DNA of 45,520 bases, taken from contig JABXJX010000008.1 of assembly GCA_013375375.1 (NCBI GenBank), forward strand, positions 1 through 45,520, given 5' to 3'. A program made the position numbers and the translations under genes. Under the pieces are notes generated by a model. That model had not been told where the DNA came from. It was given only the letters and a program-made list of their open reading frames with translations, and searched no databases. Positions 1-45,520 of the stretch are shown piece by piece. Positions within the stretch are counted from its first letter, which is position 1. Each line of letters starts with the position of its first letter. The stretch is from Desulfobacterales bacterium. Lineage in GTDB: Bacteria; Desulfobacterota; Desulfobacteria; Desulfobacterales; C00003060.

Positions 1-80
1 AATCTTTTATCTTTACCATTTTGGTTGGCTTTTTTGGGTGCCACGTGTCTTTCATGACAATAAAAACATGGGGGTCAAAC

Positions 81-269
81 CTACACATTTGACAAAACGA
101 GTGTTTTCAATGTGTTCGTAATAAGCTTTCCAAACTTCTTATCGTTCTTTTGCTTTAACTGGATTCTTCGACTCGCCTGGGTTACCCCTGATTCGCTCAC
201 ACCAAACCGTTTTCCGATTTCCCTTAATTTTTTGCCGCTATAGCGGTGGCACATAAGGCAAGGGGGCAA
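81..269 (-). pseudogene. C-terminal fragment of a REP-associated (RAYT/Y1-type) transposase
   Basis: The 62 residues read like the C-terminal helix-turn-helix tail of REP-associated tyrosine transposases: a short Cys/His start (CHRYSGKK), then LREIGKRFGVSESGVTQASR, which has the look of a DnaA-like HTH, then a Lys-rich tail. The catalytic HUH/Y1 domain that should lie upstream is absent, because the frame runs straight into the palindrome at 264-338. The fragment is bounded on its other side by a half palindrome (GGGGTCAAACC) around 70-80. It is therefore a remnant, probably inactive. The family assignment is from pattern memory of RAYT tails and has not been searched. Confidence 0.55.
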
Positions 270-338
270 GGGGTCAAGTCTGCTCTTGGCTCATTTAAAA
301 TTATAGCAAGAGTCAAGAGCAGACTTGACCCCTTGCCC
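264..338. repeat. Palindromic REP-like element P1 (25-bp arms)
   Basis: Two perfect 25-bp inverted arms (264-288 and 314-338), containing GGGGTCAAGTCTGCTC and its complement, are separated by a 25-nt AT-rich loop. It adjoins the RAYT-like fragment on one side and the attC-like site at 349 on the other. It is followed by A residues rather than T, so it is not a rightward intrinsic terminator. It shares the GGGGTCAA core with the palindromes at 2386 and 22166, which points to one dispersed element family. Confidence 0.85.
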
Positions 339-348
339 TTAAAAAAAA

Positions 349-421
349 ATATAACGCTCAGCTTGAGGGGCGTGGGTGGAGCGCCAGCGTAACCCGCGTC
401 CCTCTCAAAGCTGTTGTTCGG
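349..421 (-). other. attC-like recombination site B
   Basis: An imperfect hairpin has arms AGCTTGAGGGGCGTGGGT and AACCCGCGTCCCTCTCAAAG, and its outer boxes end in ATAAC on the left and GTTGTTC on the right, resembling attC cores RYYYAAC and GTTRRRY. The stop codon of the upstream cassette gene (TGA at 405-407) lies inside the site, as is typical of cassettes. The cores are degenerate. Palindrome P1 begins a few bases beyond it, so the array appears to end or be truncated here. Confidence 0.6.
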
Positions 422-1031
422 GGGTGTTTTTTTTATCCATATGTTTCAATAACTCATTCATAGCGACATATTGCTGCATGCCTTTAATCCATGCTAACAA
501 TATCAAAGCTATTGCTGCAAACAGAAAATACGATGAAATGATCCATACAATAAGACATTCTTTTTTTATGAAGCATGCAACAAGAAGAATTATTGAAGCA
601 ATAAGCCAATTTGAACCCACTGCAGAGCCTATATGTTTTAGGGCTATTATCCTTTCAAAATCTTTTAATTCATCTTCCTTGTAAAATTTGAGCAATTTGA
701 TTCTTTCAGATGTGTATTCAAAATCATTTGGTTCCTTAAATTCCGACTTTGTAAATCTTCTATATAAAAACTTCAATAAGGTATTTGGGTTCTTGATTCT
801 GCCTGTAGTAAGCATCGGGCTTAAAGAAAGAACCTCTTGATTTATATATCCCGAAACATATGCTATTCCCAAGGTAAATATAGTAAGCACTGTGTTTTTC
901 GATAGTCGCTCAATGTCATCAAATCCAAATCCTAATGCAAAGGTAATCGAAAGTAGAAATGAGGCACCTCCAATTACATACATTAAGTCTCTGCTAAGAA
1001 ATTTACCAAGTCCTTTTATAATTTCATTCAT
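405..1031 (-). CDS. Integron-cassette membrane protein, unknown function
   Basis: This is a 208-aa protein I do not recognise. Two hydrophobic stretches near the N-terminus (around residues 15-35 and 47-64) and two near the C-terminus (around 140-158 and 162-185) suggest four membrane segments. A charged cytoplasmic-type middle region of about 70 residues (KSEFKEPNDFEYTSERIKLL) lies between them. The ATG at 1031 is just downstream of the attC-like site of the preceding cassette, and the stop lies within the next attC-like site. The gene therefore fills a cassette with almost no spare sequence. There is no visible promoter; it would be read from the leader near 2260 or not at all. Function is unknown. 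Confidence 0.7.
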   Translation of the reverse strand: MNEIIKGLGKFLSRDLMYVIGGASFLLSITFALGFGFDDIERLSKNTVLTIFTLGIAYVSGYINQEVLSLSPMLTTGRIKNPNTLLKFLYRRFTKSEFKEPNDFEYTSERIKLLKFYKEDELKDFERIIALKHIGSAVGSNWLIASIILLVACFIKKECLIVWIISSYFLFAAIALILLAWIKGMQQYVAMNELLKHMDKKNTPEQQL

Positions 1032-1039
1032 CTACTTTC

Positions 1040-1108
1040 ACCAAACGCCCCGGCTCAGAGGTGCTGGACACGAAGTGGCCAGCATCCTTTTGCAGCCGTT
1101 TGTTATGA
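1040..1108 (-). other. attC-like recombination site A
   Basis: On the minus strand the site reads CATAACAAACGGCTG, a stem GATGCTGG/CCAGCACC around the apex CCACTTCGTGT, then AGCCGGGGCGTTTGG. The long imperfect palindrome, the ATAAC core on the gene side and its position between the stop of one cassette gene (about 40 nt away) and the start of the next (about 9 nt away) all fit attC. The R' side (GTTTGGT) deviates from the GTTRRRY consensus. Confidence 0.65.
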
Positions 1109-1148
1109 TTTTTTTAGCTACAATAATATCTGGTTATTTTTTATTCCA

Positions 1149-2144
1149 TCATTTGTTAATGATTTTTTGATTCGCTACAGCCTGCTGATGGGATTTTATC
1201 TTATCTTCCCAGACGAACCAATCGAATTCTTGGTATAGTTCATCAAATAATACATTCGCCCAAGTTTTGTATATCTGCACCGAGGGATTCCATGTTCTGT
1301 ACCAGGGAAAATTGGCTGTGCATTTCATTCTCAAACCAATATTCTTGTAGTTTTGAAATGCAGGATCATTCGCTTCGATAAATTCCCGCTCTGGATCAGT
1401 CATCCCAATGTAATGCCCAACATTCCCCAAGCCGAACATTTGAGCACGATAAGTCATCTCAATCCTAATATCAAAATTGAAAGGCTTGTAGAGCCTGATT
1501 TCTGAAGGCCAAAACGGACCCTCCCCTTGGGTATATTGAATCCTCGTGTTCTTGGGCAAAGCAAGACCCCAAGAGAAGCTGATTATGTCATCAAAGAACA
1601 TGTTTTCTTTAAGTGAAGTCGGCATGCTATCCTTGGTGTAGGTTGCGATGTCATTTTTCACGGATTCCTTGCTTTCCAGTTCGCCCCCACCAGAAAAGAA
1701 AGTCGCTCCCGGTAATTCCAACGTCTCTTTCTTTACGTACCACGCTCTATTGTAATGCAAGAAGAGATGCTCTATTACGGCCATTACTTGCATATCGACA
1801 ATTGCTTTTTTATTCTCAAAGAAATCAAGCTCAGACTTCTCTTCTGATTCTGACAACCTTCTCTTGTAGCCGCTAAACATTGCCCCTCGTTTCATATAGT
1901 GTTGGGACAATACTGGCTTCCCAATGAAAAAAAGAAAGGAGTTCTCTTCCTTAGTCACAAAATATACTGGCGTGATTAATTTCTTGATTGGCTGGTCGTT
2001 GGTTACGAAGAGCAGAGCTACAATTATGACACCAAATGAAACGATTGTAGCTTCCCATATTTTCGGGGAACTCCTATTCTGATAAAGTAAAAACACCAGA
2101 ATAAATCCGATTCCAAAGAGTGCGAGTGACAATATTTTTGACAT
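1149..2144 (-). CDS. Integron-cassette membrane-anchored protein, unknown function
   Basis: This is a 331-aa protein of no family I recognise. Two hydrophobic segments at residues 4-21 and 32-48 (ILSLALFGIGFILVFLLY and a second helix) anchor it. The remaining 280 residues look soluble and rich in aromatic residues, with a Trp-rich C-terminus (WYRTWNPSVQIYKTWANVLF). It is the first cassette after the attI-like leader at 2260-2367, the position with highest expression in functional integrons. The ribosome-binding site is weak: only GAGAG about 10 nt upstream of the ATG. Its base composition is AT-richer than the housekeeping genes nearby, consistent with acquired DNA. Confidence 0.7.
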   Translation of the reverse strand: MSKILSLALFGIGFILVFLLYQNRSSPKIWEATIVSFGVIIVALLFVTNDQPIKKLITPVYFVTKEENSFLFFIGKPVLSQHYMKRGAMFSGYKRRLSESEEKSELDFFENKKAIVDMQVMAVIEHLFLHYNRAWYVKKETLELPGATFFSGGGELESKESVKNDIATYTKDSMPTSLKENMFFDDIISFSWGLALPKNTRIQYTQGEGPFWPSEIRLYKPFNFDIRIEMTYRAQMFGLGNVGHYIGMTDPEREFIEANDPAFQNYKNIGLRMKCTANFPWYRTWNPSVQIYKTWANVLFDELYQEFDWFVWEDKIKSHQQAVANQKIINK

Positions 2145-2259
2145 AATATATTACTCTCGATTTTGAATATGGATAAACAGAGCTTCACCTGACTCATGAA
2201 CAAGACCTGACACCATCCCACTCCTGGGATGACATGAGGGCAAAGATAAGATTTTTAAT

Positions 2260-2367
2260 CATAACCATTAAGTGTAAAGAACTAATTCAATGATATTAGC
2301 TATTCTTGAGTTAAACTTTGATTTATTTCATATGATGATATATCATAATCATTTATGAAAAAGCAAT
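2260..2367 (-). other. attI-like leader of relict integron 1
   Basis: About 108 bp aligns without large gaps to 25110-25216. Shared blocks include ATTAAGTGT, GATATTAGCTAT and ATATCATAAT, and both copies end in ATGAAAAA. On the minus strand it ends in GTTATG, the cassette-side recombination core, immediately before cassette DNA. At the other end lies a start codon in the same position as the integrase start of relict integron 2, so this segment should hold attI and the divergent promoters. The parallel was found by eye. Residual identity is roughly 70 percent, and experimental attI function is not implied. Confidence 0.65.
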
Positions 2368-2385
2368 AAGTGGGCCTGGGGGGCC

Positions 2386-2456
2386 TGGGGTCAAACCTTG
2401 AATTGTGATTAAGAATTGACGCCTCCGATTAAAGCACAAATCAAGGTTTGACCCCA
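2386..2456. repeat. Palindromic REP-like element P2
   Basis: The arms TGGGGTCAAACCTTGA (2386-2401) and its exact complement (2441-2456) are extended by about 10 further imperfectly matched bases (TTGTGATTAA-like). The same arms occur in P3 at 22166-22226. Its right arm supplies the last codons and the TGA stop of the ChaN-like gene. Its left flank cuts off the integrase remnant of relict integron 1. Confidence 0.85.
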
Positions 2457-3646
2457 TCTCTTGCCTTAAAGGTGACCTCAAAGCTTAAAGGCTTTTTATC
2501 TCGCAACACTTCTATGATCCCTCTTTCACCCGGTTTCTTTAAGCCGATTAAGTAGGTGAGATCGAACCTTGTTTCAATTGGCTCTCCGTCCATAGCTGTT
2601 ATTATATCGTTTTTCTGTAATCCCACTTCTTCTGCCGTTGAGTTCTTGAGAGTTCCCAGTACCTTTACTCCGTCGTCAGTATCTCGAATCATGACTCCAA
2701 GATATACCCTTTGATCATCGAGATCCTGGTAGCTGACAATCCAGGCAAAATCTCCGGATTGTAAAGGAATTTCAGGCGGGGTGACGGCCATTAATTTGTG
2801 CTTTTTTTCCGGGGGGACATGAACCGTCATGGGAAGAACAATGGCATAGGGTAACGGAATGCGCCGAAATACCCGACGCGGAATACCGAAACCATATTGA
2901 ATATGATGGCTACCTGCAAAGATCAACATTTGCTTATCTTGACCATGTTCGCCTTGAAGATATTCGGCTATGCTCTCGGCCATGGATTCATCCCATAATA
3001 CCTGGACCCTATAAAAAGACTCAAAACTTTGCCCGCCCATCGGATGCTTACCAAAGACAGCCTTGATGTGAGCCCGGTGGTAGGGATCTTGAAAGTCCAT
3101 CTGTGGGAACTCTTCTTCATTATCTTTGGGCTGATCAGCGGATTCAGCCTTTTTGACTCTTTCCAGCCAGTCGCCAGGTGCGCGAAGGGCTATGAGAGGT
3201 ATTTTGTTCTCTCGGATATAATGCAGGATAGATCTATAATATTGAAAATCATTACTCCAGTTTTTCAGCCATATCTTCACGAAATCCTTTTCGTCTATTT
3301 TTCCGGATGTCCACTGATCAGCAGATTCCTGTGAAGACCTTTTTAGCATTTCAATGCCGACAGCTATTTTCTTGGGATGGCGTTTTGTAAGTGCCTTTAG
3401 AATTTCCATCTGTACCTTATGGCTATTGATATTGTCATGGACTTCACCCACATAAATTATTCTTGTTCCGGTTAACATATTTATCAATTGTTCCTTGGTT
3501 ATCTTGACTCCGGTAGGAATATGGATGATATCACCTTCTTTAAGAGAGGAGAGTTCCCTATAGGGTGATTGCCAGTTAAGCTTATGGCCGGCACAACCCA
3601 TTAAAAAGACGCAAAAGATTGTCCACATAATTTTTCTCTGCATCAT
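2441..3646 (-). CDS. ChaN/Tiki-superfamily lipoprotein with C-terminal PDZ domain
   Basis: This 401-aa protein begins with a lipoprotein signal (MWTIFCVFLMGC, lipobox LMGC), so it should be membrane-anchored after export. Residues about 45-290 form a ChaN-like haem-binding/Tiki fold, with the typical GEVHDN motif near residue 70 and AGSHHIQYG near 245. Residues about 310-395 resemble a PDZ domain (VLGTLKNSTAEEVGLQKND, ITAMDGEPIETRFDL). ChaN family members bind haem or act as Tiki-like metallohydrolases; which applies here cannot be read from the sequence. It starts with two Met codons (3646 or 3643) after a weak ribosome-binding site. The last codons and the stop come from palindrome P2, so the native C-terminus may have been altered. 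Confidence 0.8.
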   Translation of the reverse strand: MMQRKIMWTIFCVFLMGCAGHKLNWQSPYRELSSLKEGDIIHIPTGVKITKEQLINMLTGTRIIYVGEVHDNINSHKVQMEILKALTKRHPKKIAVGIEMLKRSSQESADQWTSGKIDEKDFVKIWLKNWSNDFQYYRSILHYIRENKIPLIALRAPGDWLERVKKAESADQPKDNEEEFPQMDFQDPYHRAHIKAVFGKHPMGGQSFESFYRVQVLWDESMAESIAEYLQGEHGQDKQMLIFAGSHHIQYGFGIPRRVFRRIPLPYAIVLPMTVHVPPEKKHKLMAVTPPEIPLQSGDFAWIVSYQDLDDQRVYLGVMIRDTDDGVKVLGTLKNSTAEEVGLQKNDIITAMDGEPIETRFDLTYLIGLKKPGERGIIEVLRDKKPLSFEVTFKARDGVKP

Positions 3647-3939
3647 TTCTAATAACCTACCTTTTGAGGCCCCCCACAGTCCACTCGGGGCGGACAGGGA
3701 ATCCTCGACTATGAAGAATTTTTAAAAGTAGTGTACTATCATATAATTTGTCCTGCAATAATAGAAAAATTGGTAAAATGATAGGGATAAGTAAAACGAA
3801 TACCCCCAAAAATAAAATGGCCATAACCTTTCAGGGGGTAGCATGCTTCTTTTCACTCTGCTAAGTCATGGAAAAACAGAGGGTTTCCGTCAGGCCGTTC
3901 CAAGAAACATCCTAACCTTGAACGATCACAAAATACCCC

Positions 3940-3966
3940 TCAAGTTTTTGATGAAAATACCGAAAA
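3940..3966 (+). promoter_or_regulatory. Sigma-28 (FliA)-like promoter
   Basis: TCAAGTTT, an 11-nt spacer, then ACCGAAAA match the enterobacterial sigma-28 consensus TAAAGTTT-N11-GCCGATAA at 13 of 16 positions with exact spacing. Transcription would start near 3973, about 12 nt before the riboswitch aptamer. The target is a FliD-like gene, exactly the late-flagellar class normally driven by FliA. Confidence 0.65.
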
Positions 3967-3984
3967 ATAGTATATGAGAGATTG

Positions 3985-4074
3985 TGCGTTGAGGGGCAAA
4001 CTTGCCAAAAGGTAGGGACGCAAAGCTTCCGGCCTAAGTTCCGATTTATCGGAATAAGGCAGCGGGGTTGCAAG
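3985..4074 (+). promoter_or_regulatory. Cyclic di-GMP-I (GEMM) riboswitch aptamer
   Basis: The conserved GEMM-I backbone is plain: GGGGCAAAC, then GGGACGCAAAGC, CCGGCCTAAG, a GTTCCGATTTATCGGAA hairpin arm, and AGGCAGCGGGGTTGC. The order and spacing match the class that binds c-di-GMP, including the tetraloop-receptor-like arm. It lies in the 5' leader of the FliD-like gene, directly before an intrinsic terminator, so it probably acts by transcription attenuation. Whether the ligand turns the gene on or off was not determined. Confidence 0.93.
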
Positions 4075-4086
4075 ACGAAGACAAGC

Positions 4087-4124
4087 AAAAGCCCGCTTTT
4101 GCCTTTCCGGAGCGGGCTTTTATT
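4087..4124 (+). terminator. Intrinsic terminator (riboswitch expression platform)
   Basis: An 11-bp perfect stem (AAAAGCCCGCT/AGCGGGCTTTT) with a 13-nt loop is followed by TTTTATTT. It sits between the c-di-GMP aptamer and the ribosome-binding site GGAGG at 4132. This is the usual layout for a riboswitch that controls read-through into the gene behind it. Confidence 0.85.
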
Positions 4125-4142
4125 TCCCAGTGGAGGTGCATG

Positions 4143-5417
4143 ATGCAAATTACCGGCTCCTACAATAATTACGTGAACATGACGAATCTTCTCGCACCAT
4201 TAGGAGCAAGGGGTTCGGCAGATTTAGTCATGCAGGTCTTTTCGTCTGCTGTGGGGAATCTCCAAGACAAGATCAACCAGCAAATATTCTCTGAGGAGTC
4301 TGATGCCGCCATTAAAGAACTTTACAATGAAGTTTCGGATCTGGCCGGCCGGGCTGAAAAATTGACACTAACTTATTTTAATTCCGTCTTTTTTGACCGC
4401 ACACCTACATCCTCGGACTCCAACGTATTGACTGCTACGGCAGTCGACGCCTTTTCTCTCGATTCCGGAGCGGCTGAGGCCACCTATAACATTTCGGTTA
4501 ACCAACTGGCGCTGGCCCAGGAAAACACAGGATTTGAGTTAAATGCAGCCGATCCGAGCGTGGTTAATCCGGGAATCAATACATTCAACATTAACATCAA
4601 CGGCCAGGACCATGAACTCGGCATTGATGTGGTGGATGGTGATACCAACGAGGTCGTACTCCAAAAAATAGTGGCGGCCATCAATGATGCCGGTTTAGGG
4701 GTGACCGGGGAGGTAACTGCCGGCAGTTTAGAGGGGACTCAACAGTTGGTCATCACGGCTGATCAAACAGGCACGGCCGGTTCTTTCACCCTGTCAGACG
4801 TATCTGGTAATGCGGTGACCGTGACAGGCACTGCTACCGTGTCAACTGTAGCTCAAGATGCTGCATATACGGTTGATGGAACCGGCTATACATCTGAAAC
4901 TAATACCATCTATCTGGATAGCGGACTCGTTACAGTCAATCTAAAAGGAGCGGGGGAATCGATCTTGACGGTGGCCCCGGATCAGAACGAGGTCGAAAAC
5001 GCCATAACCGCCTTTGTTTCAGCAGTGAATTCCATTATAGATTTTCTGGAAACCAATTGTGACTACATCGAGGACGAGGTTCTGTCGTCCGTGAATTCTT
5101 TTGTCACCGAGCACAAGAGCGAACTGGAGTCTTTCGGTGTCACCATAGAAGAAGATGGAAAGCTTGTGGTAGATACCTACAATCTGGCTACGGCCGTGAA
5201 CGACGACCTTTCAGGTATTAAAGACGCTTTTGCCGGGTTCGACGGATTGGCCGTACAGGTCAAAAACTATACCGCCCGCATATCGACCGACTCTCCTCTC
5301 AATTATGCCAAGGAAGCCGAGGGTATGAGTAAGGATTTCGTTGATTACCTCTACGGTACTTCAGCGACGATGCTGGAAAAAATCCTCCAGGGGATGCTAC
5401 TCGATACCTTTGTGTAA
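4143..5417 (+). CDS. Orphan FliD-like (flagellar hook-associated/cap) protein
   Basis: The protein is 424 aa from the ATG at 4143; an ATG at 4140 is only 3 nt from GGAGG, so the second is preferred. The N-terminal 80 residues look coiled. The stretch SDSNVLTATAVDAFSLDSG followed by YNISVNQLALAQ is typical of FliD N-terminal regions, and the Ser/Thr/Val-rich middle resembles flagellin/FliD insertion domains. The C-terminal coiled region lacks a strong FliD_C signature that I could confirm. No other flagellar gene is in the window. Control by a sigma-28-like promoter and a c-di-GMP riboswitch supports a role in flagellar cap or surface adhesion. It could instead be a FliD-derived adhesin. Confidence 0.7.
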   Translation: MQITGSYNNYVNMTNLLAPLGARGSADLVMQVFSSAVGNLQDKINQQIFSEESDAAIKELYNEVSDLAGRAEKLTLTYFNSVFFDRTPTSSDSNVLTATAVDAFSLDSGAAEATYNISVNQLALAQENTGFELNAADPSVVNPGINTFNININGQDHELGIDVVDGDTNEVVLQKIVAAINDAGLGVTGEVTAGSLEGTQQLVITADQTGTAGSFTLSDVSGNAVTVTGTATVSTVAQDAAYTVDGTGYTSETNTIYLDSGLVTVNLKGAGESILTVAPDQNEVENAITAFVSAVNSIIDFLETNCDYIEDEVLSSVNSFVTEHKSELESFGVTIEEDGKLVVDTYNLATAVNDDLSGIKDAFAGFDGLAVQVKNYTARISTDSPLNYAKEAEGMSKDFVDYLYGTSATMLEKILQGMLLDTFV

Positions 5418-5442
5418 TCCCGGATTATTAAAGTCACTCTCT

Positions 5443-6207
5443 TTATAATTCAAAGACGGCCGTCACGGGAAAGTGATCTGAAGGATAGATCCCGTCCACC
5501 TGCCCTTGCAGTACCTCACACCCTCTAAGGCGGAGATTCCCCCTGTACAGGATCCAGTCGATGTAACCGCCGGCGGGCTTTCCGGTGAATCGATGTAGTG
5601 TGCCGGGGTACGGCATCTTAAAGGTTTCATTAAAATCCAAGCCGTTTTTTCCATCGACCTCTTTCCCCGTAAGCCATTGATAACAAAGGCTTACGGGTGT
5701 GGCGTTAAAATCGCCTGTTAGAATAGTTGGAATCTCATTGTCATATGCCGCCAATTGTTCTTTGATCACCCCTGCAGCCCCCATATGAGCGGGGGTCTCA
5801 AAATCAAAATGGGTGTCAATACAAATCAATGGTTGATTGTTGAGATGAAAAAGCCCGAGGGTAGCCTGTCTTGGATAACAGCTTCCAAAAGACCGGCTCG
5901 GGATATGGGGTGTTTGACTCAAGAAAAAGTGGAGATTATCATTACAAACAATCGTTTTTCTATAAAACAGAATATTGTCTTGCCAGAATTTAGGGGCAGG
6001 GCGCCGTCTCCCTATATAGCTATATTCAGATAGGTTCTCGGCCAGAAAATCGATCTGGAAAGGATTGGCTTCTTGTGTGGCAATAAAATCGGGGCTTTGT
6101 CTCTTTAAAACCTTCACCACACTTGCCTTGCGATAGTCCCACGCATTGGGACCATCATCAGCAAGACCAAACCGCAGATTAAGTGATAACACCGACACTC
6201 TCTTCAT
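5443..6207 (-). CDS. Endonuclease/exonuclease/phosphatase (EEP) family protein
   Basis: The protein is about 254 aa from the Met of MKRVSVLSLNLRFG; the longer ORF adds 27 unlikely residues encoded by an iterated intergenic sequence. EEP motifs are in order: LNLRFG, the metal-binding Glu in ATQEAN, DTHFD, the catalytic TGDFNATP, YIDWILYR, and the final YPSDHFPV. The family hydrolyses phosphodiester or phosphomonoester bonds (DNA repair nucleases, phosphatases, sphingomyelinases); the substrate is unknown. No signal peptide is seen, so it is probably cytoplasmic. It is convergent with the FliD-like gene and lies just downstream of the CYTH gene on the same strand (91-nt gap), perhaps co-transcribed. 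Confidence 0.85.
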   Translation of the reverse strand: MKRVSVLSLNLRFGLADDGPNAWDYRKASVVKVLKRQSPDFIATQEANPFQIDFLAENLSEYSYIGRRRPAPKFWQDNILFYRKTIVCNDNLHFFLSQTPHIPSRSFGSCYPRQATLGLFHLNNQPLICIDTHFDFETPAHMGAAGVIKEQLAAYDNEIPTILTGDFNATPVSLCYQWLTGKEVDGKNGLDFNETFKMPYPGTLHRFTGKPAGGYIDWILYRGNLRLRGCEVLQGQVDGIYPSDHFPVTAVFEL

Positions 6208-6297
6208 TATTCGGCCCAAGACATAGTGTTTGTTGTGTTTGCACCGTTTATTGTGTTTTAACCCAAGAAACCCAAGAAACACAACCAACTCAAAAAA

Positions 6298-6906
6298 CTA
6301 CTTAGCATAGAGTAAAGGGAGGTATTTTGTTACGTCCGAGTTTGTTGCTTTGAAGTTTTCAAATGTTATATCGCTGAAACCGAGGCCCTCTTCACGCTGA
6401 AGGATTTCAAAAATCTCCAGGTAATTCAGCAATACCCTTTCTTCCCACTTCAGGTCGAGTCGATCTGCTATATCGCGGATATGAGATTTTTGTCCCTCGA
6501 TCTCCAGAAATATGCCATACGGCATTGTGTCTATAAGGAGGTTCGTACTATTAAGAACAAATGTCTCCCGCCATTTCTCATAGGCCTGCTCCGGGTGAAA
6601 CCCCAGGCCTTTTAAAATGGAGTGGCAGATGTGAAAATCGTCCACTTCTACCTCCAACTCTCGGTGTATTTTAAATTGAGTATCAGGGTTGGGGAGGGTT
6701 GACTTAAAGGTTAGCAGGATTCGGTCATTTTTCCGGAGTCTTAATAGGATACCTTGTTTCTTGAGACTCTTTGATACATCTTCAAATCTGACATTGGTCT
6801 CAAATACTCTGCCACAGTGTGTGGCGCCCATAGCGAGTATGCTGTCTCGCAGTGGCTTGATTGCAGGAATGTGAAACTTCACCTCAATTTCGAGTGGATC
6901 GTGCAT
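6298..6906 (-). CDS. CYTH-domain protein (class IV adenylate cyclase/CyaB-like)
   Basis: The 202-aa protein starts with the hallmark EIEVKF motif (ExExK), followed by alternating charged strands typical of the triphosphate-tunnel fold: RFEDVSKSLKKQGILLRLRK, LTFKS, HRELEVEVDD, and FLEIEGQK. Members bind triphosphates and metal; functions range from adenylate cyclase to thiamine-triphosphatase and tripolyphosphatase, so the reaction is not assigned. It reads in the same direction as the EEP gene. About 250 nt separates its start from rplM, which is divergent. Confidence 0.85.
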   Translation of the reverse strand: MHDPLEIEVKFHIPAIKPLRDSILAMGATHCGRVFETNVRFEDVSKSLKKQGILLRLRKNDRILLTFKSTLPNPDTQFKIHRELEVEVDDFHICHSILKGLGFHPEQAYEKWRETFVLNSTNLLIDTMPYGIFLEIEGQKSHIRDIADRLDLKWEERVLLNYLEIFEILQREEGLGFSDITFENFKATNSDVTKYLPLLYAK

Positions 6907-7074
6907 AACGTCTTGGAATTTCTATTTGCCTACGCTTGTCCGTCTCCCTCTAAGCTTTGCAACATATTGGAAATAGGGTAAAATGTCAAACAAAATAATT
7001 GCTACATCCGGAATAATACACAATTTATAACCGGCTCGGCATTATCAGAACCTGTTCGCTCATTATTTTTTTAC

Positions 7075-7103
7075 TTGACACAGAATTGGGGGGGTAATAG
7101 ATA
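7075..7103 (+). promoter_or_regulatory. Putative sigma-70 promoter of rplM-rpsI
   Basis: A perfect TTGACA at 7075-7080 is followed after 17 nt by TAGATA (7098-7103), about 50 nt upstream of the rplM start. The -10 element is weak, so only the -35 match and the position support it. Confidence 0.45.
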
Positions 7104-7152
7104 TTTCAAGTTTTAGAAAGTCAAAAGATTAAGGATGCGAAAAGATTGAGAC

Positions 7153-7581
7153 ATGAAAACGTATAGTGCGAAGCCAACAGAAGTAGAGAGAAAATGGTAC
7201 GTTGTGGATGCCAGCGAGTGTGTTCTAGGCAGACTGGCCAGTTTTGTTGCTAACCGCCTCAGGGGAAAGCATAAACCTATATATACACCGCACATTGACA
7301 CTGGCGACCACATTATTGTGGTAAACGCAAATAAAGTGGCATTAACCGGCAAAAAATGGGATGAAAAGTTCTATTATCGCCATAGTGGTTATATGGGTGG
7401 GCTTAAATCGATGACTGCCAGGGAACTTTTGCAAAAGCGACCTGGTGATTTAGTGGTTCATGCGGTTAGGGGGATGCTTCCCAAGAACAGGCTTGGACGC
7501 AAGATGTTGAAAAAACTGAAGGTTTATGCTGGACCAGAGCACCCGCATGTGGCACAGGATCCTGAAAGACTGCAACCCTAA
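7153..7581 (+). CDS. rplM: 50S ribosomal protein L13
   Basis: At 142 aa it has the usual length for L13. It aligns by eye throughout: the [17 protein letters not shown]-terminus, GDHIIVVNA, the [10 protein letters not shown] segment and the signature [17 protein letters not shown]. It binds 23S rRNA early in large-subunit assembly. The rpsI start follows 13 nt after its stop, the conserved rplM-rpsI pair, so the two are expected to share a promoter. Confidence 0.98.
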
Positions 7582-7594
7582 GTGGGAGTATCTC

Positions 7595-7984
7595 ATGGTA
7601 GAATCTTATTACGGTACTGGAAAACGGAAGGCCGCTGTAGCCAGAACTTGGCTCAAGCTCGGACAAGGTATCATTACCATTAACAATCGAACCATCGAAG
7701 ATTATTTTGGCAGGGAGACTGCCAAGATGATCGTGGAACAGCCCTTTGTCCTGACGGATACCTATGGCAGCTTTGACGTGAAAGTCAATGTCGCCGGCGG
7801 AGGTATTTCAGGGCAGGCAGCTGCCATTCGTCATGGTATTGCGAAGGCTTTGCTTCAGTTCAAGCCGGAGTTTAGGCAAATACTGAAGAAGGCGGGCCTT
7901 GTCAGGCGTGATTCCAGGATAAAAGAGAGGAAGAAATACGGGCAAAAAGGAGCGCGTGCTCGTTTCCAGTATTCAAAGCGATAG
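7595..7984 (+). CDS. rpsI: 30S ribosomal protein S9
   Basis: The protein is 129 aa from the ATG at 7595, which has GGGAG 7 nt upstream; the longer ORF start at 7526 lies inside rplM and is rejected. Typical S9 features are [16 protein letters not shown] at the start, [19 protein letters not shown] in the middle, and the basic C-terminus ending in SKR that reaches into the ribosomal P site. It is paired with rplM. Confidence 0.98.
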
Positions 7985-8054
7985 GCGGCTGGTCATTTAC
8001 AATCTGAGAGTTCCGCAAAGCTCTCAATAAACACTAACAAGGGGTGAATTGATT

Positions 8055-8273
8055 ATGGTTAAAGAAGAGGCCATCGAGGTACAGGGCAAGGTAATTCAGG
8101 ACTTGTCGCATGGCAACTATAAGGTGGAATTGGAGAATAAGCATCAGATAATGGCCCACCCCTGTGGGAAGATGCGTAAGTACTCTATCAAAATCCTGCC
8201 CGGAGACCTTGTAACTGTAGAGCTCTCGCCGTATGACTTGTCTCGGGGGAGAATTACATATCGATTTAAGTAA
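8055..8273 (+). CDS. infA: Translation initiation factor IF-1
   Basis: The protein is 72 aa from the ATG at 8055, exactly the common IF-1 length; the alternative TTG six bases earlier is too close to the AGGGGTG ribosome-binding site. It is a single OB-fold: [56 protein letters not shown]-1 binds the 30S A site during initiation. It stands alone here about 70 nt after rpsI rather than in the spc operon. Confidence 0.96.
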
Positions 8274-8492
8274 AAGAGACGAGGGCCGACTTTTGGCCAT
8301 GTCTTTGCTTGCCGGTTTTTCTCCGATCTTCAAATTTCTCTCCTGTCCGCAGTCAGATCCACACCGTAAGGCATAACCTTAATCTCACATACTAATGAGA
8401 AAGTTTTGTACCCGACATTTGGCTTGGGCTCATGATGTCTTTTCTTTTGTTCCGAGTCTTACGGGCTGGTATTTTTAGCGCCTATTTTTGAT

Positions 8493-8519
8493 TTGACAAG
8501 GGGAACTCCTTGCCATAAT
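8493..8519 (+). promoter_or_regulatory. Putative promoter of argC with internal dyad
   Basis: TTGACA (8493-8498) and CATAAT (8514-8519) are both near consensus, but the spacer is 15 nt. The spacer holds an imperfect dyad, CAAGG-GGAACT-CCTTG, which could be a regulator site. The argC start is at 8566. Confidence 0.4.
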
Positions 8520-8565
8520 CTTCTTTTGAAAGACTTTAGTTCACTTCTTCTATCTTGGAGGGAAC

Positions 8566-9603
8566 ATGGTTAAGGTTGCGGTTATTGGTGGAACCGGCTA
8601 TGCAGGCGCTGAGCTGGTAAGAGTCTTGTCAGGCCATCCCCATGTGGAACTGACAATGATTACCTCTCGCCGGTATGAGGGACGACCCTTTTCCGATATC
8701 TATCCCGCCATGGCCGGGATAGTGAATCTGACGTGCCGGGCCTTTTCAGAAGAGGCCGTATCCAAGTCGGCCGACGTCGTATTTACAGCGCTTCCACACG
8801 AGATCTCTATGGGTGTGGTGCCGGGACTCATTGATCAAGGGAAGAAGGTTATAGACCTGAGCGCGGATTTCAGATTCAAAGACCCCGCGCTGTACGAGGC
8901 CTGGTATGAGCCACATCAGGCCAAGGAGTTGCTTAAAACAGCGGTTTATGGACTTCCTGAGCTCCATTTTAATGATATTCAAAAGGCCTCTCTGGTTGGG
9001 AACCCGGGTTGTTATCCTACAAGCGTCCTTCTCCCTTTGATGCCGTTAATCAAGGCTCCGTTTATTGATCCTGACACCATTATCGCAGATTCCAAGTCAG
9101 GGACCAGCGGGGCCGGCCGCTCGGTCAGTCTAACCACGCATTTTTGTGAGGTTAATGAAGCCTTCAAGGCATACAATGTGGCCGCGCACCGCCATAACCC
9201 GGAGATGGACGAGGTTTTGAGCCTCTTTGCAGGGCGGACTATTCACATAACTTTTACGCCTCACCTGGTGCCTATAACAAGGGGCATGCTGACTACGATC
9301 TATGTTGGGTTGAAGGAGGATGTCTCGACCCGGGATGTGGCCTCTTTCCTTGATTCCTTTTATGCTGACAAGCCTTTTGTCCGGATCTGTCCGATGAGCA
9401 GATTCCCGAATACCATGTATGTAAGAGGCACCAACTACTGTGATATAGGATTTCACGTGGCCGAGCGGACCAAACGTCTTATCCTGATTTCGGCGATCGA
9501 CAACCTCGTAAAAGGGGCCTCCGGCCAGGCTGTTCAGAATATGAATATAATGCTTGGATTTGCCGAAACAGCAGGACTGGATCAGCCCCCGTTTCCGCTT
9601 TAG
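8566..9603 (+). CDS. argC: N-acetyl-gamma-glutamyl-phosphate reductase
   Basis: The 345-aa enzyme carries out the NADPH-dependent third step of arginine/ornithine synthesis in the cytoplasm. The N-terminal Rossmann motif is IGGTGYAGAELVR. The catalytic Cys is residue 149 in GNPGCYPTS, and the substrate-binding segment is KSGTSGAGR. The His-containing HRHNPEM segment is also present. The start has a strong GGAGG ribosome-binding site. No other arg gene is adjacent. truA follows after 24 nt and is probably co-transcribed. Confidence 0.97.
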   Translation: MVKVAVIGGTGYAGAELVRVLSGHPHVELTMITSRRYEGRPFSDIYPAMAGIVNLTCRAFSEEAVSKSADVVFTALPHEISMGVVPGLIDQGKKVIDLSADFRFKDPALYEAWYEPHQAKELLKTAVYGLPELHFNDIQKASLVGNPGCYPTSVLLPLMPLIKAPFIDPDTIIADSKSGTSGAGRSVSLTTHFCEVNEAFKAYNVAAHRHNPEMDEVLSLFAGRTIHITFTPHLVPITRGMLTTIYVGLKEDVSTRDVASFLDSFYADKPFVRICPMSRFPNTMYVRGTNYCDIGFHVAERTKRLILISAIDNLVKGASGQAVQNMNIMLGFAETAGLDQPPFPL

Positions 9604-9627
9604 TTCATTTTAGATCAACTTAGGCAC

Positions 9628-10383
9628 TTGGTCCTATTGCAGAACTTCAAGCTCATTATCGAATACGACGGCACGGCCTATCATGGCTGGCAGCGCCAGA
9701 ATGATACATCCACGGTGCAGGGGGCCATTGAGGCCGCGCTGGAGACCATGACCGGGCGTTCGGTTACGGTTATTGGATCCGGACGAACCGATGCCGGTGT
9801 ACACGCCACAGGCCAGGTGGCGAATTTTTGCGTGGAGACGAGACTGACGTCCGACGTTTTTGCAAAGGGCCTGAATAGCCTCCTCCCCCCGGATATTGTA
9901 ATCAAAGATTGTGCAGCGGTTGATAAGACCTTCCATGCTCGATACGATGCTCGAAGCAAGATCTACGATTACCATATCTTGAATCAACCAACCCCGGCCG
10001 CCATTTTTAGACAGTACGCATGGCACATTGGAAAGCACCTTGATCTCGAGGCGATCAGAACAGCCATGCTTTGCCTGAAGGGCCAGCATGACTTTTCAGC
10101 CTTTGAAGCAGCCGGCAGCCCTCGATCGCACGCTGTTCGGACCGTAATAGATTTACACCTGAGCGAAAAAGATGCGGATGGTTATGTGATTTTCAGTATT
10201 GAAGCCGACGGGTTCCTGCGGCATATGGTACGAAACATTGTGGGAACCCTTGTTGATGTAGGACTGGGCAAAATCTCACCCGAGGCCTTTGAGGAGATTG
10301 TGATATCAAAGGACCGCACACAAGCCGGGATAACATCCCCTGCTCACGGGCTCTTCTTAAAGAAAGTCAAATATCCACGTTAG
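9628..10383 (+). CDS. truA: tRNA pseudouridine(38-40) synthase
   Basis: The 251-aa enzyme isomerises uridines 38-40 in the tRNA anticodon arm. The catalytic Asp is residue 55 in GSGRTDAGVHA. Other TruA landmarks are YDGTAYHGWQRQ at the start, YDARSKIYDYHI, and FLRHMVRNIVGTLVDVG near the end. The start codon appears to be TTG at 9628, with a second TTG at 9637 as an alternative; no ATG is available. It lies 24 nt after argC and is convergent with the ClC gene. Confidence 0.96.
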   Translation: MVLLQNFKLIIEYDGTAYHGWQRQNDTSTVQGAIEAALETMTGRSVTVIGSGRTDAGVHATGQVANFCVETRLTSDVFAKGLNSLLPPDIVIKDCAAVDKTFHARYDARSKIYDYHILNQPTPAAIFRQYAWHIGKHLDLEAIRTAMLCLKGQHDFSAFEAAGSPRSHAVRTVIDLHLSEKDADGYVIFSIEADGFLRHMVRNIVGTLVDVGLGKISPEAFEEIVISKDRTQAGITSPAHGLFLKKVKYPR

Positions 10384-10385
10384 CA

Positions 10386-10413
10386 CATTCTAACGGGCTG
10401 TAGAAAAACTCTT
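10386..10413. repeat. Dispersed short repeat (GGCTGTwGAAAAACTCTTAA), copy 1
   Basis: TCTAACGGGCTGTAGAAAAA followed by CTCTTAAG lies between the convergent truA and ClC genes. The same about 27-bp word, with two mismatches, occurs inverted at 34945-34973. It may be the end of a degenerate mobile element. Confidence 0.55.
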
Positions 10414-12679
10414 AAGCACCGAACCTGCCTCTGCCCCCTTTCTTTATCACTATGTCATCGTAGGCAGATATGATATCCCTTCGGCTGATAACGCCCAGGA
10501 GCTTCTTGGGGTCGTGTTTGTCTACCACTGGGAGTACGGAAAAATCTCCCTGCGTGATCCTGGTAAGGGCCAGGAACAGGCTATCATCCTCGGTTATGGT
10601 AACTACTTTGCTTGTTGCGATATCTTGTGCAGTCAAAGTCTCCTCGGCGTTGTCGCTAAAGGCCTTTTTACAATCAGAAAATGAAAGCATGCCGCTCAAC
10701 CGGCCCATCCCGTCAACCACCGGAAAGCTGTTAAGCTTACTGCCATAAATAAAATCCCTGAGTTCTGTAATCGGCATGTCTGCCCGTATCGTCTGAATCT
10801 CTCGCCTCAAGGCCTCCTTTACCGGTATACTCTTTAGCCGGCTGATTTCTCGGTCCGATTCAATGTCTATTCCATGGTGTGTCGATTTTATTTGTTCAAC
10901 CCTCTGGTTGTAGTACTGGATGACCTCCCGACGATCCAGCATCCCTAACAGGACCATATGGTCTTCATCCTTGACTACCGGGAGCCTGTGAAGGTTGCGA
11001 ATGGTAAATTTCTTGAGCACTTCATTCAGGTCTTCAGAAGGCGTTGTGGCGATAATATCCGGGTTGGCGATATCTTTCATGACCACAAGATCGCTGATTT
11101 CCTGATCAAAGATTATGCCTCGAACATCGTTAATCGAGAAGATCCCCGTCAACCTGTCTTCCTTGTTTACCATCGGAAAGTAGTGCTGATCGGTGGAAGA
11201 AAACATTCTTCTGAAAGCCGAAAACGGCATATCTTCAGGAACCGTTTTGATTTTTCTCACGTGGGGCATCAGGTCTTTTACATGTATAGTGCCGAGCACA
11301 TCCACAAAGAAGTCCCCGCGATGTGCATTGGAGTCTACCCTGGTTGGCACCTGCTTCAAATAAATCGTCCATTTTCGTGAAAGGAGGAAGACAAGCGAGC
11401 AGACAAGCAGACTCGGCAGCAGCAGGTGATATGAATTTGTCATCTCGCTCACAAAGATAATAGTGGAGATTGGGGTATTGGAGACAGCCGCAAAGAATCC
11501 AGCCATGCCGACCACTACAAAAGCGCCGGGCTGGGAGACAATCCCCGGCACAATGGCATGGAAGATCCTGCCTACCGCACCTCCCAAGGCCCCGCCAATC
11601 ACGATAGACGGGCCAAATACGCCTCCGCTCCCCCCGGAACCGATAGAGAAAGATGTGGTCAGTATTTTACCTAAGGCCAGTCCGAGAAGAAGGAGTGTGG
11701 GCAGCTGATTGTCCAGGGCCATTTGGGCAAACCCATAACCAAAGGCCAGGGTTTGAGGGAGAAAAAAACCGATAACACCAGTACAAAGGCCTCCAATGGC
11801 CGGCTTGATATGATTTGGGATCTTTGCGGCCCTGGCGATCCGATGTACGCCGTAAAAGGATTTGACATACAAGATCCCTCCCCCAACCAAGACGATTGCC
11901 AGTACAATATATGGCCCCAGTTCTAAGGGATTTCGAAAGACAAAATCCTGAGATTCAAACAGTGAACCCCATCCAAAGACCAGGCAGAAGAGGCAGTATG
12001 CAACGACCGAAGAGATGCCGGCCGGAATGATAACCTCTGATTCGAATTCCGGGTCACGGTAAAGTACCTCGGCCGCAAATAGTGCGCCGGCAAGCGGCGC
12101 CCGAAAGATGCTTCCAACACCGGCACCTACGCCCGCTGCCAACATGATACGGCGCTCCCGGTCAGAGAGCTTCAACTTTGTGGCAAGATACGAGCCAAAT
12201 CCTGCCCCGATCTGGGCGATAGGTCCCTCACGACCCCCTGAACCTCCAGAGGTTATGGTGATCGCAGAGGCGATGGTCTTGATAAAAGGTATTCTTCCAC
12301 GGATAAACCCTCCTTTATTGTGATAGGAATCGATGGCGGCGTCCGTGCCGTGCCCTTCCGCCTCAGGCGCAAAGGTATAAACAAGCCAGCCGCTTATGAT
12401 CCCTCCGAGGGCCGGGAGAAAGAGGAGCATCCAGCGGCTAAATGGTGTGTTCGTTGGTTGGAAAAGGTGGGACTCTCCGGCAGGCGGGGGCGGGCGGTAG
12501 CCTGCCATTTGATCCATGAAGATATGCAAACCCGCCTGGCATAGATACTGAAAGACTATGGAGCCAAGACCGGCAATAAGTCCTATCAAAATGTAGTAAA
12601 ATACCCATTTCCCTGCGGTGGTAATGCGGGTGCCTCTGATCTTCAGGATGGAATAGTTGGGCCACCTTTTCTTTTTCAA
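10412..12679 (-). CDS. ClC-family chloride channel/antiporter with four CBS domains
   Basis: This is a 755-aa membrane protein. Residues about 20-440 form the ClC core, with the selectivity motifs GSGGREGPIAQIG (gating Glu in GREGP present) and GSGGSGGVFGPS. Hydrophobic helices continue to VCSLVFLLS. The remaining 290 residues carry two pairs of CBS repeats (four in all), for example VKDLMPHVRKIKTVPED and AQDIATSKVVTITEDD. These normally sense adenine nucleotides and regulate transport. Two CBS domains are usual, so four is on the long side. The acidic residue that often serves as internal proton glutamate appears replaced (AEVLYRD), so channel versus antiporter mode is open. Confidence 0.9.
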   Translation of the reverse strand: MKKKRWPNYSILKIRGTRITTAGKWVFYYILIGLIAGLGSIVFQYLCQAGLHIFMDQMAGYRPPPPAGESHLFQPTNTPFSRWMLLFLPALGGIISGWLVYTFAPEAEGHGTDAAIDSYHNKGGFIRGRIPFIKTIASAITITSGGSGGREGPIAQIGAGFGSYLATKLKLSDRERRIMLAAGVGAGVGSIFRAPLAGALFAAEVLYRDPEFESEVIIPAGISSVVAYCLFCLVFGWGSLFESQDFVFRNPLELGPYIVLAIVLVGGGILYVKSFYGVHRIARAAKIPNHIKPAIGGLCTGVIGFFLPQTLAFGYGFAQMALDNQLPTLLLLGLALGKILTTSFSIGSGGSGGVFGPSIVIGGALGGAVGRIFHAIVPGIVSQPGAFVVVGMAGFFAAVSNTPISTIIFVSEMTNSYHLLLPSLLVCSLVFLLSRKWTIYLKQVPTRVDSNAHRGDFFVDVLGTIHVKDLMPHVRKIKTVPEDMPFSAFRRMFSSTDQHYFPMVNKEDRLTGIFSINDVRGIIFDQEISDLVVMKDIANPDIIATTPSEDLNEVLKKFTIRNLHRLPVVKDEDHMVLLGMLDRREVIQYYNQRVEQIKSTHHGIDIESDREISRLKSIPVKEALRREIQTIRADMPITELRDFIYGSKLNSFPVVDGMGRLSGMLSFSDCKKAFSDNAEETLTAQDIATSKVVTITEDDSLFLALTRITQGDFSVLPVVDKHDPKKLLGVISRRDIISAYDDIVIKKGGRGRFGA

Positions 12680-12851
12680 AGGGATTGCCTTTTGATTTAA
12701 CCTTTGGTAACAGAAGCTTTGTTATTCACTATTCGAGAATCGGATACCCGACATCTGATACTACACACTGGTTTCACGAATAACTTATAATGACGCTTGT
12801 GCCCTTACGTCAAGAGAAAAGCCTCAAACAAATGAGGTTGGGGAGGTAATA

Positions 12852-14045
12852 ATGTCTTTATCCGAACGAATCAGTCGTATCAAGCCATCGCCTACCTTGG
12901 CTATGAATGCAAAGGCCTTGTCGATGAAAGAACAGGGCGTTGATGTGATAAGCTTCGGGGTGGGTGAGCCGGATTTTGATACCCCGAAACACATTAGAGA
13001 TGAGGCCGCGCAGGCCATGGAGGAGGGGTTTACACGATATACGGCCGTTGGTGGTATCCTTGAACTTAAAGATGCTATTATAGAAAAATTCCGGCGCGAC
13101 AACAGCCTCAGTTATGAACGTGATGAGGTAATGGTTTCCTGCGGGGGAAAACATGTTCTCTACAACCTGGCCCAGGCCTTGTTAAACCCAGGCGATGAGG
13201 TAATAATCCCTGCCCCGTACTGGGTATCCTATCCACCGATTGTGATTCTTGCCGGTGCCGATCCTGTGATCATTAGAACAGGGGAGGCAGATGATTTTAA
13301 ATTGTCGGCAGAGTCTCTGGAGACGGCTATTACACCTCGAACAAAACTGTTGGTTCTCAACAGCCCTTCCAACCCTACCGGTTCAGTATACACCGAATCC
13401 GAGTTAGAGGCGCTGGCCGAGGTGATCTTAAAATATAATATTTGGGTCGTTTCAGATGAAATCTATGAAAAATTGATTTTTGACGATAGACCATTTTACA
13501 GCATTGCCCAGATAAGTGAGAAACTAAAATCTAAGACCTTTGTCGTAAATGGGTTATCCAAGACCTATGCCATGACGGGCTGGCGCATTGGATATGTGGC
13601 TGGAGCGCGGGAAGTTATCGCGGGGATGACCAAGATCCAGAGCCAGAGCACCTCAAACCCCAATTCGATAGCACAGAAGGCTGCGGTTGCAGCCTTGAAT
13701 GGACCACAAGATTTCATCCAGTCCATGCTACAGGCATTTGACCAGCGGCGAAAGTACCTGTTACAGCGATTGAATGCTATTAAAGGAGTTCATTGCAACT
13801 TGCCTATTGGGGCCTTCTATGCATTCCCCAATTTTAGCTATTATTTCAATGCCAAGACGAAAGGGATATCCATAAAGGGCTCAGCTGACCTTTGTGAGCA
13901 TCTTTTGACCGAGGCACGGGTAGCCCTGGTGCCGGGGATAGCCTTTGGCGATGGTGATTTTGTAAGATTTTCTTATGCAACAGGTCTTGAAACGATAGGG
14001 GAGGGGCTCGATAGGATAGAGGATGCTCTCGGCAAGCTGGTGTAG
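12852..14045 (+). CDS. Pyridoxal-phosphate aspartate-type aminotransferase (class I, subgroup Ib)
   Basis: The 397-aa fold-type I aminotransferase should move the amino group between aspartate and 2-oxoglutarate; related enzymes also act on prephenate or aromatic acids. Visible motifs are SFGVGEPDFDTP, YTAVGGILELKDAI, NSPSNPTGS, VVSDEIYE, and the PLP Lys in GLSKTYAMTGWRIGYVAG near residue 234. A C-terminal Arg for the substrate carboxylate is seen in VRFSYA. The start has an ideal GGGGAGGTAATA ribosome-binding site. It is divergent from the ClC gene. A TATAAT at 12786 is a possible -10 element. Confidence 0.93.
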   Translation: MSLSERISRIKPSPTLAMNAKALSMKEQGVDVISFGVGEPDFDTPKHIRDEAAQAMEEGFTRYTAVGGILELKDAIIEKFRRDNSLSYERDEVMVSCGGKHVLYNLAQALLNPGDEVIIPAPYWVSYPPIVILAGADPVIIRTGEADDFKLSAESLETAITPRTKLLVLNSPSNPTGSVYTESELEALAEVILKYNIWVVSDEIYEKLIFDDRPFYSIAQISEKLKSKTFVVNGLSKTYAMTGWRIGYVAGAREVIAGMTKIQSQSTSNPNSIAQKAAVAALNGPQDFIQSMLQAFDQRRKYLLQRLNAIKGVHCNLPIGAFYAFPNFSYYFNAKTKGISIKGSADLCEHLLTEARVALVPGIAFGDGDFVRFSYATGLETIGEGLDRIEDALGKLV

Positions 14046-14122
14046 TCATTAGTCATTGGTCATTGGAATTGTGTATAATTCATTTGACCCCTGACCAATG
14101 ACCGCTGACCAATGACTGATCC
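14046..14122. repeat. Iterated-word inverted repeat between convergent genes
   Basis: The words AGTCATTGGTCATTGG and CCAATGACCGCTGACCAATGACT form an imperfect hairpin made of repeated 8-10 nt units. It lies between the stops of the aminotransferase and the PxxKW gene, where it could act as a bidirectional terminator, though no strong T-run follows. Confidence 0.6.
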
Positions 14123-14128
14123 GTAGGC

Positions 14129-14407
14129 TTACCGGCCTCTCCTTTTGGAAGCCTTGAGCGGATTGATTTTGGTATTCTTAATCCGGGTTTCCTTCTTAAC
14201 ATGGGTGGCAAAGTTGCAATCGCCGTTTTTCCACTTGATCGAAGGATCCGGGCAGGCTGTGCAGTACCAGCCGGAAGAAAACTCTGAAGCACGGTTACAT
14301 CCATGACATGCCTCCACGACTTGGTGGCAGACCCCACCATTAAAGGAACAGCCTTTCTTGGTCATAAAGACGCACTCCAACCCTTCTTTTACACTTCTAC
14401 AGTCCAT
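14129..14407 (-). CDS. PxxKW-type cysteine-rich small protein
   Basis: The protein is about 92 aa from the ATG at 14407, which follows AAGGGGG at good spacing; the ORF-track start is a GTG three codons earlier. Nine Cys residues are paired in patterns suggesting metal binding (MTKKGCSFNGGVCHQVVEAC, CHGC, CTAC). The PSIKW segment followed by KNGDCNFATH, and the basic tail INPLKASKR, match what I recall of the PxxKW cysteine-rich family seen in deltaproteobacteria. The function is unknown. It is monocistronic, with its own likely promoter. Confidence 0.75.
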   Translation of the reverse strand: MDCRSVKEGLECVFMTKKGCSFNGGVCHQVVEACHGCNRASEFSSGWYCTACPDPSIKWKNGDCNFATHVKKETRIKNTKINPLKASKRRGR

Positions 14408-14768
14408 GGGAATCACCCCCTTCTATTTTGGTCTCAGATGATGAATTTTGCCAATTTGGGCAAATCTTGATATTTTTATCGACTTATTTTTAACTTGTCA
14501 ACAAGATTTTGGGCACCTTTGGCTTTTTGATATAACCAGCCGCCATCAGGAGGATTAGCTAAAAGAGGCGCTCCACTTGTATTTAAGAACTATTCATGAT
14601 AATTATAAATATTGAGCGTGATTGTATGGGCTATCATATAAAGAAGTTAGCTCCGCCCCGCAATTGAAATGATGGGTTTAGAGGATAGCATATATCGACT
14701 ATCACAAAACGGCTTGTAAATTCAATGGGTTGTAGAAACTCCGAAACATTTATTCAGTGAGGTGAACT
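14408..14768. other. Divergent intergenic region between PxxKW gene and pilC
   Basis: This 361-nt stretch holds the leftward promoter described at 14473 and, at 14494-14505, a small dyad CTTGT-CA-ACAAG overlapping its -35. The right half is AT-rich without a convincing rightward promoter, although the pilC start has a good GAGG ribosome-binding site. No ORF with coding character was seen. Confidence 0.5.
14473..14501 (-). promoter_or_regulatory. Putative sigma-70 promoter of the PxxKW gene
   Basis: On the minus strand a perfect TTGACA (14496-14501) is followed after 17 nt by TAAAAA (14473-14478), about 65 nt upstream of the gene start. The -35 overlaps a short dyad. Confidence 0.5.
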
Positions 14769-15980
14769 ATGCCGGTCTATCAGTGGAAGGGAGAGGACAG
14801 GAAGGGGACAGCCCAGAAGGGTGAGATAGAGGCCCCTAATGAGGCTGCAGTACGCATGCAACTGCGTCGCATGCAGATAAGACCTGCAAAGATAAAGAAA
14901 AAACCAAAGGACCTTTTTGAAAATGTCTCCTTTATGCAGCCCAAGGTGCAAACAAGTGATGTAGTGATTTTTGCAAGGCAATTTGCAACCATGATCAATG
15001 CAGGACTTCCACTCATTCAGAGCCTTGATATTCTGCAGTCCCAACAAGAGAACAAGACCTTTCAGAAGACCCTGAAGGATATTAAAGAGAGTGTGGAAGG
15101 TGGCTCAACCCTTGCAGACGCCTTGAAAAAATATCCAAAGATATTTGACGAGCTGTTTGTTAACATGGTTGCGGCCGGCGAAGTAGGTGGTATCTTGGAT
15201 ACTATCTTGAACCGCCTTTCCGCTTACATGGAAAAGGCTATGAAACTCAAGAAACAGGTCAAGGGAGCCATGACCTACCCTATTATCGTCCTTTGTATTG
15301 CAGTCTTGGTGGTCGGTGTAATCTTGGTCTTTGTAATTCCGGTTTTTGAAAAGATGTTTGCCGACTTTGGGGGAGCCCTTCCAGCCCCTACCCAGATTGT
15401 AGTAGGCCTGAGCAACTTTACCAAAGGCAATATCCATTATATGATTGGCTCAGTTATAGCCCTGATTATCGTATTCAAGCGATTTTATGCCACGGAAAAG
15501 GGTCGTATGATTGTTGATGACATTATGCTCAAGCTACCTGTTTTCGGCCCCCTTTTGCGCAAGGTCGCTGTGGCCAAGTTTACACGAACAATGGGTACCA
15601 TGATTAGCAGTGGGGTGCCTATCTTGGAGGCACTGGACATCGTGGCAAAGACGTCTGGCAACAAGACAGTTGAGGCGGCTATCTACAAAGTCCGATCGGG
15701 TATCACCGAGGGGCGCACGATGGCAGACCCTCTTGGTGAGAGCGGAGTGTTTCCTTCCATGGTGGTGCAGATGGTGGCAGTGGGAGAATCTACAGGTGCC
15801 TTGGACGCCATGTTGTCAAAGATTGCCGATTACTACGATGATGAGGTGGATGCTGCGGTTGAAGGCCTGACATCCATGATCGAGCCCTTTATGATGGTCT
15901 TCTTGGGCGTTACTATTGGCGGGCTGGTTGTTTCCATGTATTTGCCCATCTTCAAGATGGCGGGCATGGTTGGCGGATAG
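14769..15980 (+). CDS. pilC: Type IV pilus inner-membrane platform protein (PilC/GspF family)
   Basis: This 403-aa protein contains two T2SSF domains (about residues 65-190 and 270-395). Typical sequences are VIFARQFATMINAGLPLIQS, AAGEVGGILDTILNRLS, and the repeat KFTRTMGTMISSGVPILEAL. Three membrane segments are seen (about 175-200, 225-240, 375-395). PilC anchors the PilB/PilT ATPases in the pilus machine. GspF of type II secretion is similar, but the PilS-like gene 12 nt downstream favours pili. pilB, pilT and pilin genes are not in the window. Confidence 0.9.
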   Translation: MPVYQWKGEDRKGTAQKGEIEAPNEAAVRMQLRRMQIRPAKIKKKPKDLFENVSFMQPKVQTSDVVIFARQFATMINAGLPLIQSLDILQSQQENKTFQKTLKDIKESVEGGSTLADALKKYPKIFDELFVNMVAAGEVGGILDTILNRLSAYMEKAMKLKKQVKGAMTYPIIVLCIAVLVVGVILVFVIPVFEKMFADFGGALPAPTQIVVGLSNFTKGNIHYMIGSVIALIIVFKRFYATEKGRMIVDDIMLKLPVFGPLLRKVAVAKFTRTMGTMISSGVPILEALDIVAKTSGNKTVEAAIYKVRSGITEGRTMADPLGESGVFPSMVVQMVAVGESTGALDAMLSKIADYYDDEVDAAVEGLTSMIEPFMMVFLGVTIGGLVVSMYLPIFKMAGMVGG

Positions 15981-15991
15981 GATGAAAAGAC

Positions 15992-17764
15992 GTGTCGGTG
16001 TTTCGTGTCCGTGTCCGTAAGTCTTGTTCTTTCGGACACGGGAAATGGACGCGAAAGTTTCAATATACTATATCAAAAAACCGAAATCTTTTTCTGAAAG
16101 TGTATAAGGCACAAATTTCACACGAATATTTGTCTGGAAGACTCCAGTGGTTGATGTTTTTGCGACTCATATTTACCACTGTTCTTCTTGGCTCAAGTAT
16201 CCTGGTCCAATTCAAAGATCGTGACTCCCTCATCTCTCCACCCTTCCTGGTGCTGTATGGCCTGATTGCAACCGTCTACATCCTCACTGTTGTATACATT
16301 ATAGTCTTTAAACAACTCGGGCCGAGTCTCAGATTTGCCTATGTCCAAGTTGGGCTGGACACCCTGTTTGTCACTTTTCTGATCTATGTGACAGGCAGCA
16401 TTGCCAGCGTGTTCTCCTTCCTTTACTTGGTGGTTATTATTTACGCCAGTATTCTTCTTTACAAAAAGGGGAGCCTGTTTATAGCGACCCTGTGCAGCAT
16501 ACAGTATGGGGTCATGATAGATCTGGAATACTACGGGATTTTGAAGCCGTTTAATACTGTGGCCGGCCTGAGTATACAAGGATACGAGGAGCCCCATGTG
16601 CTTTACAAGGTCATTATGACTATGGTGGCCTGTTACTTAGTTGCCTTTTTGAGCAGTTCGCTTGCACAACAGACCCTCAGGACGGAGAAAGAGCTTAAGG
16701 CAAAACAAAAAGACCTGGAACAACTGGAGGCCATTAACGCCAGCATTGTATATAGTATGGATAGTGGGCTTCTTACATTGAACTCCGCCAATATAGTAAC
16801 CACATTTAACCGAGCAGCTGAAATGATAACCGGATTTAGTCGAGAAGAAGTACTGGGTAAACCTTTGTCAAACATATTCCCTGATGTGGTTCAGTTTGCG
16901 GCCTCATCAGGGGGGGGGCAAAAAAAAGCATACCGTTATGATGTAGAGTTTAAGAGAAAGGATGGGACAGTCGGCTACTTAGGTTTTTCAATGTCTTCAT
17001 TGAAAGAACCCGATGGAAAGCCTATAGGCAACTTGCTGATTTTTCAAGATTTAACTGCATTCAAAAACATGGAAGAGCATGTCAAAAGGGTTGAGAAGCT
17101 GGCCGCCATTGGAGAGATGGCCGCCGGCATTGCCCATGAAATAAAAAACCCCCTGGCCTCCATGAGCGGCTCGATTCAGCTGCTTAACAAAGAGGTCAAT
17201 ATTACCCCTGTTGCCGGGAAACTAATGGGTATCGTGCTGAGGGAAGCTGATCGGCTCAGCACCCTGGCTAATGACTTTCTCCTGTTTGCACGTCCCGGTT
17301 CTGGTAAAATGGAGTCTGTGGAGCTGAGTTCGGCCATTAGCGACACATTGGAACTTTTCAGAAAAAACGGCGTTTTCCAGAACAGGATTCCAGTGGTCCA
17401 GGATTTTACCACTGACGTGTGGACAGAGATGGACCCCAAGCATACGCGCCAGATCCTTTGGAACCTACTTTTGAATGCAGCTCAGGCTATTGATGGGACC
17501 GGAACCATACACGTCTCATTAAGGACAGTAGAAGATATGGTTCAAGTGACTGTGAGAGATGACGGCTGCGGCATGTCCGAAGAGACTATCAGCAGAATCT
17601 TTGATCCGTTTTTTACCACCAAGGCCCATGGAACAGGCCTGGGACTTTCTATTGTCCACAGGCTTCTGGAATCTTACAACGGGCGACTTGATGTTCAGAG
17701 TCAACAGGGCCAAGGGAGCACCTTCAACCTGTACCTTAAGAGAATAGCCCCACCGGACCTTTGA
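15992..17764 (+). CDS. pilS: PilS-like membrane sensor histidine kinase with PAS domain
   Basis: This is a membrane kinase of up to 590 aa. About six hydrophobic segments (roughly residues 50-230) lead to a coiled linker and a PAS domain (about 245-355, with [20 protein letters not shown]). A HisKA domain has the phospho-accepting His in [15 protein letters not shown], and the HATPase has an N box ([10 protein letters not shown]), DDGCGM and [11 protein letters not shown]. PilS partners with PilR, a sigma-54 activator of pilin genes; no regulator gene follows here. The start is uncertain: the GTG at 15992 lies in a stretch of iterated CGTGTCCG words, and a GTG at 16100 would also precede the first membrane segment. 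Confidence 0.88.
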
Positions 17765-17869
17765 CTTTTCAAGACCGGACCCCGTCTTTTCCGAGGTCTT
17801 CTCTCAGGTTTTAAGTGGTGCACTTGGAACTTGAATTCACCATGAATCTGCTGACGATCGGAGCTAATA

Positions 17870-19180
17870 ATGAAGAAATGGAAGCTTGCCTGGAACGCTG
17901 CCCTCACGATTTTTGCGGTTTTTGCCATAACGGTCATGGTGCCCATAACCGGCTGCACGAAGAAAGAAGAAGATGAGACGAGAACCGTAATTCGCTTTGT
18001 TACGTGGAAGCCCAATCAACCGGAGGTTTGGGAGGAAATTTTTCGACGTTTTGAGGCCGAACATCCTGACATTCGCGTTGTGCGGGAGGTGGGCCCCCAC
18101 TCGACTACCGCCTTTCATGACCTTCTGACGCAGAAGCTCAAAAACCGGAGCCCTGATGTGGATGTTTTTTTCATGGATGTCATATGGCCTCCTGAATTCG
18201 CCTCAGCCGGGTGGGCACTCCCACTTGACGAACGCTTCCCGCACTCGGAACAAGAAAAATTTTTGAGTGGCGCAATCCTCGCAAATTCCTACAAAGGGAG
18301 AATTTATGGTGTTCCCCTATTTGTCGGTAGCGGCATGCTTTATTACCGGAAGGACCTGCTGAAACGCTACGGCTTCACCCCGCCTGATACGTGGCAGGAG
18401 ATGGTCGAACAGGCATGGAAGATTGTGTCCGAAGAGGGAAAGCAGAGAGAACTTTACGGATTTTCCGGACAATTCAAACAGTATGAAGGTCTTGTCTGTG
18501 ATATGATGGAGTACATTCTTAGCAATCAGGGGAGCATCCTCAATCCAAAGACGGGAGGATCTGAAATTGCGAAACCGGCAGCAGTAGGGGCAGTCCGGTT
18601 TGTAAGAGATAGTATCATTGGAGCGATCGCCCCTAAGGGAGTACTCACCTATCAGGAGCCTGAATCGATCGCTCTTTTTATACAGGGCAAGGCAGTATTT
18701 CATAGGAACTGGCCTTATGCTTGGGAGATGTCAAACAATCCGAAGCGCTCTAAAATCGTTGGCAAGGTGGGCATTACAAAACTCCCTCATTTCCCTGGGG
18801 GCACAAGCCACGCTACACTGGGGGGATGGCAACTCGGAATCAGCAAGTATTCTCAAAACAAAAAAGCTGCGTGGACCTTTGTCCGGTTTCTGACAAGTAA
18901 GAAAATTCAAAAATGCCTCGCATTGAAGGCAGGGCTCGCGCCAACCAGAAAAGCGCTCTATGAGGACCACGAAATCATAAAGGCCCATCCTCAGTTTTGG
19001 GACATGAAGGAGGTCTTTTTAACCGCCTATCCTCGTCCGAGAACCCCACTTTATCCGGCACTATCCAATGTCTTACAGCACTACTTCCACAAGGTCATAT
19101 CAGATCCGAATTCGGATATCGAAAAAGAAGCGTTTGCTGCTTCACAGGAAATCGACAGGATTCTTCAGTTGGCCCAATAG
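17870..19180 (+). CDS. Extracellular solute-binding lipoprotein of a carbohydrate ABC importer
   Basis: This 436-aa protein has a lipoprotein signal ending in the lipobox ITGC. The mature part fits family 1 binding proteins: VIRFVTWKPNQPEVWEEI, FEAEHPDIRV, DVFFMDVIWPPEFASAGW, and YGVPLFVGSGMLYYRKDLLK. Such proteins capture sugars (maltose, trehalose or similar) for the transporter encoded directly downstream; the actual sugar cannot be told. It is the first gene of a tight four-gene set with 24-, 9- and 2-nt gaps, so one operon is likely. Confidence 0.92.
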   Translation: MKKWKLAWNAALTIFAVFAITVMVPITGCTKKEEDETRTVIRFVTWKPNQPEVWEEIFRRFEAEHPDIRVVREVGPHSTTAFHDLLTQKLKNRSPDVDVFFMDVIWPPEFASAGWALPLDERFPHSEQEKFLSGAILANSYKGRIYGVPLFVGSGMLYYRKDLLKRYGFTPPDTWQEMVEQAWKIVSEEGKQRELYGFSGQFKQYEGLVCDMMEYILSNQGSILNPKTGGSEIAKPAAVGAVRFVRDSIIGAIAPKGVLTYQEPESIALFIQGKAVFHRNWPYAWEMSNNPKRSKIVGKVGITKLPHFPGGTSHATLGGWQLGISKYSQNKKAAWTFVRFLTSKKIQKCLALKAGLAPTRKALYEDHEIIKAHPQFWDMKEVFLTAYPRPRTPLYPALSNVLQHYFHKVISDPNSDIEKEAFAASQEIDRILQLAQ

Positions 19181-19204
19181 GGCCAATTTCCGCGGCGTGC
19201 AGGT

Positions 19205-20113
19205 ATGAAAAGGAGACATTCATCTATTACAAAAGAGAGAATATTTGCCGTATGGTTACTCATACCATGCTTTCTCGTTGTCTGCATTTTTGCCTTTTAT
19301 CCCATAGTCTATTCTTTCTTCCTCAGCCTGCACAGGATAATACTCGGACTTCCTTCTATTGGCCAACCATTCATCGGGCTCGAAAACTACCGAGCACTAT
19401 TACATGATAGCATCGCACTCCGTTCACTCGTCAATACCTTCGCCTTTGTCTTTATCTCCACATTCTTTGAACTGCTCTTCGGACTTATTATTGCTCTCGT
19501 AATCAACAAGCACTTTATGGGAAGAGGGTTGGTGAGAGCAGCAATCCTCGTGCCATGGGCGATTCCTACGGTTGTCTCATCACAAATGTGGAGGTTTATA
19601 TGTAACGACAACTATGGCCTTGTGAACTATATCTTGTTTGGTTCGGATGTTGCACAGTACAAGGCGTGGCTTGCTGACCCTTTTTTTGCCTTTGCCGCCA
19701 TAGTGGTTGCCGATGTATGGAAAACTTCCTCCTTTGCGGCGCTCCTGATTCTGGCAGGCCTCCAGACTATCCCGGATGAACTCTATGAAACAGCGAAAAT
19801 AGATGGCGCCAATGCATGGCAGCGATTTAGAAAGATAATACTCCCCCTTATCAAACCTGCGTTACTCATTGCGCTGCTGTTCAGGACCATGGATGCCTTC
19901 AGGGTTTTTGACCTTGTCTTCGTCATGACACAGGGAGGACCTGCCAATTCGACGAATGTGCTTCAATTTTACGGGTACAAGAAGATATTTGCCGAGGGGT
20001 TCATGGGGTATGGGTCTACTATTTCCGTGCTGGTGTTTATGACAGTTTTTGTACTGTCATTGCTTTATCTACGGATTATAAGAACGAGACTCTTTGCTGA
20101 AACCGTAACATGA
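19205..20113 (+). CDS. Sugar ABC transporter permease (MalF-type)
   Basis: This 302-aa protein has six hydrophobic segments, beginning with WLLIPCFLVVCIFAFYPIVY. The EAA loop that contacts the ATPase is visible as YETAKIDGANAWQRFRKIIL near residue 195. It forms the membrane channel with the following permease and receives substrate from the upstream lipoprotein. Confidence 0.94.
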   Translation: MKRRHSSITKERIFAVWLLIPCFLVVCIFAFYPIVYSFFLSLHRIILGLPSIGQPFIGLENYRALLHDSIALRSLVNTFAFVFISTFFELLFGLIIALVINKHFMGRGLVRAAILVPWAIPTVVSSQMWRFICNDNYGLVNYILFGSDVAQYKAWLADPFFAFAAIVVADVWKTSSFAALLILAGLQTIPDELYETAKIDGANAWQRFRKIILPLIKPALLIALLFRTMDAFRVFDLVFVMTQGGPANSTNVLQFYGYKKIFAEGFMGYGSTISVLVFMTVFVLSLLYLRIIRTRLFAETVT

Positions 20114-20122
20114 AAGATAGGG

Positions 20123-20941
20123 ATGAAACCATCTAAGCTACTTTTTTATGGAATAATATTTATCATCATCTTCTTAAGCCTCCTCCCCTTTATCTGGTTT
20201 GTCCATACCTCGCTCAAAACCGAGGGAGAGGTTACAGCGATTCCCCCGAAACTTGTCCCGTCAGGATCGCTCAATTTTTACCGCTCAGCCATCACAGACT
20301 ACAATTTGTTGCACTACGTAAGAAATAGTGTCATTGTCGCGGGGGCGACCACATGTGTCACTCTGTTTATATCCGTGTTTGCCGCCTACGCCCTTGCACG
20401 ACTGAGATTAAAATATAAGGGGTTGATTATGGGGAGTCTTTTGCTTGTATCCATGTTTCCACAGATATCAATCGCAGGACCCGTGTGGAAGATATTACAA
20501 GCCCTGGGATGGCTCAATAGTTATCAAGGGCTCATTATTCCCTACGTCACCCTCACCTTGCCGCTCGGTGTCTGGATATTGACCAGCTTTTTCAACGAAC
20601 TCCCCAAGGAGCTTGAAGATGCCGCACGGATTGATGGGTGTACGCGGATTCAGGCACTTTACAAGATCGTAATACCCCTTGCTGCGCCGGGTGTTTTCAC
20701 TGCCGCAATACTCGTTTTCATTTATGCATGGAATGAGTTCTTCTTTGCGCTCCTGATTATGACGCAACAGAAATTCCAGACACTTCCTATTGGAATTGCA
20801 TTGTTCCAAGGGCAGTATACCCTCCCATGGGGAGAGATCGCTGCTGCCTCTACAGTAGCTACCGTGCCACTTGTGGTTGTTGTTTTTCTCTTTCAAAAGA
20901 GAATTGTCAGCGGACTATCAGCGGGCGCAATAAAAGGATAA
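20123..20941 (+). CDS. Sugar ABC transporter permease (MalG-type)
   Basis: This 272-aa protein has six hydrophobic segments, including the early LSLLPFIWFVHTSLK motif typical of MalG-type permeases. The EAA loop is ELEDAARIDGCTRIQALYKI near residue 165. It is the heterodimer partner of the preceding gene. Its stop lies 2 nt before the ATPase start, so translational coupling is likely. Confidence 0.94.
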   Translation: MKPSKLLFYGIIFIIIFLSLLPFIWFVHTSLKTEGEVTAIPPKLVPSGSLNFYRSAITDYNLLHYVRNSVIVAGATTCVTLFISVFAAYALARLRLKYKGLIMGSLLLVSMFPQISIAGPVWKILQALGWLNSYQGLIIPYVTLTLPLGVWILTSFFNELPKELEDAARIDGCTRIQALYKIVIPLAAPGVFTAAILVFIYAWNEFFFALLIMTQQKFQTLPIGIALFQGQYTLPWGEIAAASTVATVPLVVVVFLFQKRIVSGLSAGAIKG

Positions 20942-20943
20942 CT

Positions 20944-22023
20944 ATGGCAGGATTAACGATAAAGAACCTGAAGAAATCATTTGGCACCAACACAGTTATA
21001 CAGGATATCTCCTTTGACGTTTCCGATGGAGCGTTTTGTATCCTGCTCGGGCCATCAGGCTGTGGAAAGACTACCATACTTAGGATAATCGCAGGATTGG
21101 AAGAGCATGACGAGGGTGAAATATTCATGGGGAATAAAGAGGTGGGCAATCTTTCCCCAAAAGAGAGAGATGTTGCTATGGTTTTTCAGAGCTATGCCCT
21201 CTATCCTCACATGAATGTCTATGAAAACATGGCATTCTCACTAAAAGTTAGAAACCTGTCAAAGGATGAAATCGATAGCAAAGTCAGAGAGGCTGCACGG
21301 CTTTTGGACATAGAGGATTTCCTGGACAGGAAACCCAAGAAATTGTCAGGAGGTCAGAGGCAACGAGTTGCTATTGGGCGGGCAATCGTCAGAAGCCCTC
21401 AGCTTTTCCTTTTTGATGAGCCTCTCTCGAATCTCGATGCAAGGCTCCGCAGCACCATGAGGGTAGAACTCGCAAAACTTCATCAGCAATTAGGCACGAC
21501 CATAGTCTACGTTACCCATGACCAGATAGAGGCAATGACCCTGGGAGACAAAATCATATTATTGGATAAAGGCATCATCCAACAGGTGGGCACCCCACAA
21601 GAGTTATACGAGAGGCCATCAAATCTCTTTGTGGCAACCTTTATCGGCAGCCCGCAAATCAATCTCATTGAAGGAAGCCTATTGAGCAACGAAGGGAGAA
21701 TGTTCTTTAAGTCCGGTGGCCTTACTATTGATCTTGGTCCGAGGACCGTGTTGGAAAAGTATTCAGGCAATACGGTAATCTTGGGAATACGGCCGGAGTC
21801 GTTGACGCCAGGGAACGGCCCGATTGTTGGTTCACTGGAAATTATTGAGCATATCGGGTCGGAAAACATTCTGTATGTGGCAACCGATATTGGAAGAATT
21901 ATCGCCAAGGCACCGCCGGATTTTCAGGGGAGAGCCGGAGAGGGGATATCGCTTGCATTAAGAACGACCGATATCCATTTGTTTTATAAGGGAATCAGAA
22001 TCGCAGTTGGGGTTTTGTCTTGA
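20944..22023 (+). CDS. Sugar ABC transporter ATP-binding protein (MalK/UgpC-type)
   Basis: The protein is 359 aa from the ATG at 20944, preceded by AAAGGA; the longer ORF overlaps malG and is rejected. It has Walker A GPSGCGKTT, Q-loop FQSYALYPHMNVYENM, signature LSGGQRQRVAIGRA, Walker B LFLFDEPLSNLDA and the switch His in VTHDQIEAM. A C-terminal regulatory TOBE-like region runs from about residue 240. It is last in the importer operon and would power sugar uptake. Confidence 0.95.
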   Translation: MAGLTIKNLKKSFGTNTVIQDISFDVSDGAFCILLGPSGCGKTTILRIIAGLEEHDEGEIFMGNKEVGNLSPKERDVAMVFQSYALYPHMNVYENMAFSLKVRNLSKDEIDSKVREAARLLDIEDFLDRKPKKLSGGQRQRVAIGRAIVRSPQLFLFDEPLSNLDARLRSTMRVELAKLHQQLGTTIVYVTHDQIEAMTLGDKIILLDKGIIQQVGTPQELYERPSNLFVATFIGSPQINLIEGSLLSNEGRMFFKSGGLTIDLGPRTVLEKYSGNTVILGIRPESLTPGNGPIVGSLEIIEHIGSENILYVATDIGRIIAKAPPDFQGRAGEGISLALRTTDIHLFYKGIRIAVGVLS

Positions 22024-22040
22024 CACCTTTTGGCAAAGAC
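22019..22040 (+). repeat. Imperfect direct repeat flanking the integron island, left copy
   Basis: CTTGACACCTTTTGGCAAAG and the two following bases match 26931-26952 in 19 of 22 positions and in the same orientation. The two copies bracket the island holding relict integron 2 and the DUF4143 gene. They might instead be degenerate promoters, since both contain TTGACA. Confidence 0.4.
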
Positions 22041-22165
22041 TTTTCAACGGGTCCCCAATCATCCAAGCTTTTCCATCGATGGCTTCAAAATTATATTTTA
22101 CACATAACGAGACTGTCGAAAAACTCTTTTCTTCGCTCCAATTGACCATTTTTGAATAAAGATTC

Positions 22166-22226
22166 GGGGTCAAACCTTGATTAGTGATTAGTAAAGAGCC
22201 TTAATCACAGATCAAGGTTTGACCCC
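22166..22226. repeat. Palindromic REP-like element P3
   Basis: The arms begin GGGGTCAAACCTTGAT, extend to about 25 bp with one or two mismatches, and enclose a 10-nt loop. It is nearly identical in its arms to P2 at 2386-2456. It lies at the edge of the truncated attC-like site of the HNH cassette. Confidence 0.88.
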
Positions 22227-22243
22227 AATAGTTCATAGTTCTC

Positions 22244-22275
22244 TTGCCACGTCCGGTGCAGCTACTCGTTAGGGC
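22244..22275 (-). other. Truncated attC-like site of the HNH cassette
   Basis: On the minus strand GCCCTAACGAGTAGCTGCAC and the following bases look like the gene-proximal half of an attC. The core CCCTAAC contains the HNH gene's TAA stop. The distal half with GTTRRRY is missing; about 20 nt later palindrome P3 begins. Confidence 0.55.
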
Positions 22276-23021
22276 TTGCCCCTATAAATACTTTCATTGT
22301 GATACCTAATATGGTCATCACCAATTGTATGTCCGGTAACCATAGCAAGGTCAGTTGATTCTATACGGTAAACACCATAATCCAATTCGGCATGATGATT
22401 TGGACAGAGGCATAATATGTTCTCCATGACATCTGGGCCATTGTGTGGTTTGCCTAGCGGCCGAATATGGTGGGCCTCAGCGTAATTAGAGCTGTCGGGA
22501 AGAACCATGGTATACCCACAAAGCTGACATTTGTAGTGATGAAGTGCCTTCACTCTTCTGGACAGATTTGTGTCACGAATGATTCGATAGGTCGTGATCT
22601 CCTCGCGCTCTGCAGGCGCGTCTATATCAGAGGCTGTAGGCGCCTGTGGAATCGCTGAAAGTGGAAGATGGGGTGTCCAGTCATACTCTTTAGACAATCG
22701 GATTTGGTCTGTCCACCATGCAGTATCGTCTTCAGCTTTACCAAAGAGACCGAAATAGCCTGGCCCGGGTGTGCCCGTGCCAGTATCGATGATTATCCCG
22801 GTTATGGCCGGCTTCCCTTCAGCTTCAGTCCAGTCCGCAAGGGAACTCAGTCCATGTAGTTTTAGACTCCGGCCCCAGGTTCCACCGCGCAAGCTGAGCC
22901 CAAGTTCTTTATGGACGGCCCTATAGCCGACATAGGTATGATGGTCTCCTGGCTCAACGTTTTTCAAATGTTTCACCAGGAAGGATAGTAGGCGCTGACC
23001 TTCCTCGTCCAAGTCACTCAT
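22269..23021 (-). CDS. HNH endonuclease (integron cassette)
   Basis: The protein is 250 aa from the ATG at 23021, which has GGAG 8 nt upstream; the 20 extra residues of the longer ORF come from the attC-like site. The C-terminal HNH nuclease core is complete: CQLCGY, AEAHHIRPLG, a metal-binding LCPNHHAELD, and Cys pairs for zinc. The N-terminal 140 residues, with DHHTYVGYRAVHKELGL, do not match a family I know and may give DNA specificity. HNH enzymes of this layout occur in restriction and other defence contexts. It is the last cassette of relict integron 2. Confidence 0.85.
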   Translation of the reverse strand: MSDLDEEGQRLLSFLVKHLKNVEPGDHHTYVGYRAVHKELGLSLRGGTWGRSLKLHGLSSLADWTEAEGKPAITGIIIDTGTGTPGPGYFGLFGKAEDDTAWWTDQIRLSKEYDWTPHLPLSAIPQAPTASDIDAPAEREEITTYRIIRDTNLSRRVKALHHYKCQLCGYTMVLPDSSNYAEAHHIRPLGKPHNGPDVMENILCLCPNHHAELDYGVYRIESTDLAMVTGHTIGDDHIRYHNESIYRGKP

Positions 23022-23035
23022 TCGTATTCTCCAAG

Positions 23036-23108
23036 GCCCTAACGTATTTTTCACCGGCTGGTGTGGAGCGCAGTGGAACACCAGTCAGGTGCAAAAAATG
23101 GTTATGCC
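23036..23108 (-). other. attC-like recombination site C
   Basis: On the minus strand it reads GGCATAACC, then stem TTTTTTGCACC and CTGGTGT, apex CCACTGCGCTCC, complementary ACACCAG and GGTGAAAAA, and GTTAGGG. The stop codon of the following cassette gene (TAA) is inside the GCATAAC core. The long paired stem with small bulges is characteristic of attC. Confidence 0.8.
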
Positions 23109-24337
23109 TTTTTTTCTATAGTTTTGTACCAGATGATAATACCCCACCTTTCTGGTTCATTTGTCATTAAGAAAATATGCGTCCCTATCAATTTAATTCG
23201 TTCTTCATGTACCGATTCTTTTTTGCCGTCGACATATACAACTGTTTTATATTTATATTCTTTCCCCTTTTTTATTTTTCCGAATCGTCTTTTTATGTCC
23301 TTAGTCGTATAGAACAAATATAATCTGTGGTCACTGTCATAATAATAGGAACAGCCACCTTCTGAATGTTTTGTTATGTTTATACCTGCTATAGTTTCAT
23401 TGTGCTGATATTCCTTATCAAGTTTCAGGGGGTACAACTGTCCCTTTTCTTGAGATTGCCACCGCAGTATTGTATTTGCACCAAAATTATAACAAAATAA
23501 AGCATCTTCTTTTTTCCAAGGTCTCTGCATTACAATGTTGCCATATGAATCTTCTGGGCGATATTTTGAAGGGATATGATCTAAATATTCTTTGAAACGT
23601 CTATAGTCGGTATTGTTAATTCCAAGATAAGTTAGCTCAAGCTCCTCTTTAATTGTTTGAAAGCCGTACATAGCAAAATCATCTTTTTCTTTTGAATACA
23701 CCAGGTTGGGGTAAAGAGCGGTTGATATATTTGAATGTTTGAGTTTCTGGAACAATTCATTTTCAAATGCGTTACGAGTAGAAACAATACTGTCTAACCA
23801 CTTCTTTGAATCAATTTTGTTTTCAGCATTTTTGAGATATTTTTTTGTGATCTTATCTTTAATGACTGATGATATTTTTAAATCATCTAATTTGAATCCA
23901 AAAATATTGACTAAAACTTTATTAAAAAATCTCTCGGTAATTTTGGCAAAACGATCTAGGTCGGCGTATGGTGCAACCGCACCATGCTGAACTAAATTTC
24001 TTGTTTGTCTCAAAAGTTTAATTTCTCCCAAATAAGGTAAACTGACACTTGCGAATTCTTTGAGAGCTTTATTGATAGATGCTGCAAGGTTTGCTAATTC
24101 AAAAGTGTCAAAATTTTTACCTGTTGTTGACTCCAAATCTAGGTGTGTAACGATACATCTCAATATGTATTCTATTGTGTTATCTAAGCCAAGAATTGCT
24201 ATCATATTGTCGAATTCTGTTTGCTGACTTGCATGTTCATGGGCATGGGAAAGCATCAACCGTGCTCTCATCAGCAGTTGCAGCGATTCTTCGTTTGGTG
24301 CAATGGGTAAGTTAATATTAGTTGTAGTTGTTATCAT
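23102..24337 (-). CDS. Cassette protein with HEPN-like RX4H motif, unknown function
   Basis: This 411-aa protein has no family I can name with certainty. The N-terminal 150 residues are helical and contain RNLVQH at residues 113-118, the RX4-6H arrangement of HEPN ribonuclease domains (LLRQTRNLVQHGAVAPYADL). The C-terminal 200 residues look beta-rich, with many Tyr/Trp, and could be a ligand- or target-sensing domain. The stop lies in the attC core. If it is HEPN, it may be an RNA-cleaving defence or toxin protein; this is an inference from one motif. Confidence 0.65.
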   Translation of the reverse strand: MITTTTNINLPIAPNEESLQLLMRARLMLSHAHEHASQQTEFDNMIAILGLDNTIEYILRCIVTHLDLESTTGKNFDTFELANLAASINKALKEFASVSLPYLGEIKLLRQTRNLVQHGAVAPYADLDRFAKITERFFNKVLVNIFGFKLDDLKISSVIKDKITKKYLKNAENKIDSKKWLDSIVSTRNAFENELFQKLKHSNISTALYPNLVYSKEKDDFAMYGFQTIKEELELTYLGINNTDYRRFKEYLDHIPSKYRPEDSYGNIVMQRPWKKEDALFCYNFGANTILRWQSQEKGQLYPLKLDKEYQHNETIAGINITKHSEGGCSYYYDSDHRLYLFYTTKDIKRRFGKIKKGKEYKYKTVVYVDGKKESVHEERIKLIGTHIFLMTNEPERWGIIIWYKTIEKKA

Positions 24338-24352
24338 TTTTAATTTTTTCAG

Positions 24353-24429
24353 GGCATAACGCTTCGCTTAAGAGGTTGGTCGTGGAGCGCAGCAGGATGA
24401 CCAATCCTTCTTCAAGCGGTTGTTATGCC
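24353..24429 (-). other. attC-like recombination site D
   Basis: This 77-bp site has perfectly complementary outer boxes GGCATAAC and GTTATGCC. Inside are paired segments CGCTT/AAGCG, AAGAGG/CCTTCTT and TTGGTC/GACCAA around an apex GTGGAGCGCAGCAGGAT. The TAA stop of the HEPN-like pseudogene is within the core. It is the clearest attC in the window. Confidence 0.85.
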
Positions 24430-25096
24430 GACTTTTGTTTTGTATCCCATTCTTTGTATCGATCAACTAGGTCTTCTAGCAAGAGGCGCACTTGCGAAAA
24501 CGTTTCTTTTGCAAACTCTGAATCAATCAACAAATAATTGTAGTATGAAGAGATCCCTAAATTTCGTTTTTCCAAAGCCTTCATCTTTCTCTTGATTTTA
24601 TCATTCGCCATATCCAGCCTGCCATTTGCGTGGGCTATTGTATGACGAACGTCAGCAAGTATTTTTATTCGTTGCCAAGCATTGACATCGCTGCACAAGT
24701 CAAATTGAAGAAGATTTTTGTAATATTTCTTTGCTCTGTCAAGAAAGTCACCTCTAAGGTCATTGATGCCGATTCCCTGTTTTTGTGCCCGTTGAAGCAA
24801 ACGCGCTATTTCTATTACGCTTGTTTCGAGGACTGCATATAAAGACACAATAAAGGGGCCCCAAAAAAAACGAGGGAGGAGGACTCTAACTTTGCTATCG
24901 TATTCCTGCCGAGCTATATGCCATTCTGGATCTTCCGGCGTTAAACCTTCTTTTTTTCTATACTCATCAAGCGTTAATCTTTCTGAATTACTTAGATGTG
25001 TAATTTGTTTTTCTTTTCTATGATTTCATAATGATCTTCAAGGGCATGAAGCTCTAAAGATACATCAAGCAATCGAAAATCAAGATCTATCTTCAT
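24423..25096 (-). pseudogene. Frameshifted cassette gene, HEPN-like RX4H protein
   Basis: The ORF track shows only the 141-aa downstream part from a GTG. Reading upstream, the same frame continues to about 25008, and a start ATG at 25096 with AAAGGA 5 nt upstream opens the other frame (MKIDLDFRLLDVSLELHALE). Adding one base in the A5 run at 25008-25012 joins them into about 224 aa. The C-terminal part has VRHTIAHANGRL, an RX4H motif typical of HEPN domains. It is the first cassette after the attI-like leader. It may be a true pseudogene or a homopolymer sequencing error. Confidence 0.7.
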
Positions 25097-25109
25097 TTAT
25101 TTCCTTTGG

Positions 25110-25216
25110 CATAACAATTAAGTGTTAAGATTTTATTCAACGATATTAGCTATCGAAATATTATTTCTTGATATTTTTCTTTTACGAGATATCATAATAT
25201 TTAATGAAAAATCAAG
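25110..25216 (-). other. attI-like leader of relict integron 2
   Basis: It is homologous to 2260-2367 (shared ATTAAGTGT, ATTCAA, GATATTAGCTAT, ATATCATAAT). The cassette side ends in GTTATGCC on the minus strand, 6 nt before the ribosome-binding site of the first cassette gene. The other side reaches the integrase start codon at 25204. It should contain attI, the cassette promoter and the integrase promoter; TTGATA followed by ATATCATAAT fits a rightward integrase promoter. Confidence 0.72.
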
Positions 25217-25650
25217 GATTTAATAATCACAAAAACCTCGCAAACTACTCGATCAGGTACGCGATGTCATGCGTTTGAAACACTATGCTTTTTTTACCGA
25301 GCGCACTTATCCCTTATGTTGCATAAACAACCCGGCAAGAATGTGATAAAACCAAGGTGGTAAAGGGTTCCCTGAGTTTATCGACCGCTTGGGACAAACG
25401 CACACGTGGTCAATTCCAGAAACGTTATGATATTTGCCGAGTTGTTCACCCTTCGGGAAAGCCGATGATACCGCATCTGCTGCGTTGTCAAGGATTCGGC
25501 GTAAATTACTACAGCCTCACCCTTGACGCCTTGCATCTGCAGCATCCTAAACTTTTGCAACGTTAGGGTTATATAGGCTGGATCAAACGGTTCATCCTTT
25601 TTCACGACAAAAAACATCCCAAGGAGATGGGGAATCAGGTGAGAATAGGA
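25204..25650 (+). pseudogene. intI: Integron integrase remnant (intI), interrupted and truncated
   Basis: Two pieces of the N-terminal SAM-like domain of an integron tyrosine recombinase are visible. The first, after an ATG at 25204 and a one-base loss in an A5 run near 25231, reads KPRKLLDQVRDVMRLKHYAF then FTERTY. The second, after a 258-bp insertion, reads IGWIKRFILFHDKKHPKEMG. Removing the insertion and one copy of the TTAT duplication joins them exactly at TERTY-IGWIKRF, as in IntI proteins. All catalytic residues (RHRRY) are missing. Its direction is opposite to the cassettes. Confidence 0.85.
25311..25568. mobile_element. 258-bp MITE-like insertion in intI
   Basis: Its ends, CCCTTATGTTGCATAAAC and (complement) CCCTAACGTTGCAAAAGT, form an imperfect 18-bp terminal inverted repeat. 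It is flanked by TTAT on both sides (25307-25310 and 25569-25572), a 4-bp target duplication. Precise excision restores the integrase reading. The internal ORF (25357-25566) has no recognisable transposase motif. I could not assign it to an IS family; it may be a non-autonomous derivative. Confidence 0.75.
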
Positions 25651-25727
25651 AAAATTGATATTTCCTTGACATAATGCTTCATTTTTGCTTAAATTATGGA
25701 AACAACAATTCCAATACGGAAGCAAAT

Positions 25728-26882
25728 ATGGATACAAAGATTCGTTTTTTCCAGGATGCGAAGCAGAGCTTTTTTCTGTTTGGCCCGCGAGGAACAGGAA
25801 AGTTCACATGGGTTAAACAGCATCTGGGGAATGCACTTATTATAGACCTTTTGGCACCGGAGGTATACCGGCCTTACTCAGCTAAGCCGGAGAGGCTACG
25901 GGAAGTTGCCGAGGCGCAAACTTCCGGCAACTGTATTGTAATAGATGAAATTCAGAAATTGCCTCAGCTCCTGGATGTGGTACATCAATTAATGGAACAG
26001 CGTGCAGGATGGCGTTTTGTATTAACAGGCTCCAGCGCAAGAAAGCTAAAGCGGTCGGGAGTGGATTTACTTGCAGGACGTGCTGTGGTTAAAACGATGC
26101 ATCCGTTTATGGCTGCCGAGCTGGGTGATGAGTTTTCCCTGGAAGGGGCCCTTGCTTTAGGCATGGTTCCCTTGGTTCTGGATGCAGTAAGTCCCAAAGA
26201 GGCGATTGACGCTTATATTGCCCTTTATCTCAGGGAAGAGGTTCAGATGGAAGGGCTTGTCCGCAATATGGGTAATTTCAGCCGGTTTTTGGAATCCGTT
26301 AGCTTTTCGCACGGAGCCGTTCTTAACATTTCAGATGTTGCTCGGGATTGCCAGGTAGAGCGCAAAACCGTAGAAGGCTATGTTTCAGTCCTCGAAGATT
26401 TGCTTTTGGCCTTCCGCATACCCGTTTTTACGAAACGCGCCAAGCGGCACTTATCGTCACATCCCAAATTTTACTATTTTGATGCCGGGGTTTTCAGGTC
26501 TGTACGTCCTGCAGGGCCACTTGATGCGCCTCAGGAAATTGACGGAGCAGCTTTAGAGGGGCTTGTCGCTCAGCATCTTCGCGCATGGAATTCTTATAGG
26601 GGAGATGCATACAAACTTTATTTCTGGCGCACAAAATCAGGGAATGAGGTTGACTTTGTAGTTTACGGACAGGATACGTTTTTCGCTATAGAAGTTAAAA
26701 ACACGGCAAAGATACACTCTAAAATGCTCAACGGATTACTCGCTTTTAGAGAAGATTACCCTGAAGCACAAACCTGTCTGCTGTATCGGGGCAAAGAGCG
26801 CATAAAAATAAAAAACATATTATGCCTGCCATGCAAAGAATTCTTAATGAACCTGGTACCTCAAAACCCGATTCGGTTATAA
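25728..26882 (+). CDS. AAA-type ATPase with DUF4143 domain
   Basis: The protein is 384 aa from the ATG at 25728 (MDTKIRFF). The N-terminal ATPase contains a Walker A-like GPRGTGKFT, Walker B CIVIDEIQKLPQLL and sensor FVLTGSSARKLKRSG. The C-terminal DUF4143 region (about 190-380) includes YLREEVQMEG, FYYFDAGVFRSV, and a nuclease-like EVDFVVYGQDTFFAIEVKN. In this family Walker A is usually GKST or GKTT; here Phe follows the Lys, so ATP hydrolysis may be weakened. These ATPases are often found singly in accessory regions, sometimes linked to toxin-antitoxin functions, but their role is unclear. Confidence 0.87.
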   Translation: MDTKIRFFQDAKQSFFLFGPRGTGKFTWVKQHLGNALIIDLLAPEVYRPYSAKPERLREVAEAQTSGNCIVIDEIQKLPQLLDVVHQLMEQRAGWRFVLTGSSARKLKRSGVDLLAGRAVVKTMHPFMAAELGDEFSLEGALALGMVPLVLDAVSPKEAIDAYIALYLREEVQMEGLVRNMGNFSRFLESVSFSHGAVLNISDVARDCQVERKTVEGYVSVLEDLLLAFRIPVFTKRAKRHLSSHPKFYYFDAGVFRSVRPAGPLDAPQEIDGAALEGLVAQHLRAWNSYRGDAYKLYFWRTKSGNEVDFVVYGQDTFFAIEVKNTAKIHSKMLNGLLAFREDYPEAQTCLLYRGKERIKIKNILCLPCKEFLMNLVPQNPIRL

Positions 26883-26930
26883 TTCAAGAAAAGGAGGGAA
26901 GGCGAATAGACCCACCGCCCAGCCTTTTAC

Positions 26931-26952
26931 CTTGACACCTATAGGCAAATAC
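26931..26952 (+). repeat. Imperfect direct repeat flanking the integron island, right copy
   Basis: CTTGACACCTATAGGCAAAT and the next two bases match 22019-22040 at 19 of 22 positions in the same orientation. It could alternatively be the -35 region of an old promoter (TTGACA present, no good -10). Confidence 0.4.
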
Positions 26953-26982
26953 GTTAGCTCAATTGCAGATCGTGATAACATA

Positions 26983-27027
26983 GATTACAGGGATTCCGCA
27001 GATTAAATCAGCGGAATCCCTGTAATC
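26983..27027. repeat. 45-bp near-perfect palindrome upstream of lysS
   Basis: The 17-bp perfect arms GATTACAGGGATTCCGC and complement enclose an 11-nt centre (AGATTAAATCA) that is itself nearly palindromic. It ends 35 nt before the lysS start, in the leader. It could be a dispersed intergenic repeat or a hairpin affecting lysS expression; there is no T-run. Confidence 0.8.
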
Positions 27028-27062
27028 AGTCTAATCTGCATTTCAATAACGAAAGCAGCACT

Positions 27063-28541
27063 ATGGACGAAACAAGTGAAATAATCAGCCAGCGACGCGG
27101 CAAGGCAAAAGCGTTGACTGATCAGGATGTTGAGCTTTACCCCAACGACTTCAAGGTGTCGCACACGGTTGATGCCGTGAAAAAGTATATTCATCAGCGG
27201 ACGGATGCCGCGGATAGTACGGCCGTGTTTGCCATGGCGGGCCGCATAACGGGACTCAGGAGCTTTGGGAAGGCGACCTTCATTCACTTTAGAGATTATA
27301 CCGGACAACTTCAGGCCTACATAAAACGAGACGAAGTCGGCCAGGAGGCACATGTCTTATTCAAACAATTTGATATTGGCGATTTTATCGGCGTTAAAGG
27401 AAGTGTGTTTCAGACCAAAACGGGTGAGTGGACCCTCTTGGCCAAGGAGATTCGACTCCTTTGCAAGGCCACCAGGCCTCTCCCCGAGAAGTTCCACGGA
27501 TTGAGGGATCCGGAAAAACGCTACCGCCAAAGGTATCTTGATCTCATCATGAACTCGAATGTGCGGGATATCTTCATCAAGAGGACTCATATCATTCAAG
27601 CATTTAGGAATTTTTTATTGGAGAGAGATTTTTTAGAGGTGGATACACCAATGATGCAACCCATACCTGGTGGGGCCGAGGCAACCCCTTTTAAGACCTT
27701 CCACGATGCCCTCGGGATGGAGCTTTTTTTGCGGATTGCACCGGAGCTTTATCTGAAGCGGCTGGTGATAGGGGGATTTGAACGTGTTTTTGAAATTAAT
27801 CGCAGTTTTAGAAACGAGGGGATTTCAACCGAGCACAATCCAGAGTTCACTATGCTGGAGTTCTATCAAGCCTATGCAACTTACAAAGATCTCATGTCCA
27901 TGACCGAGGAGATGTTTGCATTCGTGACGCAGCAGGTTTTGGGAGAGACGCACTTTACGTATCAGGGAAACACGATTGATATGACCGGGCCATGGCGTCG
28001 ACTAACGCTCAAAGATGCTTTGAGCGAACTGGGCGGCATTGAACCTTCTATGTCGGATGATAGAAAACGTTTGCTTGATTTTGCCGAATCAAAAGGGATT
28101 GAGATTAGAAAGACAGGAAAGGTCAGCAAGATCCTGATGAAACTATTTGATGTATTGGTAGAGCCGAAGCTCATTGAGCCGACGTTTGTTGTAGACTATC
28201 CAGCGGAGATCTCGCCCCTTGCCAGGAGGAGCAGTTCAGATCCTGACATGACGGAGCGATTTGAGCTATTTATTGGAGGGCGGGAGATTGCCAACGGGTT
28301 TTCGGAATTGAATGATCCGGTCGACCAAAAAAGACGCTTCTTGGATCAAGTTGCGGACCGGGAGTCTGGTGATAAAGAAGCTCACTATATGGATGAAGAT
28401 TACGTGACAGCACTGGAATATGGCATGCCTCCTACGGCGGGCGAAGGGATTGGGCTTGACCGGTTTGTAATGCTGTTGACTAATGCGGCCTCTATTCGTG
28501 AGGTGATCCTCTTCCCGCAACTAAGAAATGTTGGTCATTAG
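27063..28541 (+). CDS. lysS: Lysyl-tRNA synthetase (class II)
   Basis: At 492 aa this is a normal length. An N-terminal OB-fold binds the anticodon (AMAGRITGLRSFGKATFIHF). The class II catalytic motifs follow: motif 1 in FLEVDTPMMQPIPGGAEATPF, motif 2 in FRNEGISTEHNPEFTMLEFY, and motif 3 in GEGIGLDRFVMLLT. It charges tRNA-Lys. It lies 77 nt upstream of lolC, a common deltaproteobacterial neighbourhood, and may be co-transcribed with it. Confidence 0.98.
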   Translation: MDETSEIISQRRGKAKALTDQDVELYPNDFKVSHTVDAVKKYIHQRTDAADSTAVFAMAGRITGLRSFGKATFIHFRDYTGQLQAYIKRDEVGQEAHVLFKQFDIGDFIGVKGSVFQTKTGEWTLLAKEIRLLCKATRPLPEKFHGLRDPEKRYRQRYLDLIMNSNVRDIFIKRTHIIQAFRNFLLERDFLEVDTPMMQPIPGGAEATPFKTFHDALGMELFLRIAPELYLKRLVIGGFERVFEINRSFRNEGISTEHNPEFTMLEFYQAYATYKDLMSMTEEMFAFVTQQVLGETHFTYQGNTIDMTGPWRRLTLKDALSELGGIEPSMSDDRKRLLDFAESKGIEIRKTGKVSKILMKLFDVLVEPKLIEPTFVVDYPAEISPLARRSSSDPDMTERFELFIGGREIANGFSELNDPVDQKRRFLDQVADRESGDKEAHYMDEDYVTALEYGMPPTAGEGIGLDRFVMLLTNAASIREVILFPQLRNVGH

Positions 28542-28570
28542 AGTTAGTAACCGATGCCGGATACCCGATT

Positions 28571-28611
28571 ACCAGTAACGAGCAACCAGTAACGAGTAAC
28601 GAGCAACGAGC
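28571..28611 (+). repeat. Iterated-word repeat (AACGAGC/T units) before lolC
   Basis: In the short lysS-lolC gap the words CCAGTAACGAGCAA and AACGAGTAACGAGC are iterated, giving about six AACGAG/CCAGTAACGAG units in 40 nt. It ends 7 nt before the lolC start and crowds its ribosome-binding site, which is not obvious. Confidence 0.7.
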
Positions 28612-28618
28612 ACAAATC

Positions 28619-29881
28619 ATGTCTTTTGAATTTTTTGTTGGCCTTCGATATCTTCGGGCCAAACGAAAACAGGCTTTTATTTCGGTTATCACGTTCATCT
28701 CCATGGCAGGGGTTATGCTTGGGGTAATGGCTATGATGGTCGTGCTGGCGGTGATGACCGGCTTCAGTACAGACATCAAATCCAAGATATTGGGAGCAAA
28801 TGCCCATATCAGGGTCATGAGCCTCAGTGGCAAGTTAGACCAACACAAAGAGGTCATCAAAAAGATTGAGACTATCGAGGGTGTAAAAGCTACAGCCCCT
28901 TTTATTTATAGCCAAGTCATGCTCCGTTGCGGACCTCATGTTTCCGGGGCTGTTTTGAGGGGGATTGATCCATCACGGGTCGGGCGTGTAGTGGATCTGG
29001 AAAAGAGTGTGAAGAAGACCGATTTGTGTGCTCTGGAAAGGGTAAGCAATCATAACACCTACACGAAAGAGGAAAGGAAGGTGCCACCCGGCATCATCCT
29101 GGGGAAGGAACTTTCCCGGCTGTTGACGGCATATCCGGGAGACGAAGTCTATGTCGTATCACCCTTTGGTGGTAGTCTGACACCTATTGGAGGTCGCATA
29201 CCTCATATGAAAAAGTTTAAAGTCGTGGGCCTTTTTGATTCAGGCATGTACGATTATGATACATCCTTTGCTTACGTTTCCATTGAGTCGGCGCAGCAGC
29301 TATTTAGGCTTGGGCAATCGGTTCATGGCATAGAGGTTAAGGTGAATGACATTTACAATGTCGATAAGATTTCAGGGTCAATTCGCGAGTGTCTGGGGAC
29401 CGCCTATTGGACACAGGACTGGATGCAAATGAACAAGAATTTTTTCTCAGCCCTAAAACTCGAAAAGACGGTGATGTTTATTATCTTGGTCTTGATTATT
29501 TTAGTAGCCGCTTTTAATATCATCAGCACCCTGATTATGATGGTCATGGAGAAGACAAAAGATATTGCCGTACTCAAATCTATGGGTGCCAGTAGCAAAA
29601 GTATCATGAAGATCTTTATCTTGGATGGTCTCGTTATAGGTATTATTGGTACCATCCTCGGAATCATGGGAGGAGGCATACTTTGTTTTTTGTTGAAGCG
29701 TTATGAATTTGTGAAACTTCCGAGCGATGTTTACTACATTTCTACGCTTCCCGTCAGGGTGCAGCTGGTCGACGTGGTCCTGATAACCCTGTCTGCCATA
29801 GCCATCAGCTTTTTGGCTACCCTCTATCCTTCCTATAAAGCATCCAGGTTGGACCCTGCCGCAGCCATCAGGTATGAATAG
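28619..29881 (+). CDS. lolC: Lipoprotein-releasing system permease (LolC/LolE family)
   Basis: This 420-aa inner-membrane protein has an N-terminal SLRYLRAK-like segment (FFVGLRYLRAKRKQAF), the first TM at about 20-45, a large periplasmic domain, and three C-terminal TMs (about 283-415) around MVMEKTKDIAVLKSMGAS, the FtsX/MacB-type coupling helix. It extracts lipoproteins bound for the outer membrane. As only one LolC/E gene is present, it probably acts as a homodimer (LolF-like). It overlaps lolD by 8 nt. Confidence 0.93.
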   Translation: MSFEFFVGLRYLRAKRKQAFISVITFISMAGVMLGVMAMMVVLAVMTGFSTDIKSKILGANAHIRVMSLSGKLDQHKEVIKKIETIEGVKATAPFIYSQVMLRCGPHVSGAVLRGIDPSRVGRVVDLEKSVKKTDLCALERVSNHNTYTKEERKVPPGIILGKELSRLLTAYPGDEVYVVSPFGGSLTPIGGRIPHMKKFKVVGLFDSGMYDYDTSFAYVSIESAQQLFRLGQSVHGIEVKVNDIYNVDKISGSIRECLGTAYWTQDWMQMNKNFFSALKLEKTVMFIILVLIILVAAFNIISTLIMMVMEKTKDIAVLKSMGASSKSIMKIFILDGLVIGIIGTILGIMGGGILCFLLKRYEFVKLPSDVYYISTLPVRVQLVDVVLITLSAIAISFLATLYPSYKASRLDPAAAIRYE

Positions 29882-30563
29882 CCAGCAGCCATTGATAAGA
29901 ATCGTAGATGTCCGGAAATCCTTTATTGCCAATGGCAACAGAGTGGATGTGTTGCGAGCTGTGGGCCTGGACGTTTACGAGGGTGAAATGGTCGCTATTG
30001 TGGGGGCTTCCGGTGTTGGTAAGTCAACTCTTCTCCATGTGCTGGGTACTTTAGAACGGCCGGACGATGGCGAAATCCTTTATCATGGAGAGAGCGTTTT
30101 CGCTTACGATGAGCAAAGGCTTGCCTCTTTTCGCAATCAGACTATCGGCTTCGTGTTTCAATTTCACCACCTGCTGCCGGAATTCAATGCCCTGGAAAAT
30201 ACCATGATGCCTGCCTTGATTAAAGGCATGCATGTTAAGGAGGCTTGTGAGCGGGCTGAAGCTATCCTGACCCGAGTGGGTCTAAAGGAACGCCTCAAAC
30301 ATCATGTTGGTGAACTGTCAGGGGGAGAGCAGCAAAGAGTAGCTGTGGCCAGATCCCTGGTATTGAAACCATTGATCCTATTGGCGGACGAACCGACTGG
30401 TAATCTGGATGCCAGGACCAGTGAGTCGATACACGATCTTTTGATTTCATTGAACCGTGATAATGGGATTACAATGGTGATAGTCACTCATAACATGAGG
30501 TTGGCTGAAAAGTTATCCCGCAGAGTGACATTAATAGACGGCAAAGTAGTGGCAATAGATTGA
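29874..30563 (+). CDS. lolD: Lipoprotein-releasing system ATP-binding protein
   Basis: This 229-aa ABC ATPase has Walker A GASGVGKST, Q-loop FQFHHLLPEFNALEN (the LLPEF motif is typical of LolD), signature LSGGEQQRVAVARSL, Walker B LILLADEPTGNLD, and a switch His in VTHNM. It powers lipoprotein release with the overlapping upstream permease gene. bamA starts 7 nt after its stop. Confidence 0.96.
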   Translation: MNSQQPLIRIVDVRKSFIANGNRVDVLRAVGLDVYEGEMVAIVGASGVGKSTLLHVLGTLERPDDGEILYHGESVFAYDEQRLASFRNQTIGFVFQFHHLLPEFNALENTMMPALIKGMHVKEACERAEAILTRVGLKERLKHHVGELSGGEQQRVAVARSLVLKPLILLADEPTGNLDARTSESIHDLLISLNRDNGITMVIVTHNMRLAEKLSRRVTLIDGKVVAID

Positions 30564-30570
30564 GGTGACT

Positions 30571-33210
30571 ATGTTCAAGCGGTCATTATTATTTGCGTTA
30601 ATACTTGTGCTTTGCGCAACTGGTGCAATAACTCAGGAGAAGGTTCGTGTCGTTATCCTTCCGTTCCAAGTTCACGCCCCCGAAAGGCTTGACTATTTAA
30701 GTGAGCAGATCCGGAATCTTGTTGGAAAACAACTGGAAGGAGAAGGAGTCGTGATTGTGGAACCCGACGAACCACTTGAAAGACTGTCCGGCGCCGCGAA
30801 AGGCGATCTAAACCGCTTGCGGGCATTGGGCCTCCGTGTGGGGGCTGATTTTGTGATATGGGGTGGTTTTACCAAGATTGGGAAACGCTTCAGCTTGGAT
30901 GTCAAGGTCATGTCATCATATGGGGATACTCGGCCGGAGCCCGTTTATGTGGAAGGGGCGGGCCTTGAAACCATGCTCGATTCCGTTCAAAGGCTGGCCG
31001 GAGAGCTTGGGATAAAGATATTCAAGCGAGAAAAGGTGGCAGGGGTCATCATTAAAGGGAATAAACGAATAGAATCCGAGGCGATCAAAAGAATAATAAA
31101 GACCAAGGAGGGAAATGTCTATCTGGCAAGACATCTGAAGGATGATCTAAAGTCAATTTATAAAATGGGGTATTTTGGTGATGTTCGCGTGGAGACTTCC
31201 ATCACCCCGGAAGGGAAGGTGGTTACTTTTCAAGTTAGTGAAAACGAAACCATTCGAAATATTAGAATCCAGGGTAATAAAAAGTTTGATGACGAAGAAA
31301 TAAAAGCTGTAATTTGTGCCAAGCCAAGTTCCATCTTGAATATAAATAATCTTCAAGGTGACCTGCGGCAGATCGAAAATCTTTACAAAGAAGAAGGGTA
31401 TCATAATGTTAAGGTGGCCTATAATACAAGGCCGGTGCCTGAGAATCGTGCTGATATTGATTTTATCGTTGAAGAGGGTGAAAAAGTATTCATCAAGATG
31501 ATTTCTTTTGAAGGGATCAAGGCCTATAAGAGTGAGACACTAAAGGACTTGATGAAGACCAAGGAGAAAGGTTTTTTTTCCTGGCTCACTTCGTCAGGGG
31601 ATTTGGATCGTGAAGTCCTGGACCAGGACATGTCTAAGATAACTGCATACTATCATAATCATGGTTATATTCAGACAAAAGTAGCCGAGCCAAAGCTGAC
31701 CTATGAAGGAAAGCGGATTTATATCAACATCAAAATCGACGAAGGTCCCCAATTCAAGGTCGGGAATGTAGACATTCAGGGGGATTTAATTCAGTCAAAA
31801 AGCGAACTGCTAAAAAAGATAAAGATTACCAGGGAAAAGGTTTACAACCGTGAAATTATACGAAAAGATGTTTTGACACTTCAGGACATATACTCAGATG
31901 CAGGCTATGCCTATGCAGATATTTCGCCACACATTGATCAGGACCCCAAAAAACTTAAGGCCGACATCACATATTTGGTCAACAAGAGATCTTTGGTCTA
32001 TTTTGAAAAGATCATTATTACAGGCAACACCAAGACCCGTGACAAGGTCATTCGGAGAGAGCTGAAGGTGTATGAGCAGGAACTGTTCAGCGGTAAGCGC
32101 TTAAAGCGTGGGGCACGTAATCTTTACCGTCTCGATTTCTTTGAAGATGTCAAGGTAAATACCAGCAAAGGGAGTGCCGACGACCAGATGATTCTCAAGG
32201 TTGATGTGACAGAAAAACCGACGGGCGCTTTTAGCTTCGGTGCTGGATACAGCTCCATGAATCGAATGTTTGCTGTAATTTCGATTTCACAGAAAAACCT
32301 GTTTGGGCGTGCCCAAATTCTGAATTTGCAGGCTCAATTAGGCAGAAGAGCCACCTCCTATACACTAAGCTTCACTGAACCCTGGCTTTTTGACATTCCA
32401 CTATCGGCAGGTTTTGACCTTTATAACAAGACTATGGACTATGATACCTATGACAAGAACAGCTTCGGAGGTACTCTTCGGTTTAGCTATCCGGTTTTTG
32501 ATTATACGCGGGCATATCTTTCCTATAACTATGACCGGGCGGAAATTGAAAATCTTACTGACAACGCGTCCACCTTTATCAAGGATATGGCCGAAACAAA
32601 TGTTGCTCACACCCTGACCGGTATTTTGCGCCGCGATTCAAGAGACCGCATTTTCAGTCCTACTGAAGGCTCGGACAACAGCATTACGGTCAAGCATGCG
32701 GGAACGCCTATGGGCGGAGATATCGGTTTTACAAAATATGTTGCGGACTCCGGGTGGTATATTCCTCTTTTCGGGGATACGGTTGGGTTACTGCATGGGC
32801 GTACCGGGTTTATACACGGTGATCCGGCTGGAACGTTGCCTACCTGGGAGCGTTTTTACTTGGGCGGCATGAACACTGTCCGGGGATACGGCTGGAGGGG
32901 TATCAGCCCCACGGACCCTGTGACCGGCGATAAGATAGGAGGCAATAAAATGGTGCAATTCAACGTAGAGCTTCTGCTTCCGATCATAAAAAAAGCGGGT
33001 CTAAGGGGGGTCCTTTTCTACGATATGGGCAACGCTTATGACAATGGAGAAAGCGTAAATCTTTCAACATCAGTGCTGCGGGAAAGTGCCGGCTTCGGTT
33101 TCCGATGGTATTCCCCCGTTGGGCCGATGCGTCTTGAATACGGATATATCCTGGATCCTGATCGGAGAGGTGATGGTGGTTGGGAGTTCACCATGGGGAT
33201 GGCGTTTTAG
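30571..33210 (+). CDS. bamA: Outer-membrane beta-barrel assembly factor BamA with extra N-terminal domain
   Basis: The protein is 879 aa from the ATG at 30571 (GAGG 5 nt upstream; GTG at 30565 is less likely). A signal peptide comes first, then about 130 residues resembling the TolB-N/CsgG-type domain (VRVVILPFQVHAPERLDYL, LGLRVGADFVIWGGFTKIG). Five POTRA domains follow from about residue 153 (for example GVIIKGNKRIESEAIKR, IRIQGNKKFDDEEIK). The C-terminal 16-strand barrel starts near 545, with the conserved VRGYGWRG loop and terminal Phe. It inserts outer-membrane proteins. It is about 80-130 residues longer than typical BamA. Confidence 0.95.
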   Translation: MFKRSLLFALILVLCATGAITQEKVRVVILPFQVHAPERLDYLSEQIRNLVGKQLEGEGVVIVEPDEPLERLSGAAKGDLNRLRALGLRVGADFVIWGGFTKIGKRFSLDVKVMSSYGDTRPEPVYVEGAGLETMLDSVQRLAGELGIKIFKREKVAGVIIKGNKRIESEAIKRIIKTKEGNVYLARHLKDDLKSIYKMGYFGDVRVETSITPEGKVVTFQVSENETIRNIRIQGNKKFDDEEIKAVICAKPSSILNINNLQGDLRQIENLYKEEGYHNVKVAYNTRPVPENRADIDFIVEEGEKVFIKMISFEGIKAYKSETLKDLMKTKEKGFFSWLTSSGDLDREVLDQDMSKITAYYHNHGYIQTKVAEPKLTYEGKRIYINIKIDEGPQFKVGNVDIQGDLIQSKSELLKKIKITREKVYNREIIRKDVLTLQDIYSDAGYAYADISPHIDQDPKKLKADITYLVNKRSLVYFEKIIITGNTKTRDKVIRRELKVYEQELFSGKRLKRGARNLYRLDFFEDVKVNTSKGSADDQMILKVDVTEKPTGAFSFGAGYSSMNRMFAVISISQKNLFGRAQILNLQAQLGRRATSYTLSFTEPWLFDIPLSAGFDLYNKTMDYDTYDKNSFGGTLRFSYPVFDYTRAYLSYNYDRAEIENLTDNASTFIKDMAETNVAHTLTGILRRDSRDRIFSPTEGSDNSITVKHAGTPMGGDIGFTKYVADSGWYIPLFGDTVGLLHGRTGFIHGDPAGTLPTWERFYLGGMNTVRGYGWRGISPTDPVTGDKIGGNKMVQFNVELLLPIIKKAGLRGVLFYDMGNAYDNGESVNLSTSVLRESAGFGFRWYSPVGPMRLEYGYILDPDRRGDGGWEFTMGMAF

Positions 33211-33229
33211 TCAAAAAAGGAGGTTGTTA

Positions 33230-33802
33230 ATGAATACACGTATTCTACTGGTAAGTTTGATACTTTGTTTTTTTGGCCTTAGCGGAATCGGTTACGGGGC
33301 CGAGGTGCAAAAAATAGGAGTCGTCGACCTGCAGGAAATAATCGACAAATCGAATGCTGGTAAGCGATCATCTGTTGAGATCAAGAGCCAAGGAAAGAAG
33401 ATGGAAGAGATCCTCAAGAAGAAGGGAACCGAGATTGAAGAACTAAGGAAGGCTCTGGATCAAAAGGCCCTGGTCATGAGTGATGAGGCACGCAAGGCAA
33501 AGGAACAGGACCTACGTCTCAAGATTAACGACATAAAATCTCTCCAAGGGCGGTATCAGGATATACTAAGAGAACTCAACATCAATCTCTCCAGGGAAAT
33601 TACGAAAGATGTTTTTGAGATAGTTAAAAGAATAGGGAAACAAGCGGGCTACACATTGATTATTGATCGCCGTGTAGGAGGCGTGCTTTATGCACCCAAC
33701 GCCATTGACATCACCGACAAGGTCATAGAAGAATATAATGCCATGGACAGAAAACGCGGGAAGAAAAAGGGCGCATCGACGAAGTCAAAGAAAAAGAAAT
33801 AG
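33230..33802 (+). CDS. skp: Periplasmic chaperone Skp/OmpH family
   Basis: The protein is 190 aa from the ATG at 33230 with AGGAGG upstream; the longer ORF overlaps bamA. It has a signal peptide ending near GYGA, then the typical IGVVDLQEIIDKSNAGK, a long Lys/Glu-rich coiled coil (about 50-120), a C-terminal strand with YTLIIDRRVGGVLYA, and a Lys-rich tail. It holds unfolded outer-membrane proteins for BamA. The bamA-skp-lpxD order is the classical one. Confidence 0.93.
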   Translation: MNTRILLVSLILCFFGLSGIGYGAEVQKIGVVDLQEIIDKSNAGKRSSVEIKSQGKKMEEILKKKGTEIEELRKALDQKALVMSDEARKAKEQDLRLKINDIKSLQGRYQDILRELNINLSREITKDVFEIVKRIGKQAGYTLIIDRRVGGVLYAPNAIDITDKVIEEYNAMDRKRGKKKGASTKSKKKK

Positions 33803-33912
33803 GTTTATGATTGGATGCCAGTGGCCGACAGATATCCGGGATCAGGCATTAGCCACTAAGAGTTCAATATAAACTTCACTTCATAGACGATTAACGAAGA
33901 ATAACAGACAAA

Positions 33913-34935
33913 ATGGAACTTCCTGTACGCAAGATTGCCGAACTGGTCAAGGGCGAGGTTGTGGGTGATGGTGATTTCATCATCAGAGGTGTTGCTGCGT
34001 TTGATAATGCCGGCCCTGATGATATCACCTTTGCTGCATCTGCCGACTTTAAAAAGCGCATTGATGAGACCAGTGCGGCTGCCGTGATCGTTTCATATGA
34101 TGTTTGCGAATCTAAAAAGATCCTTGTACGTGTTAAAAATCCCTCTTTGGCTCTATCCAAAGTGTCTGCTTTATTCCATACAGTTTACCGCCCGGAGGTT
34201 GGGATTGGCCAGGATGCCCATGTAGGGAAGAATTTCAGATGCGGAGTTGATGTTTCCGTGTACCCGGGTGTGTTCATTGGAGACGATGTAACCTTGGGTG
34301 ATCGCGTTACTTTGCATCCAGGAGTGGTGATTGACAATCGTGTTATGGTGGGTGATGAAGTTGTTGTCTATCCCAATGTATGCATTTTGGAGCGCTGCGA
34401 GATCGGTAGCAGAGTAATCATCCATGCAGGGTCCGTGATCGGGAGCGACGGTTTTGGATTTGCATTCGATGGGGACTGCTATCATAAGATTCCACAGGCT
34501 GGTATCGTTCGTATTGATGATGACGTAGAAATCGGCGCTTGCAATACAATCGACAGAGCAACCTTCGGTAGGACCTGGATCAAGCGGGGTGTCAAGACAG
34601 ATAATTTAGTACACATTGCCCACAATGTGGTGGTGGGCGAAGATACCGTACTGGTTGCACAGGTAGGAGTTTCAGGGAGCGTAACTATCGGAAACCGTGC
34701 GATATTAGCCGGTCAAGCCGGGGTAGCACAACATGTCGCCATCGGTAACCGCGTGACCATCGGGGGTCAGTCAGGGGTTACCAAATCAGTTCCCGACGAT
34801 CAGGTTATGTCCGGTACTCCGGCAATGCCCCATCGACTCTGGTTAAAGGTTTCCAGCATCATCCCCAAGCTTCCCGAGATGAAAAAAAGGATAAAAGAAT
34901 TGGAGAAACGTATCAAGAAGCTGGAAAAGTCATAG
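33913..34935 (+). CDS. lpxD: UDP-3-O-acylglucosamine N-acyltransferase
   Basis: This 340-aa enzyme performs the third step of lipid A synthesis, adding the N-linked hydroxyacyl chain. The N-terminal uridine-binding domain (GDGDFIIRGVAAFDNAG, DDITFAA) leads to a left-handed beta-helix of hexapeptide repeats. The catalytic His is in DNLVHIAHNVVVGE. The C-terminal amphipathic helix is very Lys/Glu-rich. It has 110 nt of leader after skp. Confidence 0.97.
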   Translation: MELPVRKIAELVKGEVVGDGDFIIRGVAAFDNAGPDDITFAASADFKKRIDETSAAAVIVSYDVCESKKILVRVKNPSLALSKVSALFHTVYRPEVGIGQDAHVGKNFRCGVDVSVYPGVFIGDDVTLGDRVTLHPGVVIDNRVMVGDEVVVYPNVCILERCEIGSRVIIHAGSVIGSDGFGFAFDGDCYHKIPQAGIVRIDDDVEIGACNTIDRATFGRTWIKRGVKTDNLVHIAHNVVVGEDTVLVAQVGVSGSVTIGNRAILAGQAGVAQHVAIGNRVTIGGQSGVTKSVPDDQVMSGTPAMPHRLWLKVSSIIPKLPEMKKRIKELEKRIKKLEKS

Positions 34936-34944
34936 AAAGTATCT

Positions 34945-34973
34945 CATTTAAGAGTTTTTCAACAGCCTGTTAG
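34945..34973. repeat. Dispersed short repeat (GGCTGTwGAAAAACTCTTAA), copy 2
   Basis: This sequence, AAGAGTTTTTCAACAGCCTG with flanks, is the inverted copy of the 10386-10413 word, with two mismatches over about 27 bp. It lies in the 153-nt lpxD-fabZ gap, which otherwise shows nothing. Confidence 0.55.
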
Positions 34974-35088
34974 ACCAAATTACAAATGTTTTTATCCTTC
35001 AACTTTAGGCACTCGATTGATCAACTGCTTTATAGTTTGATCTTGAGCAGGTCCAATATTTAGCAAACCTATTTGAAAGGCGTGTGAC

Positions 35089-35535
35089 ATGGAAACGGTA
35101 TATGACATTCATAAGATTATGGAGCTCCTGCCACATCGGTATCCCTTTATTCTGGTTGATCGGATTATAGAAGTGGTACCCGATGAACGCATAGTCGGGC
35201 TTAAGAATGTAACGATTAACGAGCCTTTTTTTCAGGGCCATTTCCCGGAAAGACCTGTTATGCCTGGTGTACTGATTGTTGAAGCCATGGCCCAGGTGGG
35301 AGGGGTCCTTGCATATGCTTCTCGTGCACAGGAGAGTCATAAAGAGCTGATCTATTTTATGGGCATTGATAAAGCCCGCTTCCGAAAATTTGTGGTTCCT
35401 GGAGACCAAATCATTCTTGAGATGATTTCCATGAAAAAGCGCTCAAACCTTTTTAAGATGTCCGGCAAAGCGACCGTGGACGGAACTTTGGTTGCAGAGG
35501 CAGAGATCATGGCCATGGTAGGAGAAGAATCATGA
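35089..35535 (+). CDS. fabZ: 3-hydroxyacyl-[ACP] dehydratase
   Basis: At 148 aa it has the usual FabZ length. The catalytic His is in [13 protein letters not shown] and the catalytic Glu in [12 protein letters not shown]; the hot-dog helix region [11 protein letters not shown] is intact. It dehydrates 3-hydroxyacyl-ACP for fatty acid synthesis, so it competes with LpxA/LpxD for hydroxyacyl-ACP. Its stop overlaps the lpxA start (ATGA-type, 4 nt). Confidence 0.97.
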
Positions 35536-36305
35536 TACATCCTACCGCTGTTATTGATCCGACGGCAGAGATAGGTTCTAATGTGGAAATTGGACCATAT
35601 ACTGTCATTGCCGGAGATGTTCAAATAGGTTCCGGTACCACCATTGGCTCTCATGTGACGATTGATCAGTATACGACCATCGGGCCCGATTGTAAGATAT
35701 TTCAACATGCGGCCATCGGCGCTGTACCTCAGGCGCTAAAATACAAAGGTGAAAAAACGTTCGTGAAGATTGGTCGTGGGACGGCGATTCGCGAATTTGT
35801 AACAATTCACCGAGGGACCGAGTTTGGCGGCGGAATCACAGAAGTTGGTGAAGAGAATTTTTTGATGGCCTATACCCACATTGCTCATGATTGTATTACC
35901 GGTCGAAGGGTTATTTTTGCTAATGCTGCGAGTCTTGGCGGCCATATTAGAATTGGAGATTGTGCCACACTGGGTGCGTTTGTGGCCGTACACCAGTTCG
36001 TGCGGATTGGAGACTATGCCTTTATTGGTGGTGTAACCGGGGTGACAAAGGATATTCCGCCATACACACTGGCATCGGGATCACCCCGCGCCAGGCTCCA
36101 CGGGTTGAATACAGTGGGCTTGAAGCGACATAACTTTTCATCAGAGGCCATTGTTAGCCTCAAAAGGGCCTATCGCATCCTATTTCGACTCGGATTGACA
36201 TTGAACGAAGCCATTGAAAGGGTTACTGCAGAAGTTGACCAGGTAGCAGAGGTCGTTGAGTTAATAGAGTTTATCAAGTCCTCTGAGCGGGGGGTAACGA
36301 GGTAG
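35532..36305 (+). CDS. lpxA: Acyl-[ACP]-UDP-N-acetylglucosamine O-acyltransferase
   Basis: This 257-aa enzyme carries out the first step of lipid A synthesis. The hexapeptide beta-helix is clear from the start ([15 protein letters not shown]). The catalytic His is in AYTHIAHDC; HQFVRIGDYAFIGG and the C-terminal helical domain follow. It overlaps fabZ by 4 nt and sits 1 nt before lpxI, so it is coupled on both sides. Confidence 0.97.
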   Translation: MIHPTAVIDPTAEIGSNVEIGPYTVIAGDVQIGSGTTIGSHVTIDQYTTIGPDCKIFQHAAIGAVPQALKYKGEKTFVKIGRGTAIREFVTIHRGTEFGGGITEVGEENFLMAYTHIAHDCITGRRVIFANAASLGGHIRIGDCATLGAFVAVHQFVRIGDYAFIGGVTGVTKDIPPYTLASGSPRARLHGLNTVGLKRHNFSSEAIVSLKRAYRILFRLGLTLNEAIERVTAEVDQVAEVVELIEFIKSSERGVTR

Positions 36306-36306
36306 G

Positions 36307-37110
36307 ATGCAAAGAATCGGACTCATTGCGGGGAGCGGACAGTTCCCAGGCATTTTTTCAAAGGCTGCCAAGGGAAAGGGGTTGAAGGTTTACGCAGTAG
36401 CCCATGTTGGAGAAACCGACCCCCGGCTGGAAACCTTTGTGGAGGCGATAAAGTGGGTCAAGATCGGTCAATTGAACCAGCTTATTGCATTTTTTAAAGA
36501 AAATGAAGTCAGTGATGCAGTAATGGCAGGGGCCATTACCAAGACCAAAATGTTTTCAGGGGTGAGGCCGGATCTAAGAGCCCTTAAGGTTCTTGCAACT
36601 ATGGATCATACCCAGGATGACGGGCTCCTGCGGGCCCTTGCCGGCGAGATGGAAAAACAGGGGATAACCATTCGGCCTTCCACTTTTTTGTTGTCCGAAC
36701 TCCTGGCAACAAGAGGGTGCTGGACTCGGCGCAAGCCGACTAAATCCGAGATGGCCGATGTGTATTTCGGGTGGGGTATCGTCAAAGAGATTGGAAGGTT
36801 AGATATCGGACAGAGTGTTGTGGTTCGGGGCGGTTCAGTGATGGCGGTCGAGGCGATAGACGGCACTGATGCTACAATAAGACGAGGAGGAAAGCTCGGG
36901 CAGGAAAAGACGGTGATTGTAAAGGTGAGCAAGCCGAATCAGGATATGCGATTCGACGTACCCGCCGTAGGGCTCGAGACGATTAAAGCGATGTGCGATG
37001 TCGGGGCCTCGGTCTTGGCGATTGAGGCGGGCAAAACGCTGACCTTTGACAGGGAAGAGATGGTCGCGCTGGCCGATCGAAACAAGATCGCGATTATAGG
37101 TATAGAGTAG
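36307..37110 (+). CDS. lpxI: UDP-2,3-diacylglucosamine pyrophosphatase LpxI
   Basis: This 267-aa member of the LpxI (DUF1009) family makes lipid X from UDP-2,3-diacylglucosamine by attacking the alpha phosphate. Family landmarks are IGLIAGSGQFPGIFSKAAK, MAGAITKTKMF, DDGLLRALAGEMEKQG and DVPAVGLETIKAMCDVGASV. It replaces LpxH, as in alpha- and many deltaproteobacteria. It lies directly downstream of lpxA. Confidence 0.95.
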   Translation: MQRIGLIAGSGQFPGIFSKAAKGKGLKVYAVAHVGETDPRLETFVEAIKWVKIGQLNQLIAFFKENEVSDAVMAGAITKTKMFSGVRPDLRALKVLATMDHTQDDGLLRALAGEMEKQGITIRPSTFLLSELLATRGCWTRRKPTKSEMADVYFGWGIVKEIGRLDIGQSVVVRGGSVMAVEAIDGTDATIRRGGKLGQEKTVIVKVSKPNQDMRFDVPAVGLETIKAMCDVGASVLAIEAGKTLTFDREEMVALADRNKIAIIGIE

Positions 37111-37144
37111 TTCACATTAGGCACTTTACATTGATTAGGAAGCT

Positions 37145-38116
37145 ATGGAACCAATACGCGTAGGAGTCATAGGAGTTGGATATCTGGGAAGGTTTCACGC
37201 TGAGAAATATGCCCGGATGGACGGGGTTAAGCTTGCCGGTGTGGTAGACATCGTCCCAGAAAGGGCGGAAAGTGTTGCAAAACAGCTTGGGACGGAATTC
37301 TTTGCCGATTACAAGGATCTCATGGGTAAGGTAGATGCGGTAAGCGTGGTGGTGCCAACACCCGTTCATTTTCCCGTCAGCCGTTATTTTTTGGAAAATG
37401 ATGTGGATGTCTTGATTGAAAAGCCGATAACAGAGACACTTGAAGAGGCAGATGCCCTGATAAAGATTGCGGATTCCCGCGGCCCAATCATCCAAGTAGG
37501 GCATTTGGAGCAATTCAATCCTGCGGTTGTAGCACTGAGGGAGGCAGTAGATTGTCCCCTGTTCATAGAGTCTCACCGCTTGCATATTTTTAAGGAACGA
37601 GGCACCGAAGTGGACGTGGTTTTGGATTTGATGATCCATGACATTGACATCATCTTAAATCTGGTGAAGTCCGACGTTAAAAGTGTTCACGCTGTTGGTG
37701 TCCCCGTGATATCCTCTCGTGTGGATATTGCCAATACAAGGTTGGTTTTTGAAAACGGTTGTGTCGCCAACATAACAGCAAGCCGTATCTCCTTGAAGAA
37801 CATGAGAAAGATACGTGTCTTCCAAAAAGACACTTATGTGTCTGTCGACTATGCGAATCATGAGATTGCTGTTATCCAAAGAGACGGGCAGGGCATTGAA
37901 CTCCCCATACCAGGCATGTCTTTGGAACATAAAACCTTTGAGAAAGCAGACTCCTTAGAATCTGAACTGGGGGCATTCGTCCACTCGGTAAGGAGTCGTG
38001 AGGCACCACTTGTATCAGGGCAGGATGGTAGGAATGCCCTAAGGGTTGCACTTAGCATCATGGACCAGATCGAGGCAACCAACAAGAAATTTTTGGGAAA
38101 GAGCGGGTCGCTTTAG
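37145..38116 (+). CDS. Gfo/Idh/MocA-family NAD(P)-dependent oxidoreductase
   Basis: This 323-aa protein has a Rossmann N-terminus (VGVIGVGYLGRFHAEKYARM), the EKPITETLEEADALI motif with the conserved Lys-Pro, and a C-terminal substrate domain (DLMIHDIDIILNLV, GRNALRVALSIMDQIE). The family oxidises or reduces sugars. Its place between lpxI and lpxB suggests a sugar-nucleotide step linked to lipid A or its core. GnnA, which makes 3-amino lipid A precursors in some bacteria, is a family member found near lpx genes, but no GnnB aminotransferase is adjacent, so I do not assign it. Confidence 0.9.
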   Translation: MEPIRVGVIGVGYLGRFHAEKYARMDGVKLAGVVDIVPERAESVAKQLGTEFFADYKDLMGKVDAVSVVVPTPVHFPVSRYFLENDVDVLIEKPITETLEEADALIKIADSRGPIIQVGHLEQFNPAVVALREAVDCPLFIESHRLHIFKERGTEVDVVLDLMIHDIDIILNLVKSDVKSVHAVGVPVISSRVDIANTRLVFENGCVANITASRISLKNMRKIRVFQKDTYVSVDYANHEIAVIQRDGQGIELPIPGMSLEHKTFEKADSLESELGAFVHSVRSREAPLVSGQDGRNALRVALSIMDQIEATNKKFLGKSGSL

Positions 38117-38161
38117 GATTAGCCTATCAATCTGCCATCTGGATATAGAAATCAAAAAATC

Positions 38162-39268
38162 ATGATCGTTGCCGGAGAGGCTTCCGGCGACCTTCACGGG
38201 GCGCACTTGGTAAGAGCCATGAAGGCGCTAAACCCGAACCTTGAGTTTTTCGGGATAGGCGGCAGCGCCCTTCGACAGGCCGGAGTTAAGATACGGGTTG
38301 ATAATTCTCAAATGGCCGTTGTTGGGATTTCTGAGGCTTTTTCAAAGATCAAACTCCTTCTTAGAGCCCTCAGACTGGCTAGGCAAGATCTCAAGAAGGT
38401 CCGCCCTGCTCTTCTCATCTTAATCGATTTTCCGGACTTTAATCTGCGTGTTGCCGCTACGGCAAAGAAACTTGGTATCCCGGTTATGTATTATATCAGT
38501 CCCCAGATATGGGCTTGGCGGACCGGCAGGATTAAGAAGATTAAGAGACTGGTCGATCACATGGTGGTCGTCTTCCTGTTCGAAGTCGATTTTTATAAGA
38601 AGTGGAACGTGCCGGTTACCTTTGTGGGACATCCCTTACTCGACGACACGCGAACGAAAGCAACTGAAGGGAAAGCCGAAGACCTGCATGGCAGTGGTCT
38701 CCTCGTTGGTCTTCTGCCCGGAAGTCGCAATGAGGAGGTTACGCGCCTTCTTCCAACAATGGTAAAGGTGGCGGAAATCCTTTCGGAGCGGATTGATGGG
38801 GTCCGCTTTGCAATACCTGTGGCCCATTCGGTCAACAGGGCTGTCGTAGAGGCCATAGTTCAGGGAGGAAAGGCAAGGTTTTTGATCCTTTCCAACAGGT
38901 TGCGAGATGTGCTGGATGGAGCATCTCTGGTCATAACGGCATCCGGAACCGTGACATTAGAGGCGGCTATAGCCGGCACGCCCATGATTATAGTGTATAA
39001 AGTATCATCTTTCAGTTACTGGCTTGGAAGGTGCCTGATCCGCGTAAAACATATCGGCCTGGCTAACCTGGTTGCCCGAAGACCGATTGTGCCGGAGTTG
39101 ATTCAGCACGACGTCTCTGCCGAAAAGATTGCCGACCTGGCCTTGAAAATGCTCAGAGATGAGGAACGACTTGCCCGGATGCGACACGAGCTGCTTCTGG
39201 TGAGAGAGAGCTTGGGTGTGCCGGGGGCCTCGAAACGGGCCGCTGAGGTGGCACTGGGGATGCTTTGA
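38162..39268 (+). CDS. lpxB: Lipid-A-disaccharide synthase
   Basis: This 368-aa GT19 glycosyltransferase joins lipid X and UDP-diacylglucosamine. Motifs are IVAGEASGDLHGAHLV at the N-terminus, FFGIGGSALRQAG, YYISPQIWAWRTGRIKKIK, LLPGSRNEEV and ASGTVTLEAAIAGTPMIIVYK. It acts at the inner membrane surface. The next gene overlaps its end. Confidence 0.97.
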   Translation: MIVAGEASGDLHGAHLVRAMKALNPNLEFFGIGGSALRQAGVKIRVDNSQMAVVGISEAFSKIKLLLRALRLARQDLKKVRPALLILIDFPDFNLRVAATAKKLGIPVMYYISPQIWAWRTGRIKKIKRLVDHMVVVFLFEVDFYKKWNVPVTFVGHPLLDDTRTKATEGKAEDLHGSGLLVGLLPGSRNEEVTRLLPTMVKVAEILSERIDGVRFAIPVAHSVNRAVVEAIVQGGKARFLILSNRLRDVLDGASLVITASGTVTLEAAIAGTPMIIVYKVSSFSYWLGRCLIRVKHIGLANLVARRPIVPELIQHDVSAEKIADLALKMLRDEERLARMRHELLLVRESLGVPGASKRAAEVALGML

Positions 39269-39951
39269 ACTCAACAAACCCAATGAACCCAACACGGGAT
39301 AGATTGAAATGGTGGCTGGTCGGCTGGCTGGGAAAAGGTTTGATCGACCTGATTTGCAGCACGATGCGGATTCGGGTTATTGACTTTGAGAAGGCTAGGG
39401 CTGAGGTCGAGTCAAGGAAATTTATCTTTGCCTTTTGGCATTCGAGAATACTTATGCTCAGCTACCTTTACAAGTGGTTGGGCGCGGCCATCCTCGTCAG
39501 CAGATCCAAAGACGGGGAGATCATTGCGCAAATACTGAAGCGTCAAGGACACGAAACAATCCGGGGCTCCACCTCACGACACGGTGTTCGTGCCCTGGCA
39601 AGGTTAATCAAGACCCTTAAGGCAGAGGGTTGTCCTGGAGTTGTGGTTCCGGATGGTCCAAGGGGGCCGCGGTTCCAGGTTCAGTCCGGCGTCATAACTC
39701 TGGCCCAAAAGACAGGCTATCCTATTGTGCCGGTAAGCTATAGCGCTCTCAGGATCAAAATCTTTGAAAGTTGGGACCGTTTTGTCATGCCGTATCCATT
39801 CACCGAGGGCCGGGTTATATACGGTACGCCTATCTTGGTTCCGGGAGAGATTGATTCAGATGAAGAAGAGGCATATCGCAGAAAGCTGGAGATCGAACTC
39901 AACCAGATCACAAAAAGAGTGGACCGGCACTATGGTCATGCGATAGAATAA
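39265..39951 (+). CDS. DUF374-family lysophospholipid acyltransferase-like protein
   Basis: The protein is up to 228 aa. It has DUF374 signatures: FAFWHSRILMLSYLY, SRSKDGEIIAQILKRQG, RGSTSRHGVRALARL and VVPDGPRGPRF. It is related to PlsC/LpxL-type acyltransferases and in lipid A clusters may add a secondary acyl chain. This is inferred from context, since no LpxL/HtrB gene is in the window. The start is uncertain: TTG at 39265 overlaps lpxB, while ATG at 39283 has no visible ribosome-binding site. Confidence 0.85.
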   Translation: MNSTNPMNPTRDRLKWWLVGWLGKGLIDLICSTMRIRVIDFEKARAEVESRKFIFAFWHSRILMLSYLYKWLGAAILVSRSKDGEIIAQILKRQGHETIRGSTSRHGVRALARLIKTLKAEGCPGVVVPDGPRGPRFQVQSGVITLAQKTGYPIVPVSYSALRIKIFESWDRFVMPYPFTEGRVIYGTPILVPGEIDSDEEEAYRRKLEIELNQITKRVDRHYGHAIE

Positions 39952-39972
39952 AATTTTTGGTTTGTGTGTAGT

Positions 39973-41763
39973 ATGACTGAGAAGAAAAAAAACGATACCG
40001 ATTTGCGTAAGATATATCGGAGAATTTTAGAGCTTGTAAAATCACATTGGCCTCGACTCCTTGCGGCCATGTTGTGCATGATAGTAGTGGCGGCGCTGAC
40101 TGCTGCCACAGCTTATCTTGTAAAGCCTGTGCTGGACGAGATCTTTGTTAAAAAAGACATGAGGATGTTGAAGCTTCTGCCCATTGCCATAATCGTGCTC
40201 TACTTTTTGAGAGGGGCGTGCTGTTTTGGGCAGGAGTATCTCATGAATTATGTGGGAAACAGTATTATTAAGCGGTTGCGTGATAAGCTTTACAGTCACA
40301 TTCAGATGTTGCCTTTGTCCTTTTTTCACAAACACCACACAGGGATCCTTATGGCCCGGATCACCAATGACGTCAATATTGTTAAGGAGATGGTATCGAA
40401 TGCTGTTACGGGTGTGTTAAAAGATTCTTTTACAATTATAGGGCTGGTATTCGTTATCTTTTACCGCGACTGGAAGCTGGCCTTAATTGCAACCGTTGTT
40501 TTTCCTCTTGCCGTAATTCCCATTGTGAAATTCGGCAGGCTAATACGGCGGCTGAGCACCCGGTGCCAGGAAGCTGTTGCTGATATGAGTTCCCTCCTCC
40601 ACGAAACCTTTACGGGCACGAGAATCGTAAAGGCCTTTGGGATGGAACGCTATGAAAATAAACGTTTTTTTGAGAGGACCTTTCGGCTATTCACGTATGA
40701 AATGAAGGCTGCTGTGGTTAGATCTATGTCTTCGCCAGTCATGGAATTGCTGGGCGGCATTGGTATTACCCTTATTATTTGGTATGGGGGATACAAGGTC
40801 ATCGAGGGGGTCTCAACACCCGGGACATTTTTTTCGTTTATGGCAGCGCTTATCATGTTGTATGACCCTGTCAAGAAGCTTAGCCCACTGAATAATACTA
40901 TCCAGGGAGGCCTGGCTGCGGCTGTTCGAATCTATGATATTCTCGATACCGGTTCGGAGATTGTAGAGCGCGAGGATGCAGTGGCGCTTAAACCCGGGCA
41001 CCACACAGTGGTTTTTCGTAATGTGTATTTCAAGTATGAAGACCAGATGGTCCTGAAAGAGATTAATCTTGAGGTTAAAGGCGGTGAGGTCTTGGCCCTG
41101 GTCGGCATAAGCGGTGGGGGAAAGACCACTCTGGTTAATTTAATCCCTCGGTTTTATGATGTAGCTGAAGGGACAATTCTCATAGATGAACATGATATCC
41201 GTGATGTAGCCATTGCATCACTTCGCAGTCAGATAGGTATAGTAACCCAGGACCCTATTCTTTTTAACGACACTATTCGAAATAATATTGCTTACGGTAA
41301 TCTTAATGGGTCAGAGTCCGACGTCATTGCAGCCGCCAAGGCCGCTTATGCTTATGATTTCATACAAGGTTTTCCCGACAAGTTCGATACTGTCGTCGGC
41401 GAGCGCGGCGTGCGGCTTTCCGGAGGGGAAAAGCAGCGAATTTGCGTTGCCCGCGCGCTCTTGAAAAATGCCCCCATCCTGATCCTGGATGAAGCCACAT
41501 CTTCCCTGGATAGTGAATCAGAGCTGGCGGTTCAGCGTGCCCTTGACAACCTGATGAAGGGCCGGACGACCTTTGTGATCGCCCACAGGCTTTCAACCGT
41601 TCGAAATGCCGACCGGATTATAGCGATCGTGGATGGGAGGATTGTGGAAGAGGGCAAACACGAGGAACTTCTAGCCCTTCAAGGAGAGTATCATAAGCTT
41701 TACAACATGCAGTTTGATGATAACAGAGCGCAAAGCGCGGAGCGCATGGAGCATAACGTATAG
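39973..41763 (+). CDS. msbA: Lipid A export ATP-binding/permease protein MsbA
   Basis: The protein is about 596 aa from the ATG at 39973; the ORF also allows a GTG three codons earlier. Six membrane helices (about 30-320, including LPLSFFHKHHTGILMARITND) fuse to an ABC domain with Walker A GISGGGKTT, signature LSGGEKQRICVARALL and Walker B ILILDEATSSLD. It flips lipid A-core across the inner membrane. It is followed by a 213-nt gap holding an iterated-word repeat. Confidence 0.93.
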   Translation: MTEKKKNDTDLRKIYRRILELVKSHWPRLLAAMLCMIVVAALTAATAYLVKPVLDEIFVKKDMRMLKLLPIAIIVLYFLRGACCFGQEYLMNYVGNSIIKRLRDKLYSHIQMLPLSFFHKHHTGILMARITNDVNIVKEMVSNAVTGVLKDSFTIIGLVFVIFYRDWKLALIATVVFPLAVIPIVKFGRLIRRLSTRCQEAVADMSSLLHETFTGTRIVKAFGMERYENKRFFERTFRLFTYEMKAAVVRSMSSPVMELLGGIGITLIIWYGGYKVIEGVSTPGTFFSFMAALIMLYDPVKKLSPLNNTIQGGLAAAVRIYDILDTGSEIVEREDAVALKPGHHTVVFRNVYFKYEDQMVLKEINLEVKGGEVLALVGISGGGKTTLVNLIPRFYDVAEGTILIDEHDIRDVAIASLRSQIGIVTQDPILFNDTIRNNIAYGNLNGSESDVIAAAKAAYAYDFIQGFPDKFDTVVGERGVRLSGGEKQRICVARALLKNAPILILDEATSSLDSESELAVQRALDNLMKGRTTFVIAHRLSTVRNADRIIAIVDGRIVEEGKHEELLALQGEYHKLYNMQFDDNRAQSAERMEHNV

Positions 41764-41835
41764 TATCGATCCTCTGCGCTCTGTGTCTTTTCTCAAACCT
41801 TACCGAGCCGAACTTAGGGGCGTCGCCCCAATTGG

Positions 41836-41938
41836 AGTAATGGAGTAATGGAGTTATGGGTTTAGAGGAATAGAAACAATAATTTCTACTGCTTTTACCA
41901 GCCACTACTCCAGTCCTCCAACACTCCATGACTCCGTC
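41836..41938. repeat. Iterated-word inverted repeat (GGAGTAATGGAG/CTCCA words)
   Basis: Between msbA and lptF, TTGGAGTAATGGAGTAATGG on the left is mirrored by CCACTACTCCAGTCCTCCAA plus CACTCCATGACTCC on the right, giving a long imperfect hairpin made of 8-10 nt repeated words. It has no coding content and resembles in style the repeats at 14046 and 28571. Confidence 0.7.
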
Positions 41939-41976
41939 TGATCTGAAAAGCTATACCTCAAAAGCGCAGAACATAT

Positions 41977-43173
41977 ATGAAACTCAACGCTATTATCAAC
42001 CGGTATCTCTTCAGCGAAATGATACCCATGTTTGTCATAAGCCTGTTGTTATTGACCCTTATTTTTCTGATGGCCAAGATACTCGATATCACGGATCTGA
42101 TCATCAACCATCGAGTAAGCGTCTCTTCCGTCTTATGCATGTTGATATATTTCGTACCATCTTTCCTCGTTTTTGTTATTCCTATGTCTATCATGATGGG
42201 TGTCTTGCTCGTCTTTCTGAGGTTATCTAATGATAATGAGATCATTGCCCTGAAAGCAGGCGGGGTAAGCATCTACAGGCTTCTACCTCCTGTGCTGGCT
42301 TTCTGTCTCATCGGGTTCCTGATGACCGGTTTTATGTCAATATATGGATCGCCGTGGGGGAGGCTTTCTTTTAAGGACTTGTTGTTTGAAACTGTAAGGT
42401 CGAATATTGATATAGGGCTCAAAGAGAGGACATTCAACAACAGTTTCAAAGAAGTTATGTTGTATGTAAACAAAATAAATACAAGAGACAAAACACTGAC
42501 CGATGTCTTTGTTGAAGACCGGCGGACATCAGGCATGGTAAGTACTGTTGTTGCTCCACGTGGAGAGTTCTTCTCCGATCCGGAAAGATTTGTCTTCCAA
42601 TTGAAGTTGCACAACGGGGTCATAAATCAGCTCAGCCGGGACTCAAAGAGCGTGCATTCTGTTGAGTTTGACACCTATGATTTTTACCTCGATCTTGCCA
42701 GGGTTCTGTCTCCGACAAGAGATAGTCGAAAAAGCAGAAAGGAGATGGGCTTGGCGGAATTACGCCGGAGCTTGAATGAGGCTACCAAGAAGGATGTCGA
42801 CTACTATTTGGCCTTGATGGAATACCATAAGAAATTTTCCATTCCCTTTGCATGTCTTGTCCTCGGGTTTATAGCTGTCCCACTGGGTGCTCAATCAAAA
42901 TCCGCGAAGCGATCTTTTGGAATAATTCTTGGTCTTTTATTCTTTCTTATTTACTATACACTTTTGTCTGTCGGCTGGGTTCTTGGGGAACCGGGAATCT
43001 GTCCACCTATTATCGGCATGTGGCTTCCAAACCTGGTTATAGGGAGCATTGCCGCCTATCTTTTGTTTATGACGGCCAACGAGCGGCCTGTAAAGACAGT
43101 CGTAATTTGCCTTAGAGTTTTCCAGTGGTTTAAATCTATTGGTAAAGGAAGAAGGCCGGCTTCGTGCAGATAA
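41977..43173 (+). CDS. lptF: LPS export ABC transporter permease LptF
   Basis: This 398-aa YjgP/YjgQ-family protein has the start INRYLFSEMIPMFVISLLLLTLIF, six membrane segments with a large periplasmic beta-jellyroll domain between TM3 and TM4, and the NDNEIIALKAGGVSIYRLL loop that couples to LptB. It moves LPS out of the inner membrane. It overlaps lptG by 10 nt. LptB is not in the window. Confidence 0.93.
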   Translation: MKLNAIINRYLFSEMIPMFVISLLLLTLIFLMAKILDITDLIINHRVSVSSVLCMLIYFVPSFLVFVIPMSIMMGVLLVFLRLSNDNEIIALKAGGVSIYRLLPPVLAFCLIGFLMTGFMSIYGSPWGRLSFKDLLFETVRSNIDIGLKERTFNNSFKEVMLYVNKINTRDKTLTDVFVEDRRTSGMVSTVVAPRGEFFSDPERFVFQLKLHNGVINQLSRDSKSVHSVEFDTYDFYLDLARVLSPTRDSRKSRKEMGLAELRRSLNEATKKDVDYYLALMEYHKKFSIPFACLVLGFIAVPLGAQSKSAKRSFGIILGLLFFLIYYTLLSVGWVLGEPGICPPIIGMWLPNLVIGSIAAYLLFMTANERPVKTVVICLRVFQWFKSIGKGRRPASCR

Positions 43174-44231
43174 TCCACAAATACTTAATAAGAGAGACTC
43201 TAAAGACATTTATTATTGTCCTTGTGGCAGTAGTGTGTGTCTATTTGGTCGTCGACTTTTTTGAAAAAATCGATGATTTTCTTGAGTCCAAGGTCCCAAT
43301 ATCGGAAGCGTTTGTATTCTTTATGTTCAGGCTCCCCTTAATAATTGCCCAGGTAACACCGGTCGGTGTGTTGTTAGCCGTGCTCATAGTCCTTGCTCTG
43401 ATGGCCAGAAATAATGAACTGGTTGCCTTGCAAAGCGGCGGGATAAGCACCTATTCTCTTCTGAAACCTTTTTTTGTTCTTGGCTTGACTTTTAGTTTTT
43501 TACTTTTTTTCTTTGCTGAGATAGTTGTCCCGATTACCATGGCAAGGGCCAATTATATCTGGAAGGTAAAGGTGGACAAGCAAGTGGCTACCTTTAGACA
43601 AAATAATATCTGGATCAAAGGTAATCGGGCCATTTATCATATAGCCTATTTTAACCCGGCTGATGAAAGTATATCCGGTCTGGCCTTCAACTTCTTTGAT
43701 GATAGATTCAACATTGCTAAACGCATTGATGCGAAAAAAGGAATTTATAAAAATGGCCGGTGGCTCCTCCATGATTGTGTTGAACAGGTTCGGCTTGAAG
43801 ATGGGAGTTACCGGGTGACCTACCCGTCCCAGCTCACCCTGAAGACAGATTTTGTTCCTGAAGACCTGGAAACGGTTGTGAAAAAGTCGGAAGAGATGAG
43901 TTTCAACGAGCTATCGGCCTATATACAAAAAGTAAAAAAGGAAGGATATGACACCACTTTATATCAGGTGGACTGGCAGGCCAAGCTGGCCTTTCCGGCT
44001 GTTTGCCTTGTCATGACCATAGCGGGAGCGGCCATTTCCCTCAGAAACAAAAAAGGGGAGGGGATAGCCATGGGTATTGCCTATGGTATCGGAGTAGCTT
44101 TTTGCTATTGGGTCCTTTATGGCTTGTGCCTATCGCTTGGATACAATGGATTTTTGCATCCACTTGCGGCAGCCTGGCTGACAAACACGATCTTTGTGTT
44201 TTTGGGTATCGTGACTCTTAATATTGATTGA
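43164..44231 (+). CDS. lptG: LPS export ABC transporter permease LptG
   Basis: The 355-aa partner of LptF starts with GTG inside the lptF end. Features are IIHKYLIRETLKTFIIVLVA, the RNNELVALQSGGISTYSLL coupling loop, a periplasmic domain (about 130-265), and three C-terminal TMs. Overlapping translation should keep LptF and LptG at equal levels. Confidence 0.93.
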   Translation: MQIIHKYLIRETLKTFIIVLVAVVCVYLVVDFFEKIDDFLESKVPISEAFVFFMFRLPLIIAQVTPVGVLLAVLIVLALMARNNELVALQSGGISTYSLLKPFFVLGLTFSFLLFFFAEIVVPITMARANYIWKVKVDKQVATFRQNNIWIKGNRAIYHIAYFNPADESISGLAFNFFDDRFNIAKRIDAKKGIYKNGRWLLHDCVEQVRLEDGSYRVTYPSQLTLKTDFVPEDLETVVKKSEEMSFNELSAYIQKVKKEGYDTTLYQVDWQAKLAFPAVCLVMTIAGAAISLRNKKGEGIAMGIAYGIGVAFCYWVLYGLCLSLGYNGFLHPLAAAWLTNTIFVFLGIVTLNID

Positions 44232-44386
44232 CGGCTTCGTAAAAAGTCCATCTGCGGTGTTGCGCTTCATCTTTCGTCATTGCGATCTGCCTGAGGCGGA
44301 CCTCATTCCTCAAGACTCGCGTGCCTTGCATCTGGAGCTTTTTACTTTGCCGGCTATTTTCGGACTTTTTGCGAGACTATGTTGAT
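44230..44386. repeat. MITE-like dispersed element (TCGTAAAAAGTCC ends)
   Basis: The lptG-kdtA gap is almost entirely one structure. It has terminal inverted words TTCGTAAAAAGTCC and GGACTTTTTGCGAGAC (12 of 13 core matches). Inner copies read CTTCATC and TTTTTACTTTGCCGG. I recall similar sequences recurring between genes in deltaproteobacterial genomes. It separates kdtA from lptG without a terminator-type T-run. Confidence 0.65.
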
Positions 44387-44413
44387 TATGGAAAAGTTCA
44401 CTCAGGATCCAAG

Positions 44414-45520
44414 ATGATCTTTTTGTACAATATTTTGTTTTTGATGGGAAACCTCATAATGTTTCCCTTTTTTGTGGTAAAGGCCCTGACTCTTGAAAAG
44501 AGACGTGCAACGGTCTTGAAGAGATTGTATCCCGGCTTCCGGGTGCCGCGATTCAGGAAAAGGCCGATATGGATACACACCCTGTCGGTCGGAGAGGTCC
44601 TGTCGGCCATAACACTGATAAAGGCTATCAAGGAGCAATATCCTGATCGTGCTCTTGTTTGTTCGGTTTCAACCCGGAGCGGCTACCAGGTAGCCACTAA
44701 ATCTTTGTCGAAAAAGGCAGATCTCATTTTTTTCTTTCCCTATGATTTTTTGTGGGTGGTAAGGCGCTTTATTCGTCGAATTAATTCTGTGCTTTTTCTT
44801 CTTGTGGAGACGGATTTGTGGCCGAATTTTCTGCACGAGATGAAAAGACGGCAGGTTCCCACGATCCTGGTCAACGGCAGACTTTCTCCAAGGTCTTTTT
44901 CCGGGTACAAGCTCCTTTCTTTTTTCATGAGGCCGGTTTTTTCTGGGATGTCGGTCGTTTGTGCGCAATCCAAATTAGATGCGCAACGATTCGAGGCGGT
45001 AGGCACTCCTGCCGAGAAGATCAAGATAACCGGAAACATCAAGTTTGATCAGAAAATCGATTTGCTGTCGGATGAGGAAATAGATACGGTAAGGAAATCC
45101 ATGAAGATAAAGCCGGGCAGTAAGATATTTTTGGCCGGCAGCACACACGAAGGGGAAGAGTCAATTCTTGTTGATGTCTTTTCCAGGTTGAAAAAAAGCT
45201 TCAATGAACTGGTTCTTGTAATTGTGCCAAGAGACCCGAAGCGTGCCAAGGCCGTTTACAGGTTGTTTGTATCTTCAGGGCACACTGTGGCCCTTATGAC
45301 CGACTTAAAAAAGATTTCCTCGACGGCTTCATTTGATGTGATCGTGGTTGATGCTATGGGCACATTGAGACGTTTGTACGCTCTTGCGGATATCGCCTTT
45401 GTCGGAGGGAGCCTGGTGAAGCGTGGCGGGCAAAATCCGCTGGAACCCGCTGCTTTTGCAAGGCCTGTCATTTTTGGGCCTGACATGAATGATTTTTACT
45501 CGATTGCCGAAATGCTCATT
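44414..45520 (+). CDS. waaA: 3-deoxy-D-manno-octulosonic acid (Kdo) transferase, partial
   Basis: The ORF track misses this gene because it runs off the window. 369 codons are present from the ATG at 44414, which has AGGAT 5 nt upstream. A membrane anchor at about 3-25 is followed by GT30 motifs: IHTLSVGEVLSA, VETDLWPNFL, ILVNGRLSPRSFSGYK, TGNIKFD, FLAGSTHEGEE, VDAMGTLRRLYALADIAFVGG. It adds Kdo to lipid IVA and completes the lipid A-Kdo region. The expected full length is about 420-440 aa, so 50-70 residues are missing. Confidence 0.94.
   Translation, partial: MIFLYNILFLMGNLIMFPFFVVKALTLEKRRATVLKRLYPGFRVPRFRKRPIWIHTLSVGEVLSAITLIKAIKEQYPDRALVCSVSTRSGYQVATKSLSKKADLIFFFPYDFLWVVRRFIRRINSVLFLLVETDLWPNFLHEMKRRQVPTILVNGRLSPRSFSGYKLLSFFMRPVFSGMSVVCAQSKLDAQRFEAVGTPAEKIKITGNIKFDQKIDLLSDEEIDTVRKSMKIKPGSKIFLAGSTHEGEESILVDVFSRLKKSFNELVLVIVPRDPKRAKAVYRLFVSSGHTVALMTDLKKISSTASFDVIVVDAMGTLRRLYALADIAFVGGSLVKRGGQNPLEPAAFARPVIFGPDMNDFYSIAEMLI

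Follow-up and report, generated by a model that had tools for sequence, protein, structure and literature searches.

Two relict integron heads on one Desulfobacterales contig, probably acquired by separate insertions

Two similar segments, at positions 2260–2367 and 25110–25216, lie on one contig of a Desulfobacterales genome, and the question is what these segments are and how both came to be there. The window, by which we mean the whole stretch of 45,520 nucleotides that was analysed, had been predicted from its letters to hold two relict integron heads. We aligned the two segments and observed a match over their whole length (107 bp, 73.8% identity, E 3e-13, blastn). The local alignment score of the pair was 80, as compared with a mean of 20.4, a standard deviation of 3.4 and a maximum of 39 for 2000 pairs shuffled with dinucleotides preserved. 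The alignment is thus clearly above that of shuffled AT-rich sequence, the level at which the prediction would have failed; since the score far exceeds the shuffles, the likeness is real and the observation of paired segments stands. The source metagenome-assembled genome (MAG; 2.18 Mb in 197 contigs, 87% complete) contains just two copies of the segment, both in the window, with the next matches at E values of at least 0.1. An Rfam search returned no match at either head.

The edges of the match coincide with the landmarks of an integron. The left edge is CATAAC, which reads on the minus strand as GTTATG, the integron crossover core with the GTT of attI. On the right, the match runs into the beginning of intI, with its start codon, and stops just past ATGAAAAA.CAA. 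Each segment is therefore a leader running from the intI start to the first cassette with a G^TT crossover, as in an attI head. Head 1 (attI/leader, 2260–2367, minus strand) has the core GTTATG, with AAC at 2263–2265 of the plus strand, and is conserved as far as the start codon of intI. Head 2 (attI/leader, 25106–25216, minus strand) has the core GTTATGCC, with AAC at 25113–25115 of the plus strand. On the right, head 1 (up to 2367) is flanked by a conserved chaN-like gene encoded on the minus strand, and head 2 (up to 25216) by intI debris and a DUF4143 ATPase gene. The original prediction had each head followed, on its own strand, by cassette-type genes with attC-like hairpins; such cassettes are present, but are found on the left-hand side of each head and are transcribed from the minus strand.

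Array 1 consists of two cassettes on the minus strand. Cassette gene 1 (1149–2144) encodes 331 aa and cassette gene 2 (405–1031) encodes 208 aa, neither with a Pfam match. The attC-like hairpin after cassette 1 (1034–1104, minus strand) has weaker boxes and a fold z of -2.2, and that after cassette 2 (355–425, minus strand) has a GCGCTCCA loop and a fold z of -1.9. Array 2, also on the minus strand, begins with a HEPN-like gene that is apparently frameshifted (cassette 1, 24423–25098), followed by an attC at 24354–24428 (R'' GCATAAC, R' GTTATGC; fold z -3.7), a gene of 411 aa with no Pfam match (cassette 2, 23102–24337), a second attC at 23037–23107 (GCATAAC / GTTAGGG; fold z -3.4) and an HNH endonuclease-like gene (cassette 3, 22269–23081). 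The second attC has a 79% match within the leader-bearing array of another locus, L102. Foldable attC sites with RYYYAAC/GTTRRRY-type boxes are thus present next to both heads, being clear in array 2 and weaker in array 1. With two clear attC sites and an intI pseudogene only, array 2 belongs to the class called CALIN (at least two attC, no intI). From head 1 rightward to array 2, we found no attC-like site except one at 4643, which is weak and lies within coding sequence. Between the heads we also noted a FliD-like flagellar cap gene (4068–5417) that is directly preceded by a c-di-GMP-I riboswitch (3985–4075, 70.5 bits).

Neither head has a complete integrase gene. At head 1, the intI stub (2355–2369, plus strand) reads ATG AAA AAG CAA TAA and keeps 4 codons, after which a palindrome, GGGGTCAAACCTTGA...TCAAGGTTTGACCCC, takes over and the remainder of intI is gone; the intI profile had no match to the right of this head. 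At head 2, intI keeps about 57 codons and is disrupted by a frameshift, an insert of 259 bp and a truncation. The plus strand to the right of 25204 encodes integrase debris, LLDQVRDVMRLKHYAFFTERTY and then GWIKRFILFHDKKHPKEMG, which we compared with the intact intI of L080 (the Meg22_02_Bin_90 locus). The 5' part (25204–25309, plus strand) is 89% identical in DNA to the L080 gene over its first 104 bases and has a 1-base deletion. The insert (25310–25568) has TTA on each side and an ORF with no Pfam match. The continuation of the remnant (25569–25638, plus strand) is 96% identical in DNA to L080 over 71 bases and is then truncated; this second block is 96–97% identical to L083 and L080, as compared with 89% to the G122 type. 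There was no intI above the cut-off anywhere in the source MAG, at its 87% completeness. The frameshifts could in principle be MAG assembly errors.

Palindromes and other elements adjoin the remnants. REP-like palindromes (GGGGTCAAACCTTGA, with a GGGGTCAAGTCTGCTCTTG variant) occur at 2387–2455, 22166–22226 and 268–336, so placed that they flank array 1 at both ends and array 2 at its far end; they seem to intrude into the ends of attC or intI. The GGGGTCAAACCTTGA-type palindrome has 13 exact matches in the genome. Beside the palindrome at 268–336 is a small minus-strand ORF (81–269) with weak helix-turn-helix matches, possibly the end of a REP-associated transposase. The AAA_14/DUF4143 ATPase gene that adjoins the head 2 intI remnant (25674–26882) matches the PADLOC candidate family PDC-S01 (8e-52).

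We next turn to the leader in other genomes. A degenerate pattern of the leader, run against a collection of 84,980 species, hit 30 stretches, all of them in MAGs named Deltaproteobacteria, Desulfobacteraceae, Desulfobacterales or Candidatus Desulfaltia; the viral collection had no match. In Desulfobacterales MAGs, there are about 69 de-duplicated copies (59 with a length of 80 bp or more), mostly in one family, ETH-SRB1/Desulfaltia (here f24), where the leader occurs in 16 of 17 genomes with up to 10 hits per genome. Five of the 69 copies stand before a complete intI (profile 1–315) and five are cut by a contig end; the other 59, including both window heads, have at most an intI fragment. Across 58 copies, column identity is about 0.25–0.38 to the left of the AAC/GTT core and mostly 0.45–0.8 from the core on, a drop that arises because the DNA beyond the crossover differs from copy to copy, as attI predicts. 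The expectation that the leader always lies between intI and the first cassette therefore holds for its position and boundary (58 copies), but intI itself has usually been lost. Since the same leader fronts an intact intI in five relatives, the prediction of two relict heads of common ancestry, from a deltaproteobacterial (here Desulfobacterales) lineage, is upheld, and there is little doubt in our minds that both segments are relict integron heads.

Several further features of these relatives were observed. Many f24 copies share a truncation point of intI across genera, forming '...CTCTGCTTGAGAATAGTGTAACATC', '...CTAAGCGAGATAGGGGGAAGCGGGAATATTGGAGC' and '...GATCAGGTGCGTTGACGCC' groups, and some leader copies are in tandem (L090, at 4619 and 5914). 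The recurrent f24 stubs are either old truncated heads that were copied around or whole integrons that repeatedly decayed at the same points. We also noted TTTTCTTTTGCGATTTTTTCACC to the left of the leader in L087, L097, L106, L190, L198 and L209; in L090, L081 and L104 it stands on the other side, right of the intI stub, a pattern such as a unit formerly arranged in tandem would leave. In two loci with intact intI (L083 and L080), genes that by eye resemble IS91-type transposases adjoin the attI crossover on the cassette side. An attC scan with narrow core boxes missed most of the relatives' sites and relaxed versions still found few; however, the flanks of L096, L101 and L102, when read directly, hold attC-like hairpins with other boxes, so that an empty scan in these relatives is not evidence of absence.

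The leaders may also carry a promoter. A possible integrase promoter is present on the plus strand of head 1 (2318–2346, TTGATT-17-TATCAT) and of head 2 (25168–25195, TTGATA-16-TATCAT), each on its own not above shuffle expectation, and a loose -35/-10 pair is kept in 50 of 59 leaders. For a Pc promoter, consensus scans of the heads gave no excess over shuffles.

Duplication had been suggested as the source of the two heads, and homologous heads within one 45-kb contig are what would be expected if one integron had been duplicated locally, with both copies then decaying and diverging. The two heads, however, are not mutual closest relatives. Head 1 is 80–87% identical to heads of f24 (G171, G023, G268, G235 and G215), and head 2 matches L083 at 79% identity and L080 at 77%, as compared with 72–74% between the two. 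In the tree, head 1 falls within nested clades of 9, 14 and 19 rows (support 95/90, 97/89 and 99/95) with head 2 outside, and head 2 groups with L083 and L096 (88/90; 96/76). Forcing both window heads together made the tree 14 log units worse, but with an AU test p of 0.189 on 110 columns a clade of the two is allowed and the tree alone does not settle separate origin, the case for which is carried by branch support, identities and empty sites. In the sister species, the end of the histidine-kinase gene (at about 17,765; junction at 17762–17768) is joined straight to lysS (26904 on), indicating that the 9.1-kb stretch carrying head 2 was inserted in the present species. The sister species also have no head 1 beside the chaN-like gene, and have other DNA where array 1 adjoins that gene here; head 1 is only 2.3 kb from the contig end, so the left bound of its insertion cannot be set. 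The leader was absent from all other sampled genomes of the genus. The flanks of the two heads are not shared, and the genes between them keep the order that is conserved in the genus, and no flank is duplicated. With each head nearer to heads of other families, the two in different supported clades and both insertions missing from the sister species, the suggested duplication is not supported, and we consider it improbable. Separate acquisition is the likely alternative.

Two further explanations dispense with two integron captures. The 107-bp block could be a dispersed promoter-like repeat, similar to a MITE and unconnected to integron function here; it is multi-copy in ETH-SRB1-family genomes, mostly with no intI, and its tandem copies and recurring right-hand junctions would suit such an element. 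By contrast, a MITE-like repeat would not account for a right end at the intI start codon and a left end at the attI crossover, for the five copies that adjoin intact intI, or for the attC-bearing cassettes that adjoin the heads in the window, and we regard it as somewhat less probable still than duplication. It could also be that binning or assembly fused ETH-SRB1-like DNA to this genome, which the lack of the leader in other sampled members of the genus would favour. However, the genes at 2.4–17.7 kb and from 27 kb are syntenic with the genus at about 71–88% DNA identity, a synteny that anchors the contig at both flanks of head 2 and at one flank of head 1, and the window heads are only 79–87% identical to the nearest f24 leaders; such an artefact is the least probable of these explanations.

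The insertion that contains head 2 is a species-specific island of 9.1 kb (17768–26903) between the histidine-kinase gene and lysS, comprising a sugar ABC operon, array 2, head 2 and the ATPase gene. An imperfect direct repeat, GAATAG(C/A)CCCACCG, lies at both ends of the island (17735–17765 and 26900–26925), at the 3' end of the histidine-kinase gene. In one sister genome (G271), this site holds a short insertion that differs from the island and has a similar repeat, so that insertions may recur at this point as at a hot spot. The LysS protein of this contig has 71–88% identity to that of most genomes in its genus, and its identity to that of f24 is about 65–68%, whereas the head 2 intI remnant is 89–96% identical in DNA to intact f24 intI; this difference points to a transfer between families, from or with f24.

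We therefore favour separate insertion of two integrons, at a probability of about 0.85 for the reading as a whole, in which the window holds two relict heads of different sub-lineages, entered separately, with dead integrases. The homology of the heads, their boundaries, the dead intI genes, the attC-type hairpins, the absence from the sister species and the closer relatives elsewhere are direct observations. On this reading, the two heads (attI, promoter region and first intI codons) would be the remains of two relict chromosomal integrons, descended from two sub-lineages of an integron family centred on ETH-SRB1/Desulfaltia. In the working state, an integrase made from the rightward-read intI would have joined circular cassettes at the GTT of the leader's left edge, and the leader promoter would have expressed the cassettes leftwards; both integrons were presumably once active. 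With both integrases dead, the short arrays, of two and three cassettes, are frozen. More tentatively, orphan heads that keep only the first intI codons may be a multi-copy dispersed class in ETH-SRB1/Desulfaltia and, by transfer, here, and may possibly still serve an integrase in trans as cassette acceptors or promoters. Two independent head captures would thus lie in one short stretch, and because their sites are empty in the sister species one can read off in what order gain and decay took place. The wider set of copies also suggests that attI heads can outlive and outnumber the integrase genes of a lineage.

Broken integrons are well known. Pseudogenes make up about one third of intI genes, and 20% of the bacteria with integrons contain more than one integrase gene, for which duplication and transfer have both been proposed (PMC2426708). 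Like those pseudo-integrons and multi-integron genomes, the present one has broken intI and more than one integron; however, that survey begins from intI and would miss heads with attI and a few intI codons. Heads of this sort may escape surveys based on intI or on attC clusters, whose counts of integron gains and of cassette entry points may then be too low. In the open-access literature, as far as titles and abstracts go, integrase-less heads were not described as a class, which is a weak negative. CALIN and In0 are names for the halves of a broken integron (PMC9668308). The window resembles CALIN in having attC cassettes without an integrase, which IntI in trans could excise or capture, but differs in that an attI head is still present. 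It is also, like In0 (integrase, no attC sites), one half of a broken integron, although In0 keeps intI without cassettes and here the reverse applies, cassettes being kept and intI lost. There is also a likeness to the relict chromosomal integrons of Xanthomonas, where frozen cassette arrays stand behind dead intI (PMC12444791): in both, there is an attI/intI region, a frameshifted or deleted intI and short frozen arrays. Xanthomonas, however, has one ancestral integron at ilvD, whereas here the heads of two sub-lineages lie on one contig at sites that are empty in sister species. We conclude that the window is of a known kind, that of broken integrons, and that the unusual part is the many intI-less heads in one family.

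Follow-up and report, generated by a model that had tools for sequence, protein, structure and literature searches.

The flagellar sigma factor FliA commonly acts as a checkpoint in building the flagellum, and the c-di-GMP-dependent decision between motile and sessile life is usually controlled through proteins. Among RNA sensors of the GEMM-I class, a G at the position of Vc2 G20 marks the c-di-GMP type and an A the cGAMP type.

The closest described systems combine parts of these two controls. In Cd1, the riboswitch of the flgB operon of Clostridioides difficile, the aptamer and terminator folds coexist while an antiterminator competes, giving an OFF switch; in the pilM GEMM-I ON switch, either the aptamer or the terminator can fold, but not both (PMC9262584). 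In Bdellovibrio bacteriovorus, FliA is a broad attack-phase regulator with the consensus TTAAG-N16-CCGATA, and merRNA is a c-di-GMP riboswitch RNA of the swimming phase (PMC3627812). Geobacter GEMM-I/Ib riboswitches precede genes for cytochromes, pili, and surface proteins (PMC6456294). Here, we describe a locus in which a FliA-type promoter and a c-di-GMP-I riboswitch precede a short second fliD gene.

Organization of the orphan fliD locus

The window is a 45,520-nt stretch of DNA from an uncultured, sulfate-reducer-like bacterium of the Desulfobacterales (contig JABXJX010000008.1), the genome of which comprises 2.18 Mb in 197 contigs and is 87% complete. The features of interest are as follows:

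3940..3966, + strand: sigma-28 (FliA)-type promoter, −35 TCAAGTTT at 3940-3947 and −10 ACCGAAAA at 3959-3966
3985..4075, + strand: c-di-GMP-I (GEMM-I) riboswitch aptamer, Rfam RF01051
4087..4121, + strand: intrinsic terminator AAAAGCCCGC-loop-GCGGGCUUUU, expression platform, −17.7 kcal/mol
4132..4136, + strand: Shine-Dalgarno sequence GGAGG, read from the sequence
4143..5417, + strand: orphan short FliD paralogue, PF02465 and PF07195 over cut-off

The promoter has the layout TCAAGTTT-N11-ACCGAAAA, and transcription is expected to start at ~3973. The aptamer matches RF01051 over its full length (model positions 1-87; 70.5 bits, cut-off 35; E = 6e-12) and is the only Rfam match within the window. 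The terminator ends ~20 nt upstream of the start codon, and the GGAGG is followed by ATGATG; the protein has 424 residues from the conserved Met at 4143, or 425 with the ATG at 4140 as the start. A preliminary description of this DNA had named a FliA-type promoter with 13/16 matches and an exact 11-nt spacer, a textbook GEMM-I aptamer, and an intrinsic terminator behind it, all of which our analysis bears out.

The same description held that the gene has no flagellar neighbors and called for a search for a second fliD in the flagellar cluster. Assignment of the neighboring genes agrees with the former: they encode a ChaN-PDZ protein, an endonuclease/exonuclease/phosphatase-family protein, a CYTH protein, ribosomal proteins L13/S9, amino-acid biosynthesis enzymes, T2SSF- and PilS-like proteins, and others, with no flagellar gene among them. 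The search succeeded, as the main fliD lies on contig C9, adjoining fliS-, flaG-, and fliC-like genes.

The sigma-28-type promoter

The 13/16 matches of the window promoter to TAAAGTTT-N11-GCCGATAA are of a grade also reached by ~4.5% of shuffles (220 nt), and judged alone the promoter is only suggestive. Despite this weak single-copy evidence, conservation settles the call: a sigma-28-type box scoring at least 11/13 is found in 13/13 orthologous orphan-fliD loci, against 0.38 expected from shuffles, and a TAAAG-type −35 with a GCCGATAA-type −10 at 14–16 nt is kept in the orthologues. The −35 is weak at the divergent G656 locus. The genus prefers the form TMAAG-N15-NCCGATAA (30 of 36 sigma-28-linked riboswitch leaders), the spacer of which is one base longer, so that the window promoter, with its −10 ACCGAAAA, is slightly off-consensus and among the less canonical of the 13.

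Transcription would depend on FliA, a gene for which is found in the window's genome (277.7 bits) and in all 16 genomes examined, exceeding the family cut-off in 15. A promoter of this type also precedes the main fliD and fliC, there without a c-di-GMP-I riboswitch. Genome-wide, the exact sigma-28 pattern gives 25 hits versus 12 in the reversed control, and single hits outside riboswitch leaders were therefore not trusted. We also observed a second FliA-family sigma factor (204 bits, over the family cut-off; G000:C123:11719-12378, L247:5654-6424), which lies outside the flagellar cluster of that genome; the other genomes having FliA over cut-off have one listed each.

Ligand and predicted switch polarity

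Model position 11 of RF01051, which we take to be equivalent to Vc2 G20, is a G in the window aptamer and in the orthologous aptamers. This is the c-di-GMP-type residue, and c-di-GMP is the expected ligand. Although cGAMP-type GEMM-I switches are common in related Geobacter, and three aptamers in the genus, one of them in the window's genome, carry an A at this position, the conserved G makes it exceedingly unlikely that the window aptamer senses 3',3'-cGAMP instead. The three A-type aptamers (L005, G000:C117:25489-25579; L106; L124) also stand behind sigma-28-like promoters.

The terminator strands are separate from the aptamer strands, with no overlap. In constrained folding, enforcing the aptamer raised the terminator probability of the window leader from 0.12 to 0.91, that of G007 from 0.02 to 0.66, and that of G284 from 0.08 to 0.96, the other loci being already high; the probability was thus kept or raised in 9/9 leaders, a compatibility of the Cd1 type. 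Folding also points to competition, as the aptamer becomes costlier when the terminator 5' arm and loop are present. At equilibrium, the terminator is favored without ligand in six of the nine loci (0.71–0.99), so that switching would have to be kinetic. Only in the genus-wide set does pairing of the terminator arm with the aptamer exceed shuffles; in the orphan-fliD leaders the duplex does not (z −1.6 to +0.4), and the antiterminator there is a fold prediction. Folding predicts an OFF switch wherever aptamer and terminator occur together, the two being able to coexist as they do in Cd1, and the gene would then be read only with FliA active and c-di-GMP low.

The orphan FliD protein

The protein had been described as FliD-like, but lacking an obvious FliD_C end. 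HMMER upholds the first point, as FliD_N (PF02465) matches at 1.8e-7 (32.1 bits; cut-off 24.8), and overturns the second, as FliD_C (PF07195) matches at 1.2e-14 (54.8 bits; cut-off 25.4). In the window copy, FliD_N is aligned only from profile position 25 and FliD_C only to ~194 of 236; the conserved N terminus of the orphan family does not align to the start of FliD_N, and NCBIfam holds no family specific to it. The NCBIfam FliD equivalog models score at best 72.8 bits versus a cut-off of 387, indicating a FliD homologue rather than a canonical FliD orthologue.

An AlphaFold2 model (pLDDT 76, with low confidence at both termini) displays the D1-D2-D3 fold. Its top matches in a fold search are FliD structures, with Z 21.3 against E. 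coli FliD 5h5v and 180 residues of D2-D3 matching FliD at 2.6 Å, and neither Pfam nor the model reveals an added adhesin or other extra domain. ClyA/HlyE also figures far down among the fold matches (Z 6.8, helical), and we claim no similarity. The gene is under purifying selection (dN/dS 0.14–0.38, with 0.14 against the 77% identical G007 orthologue).

Distribution and relation to the main FliD

The search of relatives yielded an orphan family with ten intact members, plus three damaged copies, giving 13 loci. Intact copies occur in the window's genus, in another family of the order, in a third family, in a Syntrophaceae and a Deltaproteobacteria MAG, and, as a single divergent member, in another part of the phylum. 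The gene is rare and, in three species, decaying. Most genomes searched lack it, although a gene missing from an incomplete genome says little; all orphan-carrying genomes with known titles are metagenome-assembled. The damaged copies comprise a frameshift (G017), an internal deletion (G020), and a remnant (G019). The frameshift (L031:7209-8487) falls at a run of nine T and could reflect assembly error, decay, or slipped-strand phase variation. In UBA6078, a FlgC/FlgG-like gene of 120 aa (L035:5276-5635) directly follows the orphan fliD on the same strand.

The aptamer is intact at 10 of the 13 loci, a relic at one (G238, where by eye the 3' part is deleted and the terminator kept), and absent from two (G087 and G158), which keep the promoter alone; Rfam at E ≤ 1 finds no remaining aptamer in these three. 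With the promoter present throughout and the aptamer sometimes lost, the promoter would be the oldest or most constrained element, and the riboswitch a frequent, losable addition.

The presence of the orphan varies with the size of the main FliD. A giant main FliD of at least 1,010 aa is found in 8 of the 9 genomes in which the orphan is intact and a main FliD could be detected, and in 3 of 19 genomes without an intact orphan (Fisher p = 4e-4, uncorrected for phylogeny); the giant open frames span ~1,020–1,187 aa and the proteins ~1,010–1,176 aa. Where the orphan is frameshifted, deleted, or a remnant (three genomes), the main FliD is of ordinary size, 714–791 aa. In G656 the orphan occurs alongside an ordinary main FliD (open frame of 579 aa), a giant FliD with no orphan detected is present in G011, G006, and G012, and G007 has no main FliD that we could find, though its flagellar export/FliA cluster is present. 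The pattern suggests that the orphan serves the type of flagellum with a giant main FliD.

The main FliD at L022:4136-7666 (− strand) has 1,176 aa, with an insert of ~450 aa between the FliD_C helices that resembles repeated flagellin-IN-like beta domains; the structure predicted for the insert has modest confidence (pLDDT 65). The giant type is common to several families of the order.

Pairing of promoter and riboswitch in the genus

The window's genome contains 11 c-di-GMP-I riboswitches (L001-L011), most of which follow a sigma-28-type box (scores 10–12); for the eleventh, L008 (C70:16631), the box is probably a chance match. Six of the 11 score at least 11, versus ~0.2 expected at the shuffle rate. 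The 22 genomes of the genus set provide 69 testable riboswitches, and, in counts uncorrected for orthology, 36 score at least 11 (1.07 expected; one in reversed sequences) and 26 at least 12 (0.1 expected). In 37/42 sigma-28-linked cases a terminator closely follows the aptamer, versus 4/28 others (Fisher p = 4e-10). Most c-di-GMP-I riboswitches of the genus (L001-L011 and L092-L145) form two classes, with both sigma-28 promoter and terminator or with neither. Among the linked switches, the 5' arm of the terminator shows complementarity to the 3' strand of aptamer P2 (mean z −1.9), with 24 of 37 falling on that strand. A phylum-wide pairing was rejected, with 7 of 88 riboswitches in the rest of the phylum (0.8 expected).

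The genes behind these leaders are unrelated to one another. In the window's genome they encode the orphan FliD, NHL, SBBP/PKD, collagen-like, and multihaem CXXCH proteins, as well as two small proteins (78 and 124 aa). In sister species, the same sigma-28 and riboswitch leader precedes orphan FlgE-like and FlgC-like proteins (L119, L126, L127, L104), and the targets in the genus also include beta-propeller proteins. Small-protein families of ~78 aa (L006, L106, L115, L118) and 115–124 aa (L007, L129, L130, L140) recur behind such leaders in several species and have no significant Pfam match. In another family of the phylum, a sigma-28-like promoter and c-di-GMP-I aptamer precede small Flp-pilin-like proteins (EEGASAVEYGLL; L151, L207, L219).

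Discussion

Building on the elements, their conservation, the FliD fold, and the purifying selection described above, we propose that the locus works as a two-key unit, expressing an accessory flagellar protein of the cap type (FliD/HAP2), a reading that we consider reasonably probable. The first key would be FliA RNA polymerase, which, active only after the hook-basal body programme has advanced, would initiate at ~3973. The second would be turned on the nascent leader RNA, which folds into the c-di-GMP-I aptamer. At low c-di-GMP, aptamer strands would pair with the terminator 5' arm and loop as an antiterminator and the gene would be read; at high c-di-GMP, the ligand would lock the aptamer, the terminator would form, and transcription would stop. 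The short FliD, exported as an axial protein in swimming cells, may then work or alternate with the giant main FliD on the same flagellum. Its export, its place at the filament tip, and its cap function are presumed. The preliminary description had the gene answer to both the late flagellar programme and c-di-GMP as a link from motility to attachment; conservation supports the dual control, whereas the predicted OFF polarity implies expression coupled to motility rather than induction coupled to attachment.

The same regulation could serve a protein that is not a cap but another axial or secreted part, at the hook-filament junction or as a partner of the FlgC/FlgE-like orphans. The divergent termini of the orphan, the FlgC/FlgG-like gene next to it in UBA6078, and the FlgE-/FlgC-like proteins that sister species place under this promoter and riboswitch all fit this idea, but the whole fold and D2-D3 match FliD best by far, and we regard it as unlikely, if worth keeping in mind. 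That the unit is a decaying, non-functional leftover, with promoter and switch as relics, would agree with the three damaged copies, with the absence of the gene from most searched genomes, and with the off-consensus window promoter; an intact frame with a dN/dS of 0.14, and the retained compact order of promoter, aptamer, terminator, and Shine-Dalgarno sequence, make it improbable.

The suggestion that the protein is a filament-tip adhesin fares slightly worse still. ON-type GEMM-I switches do exist, as pilM illustrates, and c-di-GMP could in that case promote expression and link motility to attachment. Here, however, the terminator is clear of the aptamer and compatible with it, unlike in pilM, and the predicted OFF polarity argues against a c-di-GMP-induced adhesin. 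The orphan is moreover a plain FliD with FliD_C present, a normal D1-D2-D3 fold, and no added domain, and we consider the adhesin reading very improbable; if either FliD were adhesin-like, it would be the giant main one.

Returning to the two-key unit, its recurrence raises the possibility, which we put forward tentatively, that the flagellar sigma factor and c-di-GMP riboswitches of this lineage form one regulon re-equipping the flagellum, or the surface, of swimmers. Unrelated genes, among them those for multihaem cytochromes and for orphan axial proteins resembling FliD, FlgE, and FlgC, might then be on only while flagella are being built and c-di-GMP is low, and a giant cap could, for example, be exchanged for a short one. 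Control by FliA and by c-di-GMP appears to converge on individual transcripts, and to do so many times over across unrelated genes. The pairing would define a "swimming-only" gene set, testable gene by gene, and a short second FliD varying with main cap size offers a handle on why some flagella have giant caps. We found no paper on FliA-dependent c-di-GMP riboswitch regulons in the open-access literature searched, which does not prove that none exists.

Comparison with known systems

The spacing of the Bdellovibrio FliA consensus equals that of the N15 form of the genus. However, no gene lies downstream of merRNA, it carries no FliA promoter mark, and no multi-gene FliA-riboswitch set is described for Bdellovibrio (PMC3627812). 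The many GEMM-I switches per genome and the multihaem cytochrome targets recall Geobacter, where the switches described are cGAMP-sensing ON switches (PMC6456294); the sigma-28-linked ones here mostly carry the c-di-GMP-type G, a predicted OFF architecture, and a FliA-type promoter.

The orphan FliD shares its domain order, D1-D2-D3 fold, and FliD_N and FliD_C with FliD (HAP2) caps (E. coli 5h5v, Salmonella 9gnz), but differs from them in lying outside any flagellar cluster, in its divergent termini, in its predicted riboswitch control, and in being extra to a main, usually giant, FliD. With Cd1, the locus has in common a GEMM-I aptamer with a terminator, predicted OFF logic, and a flagellar-type gene. 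Unlike Cd1, which silences the flagellar operon itself, the switches described here follow sigma-28-type promoters and each precede one accessory gene at a great distance from the flagellar cluster.
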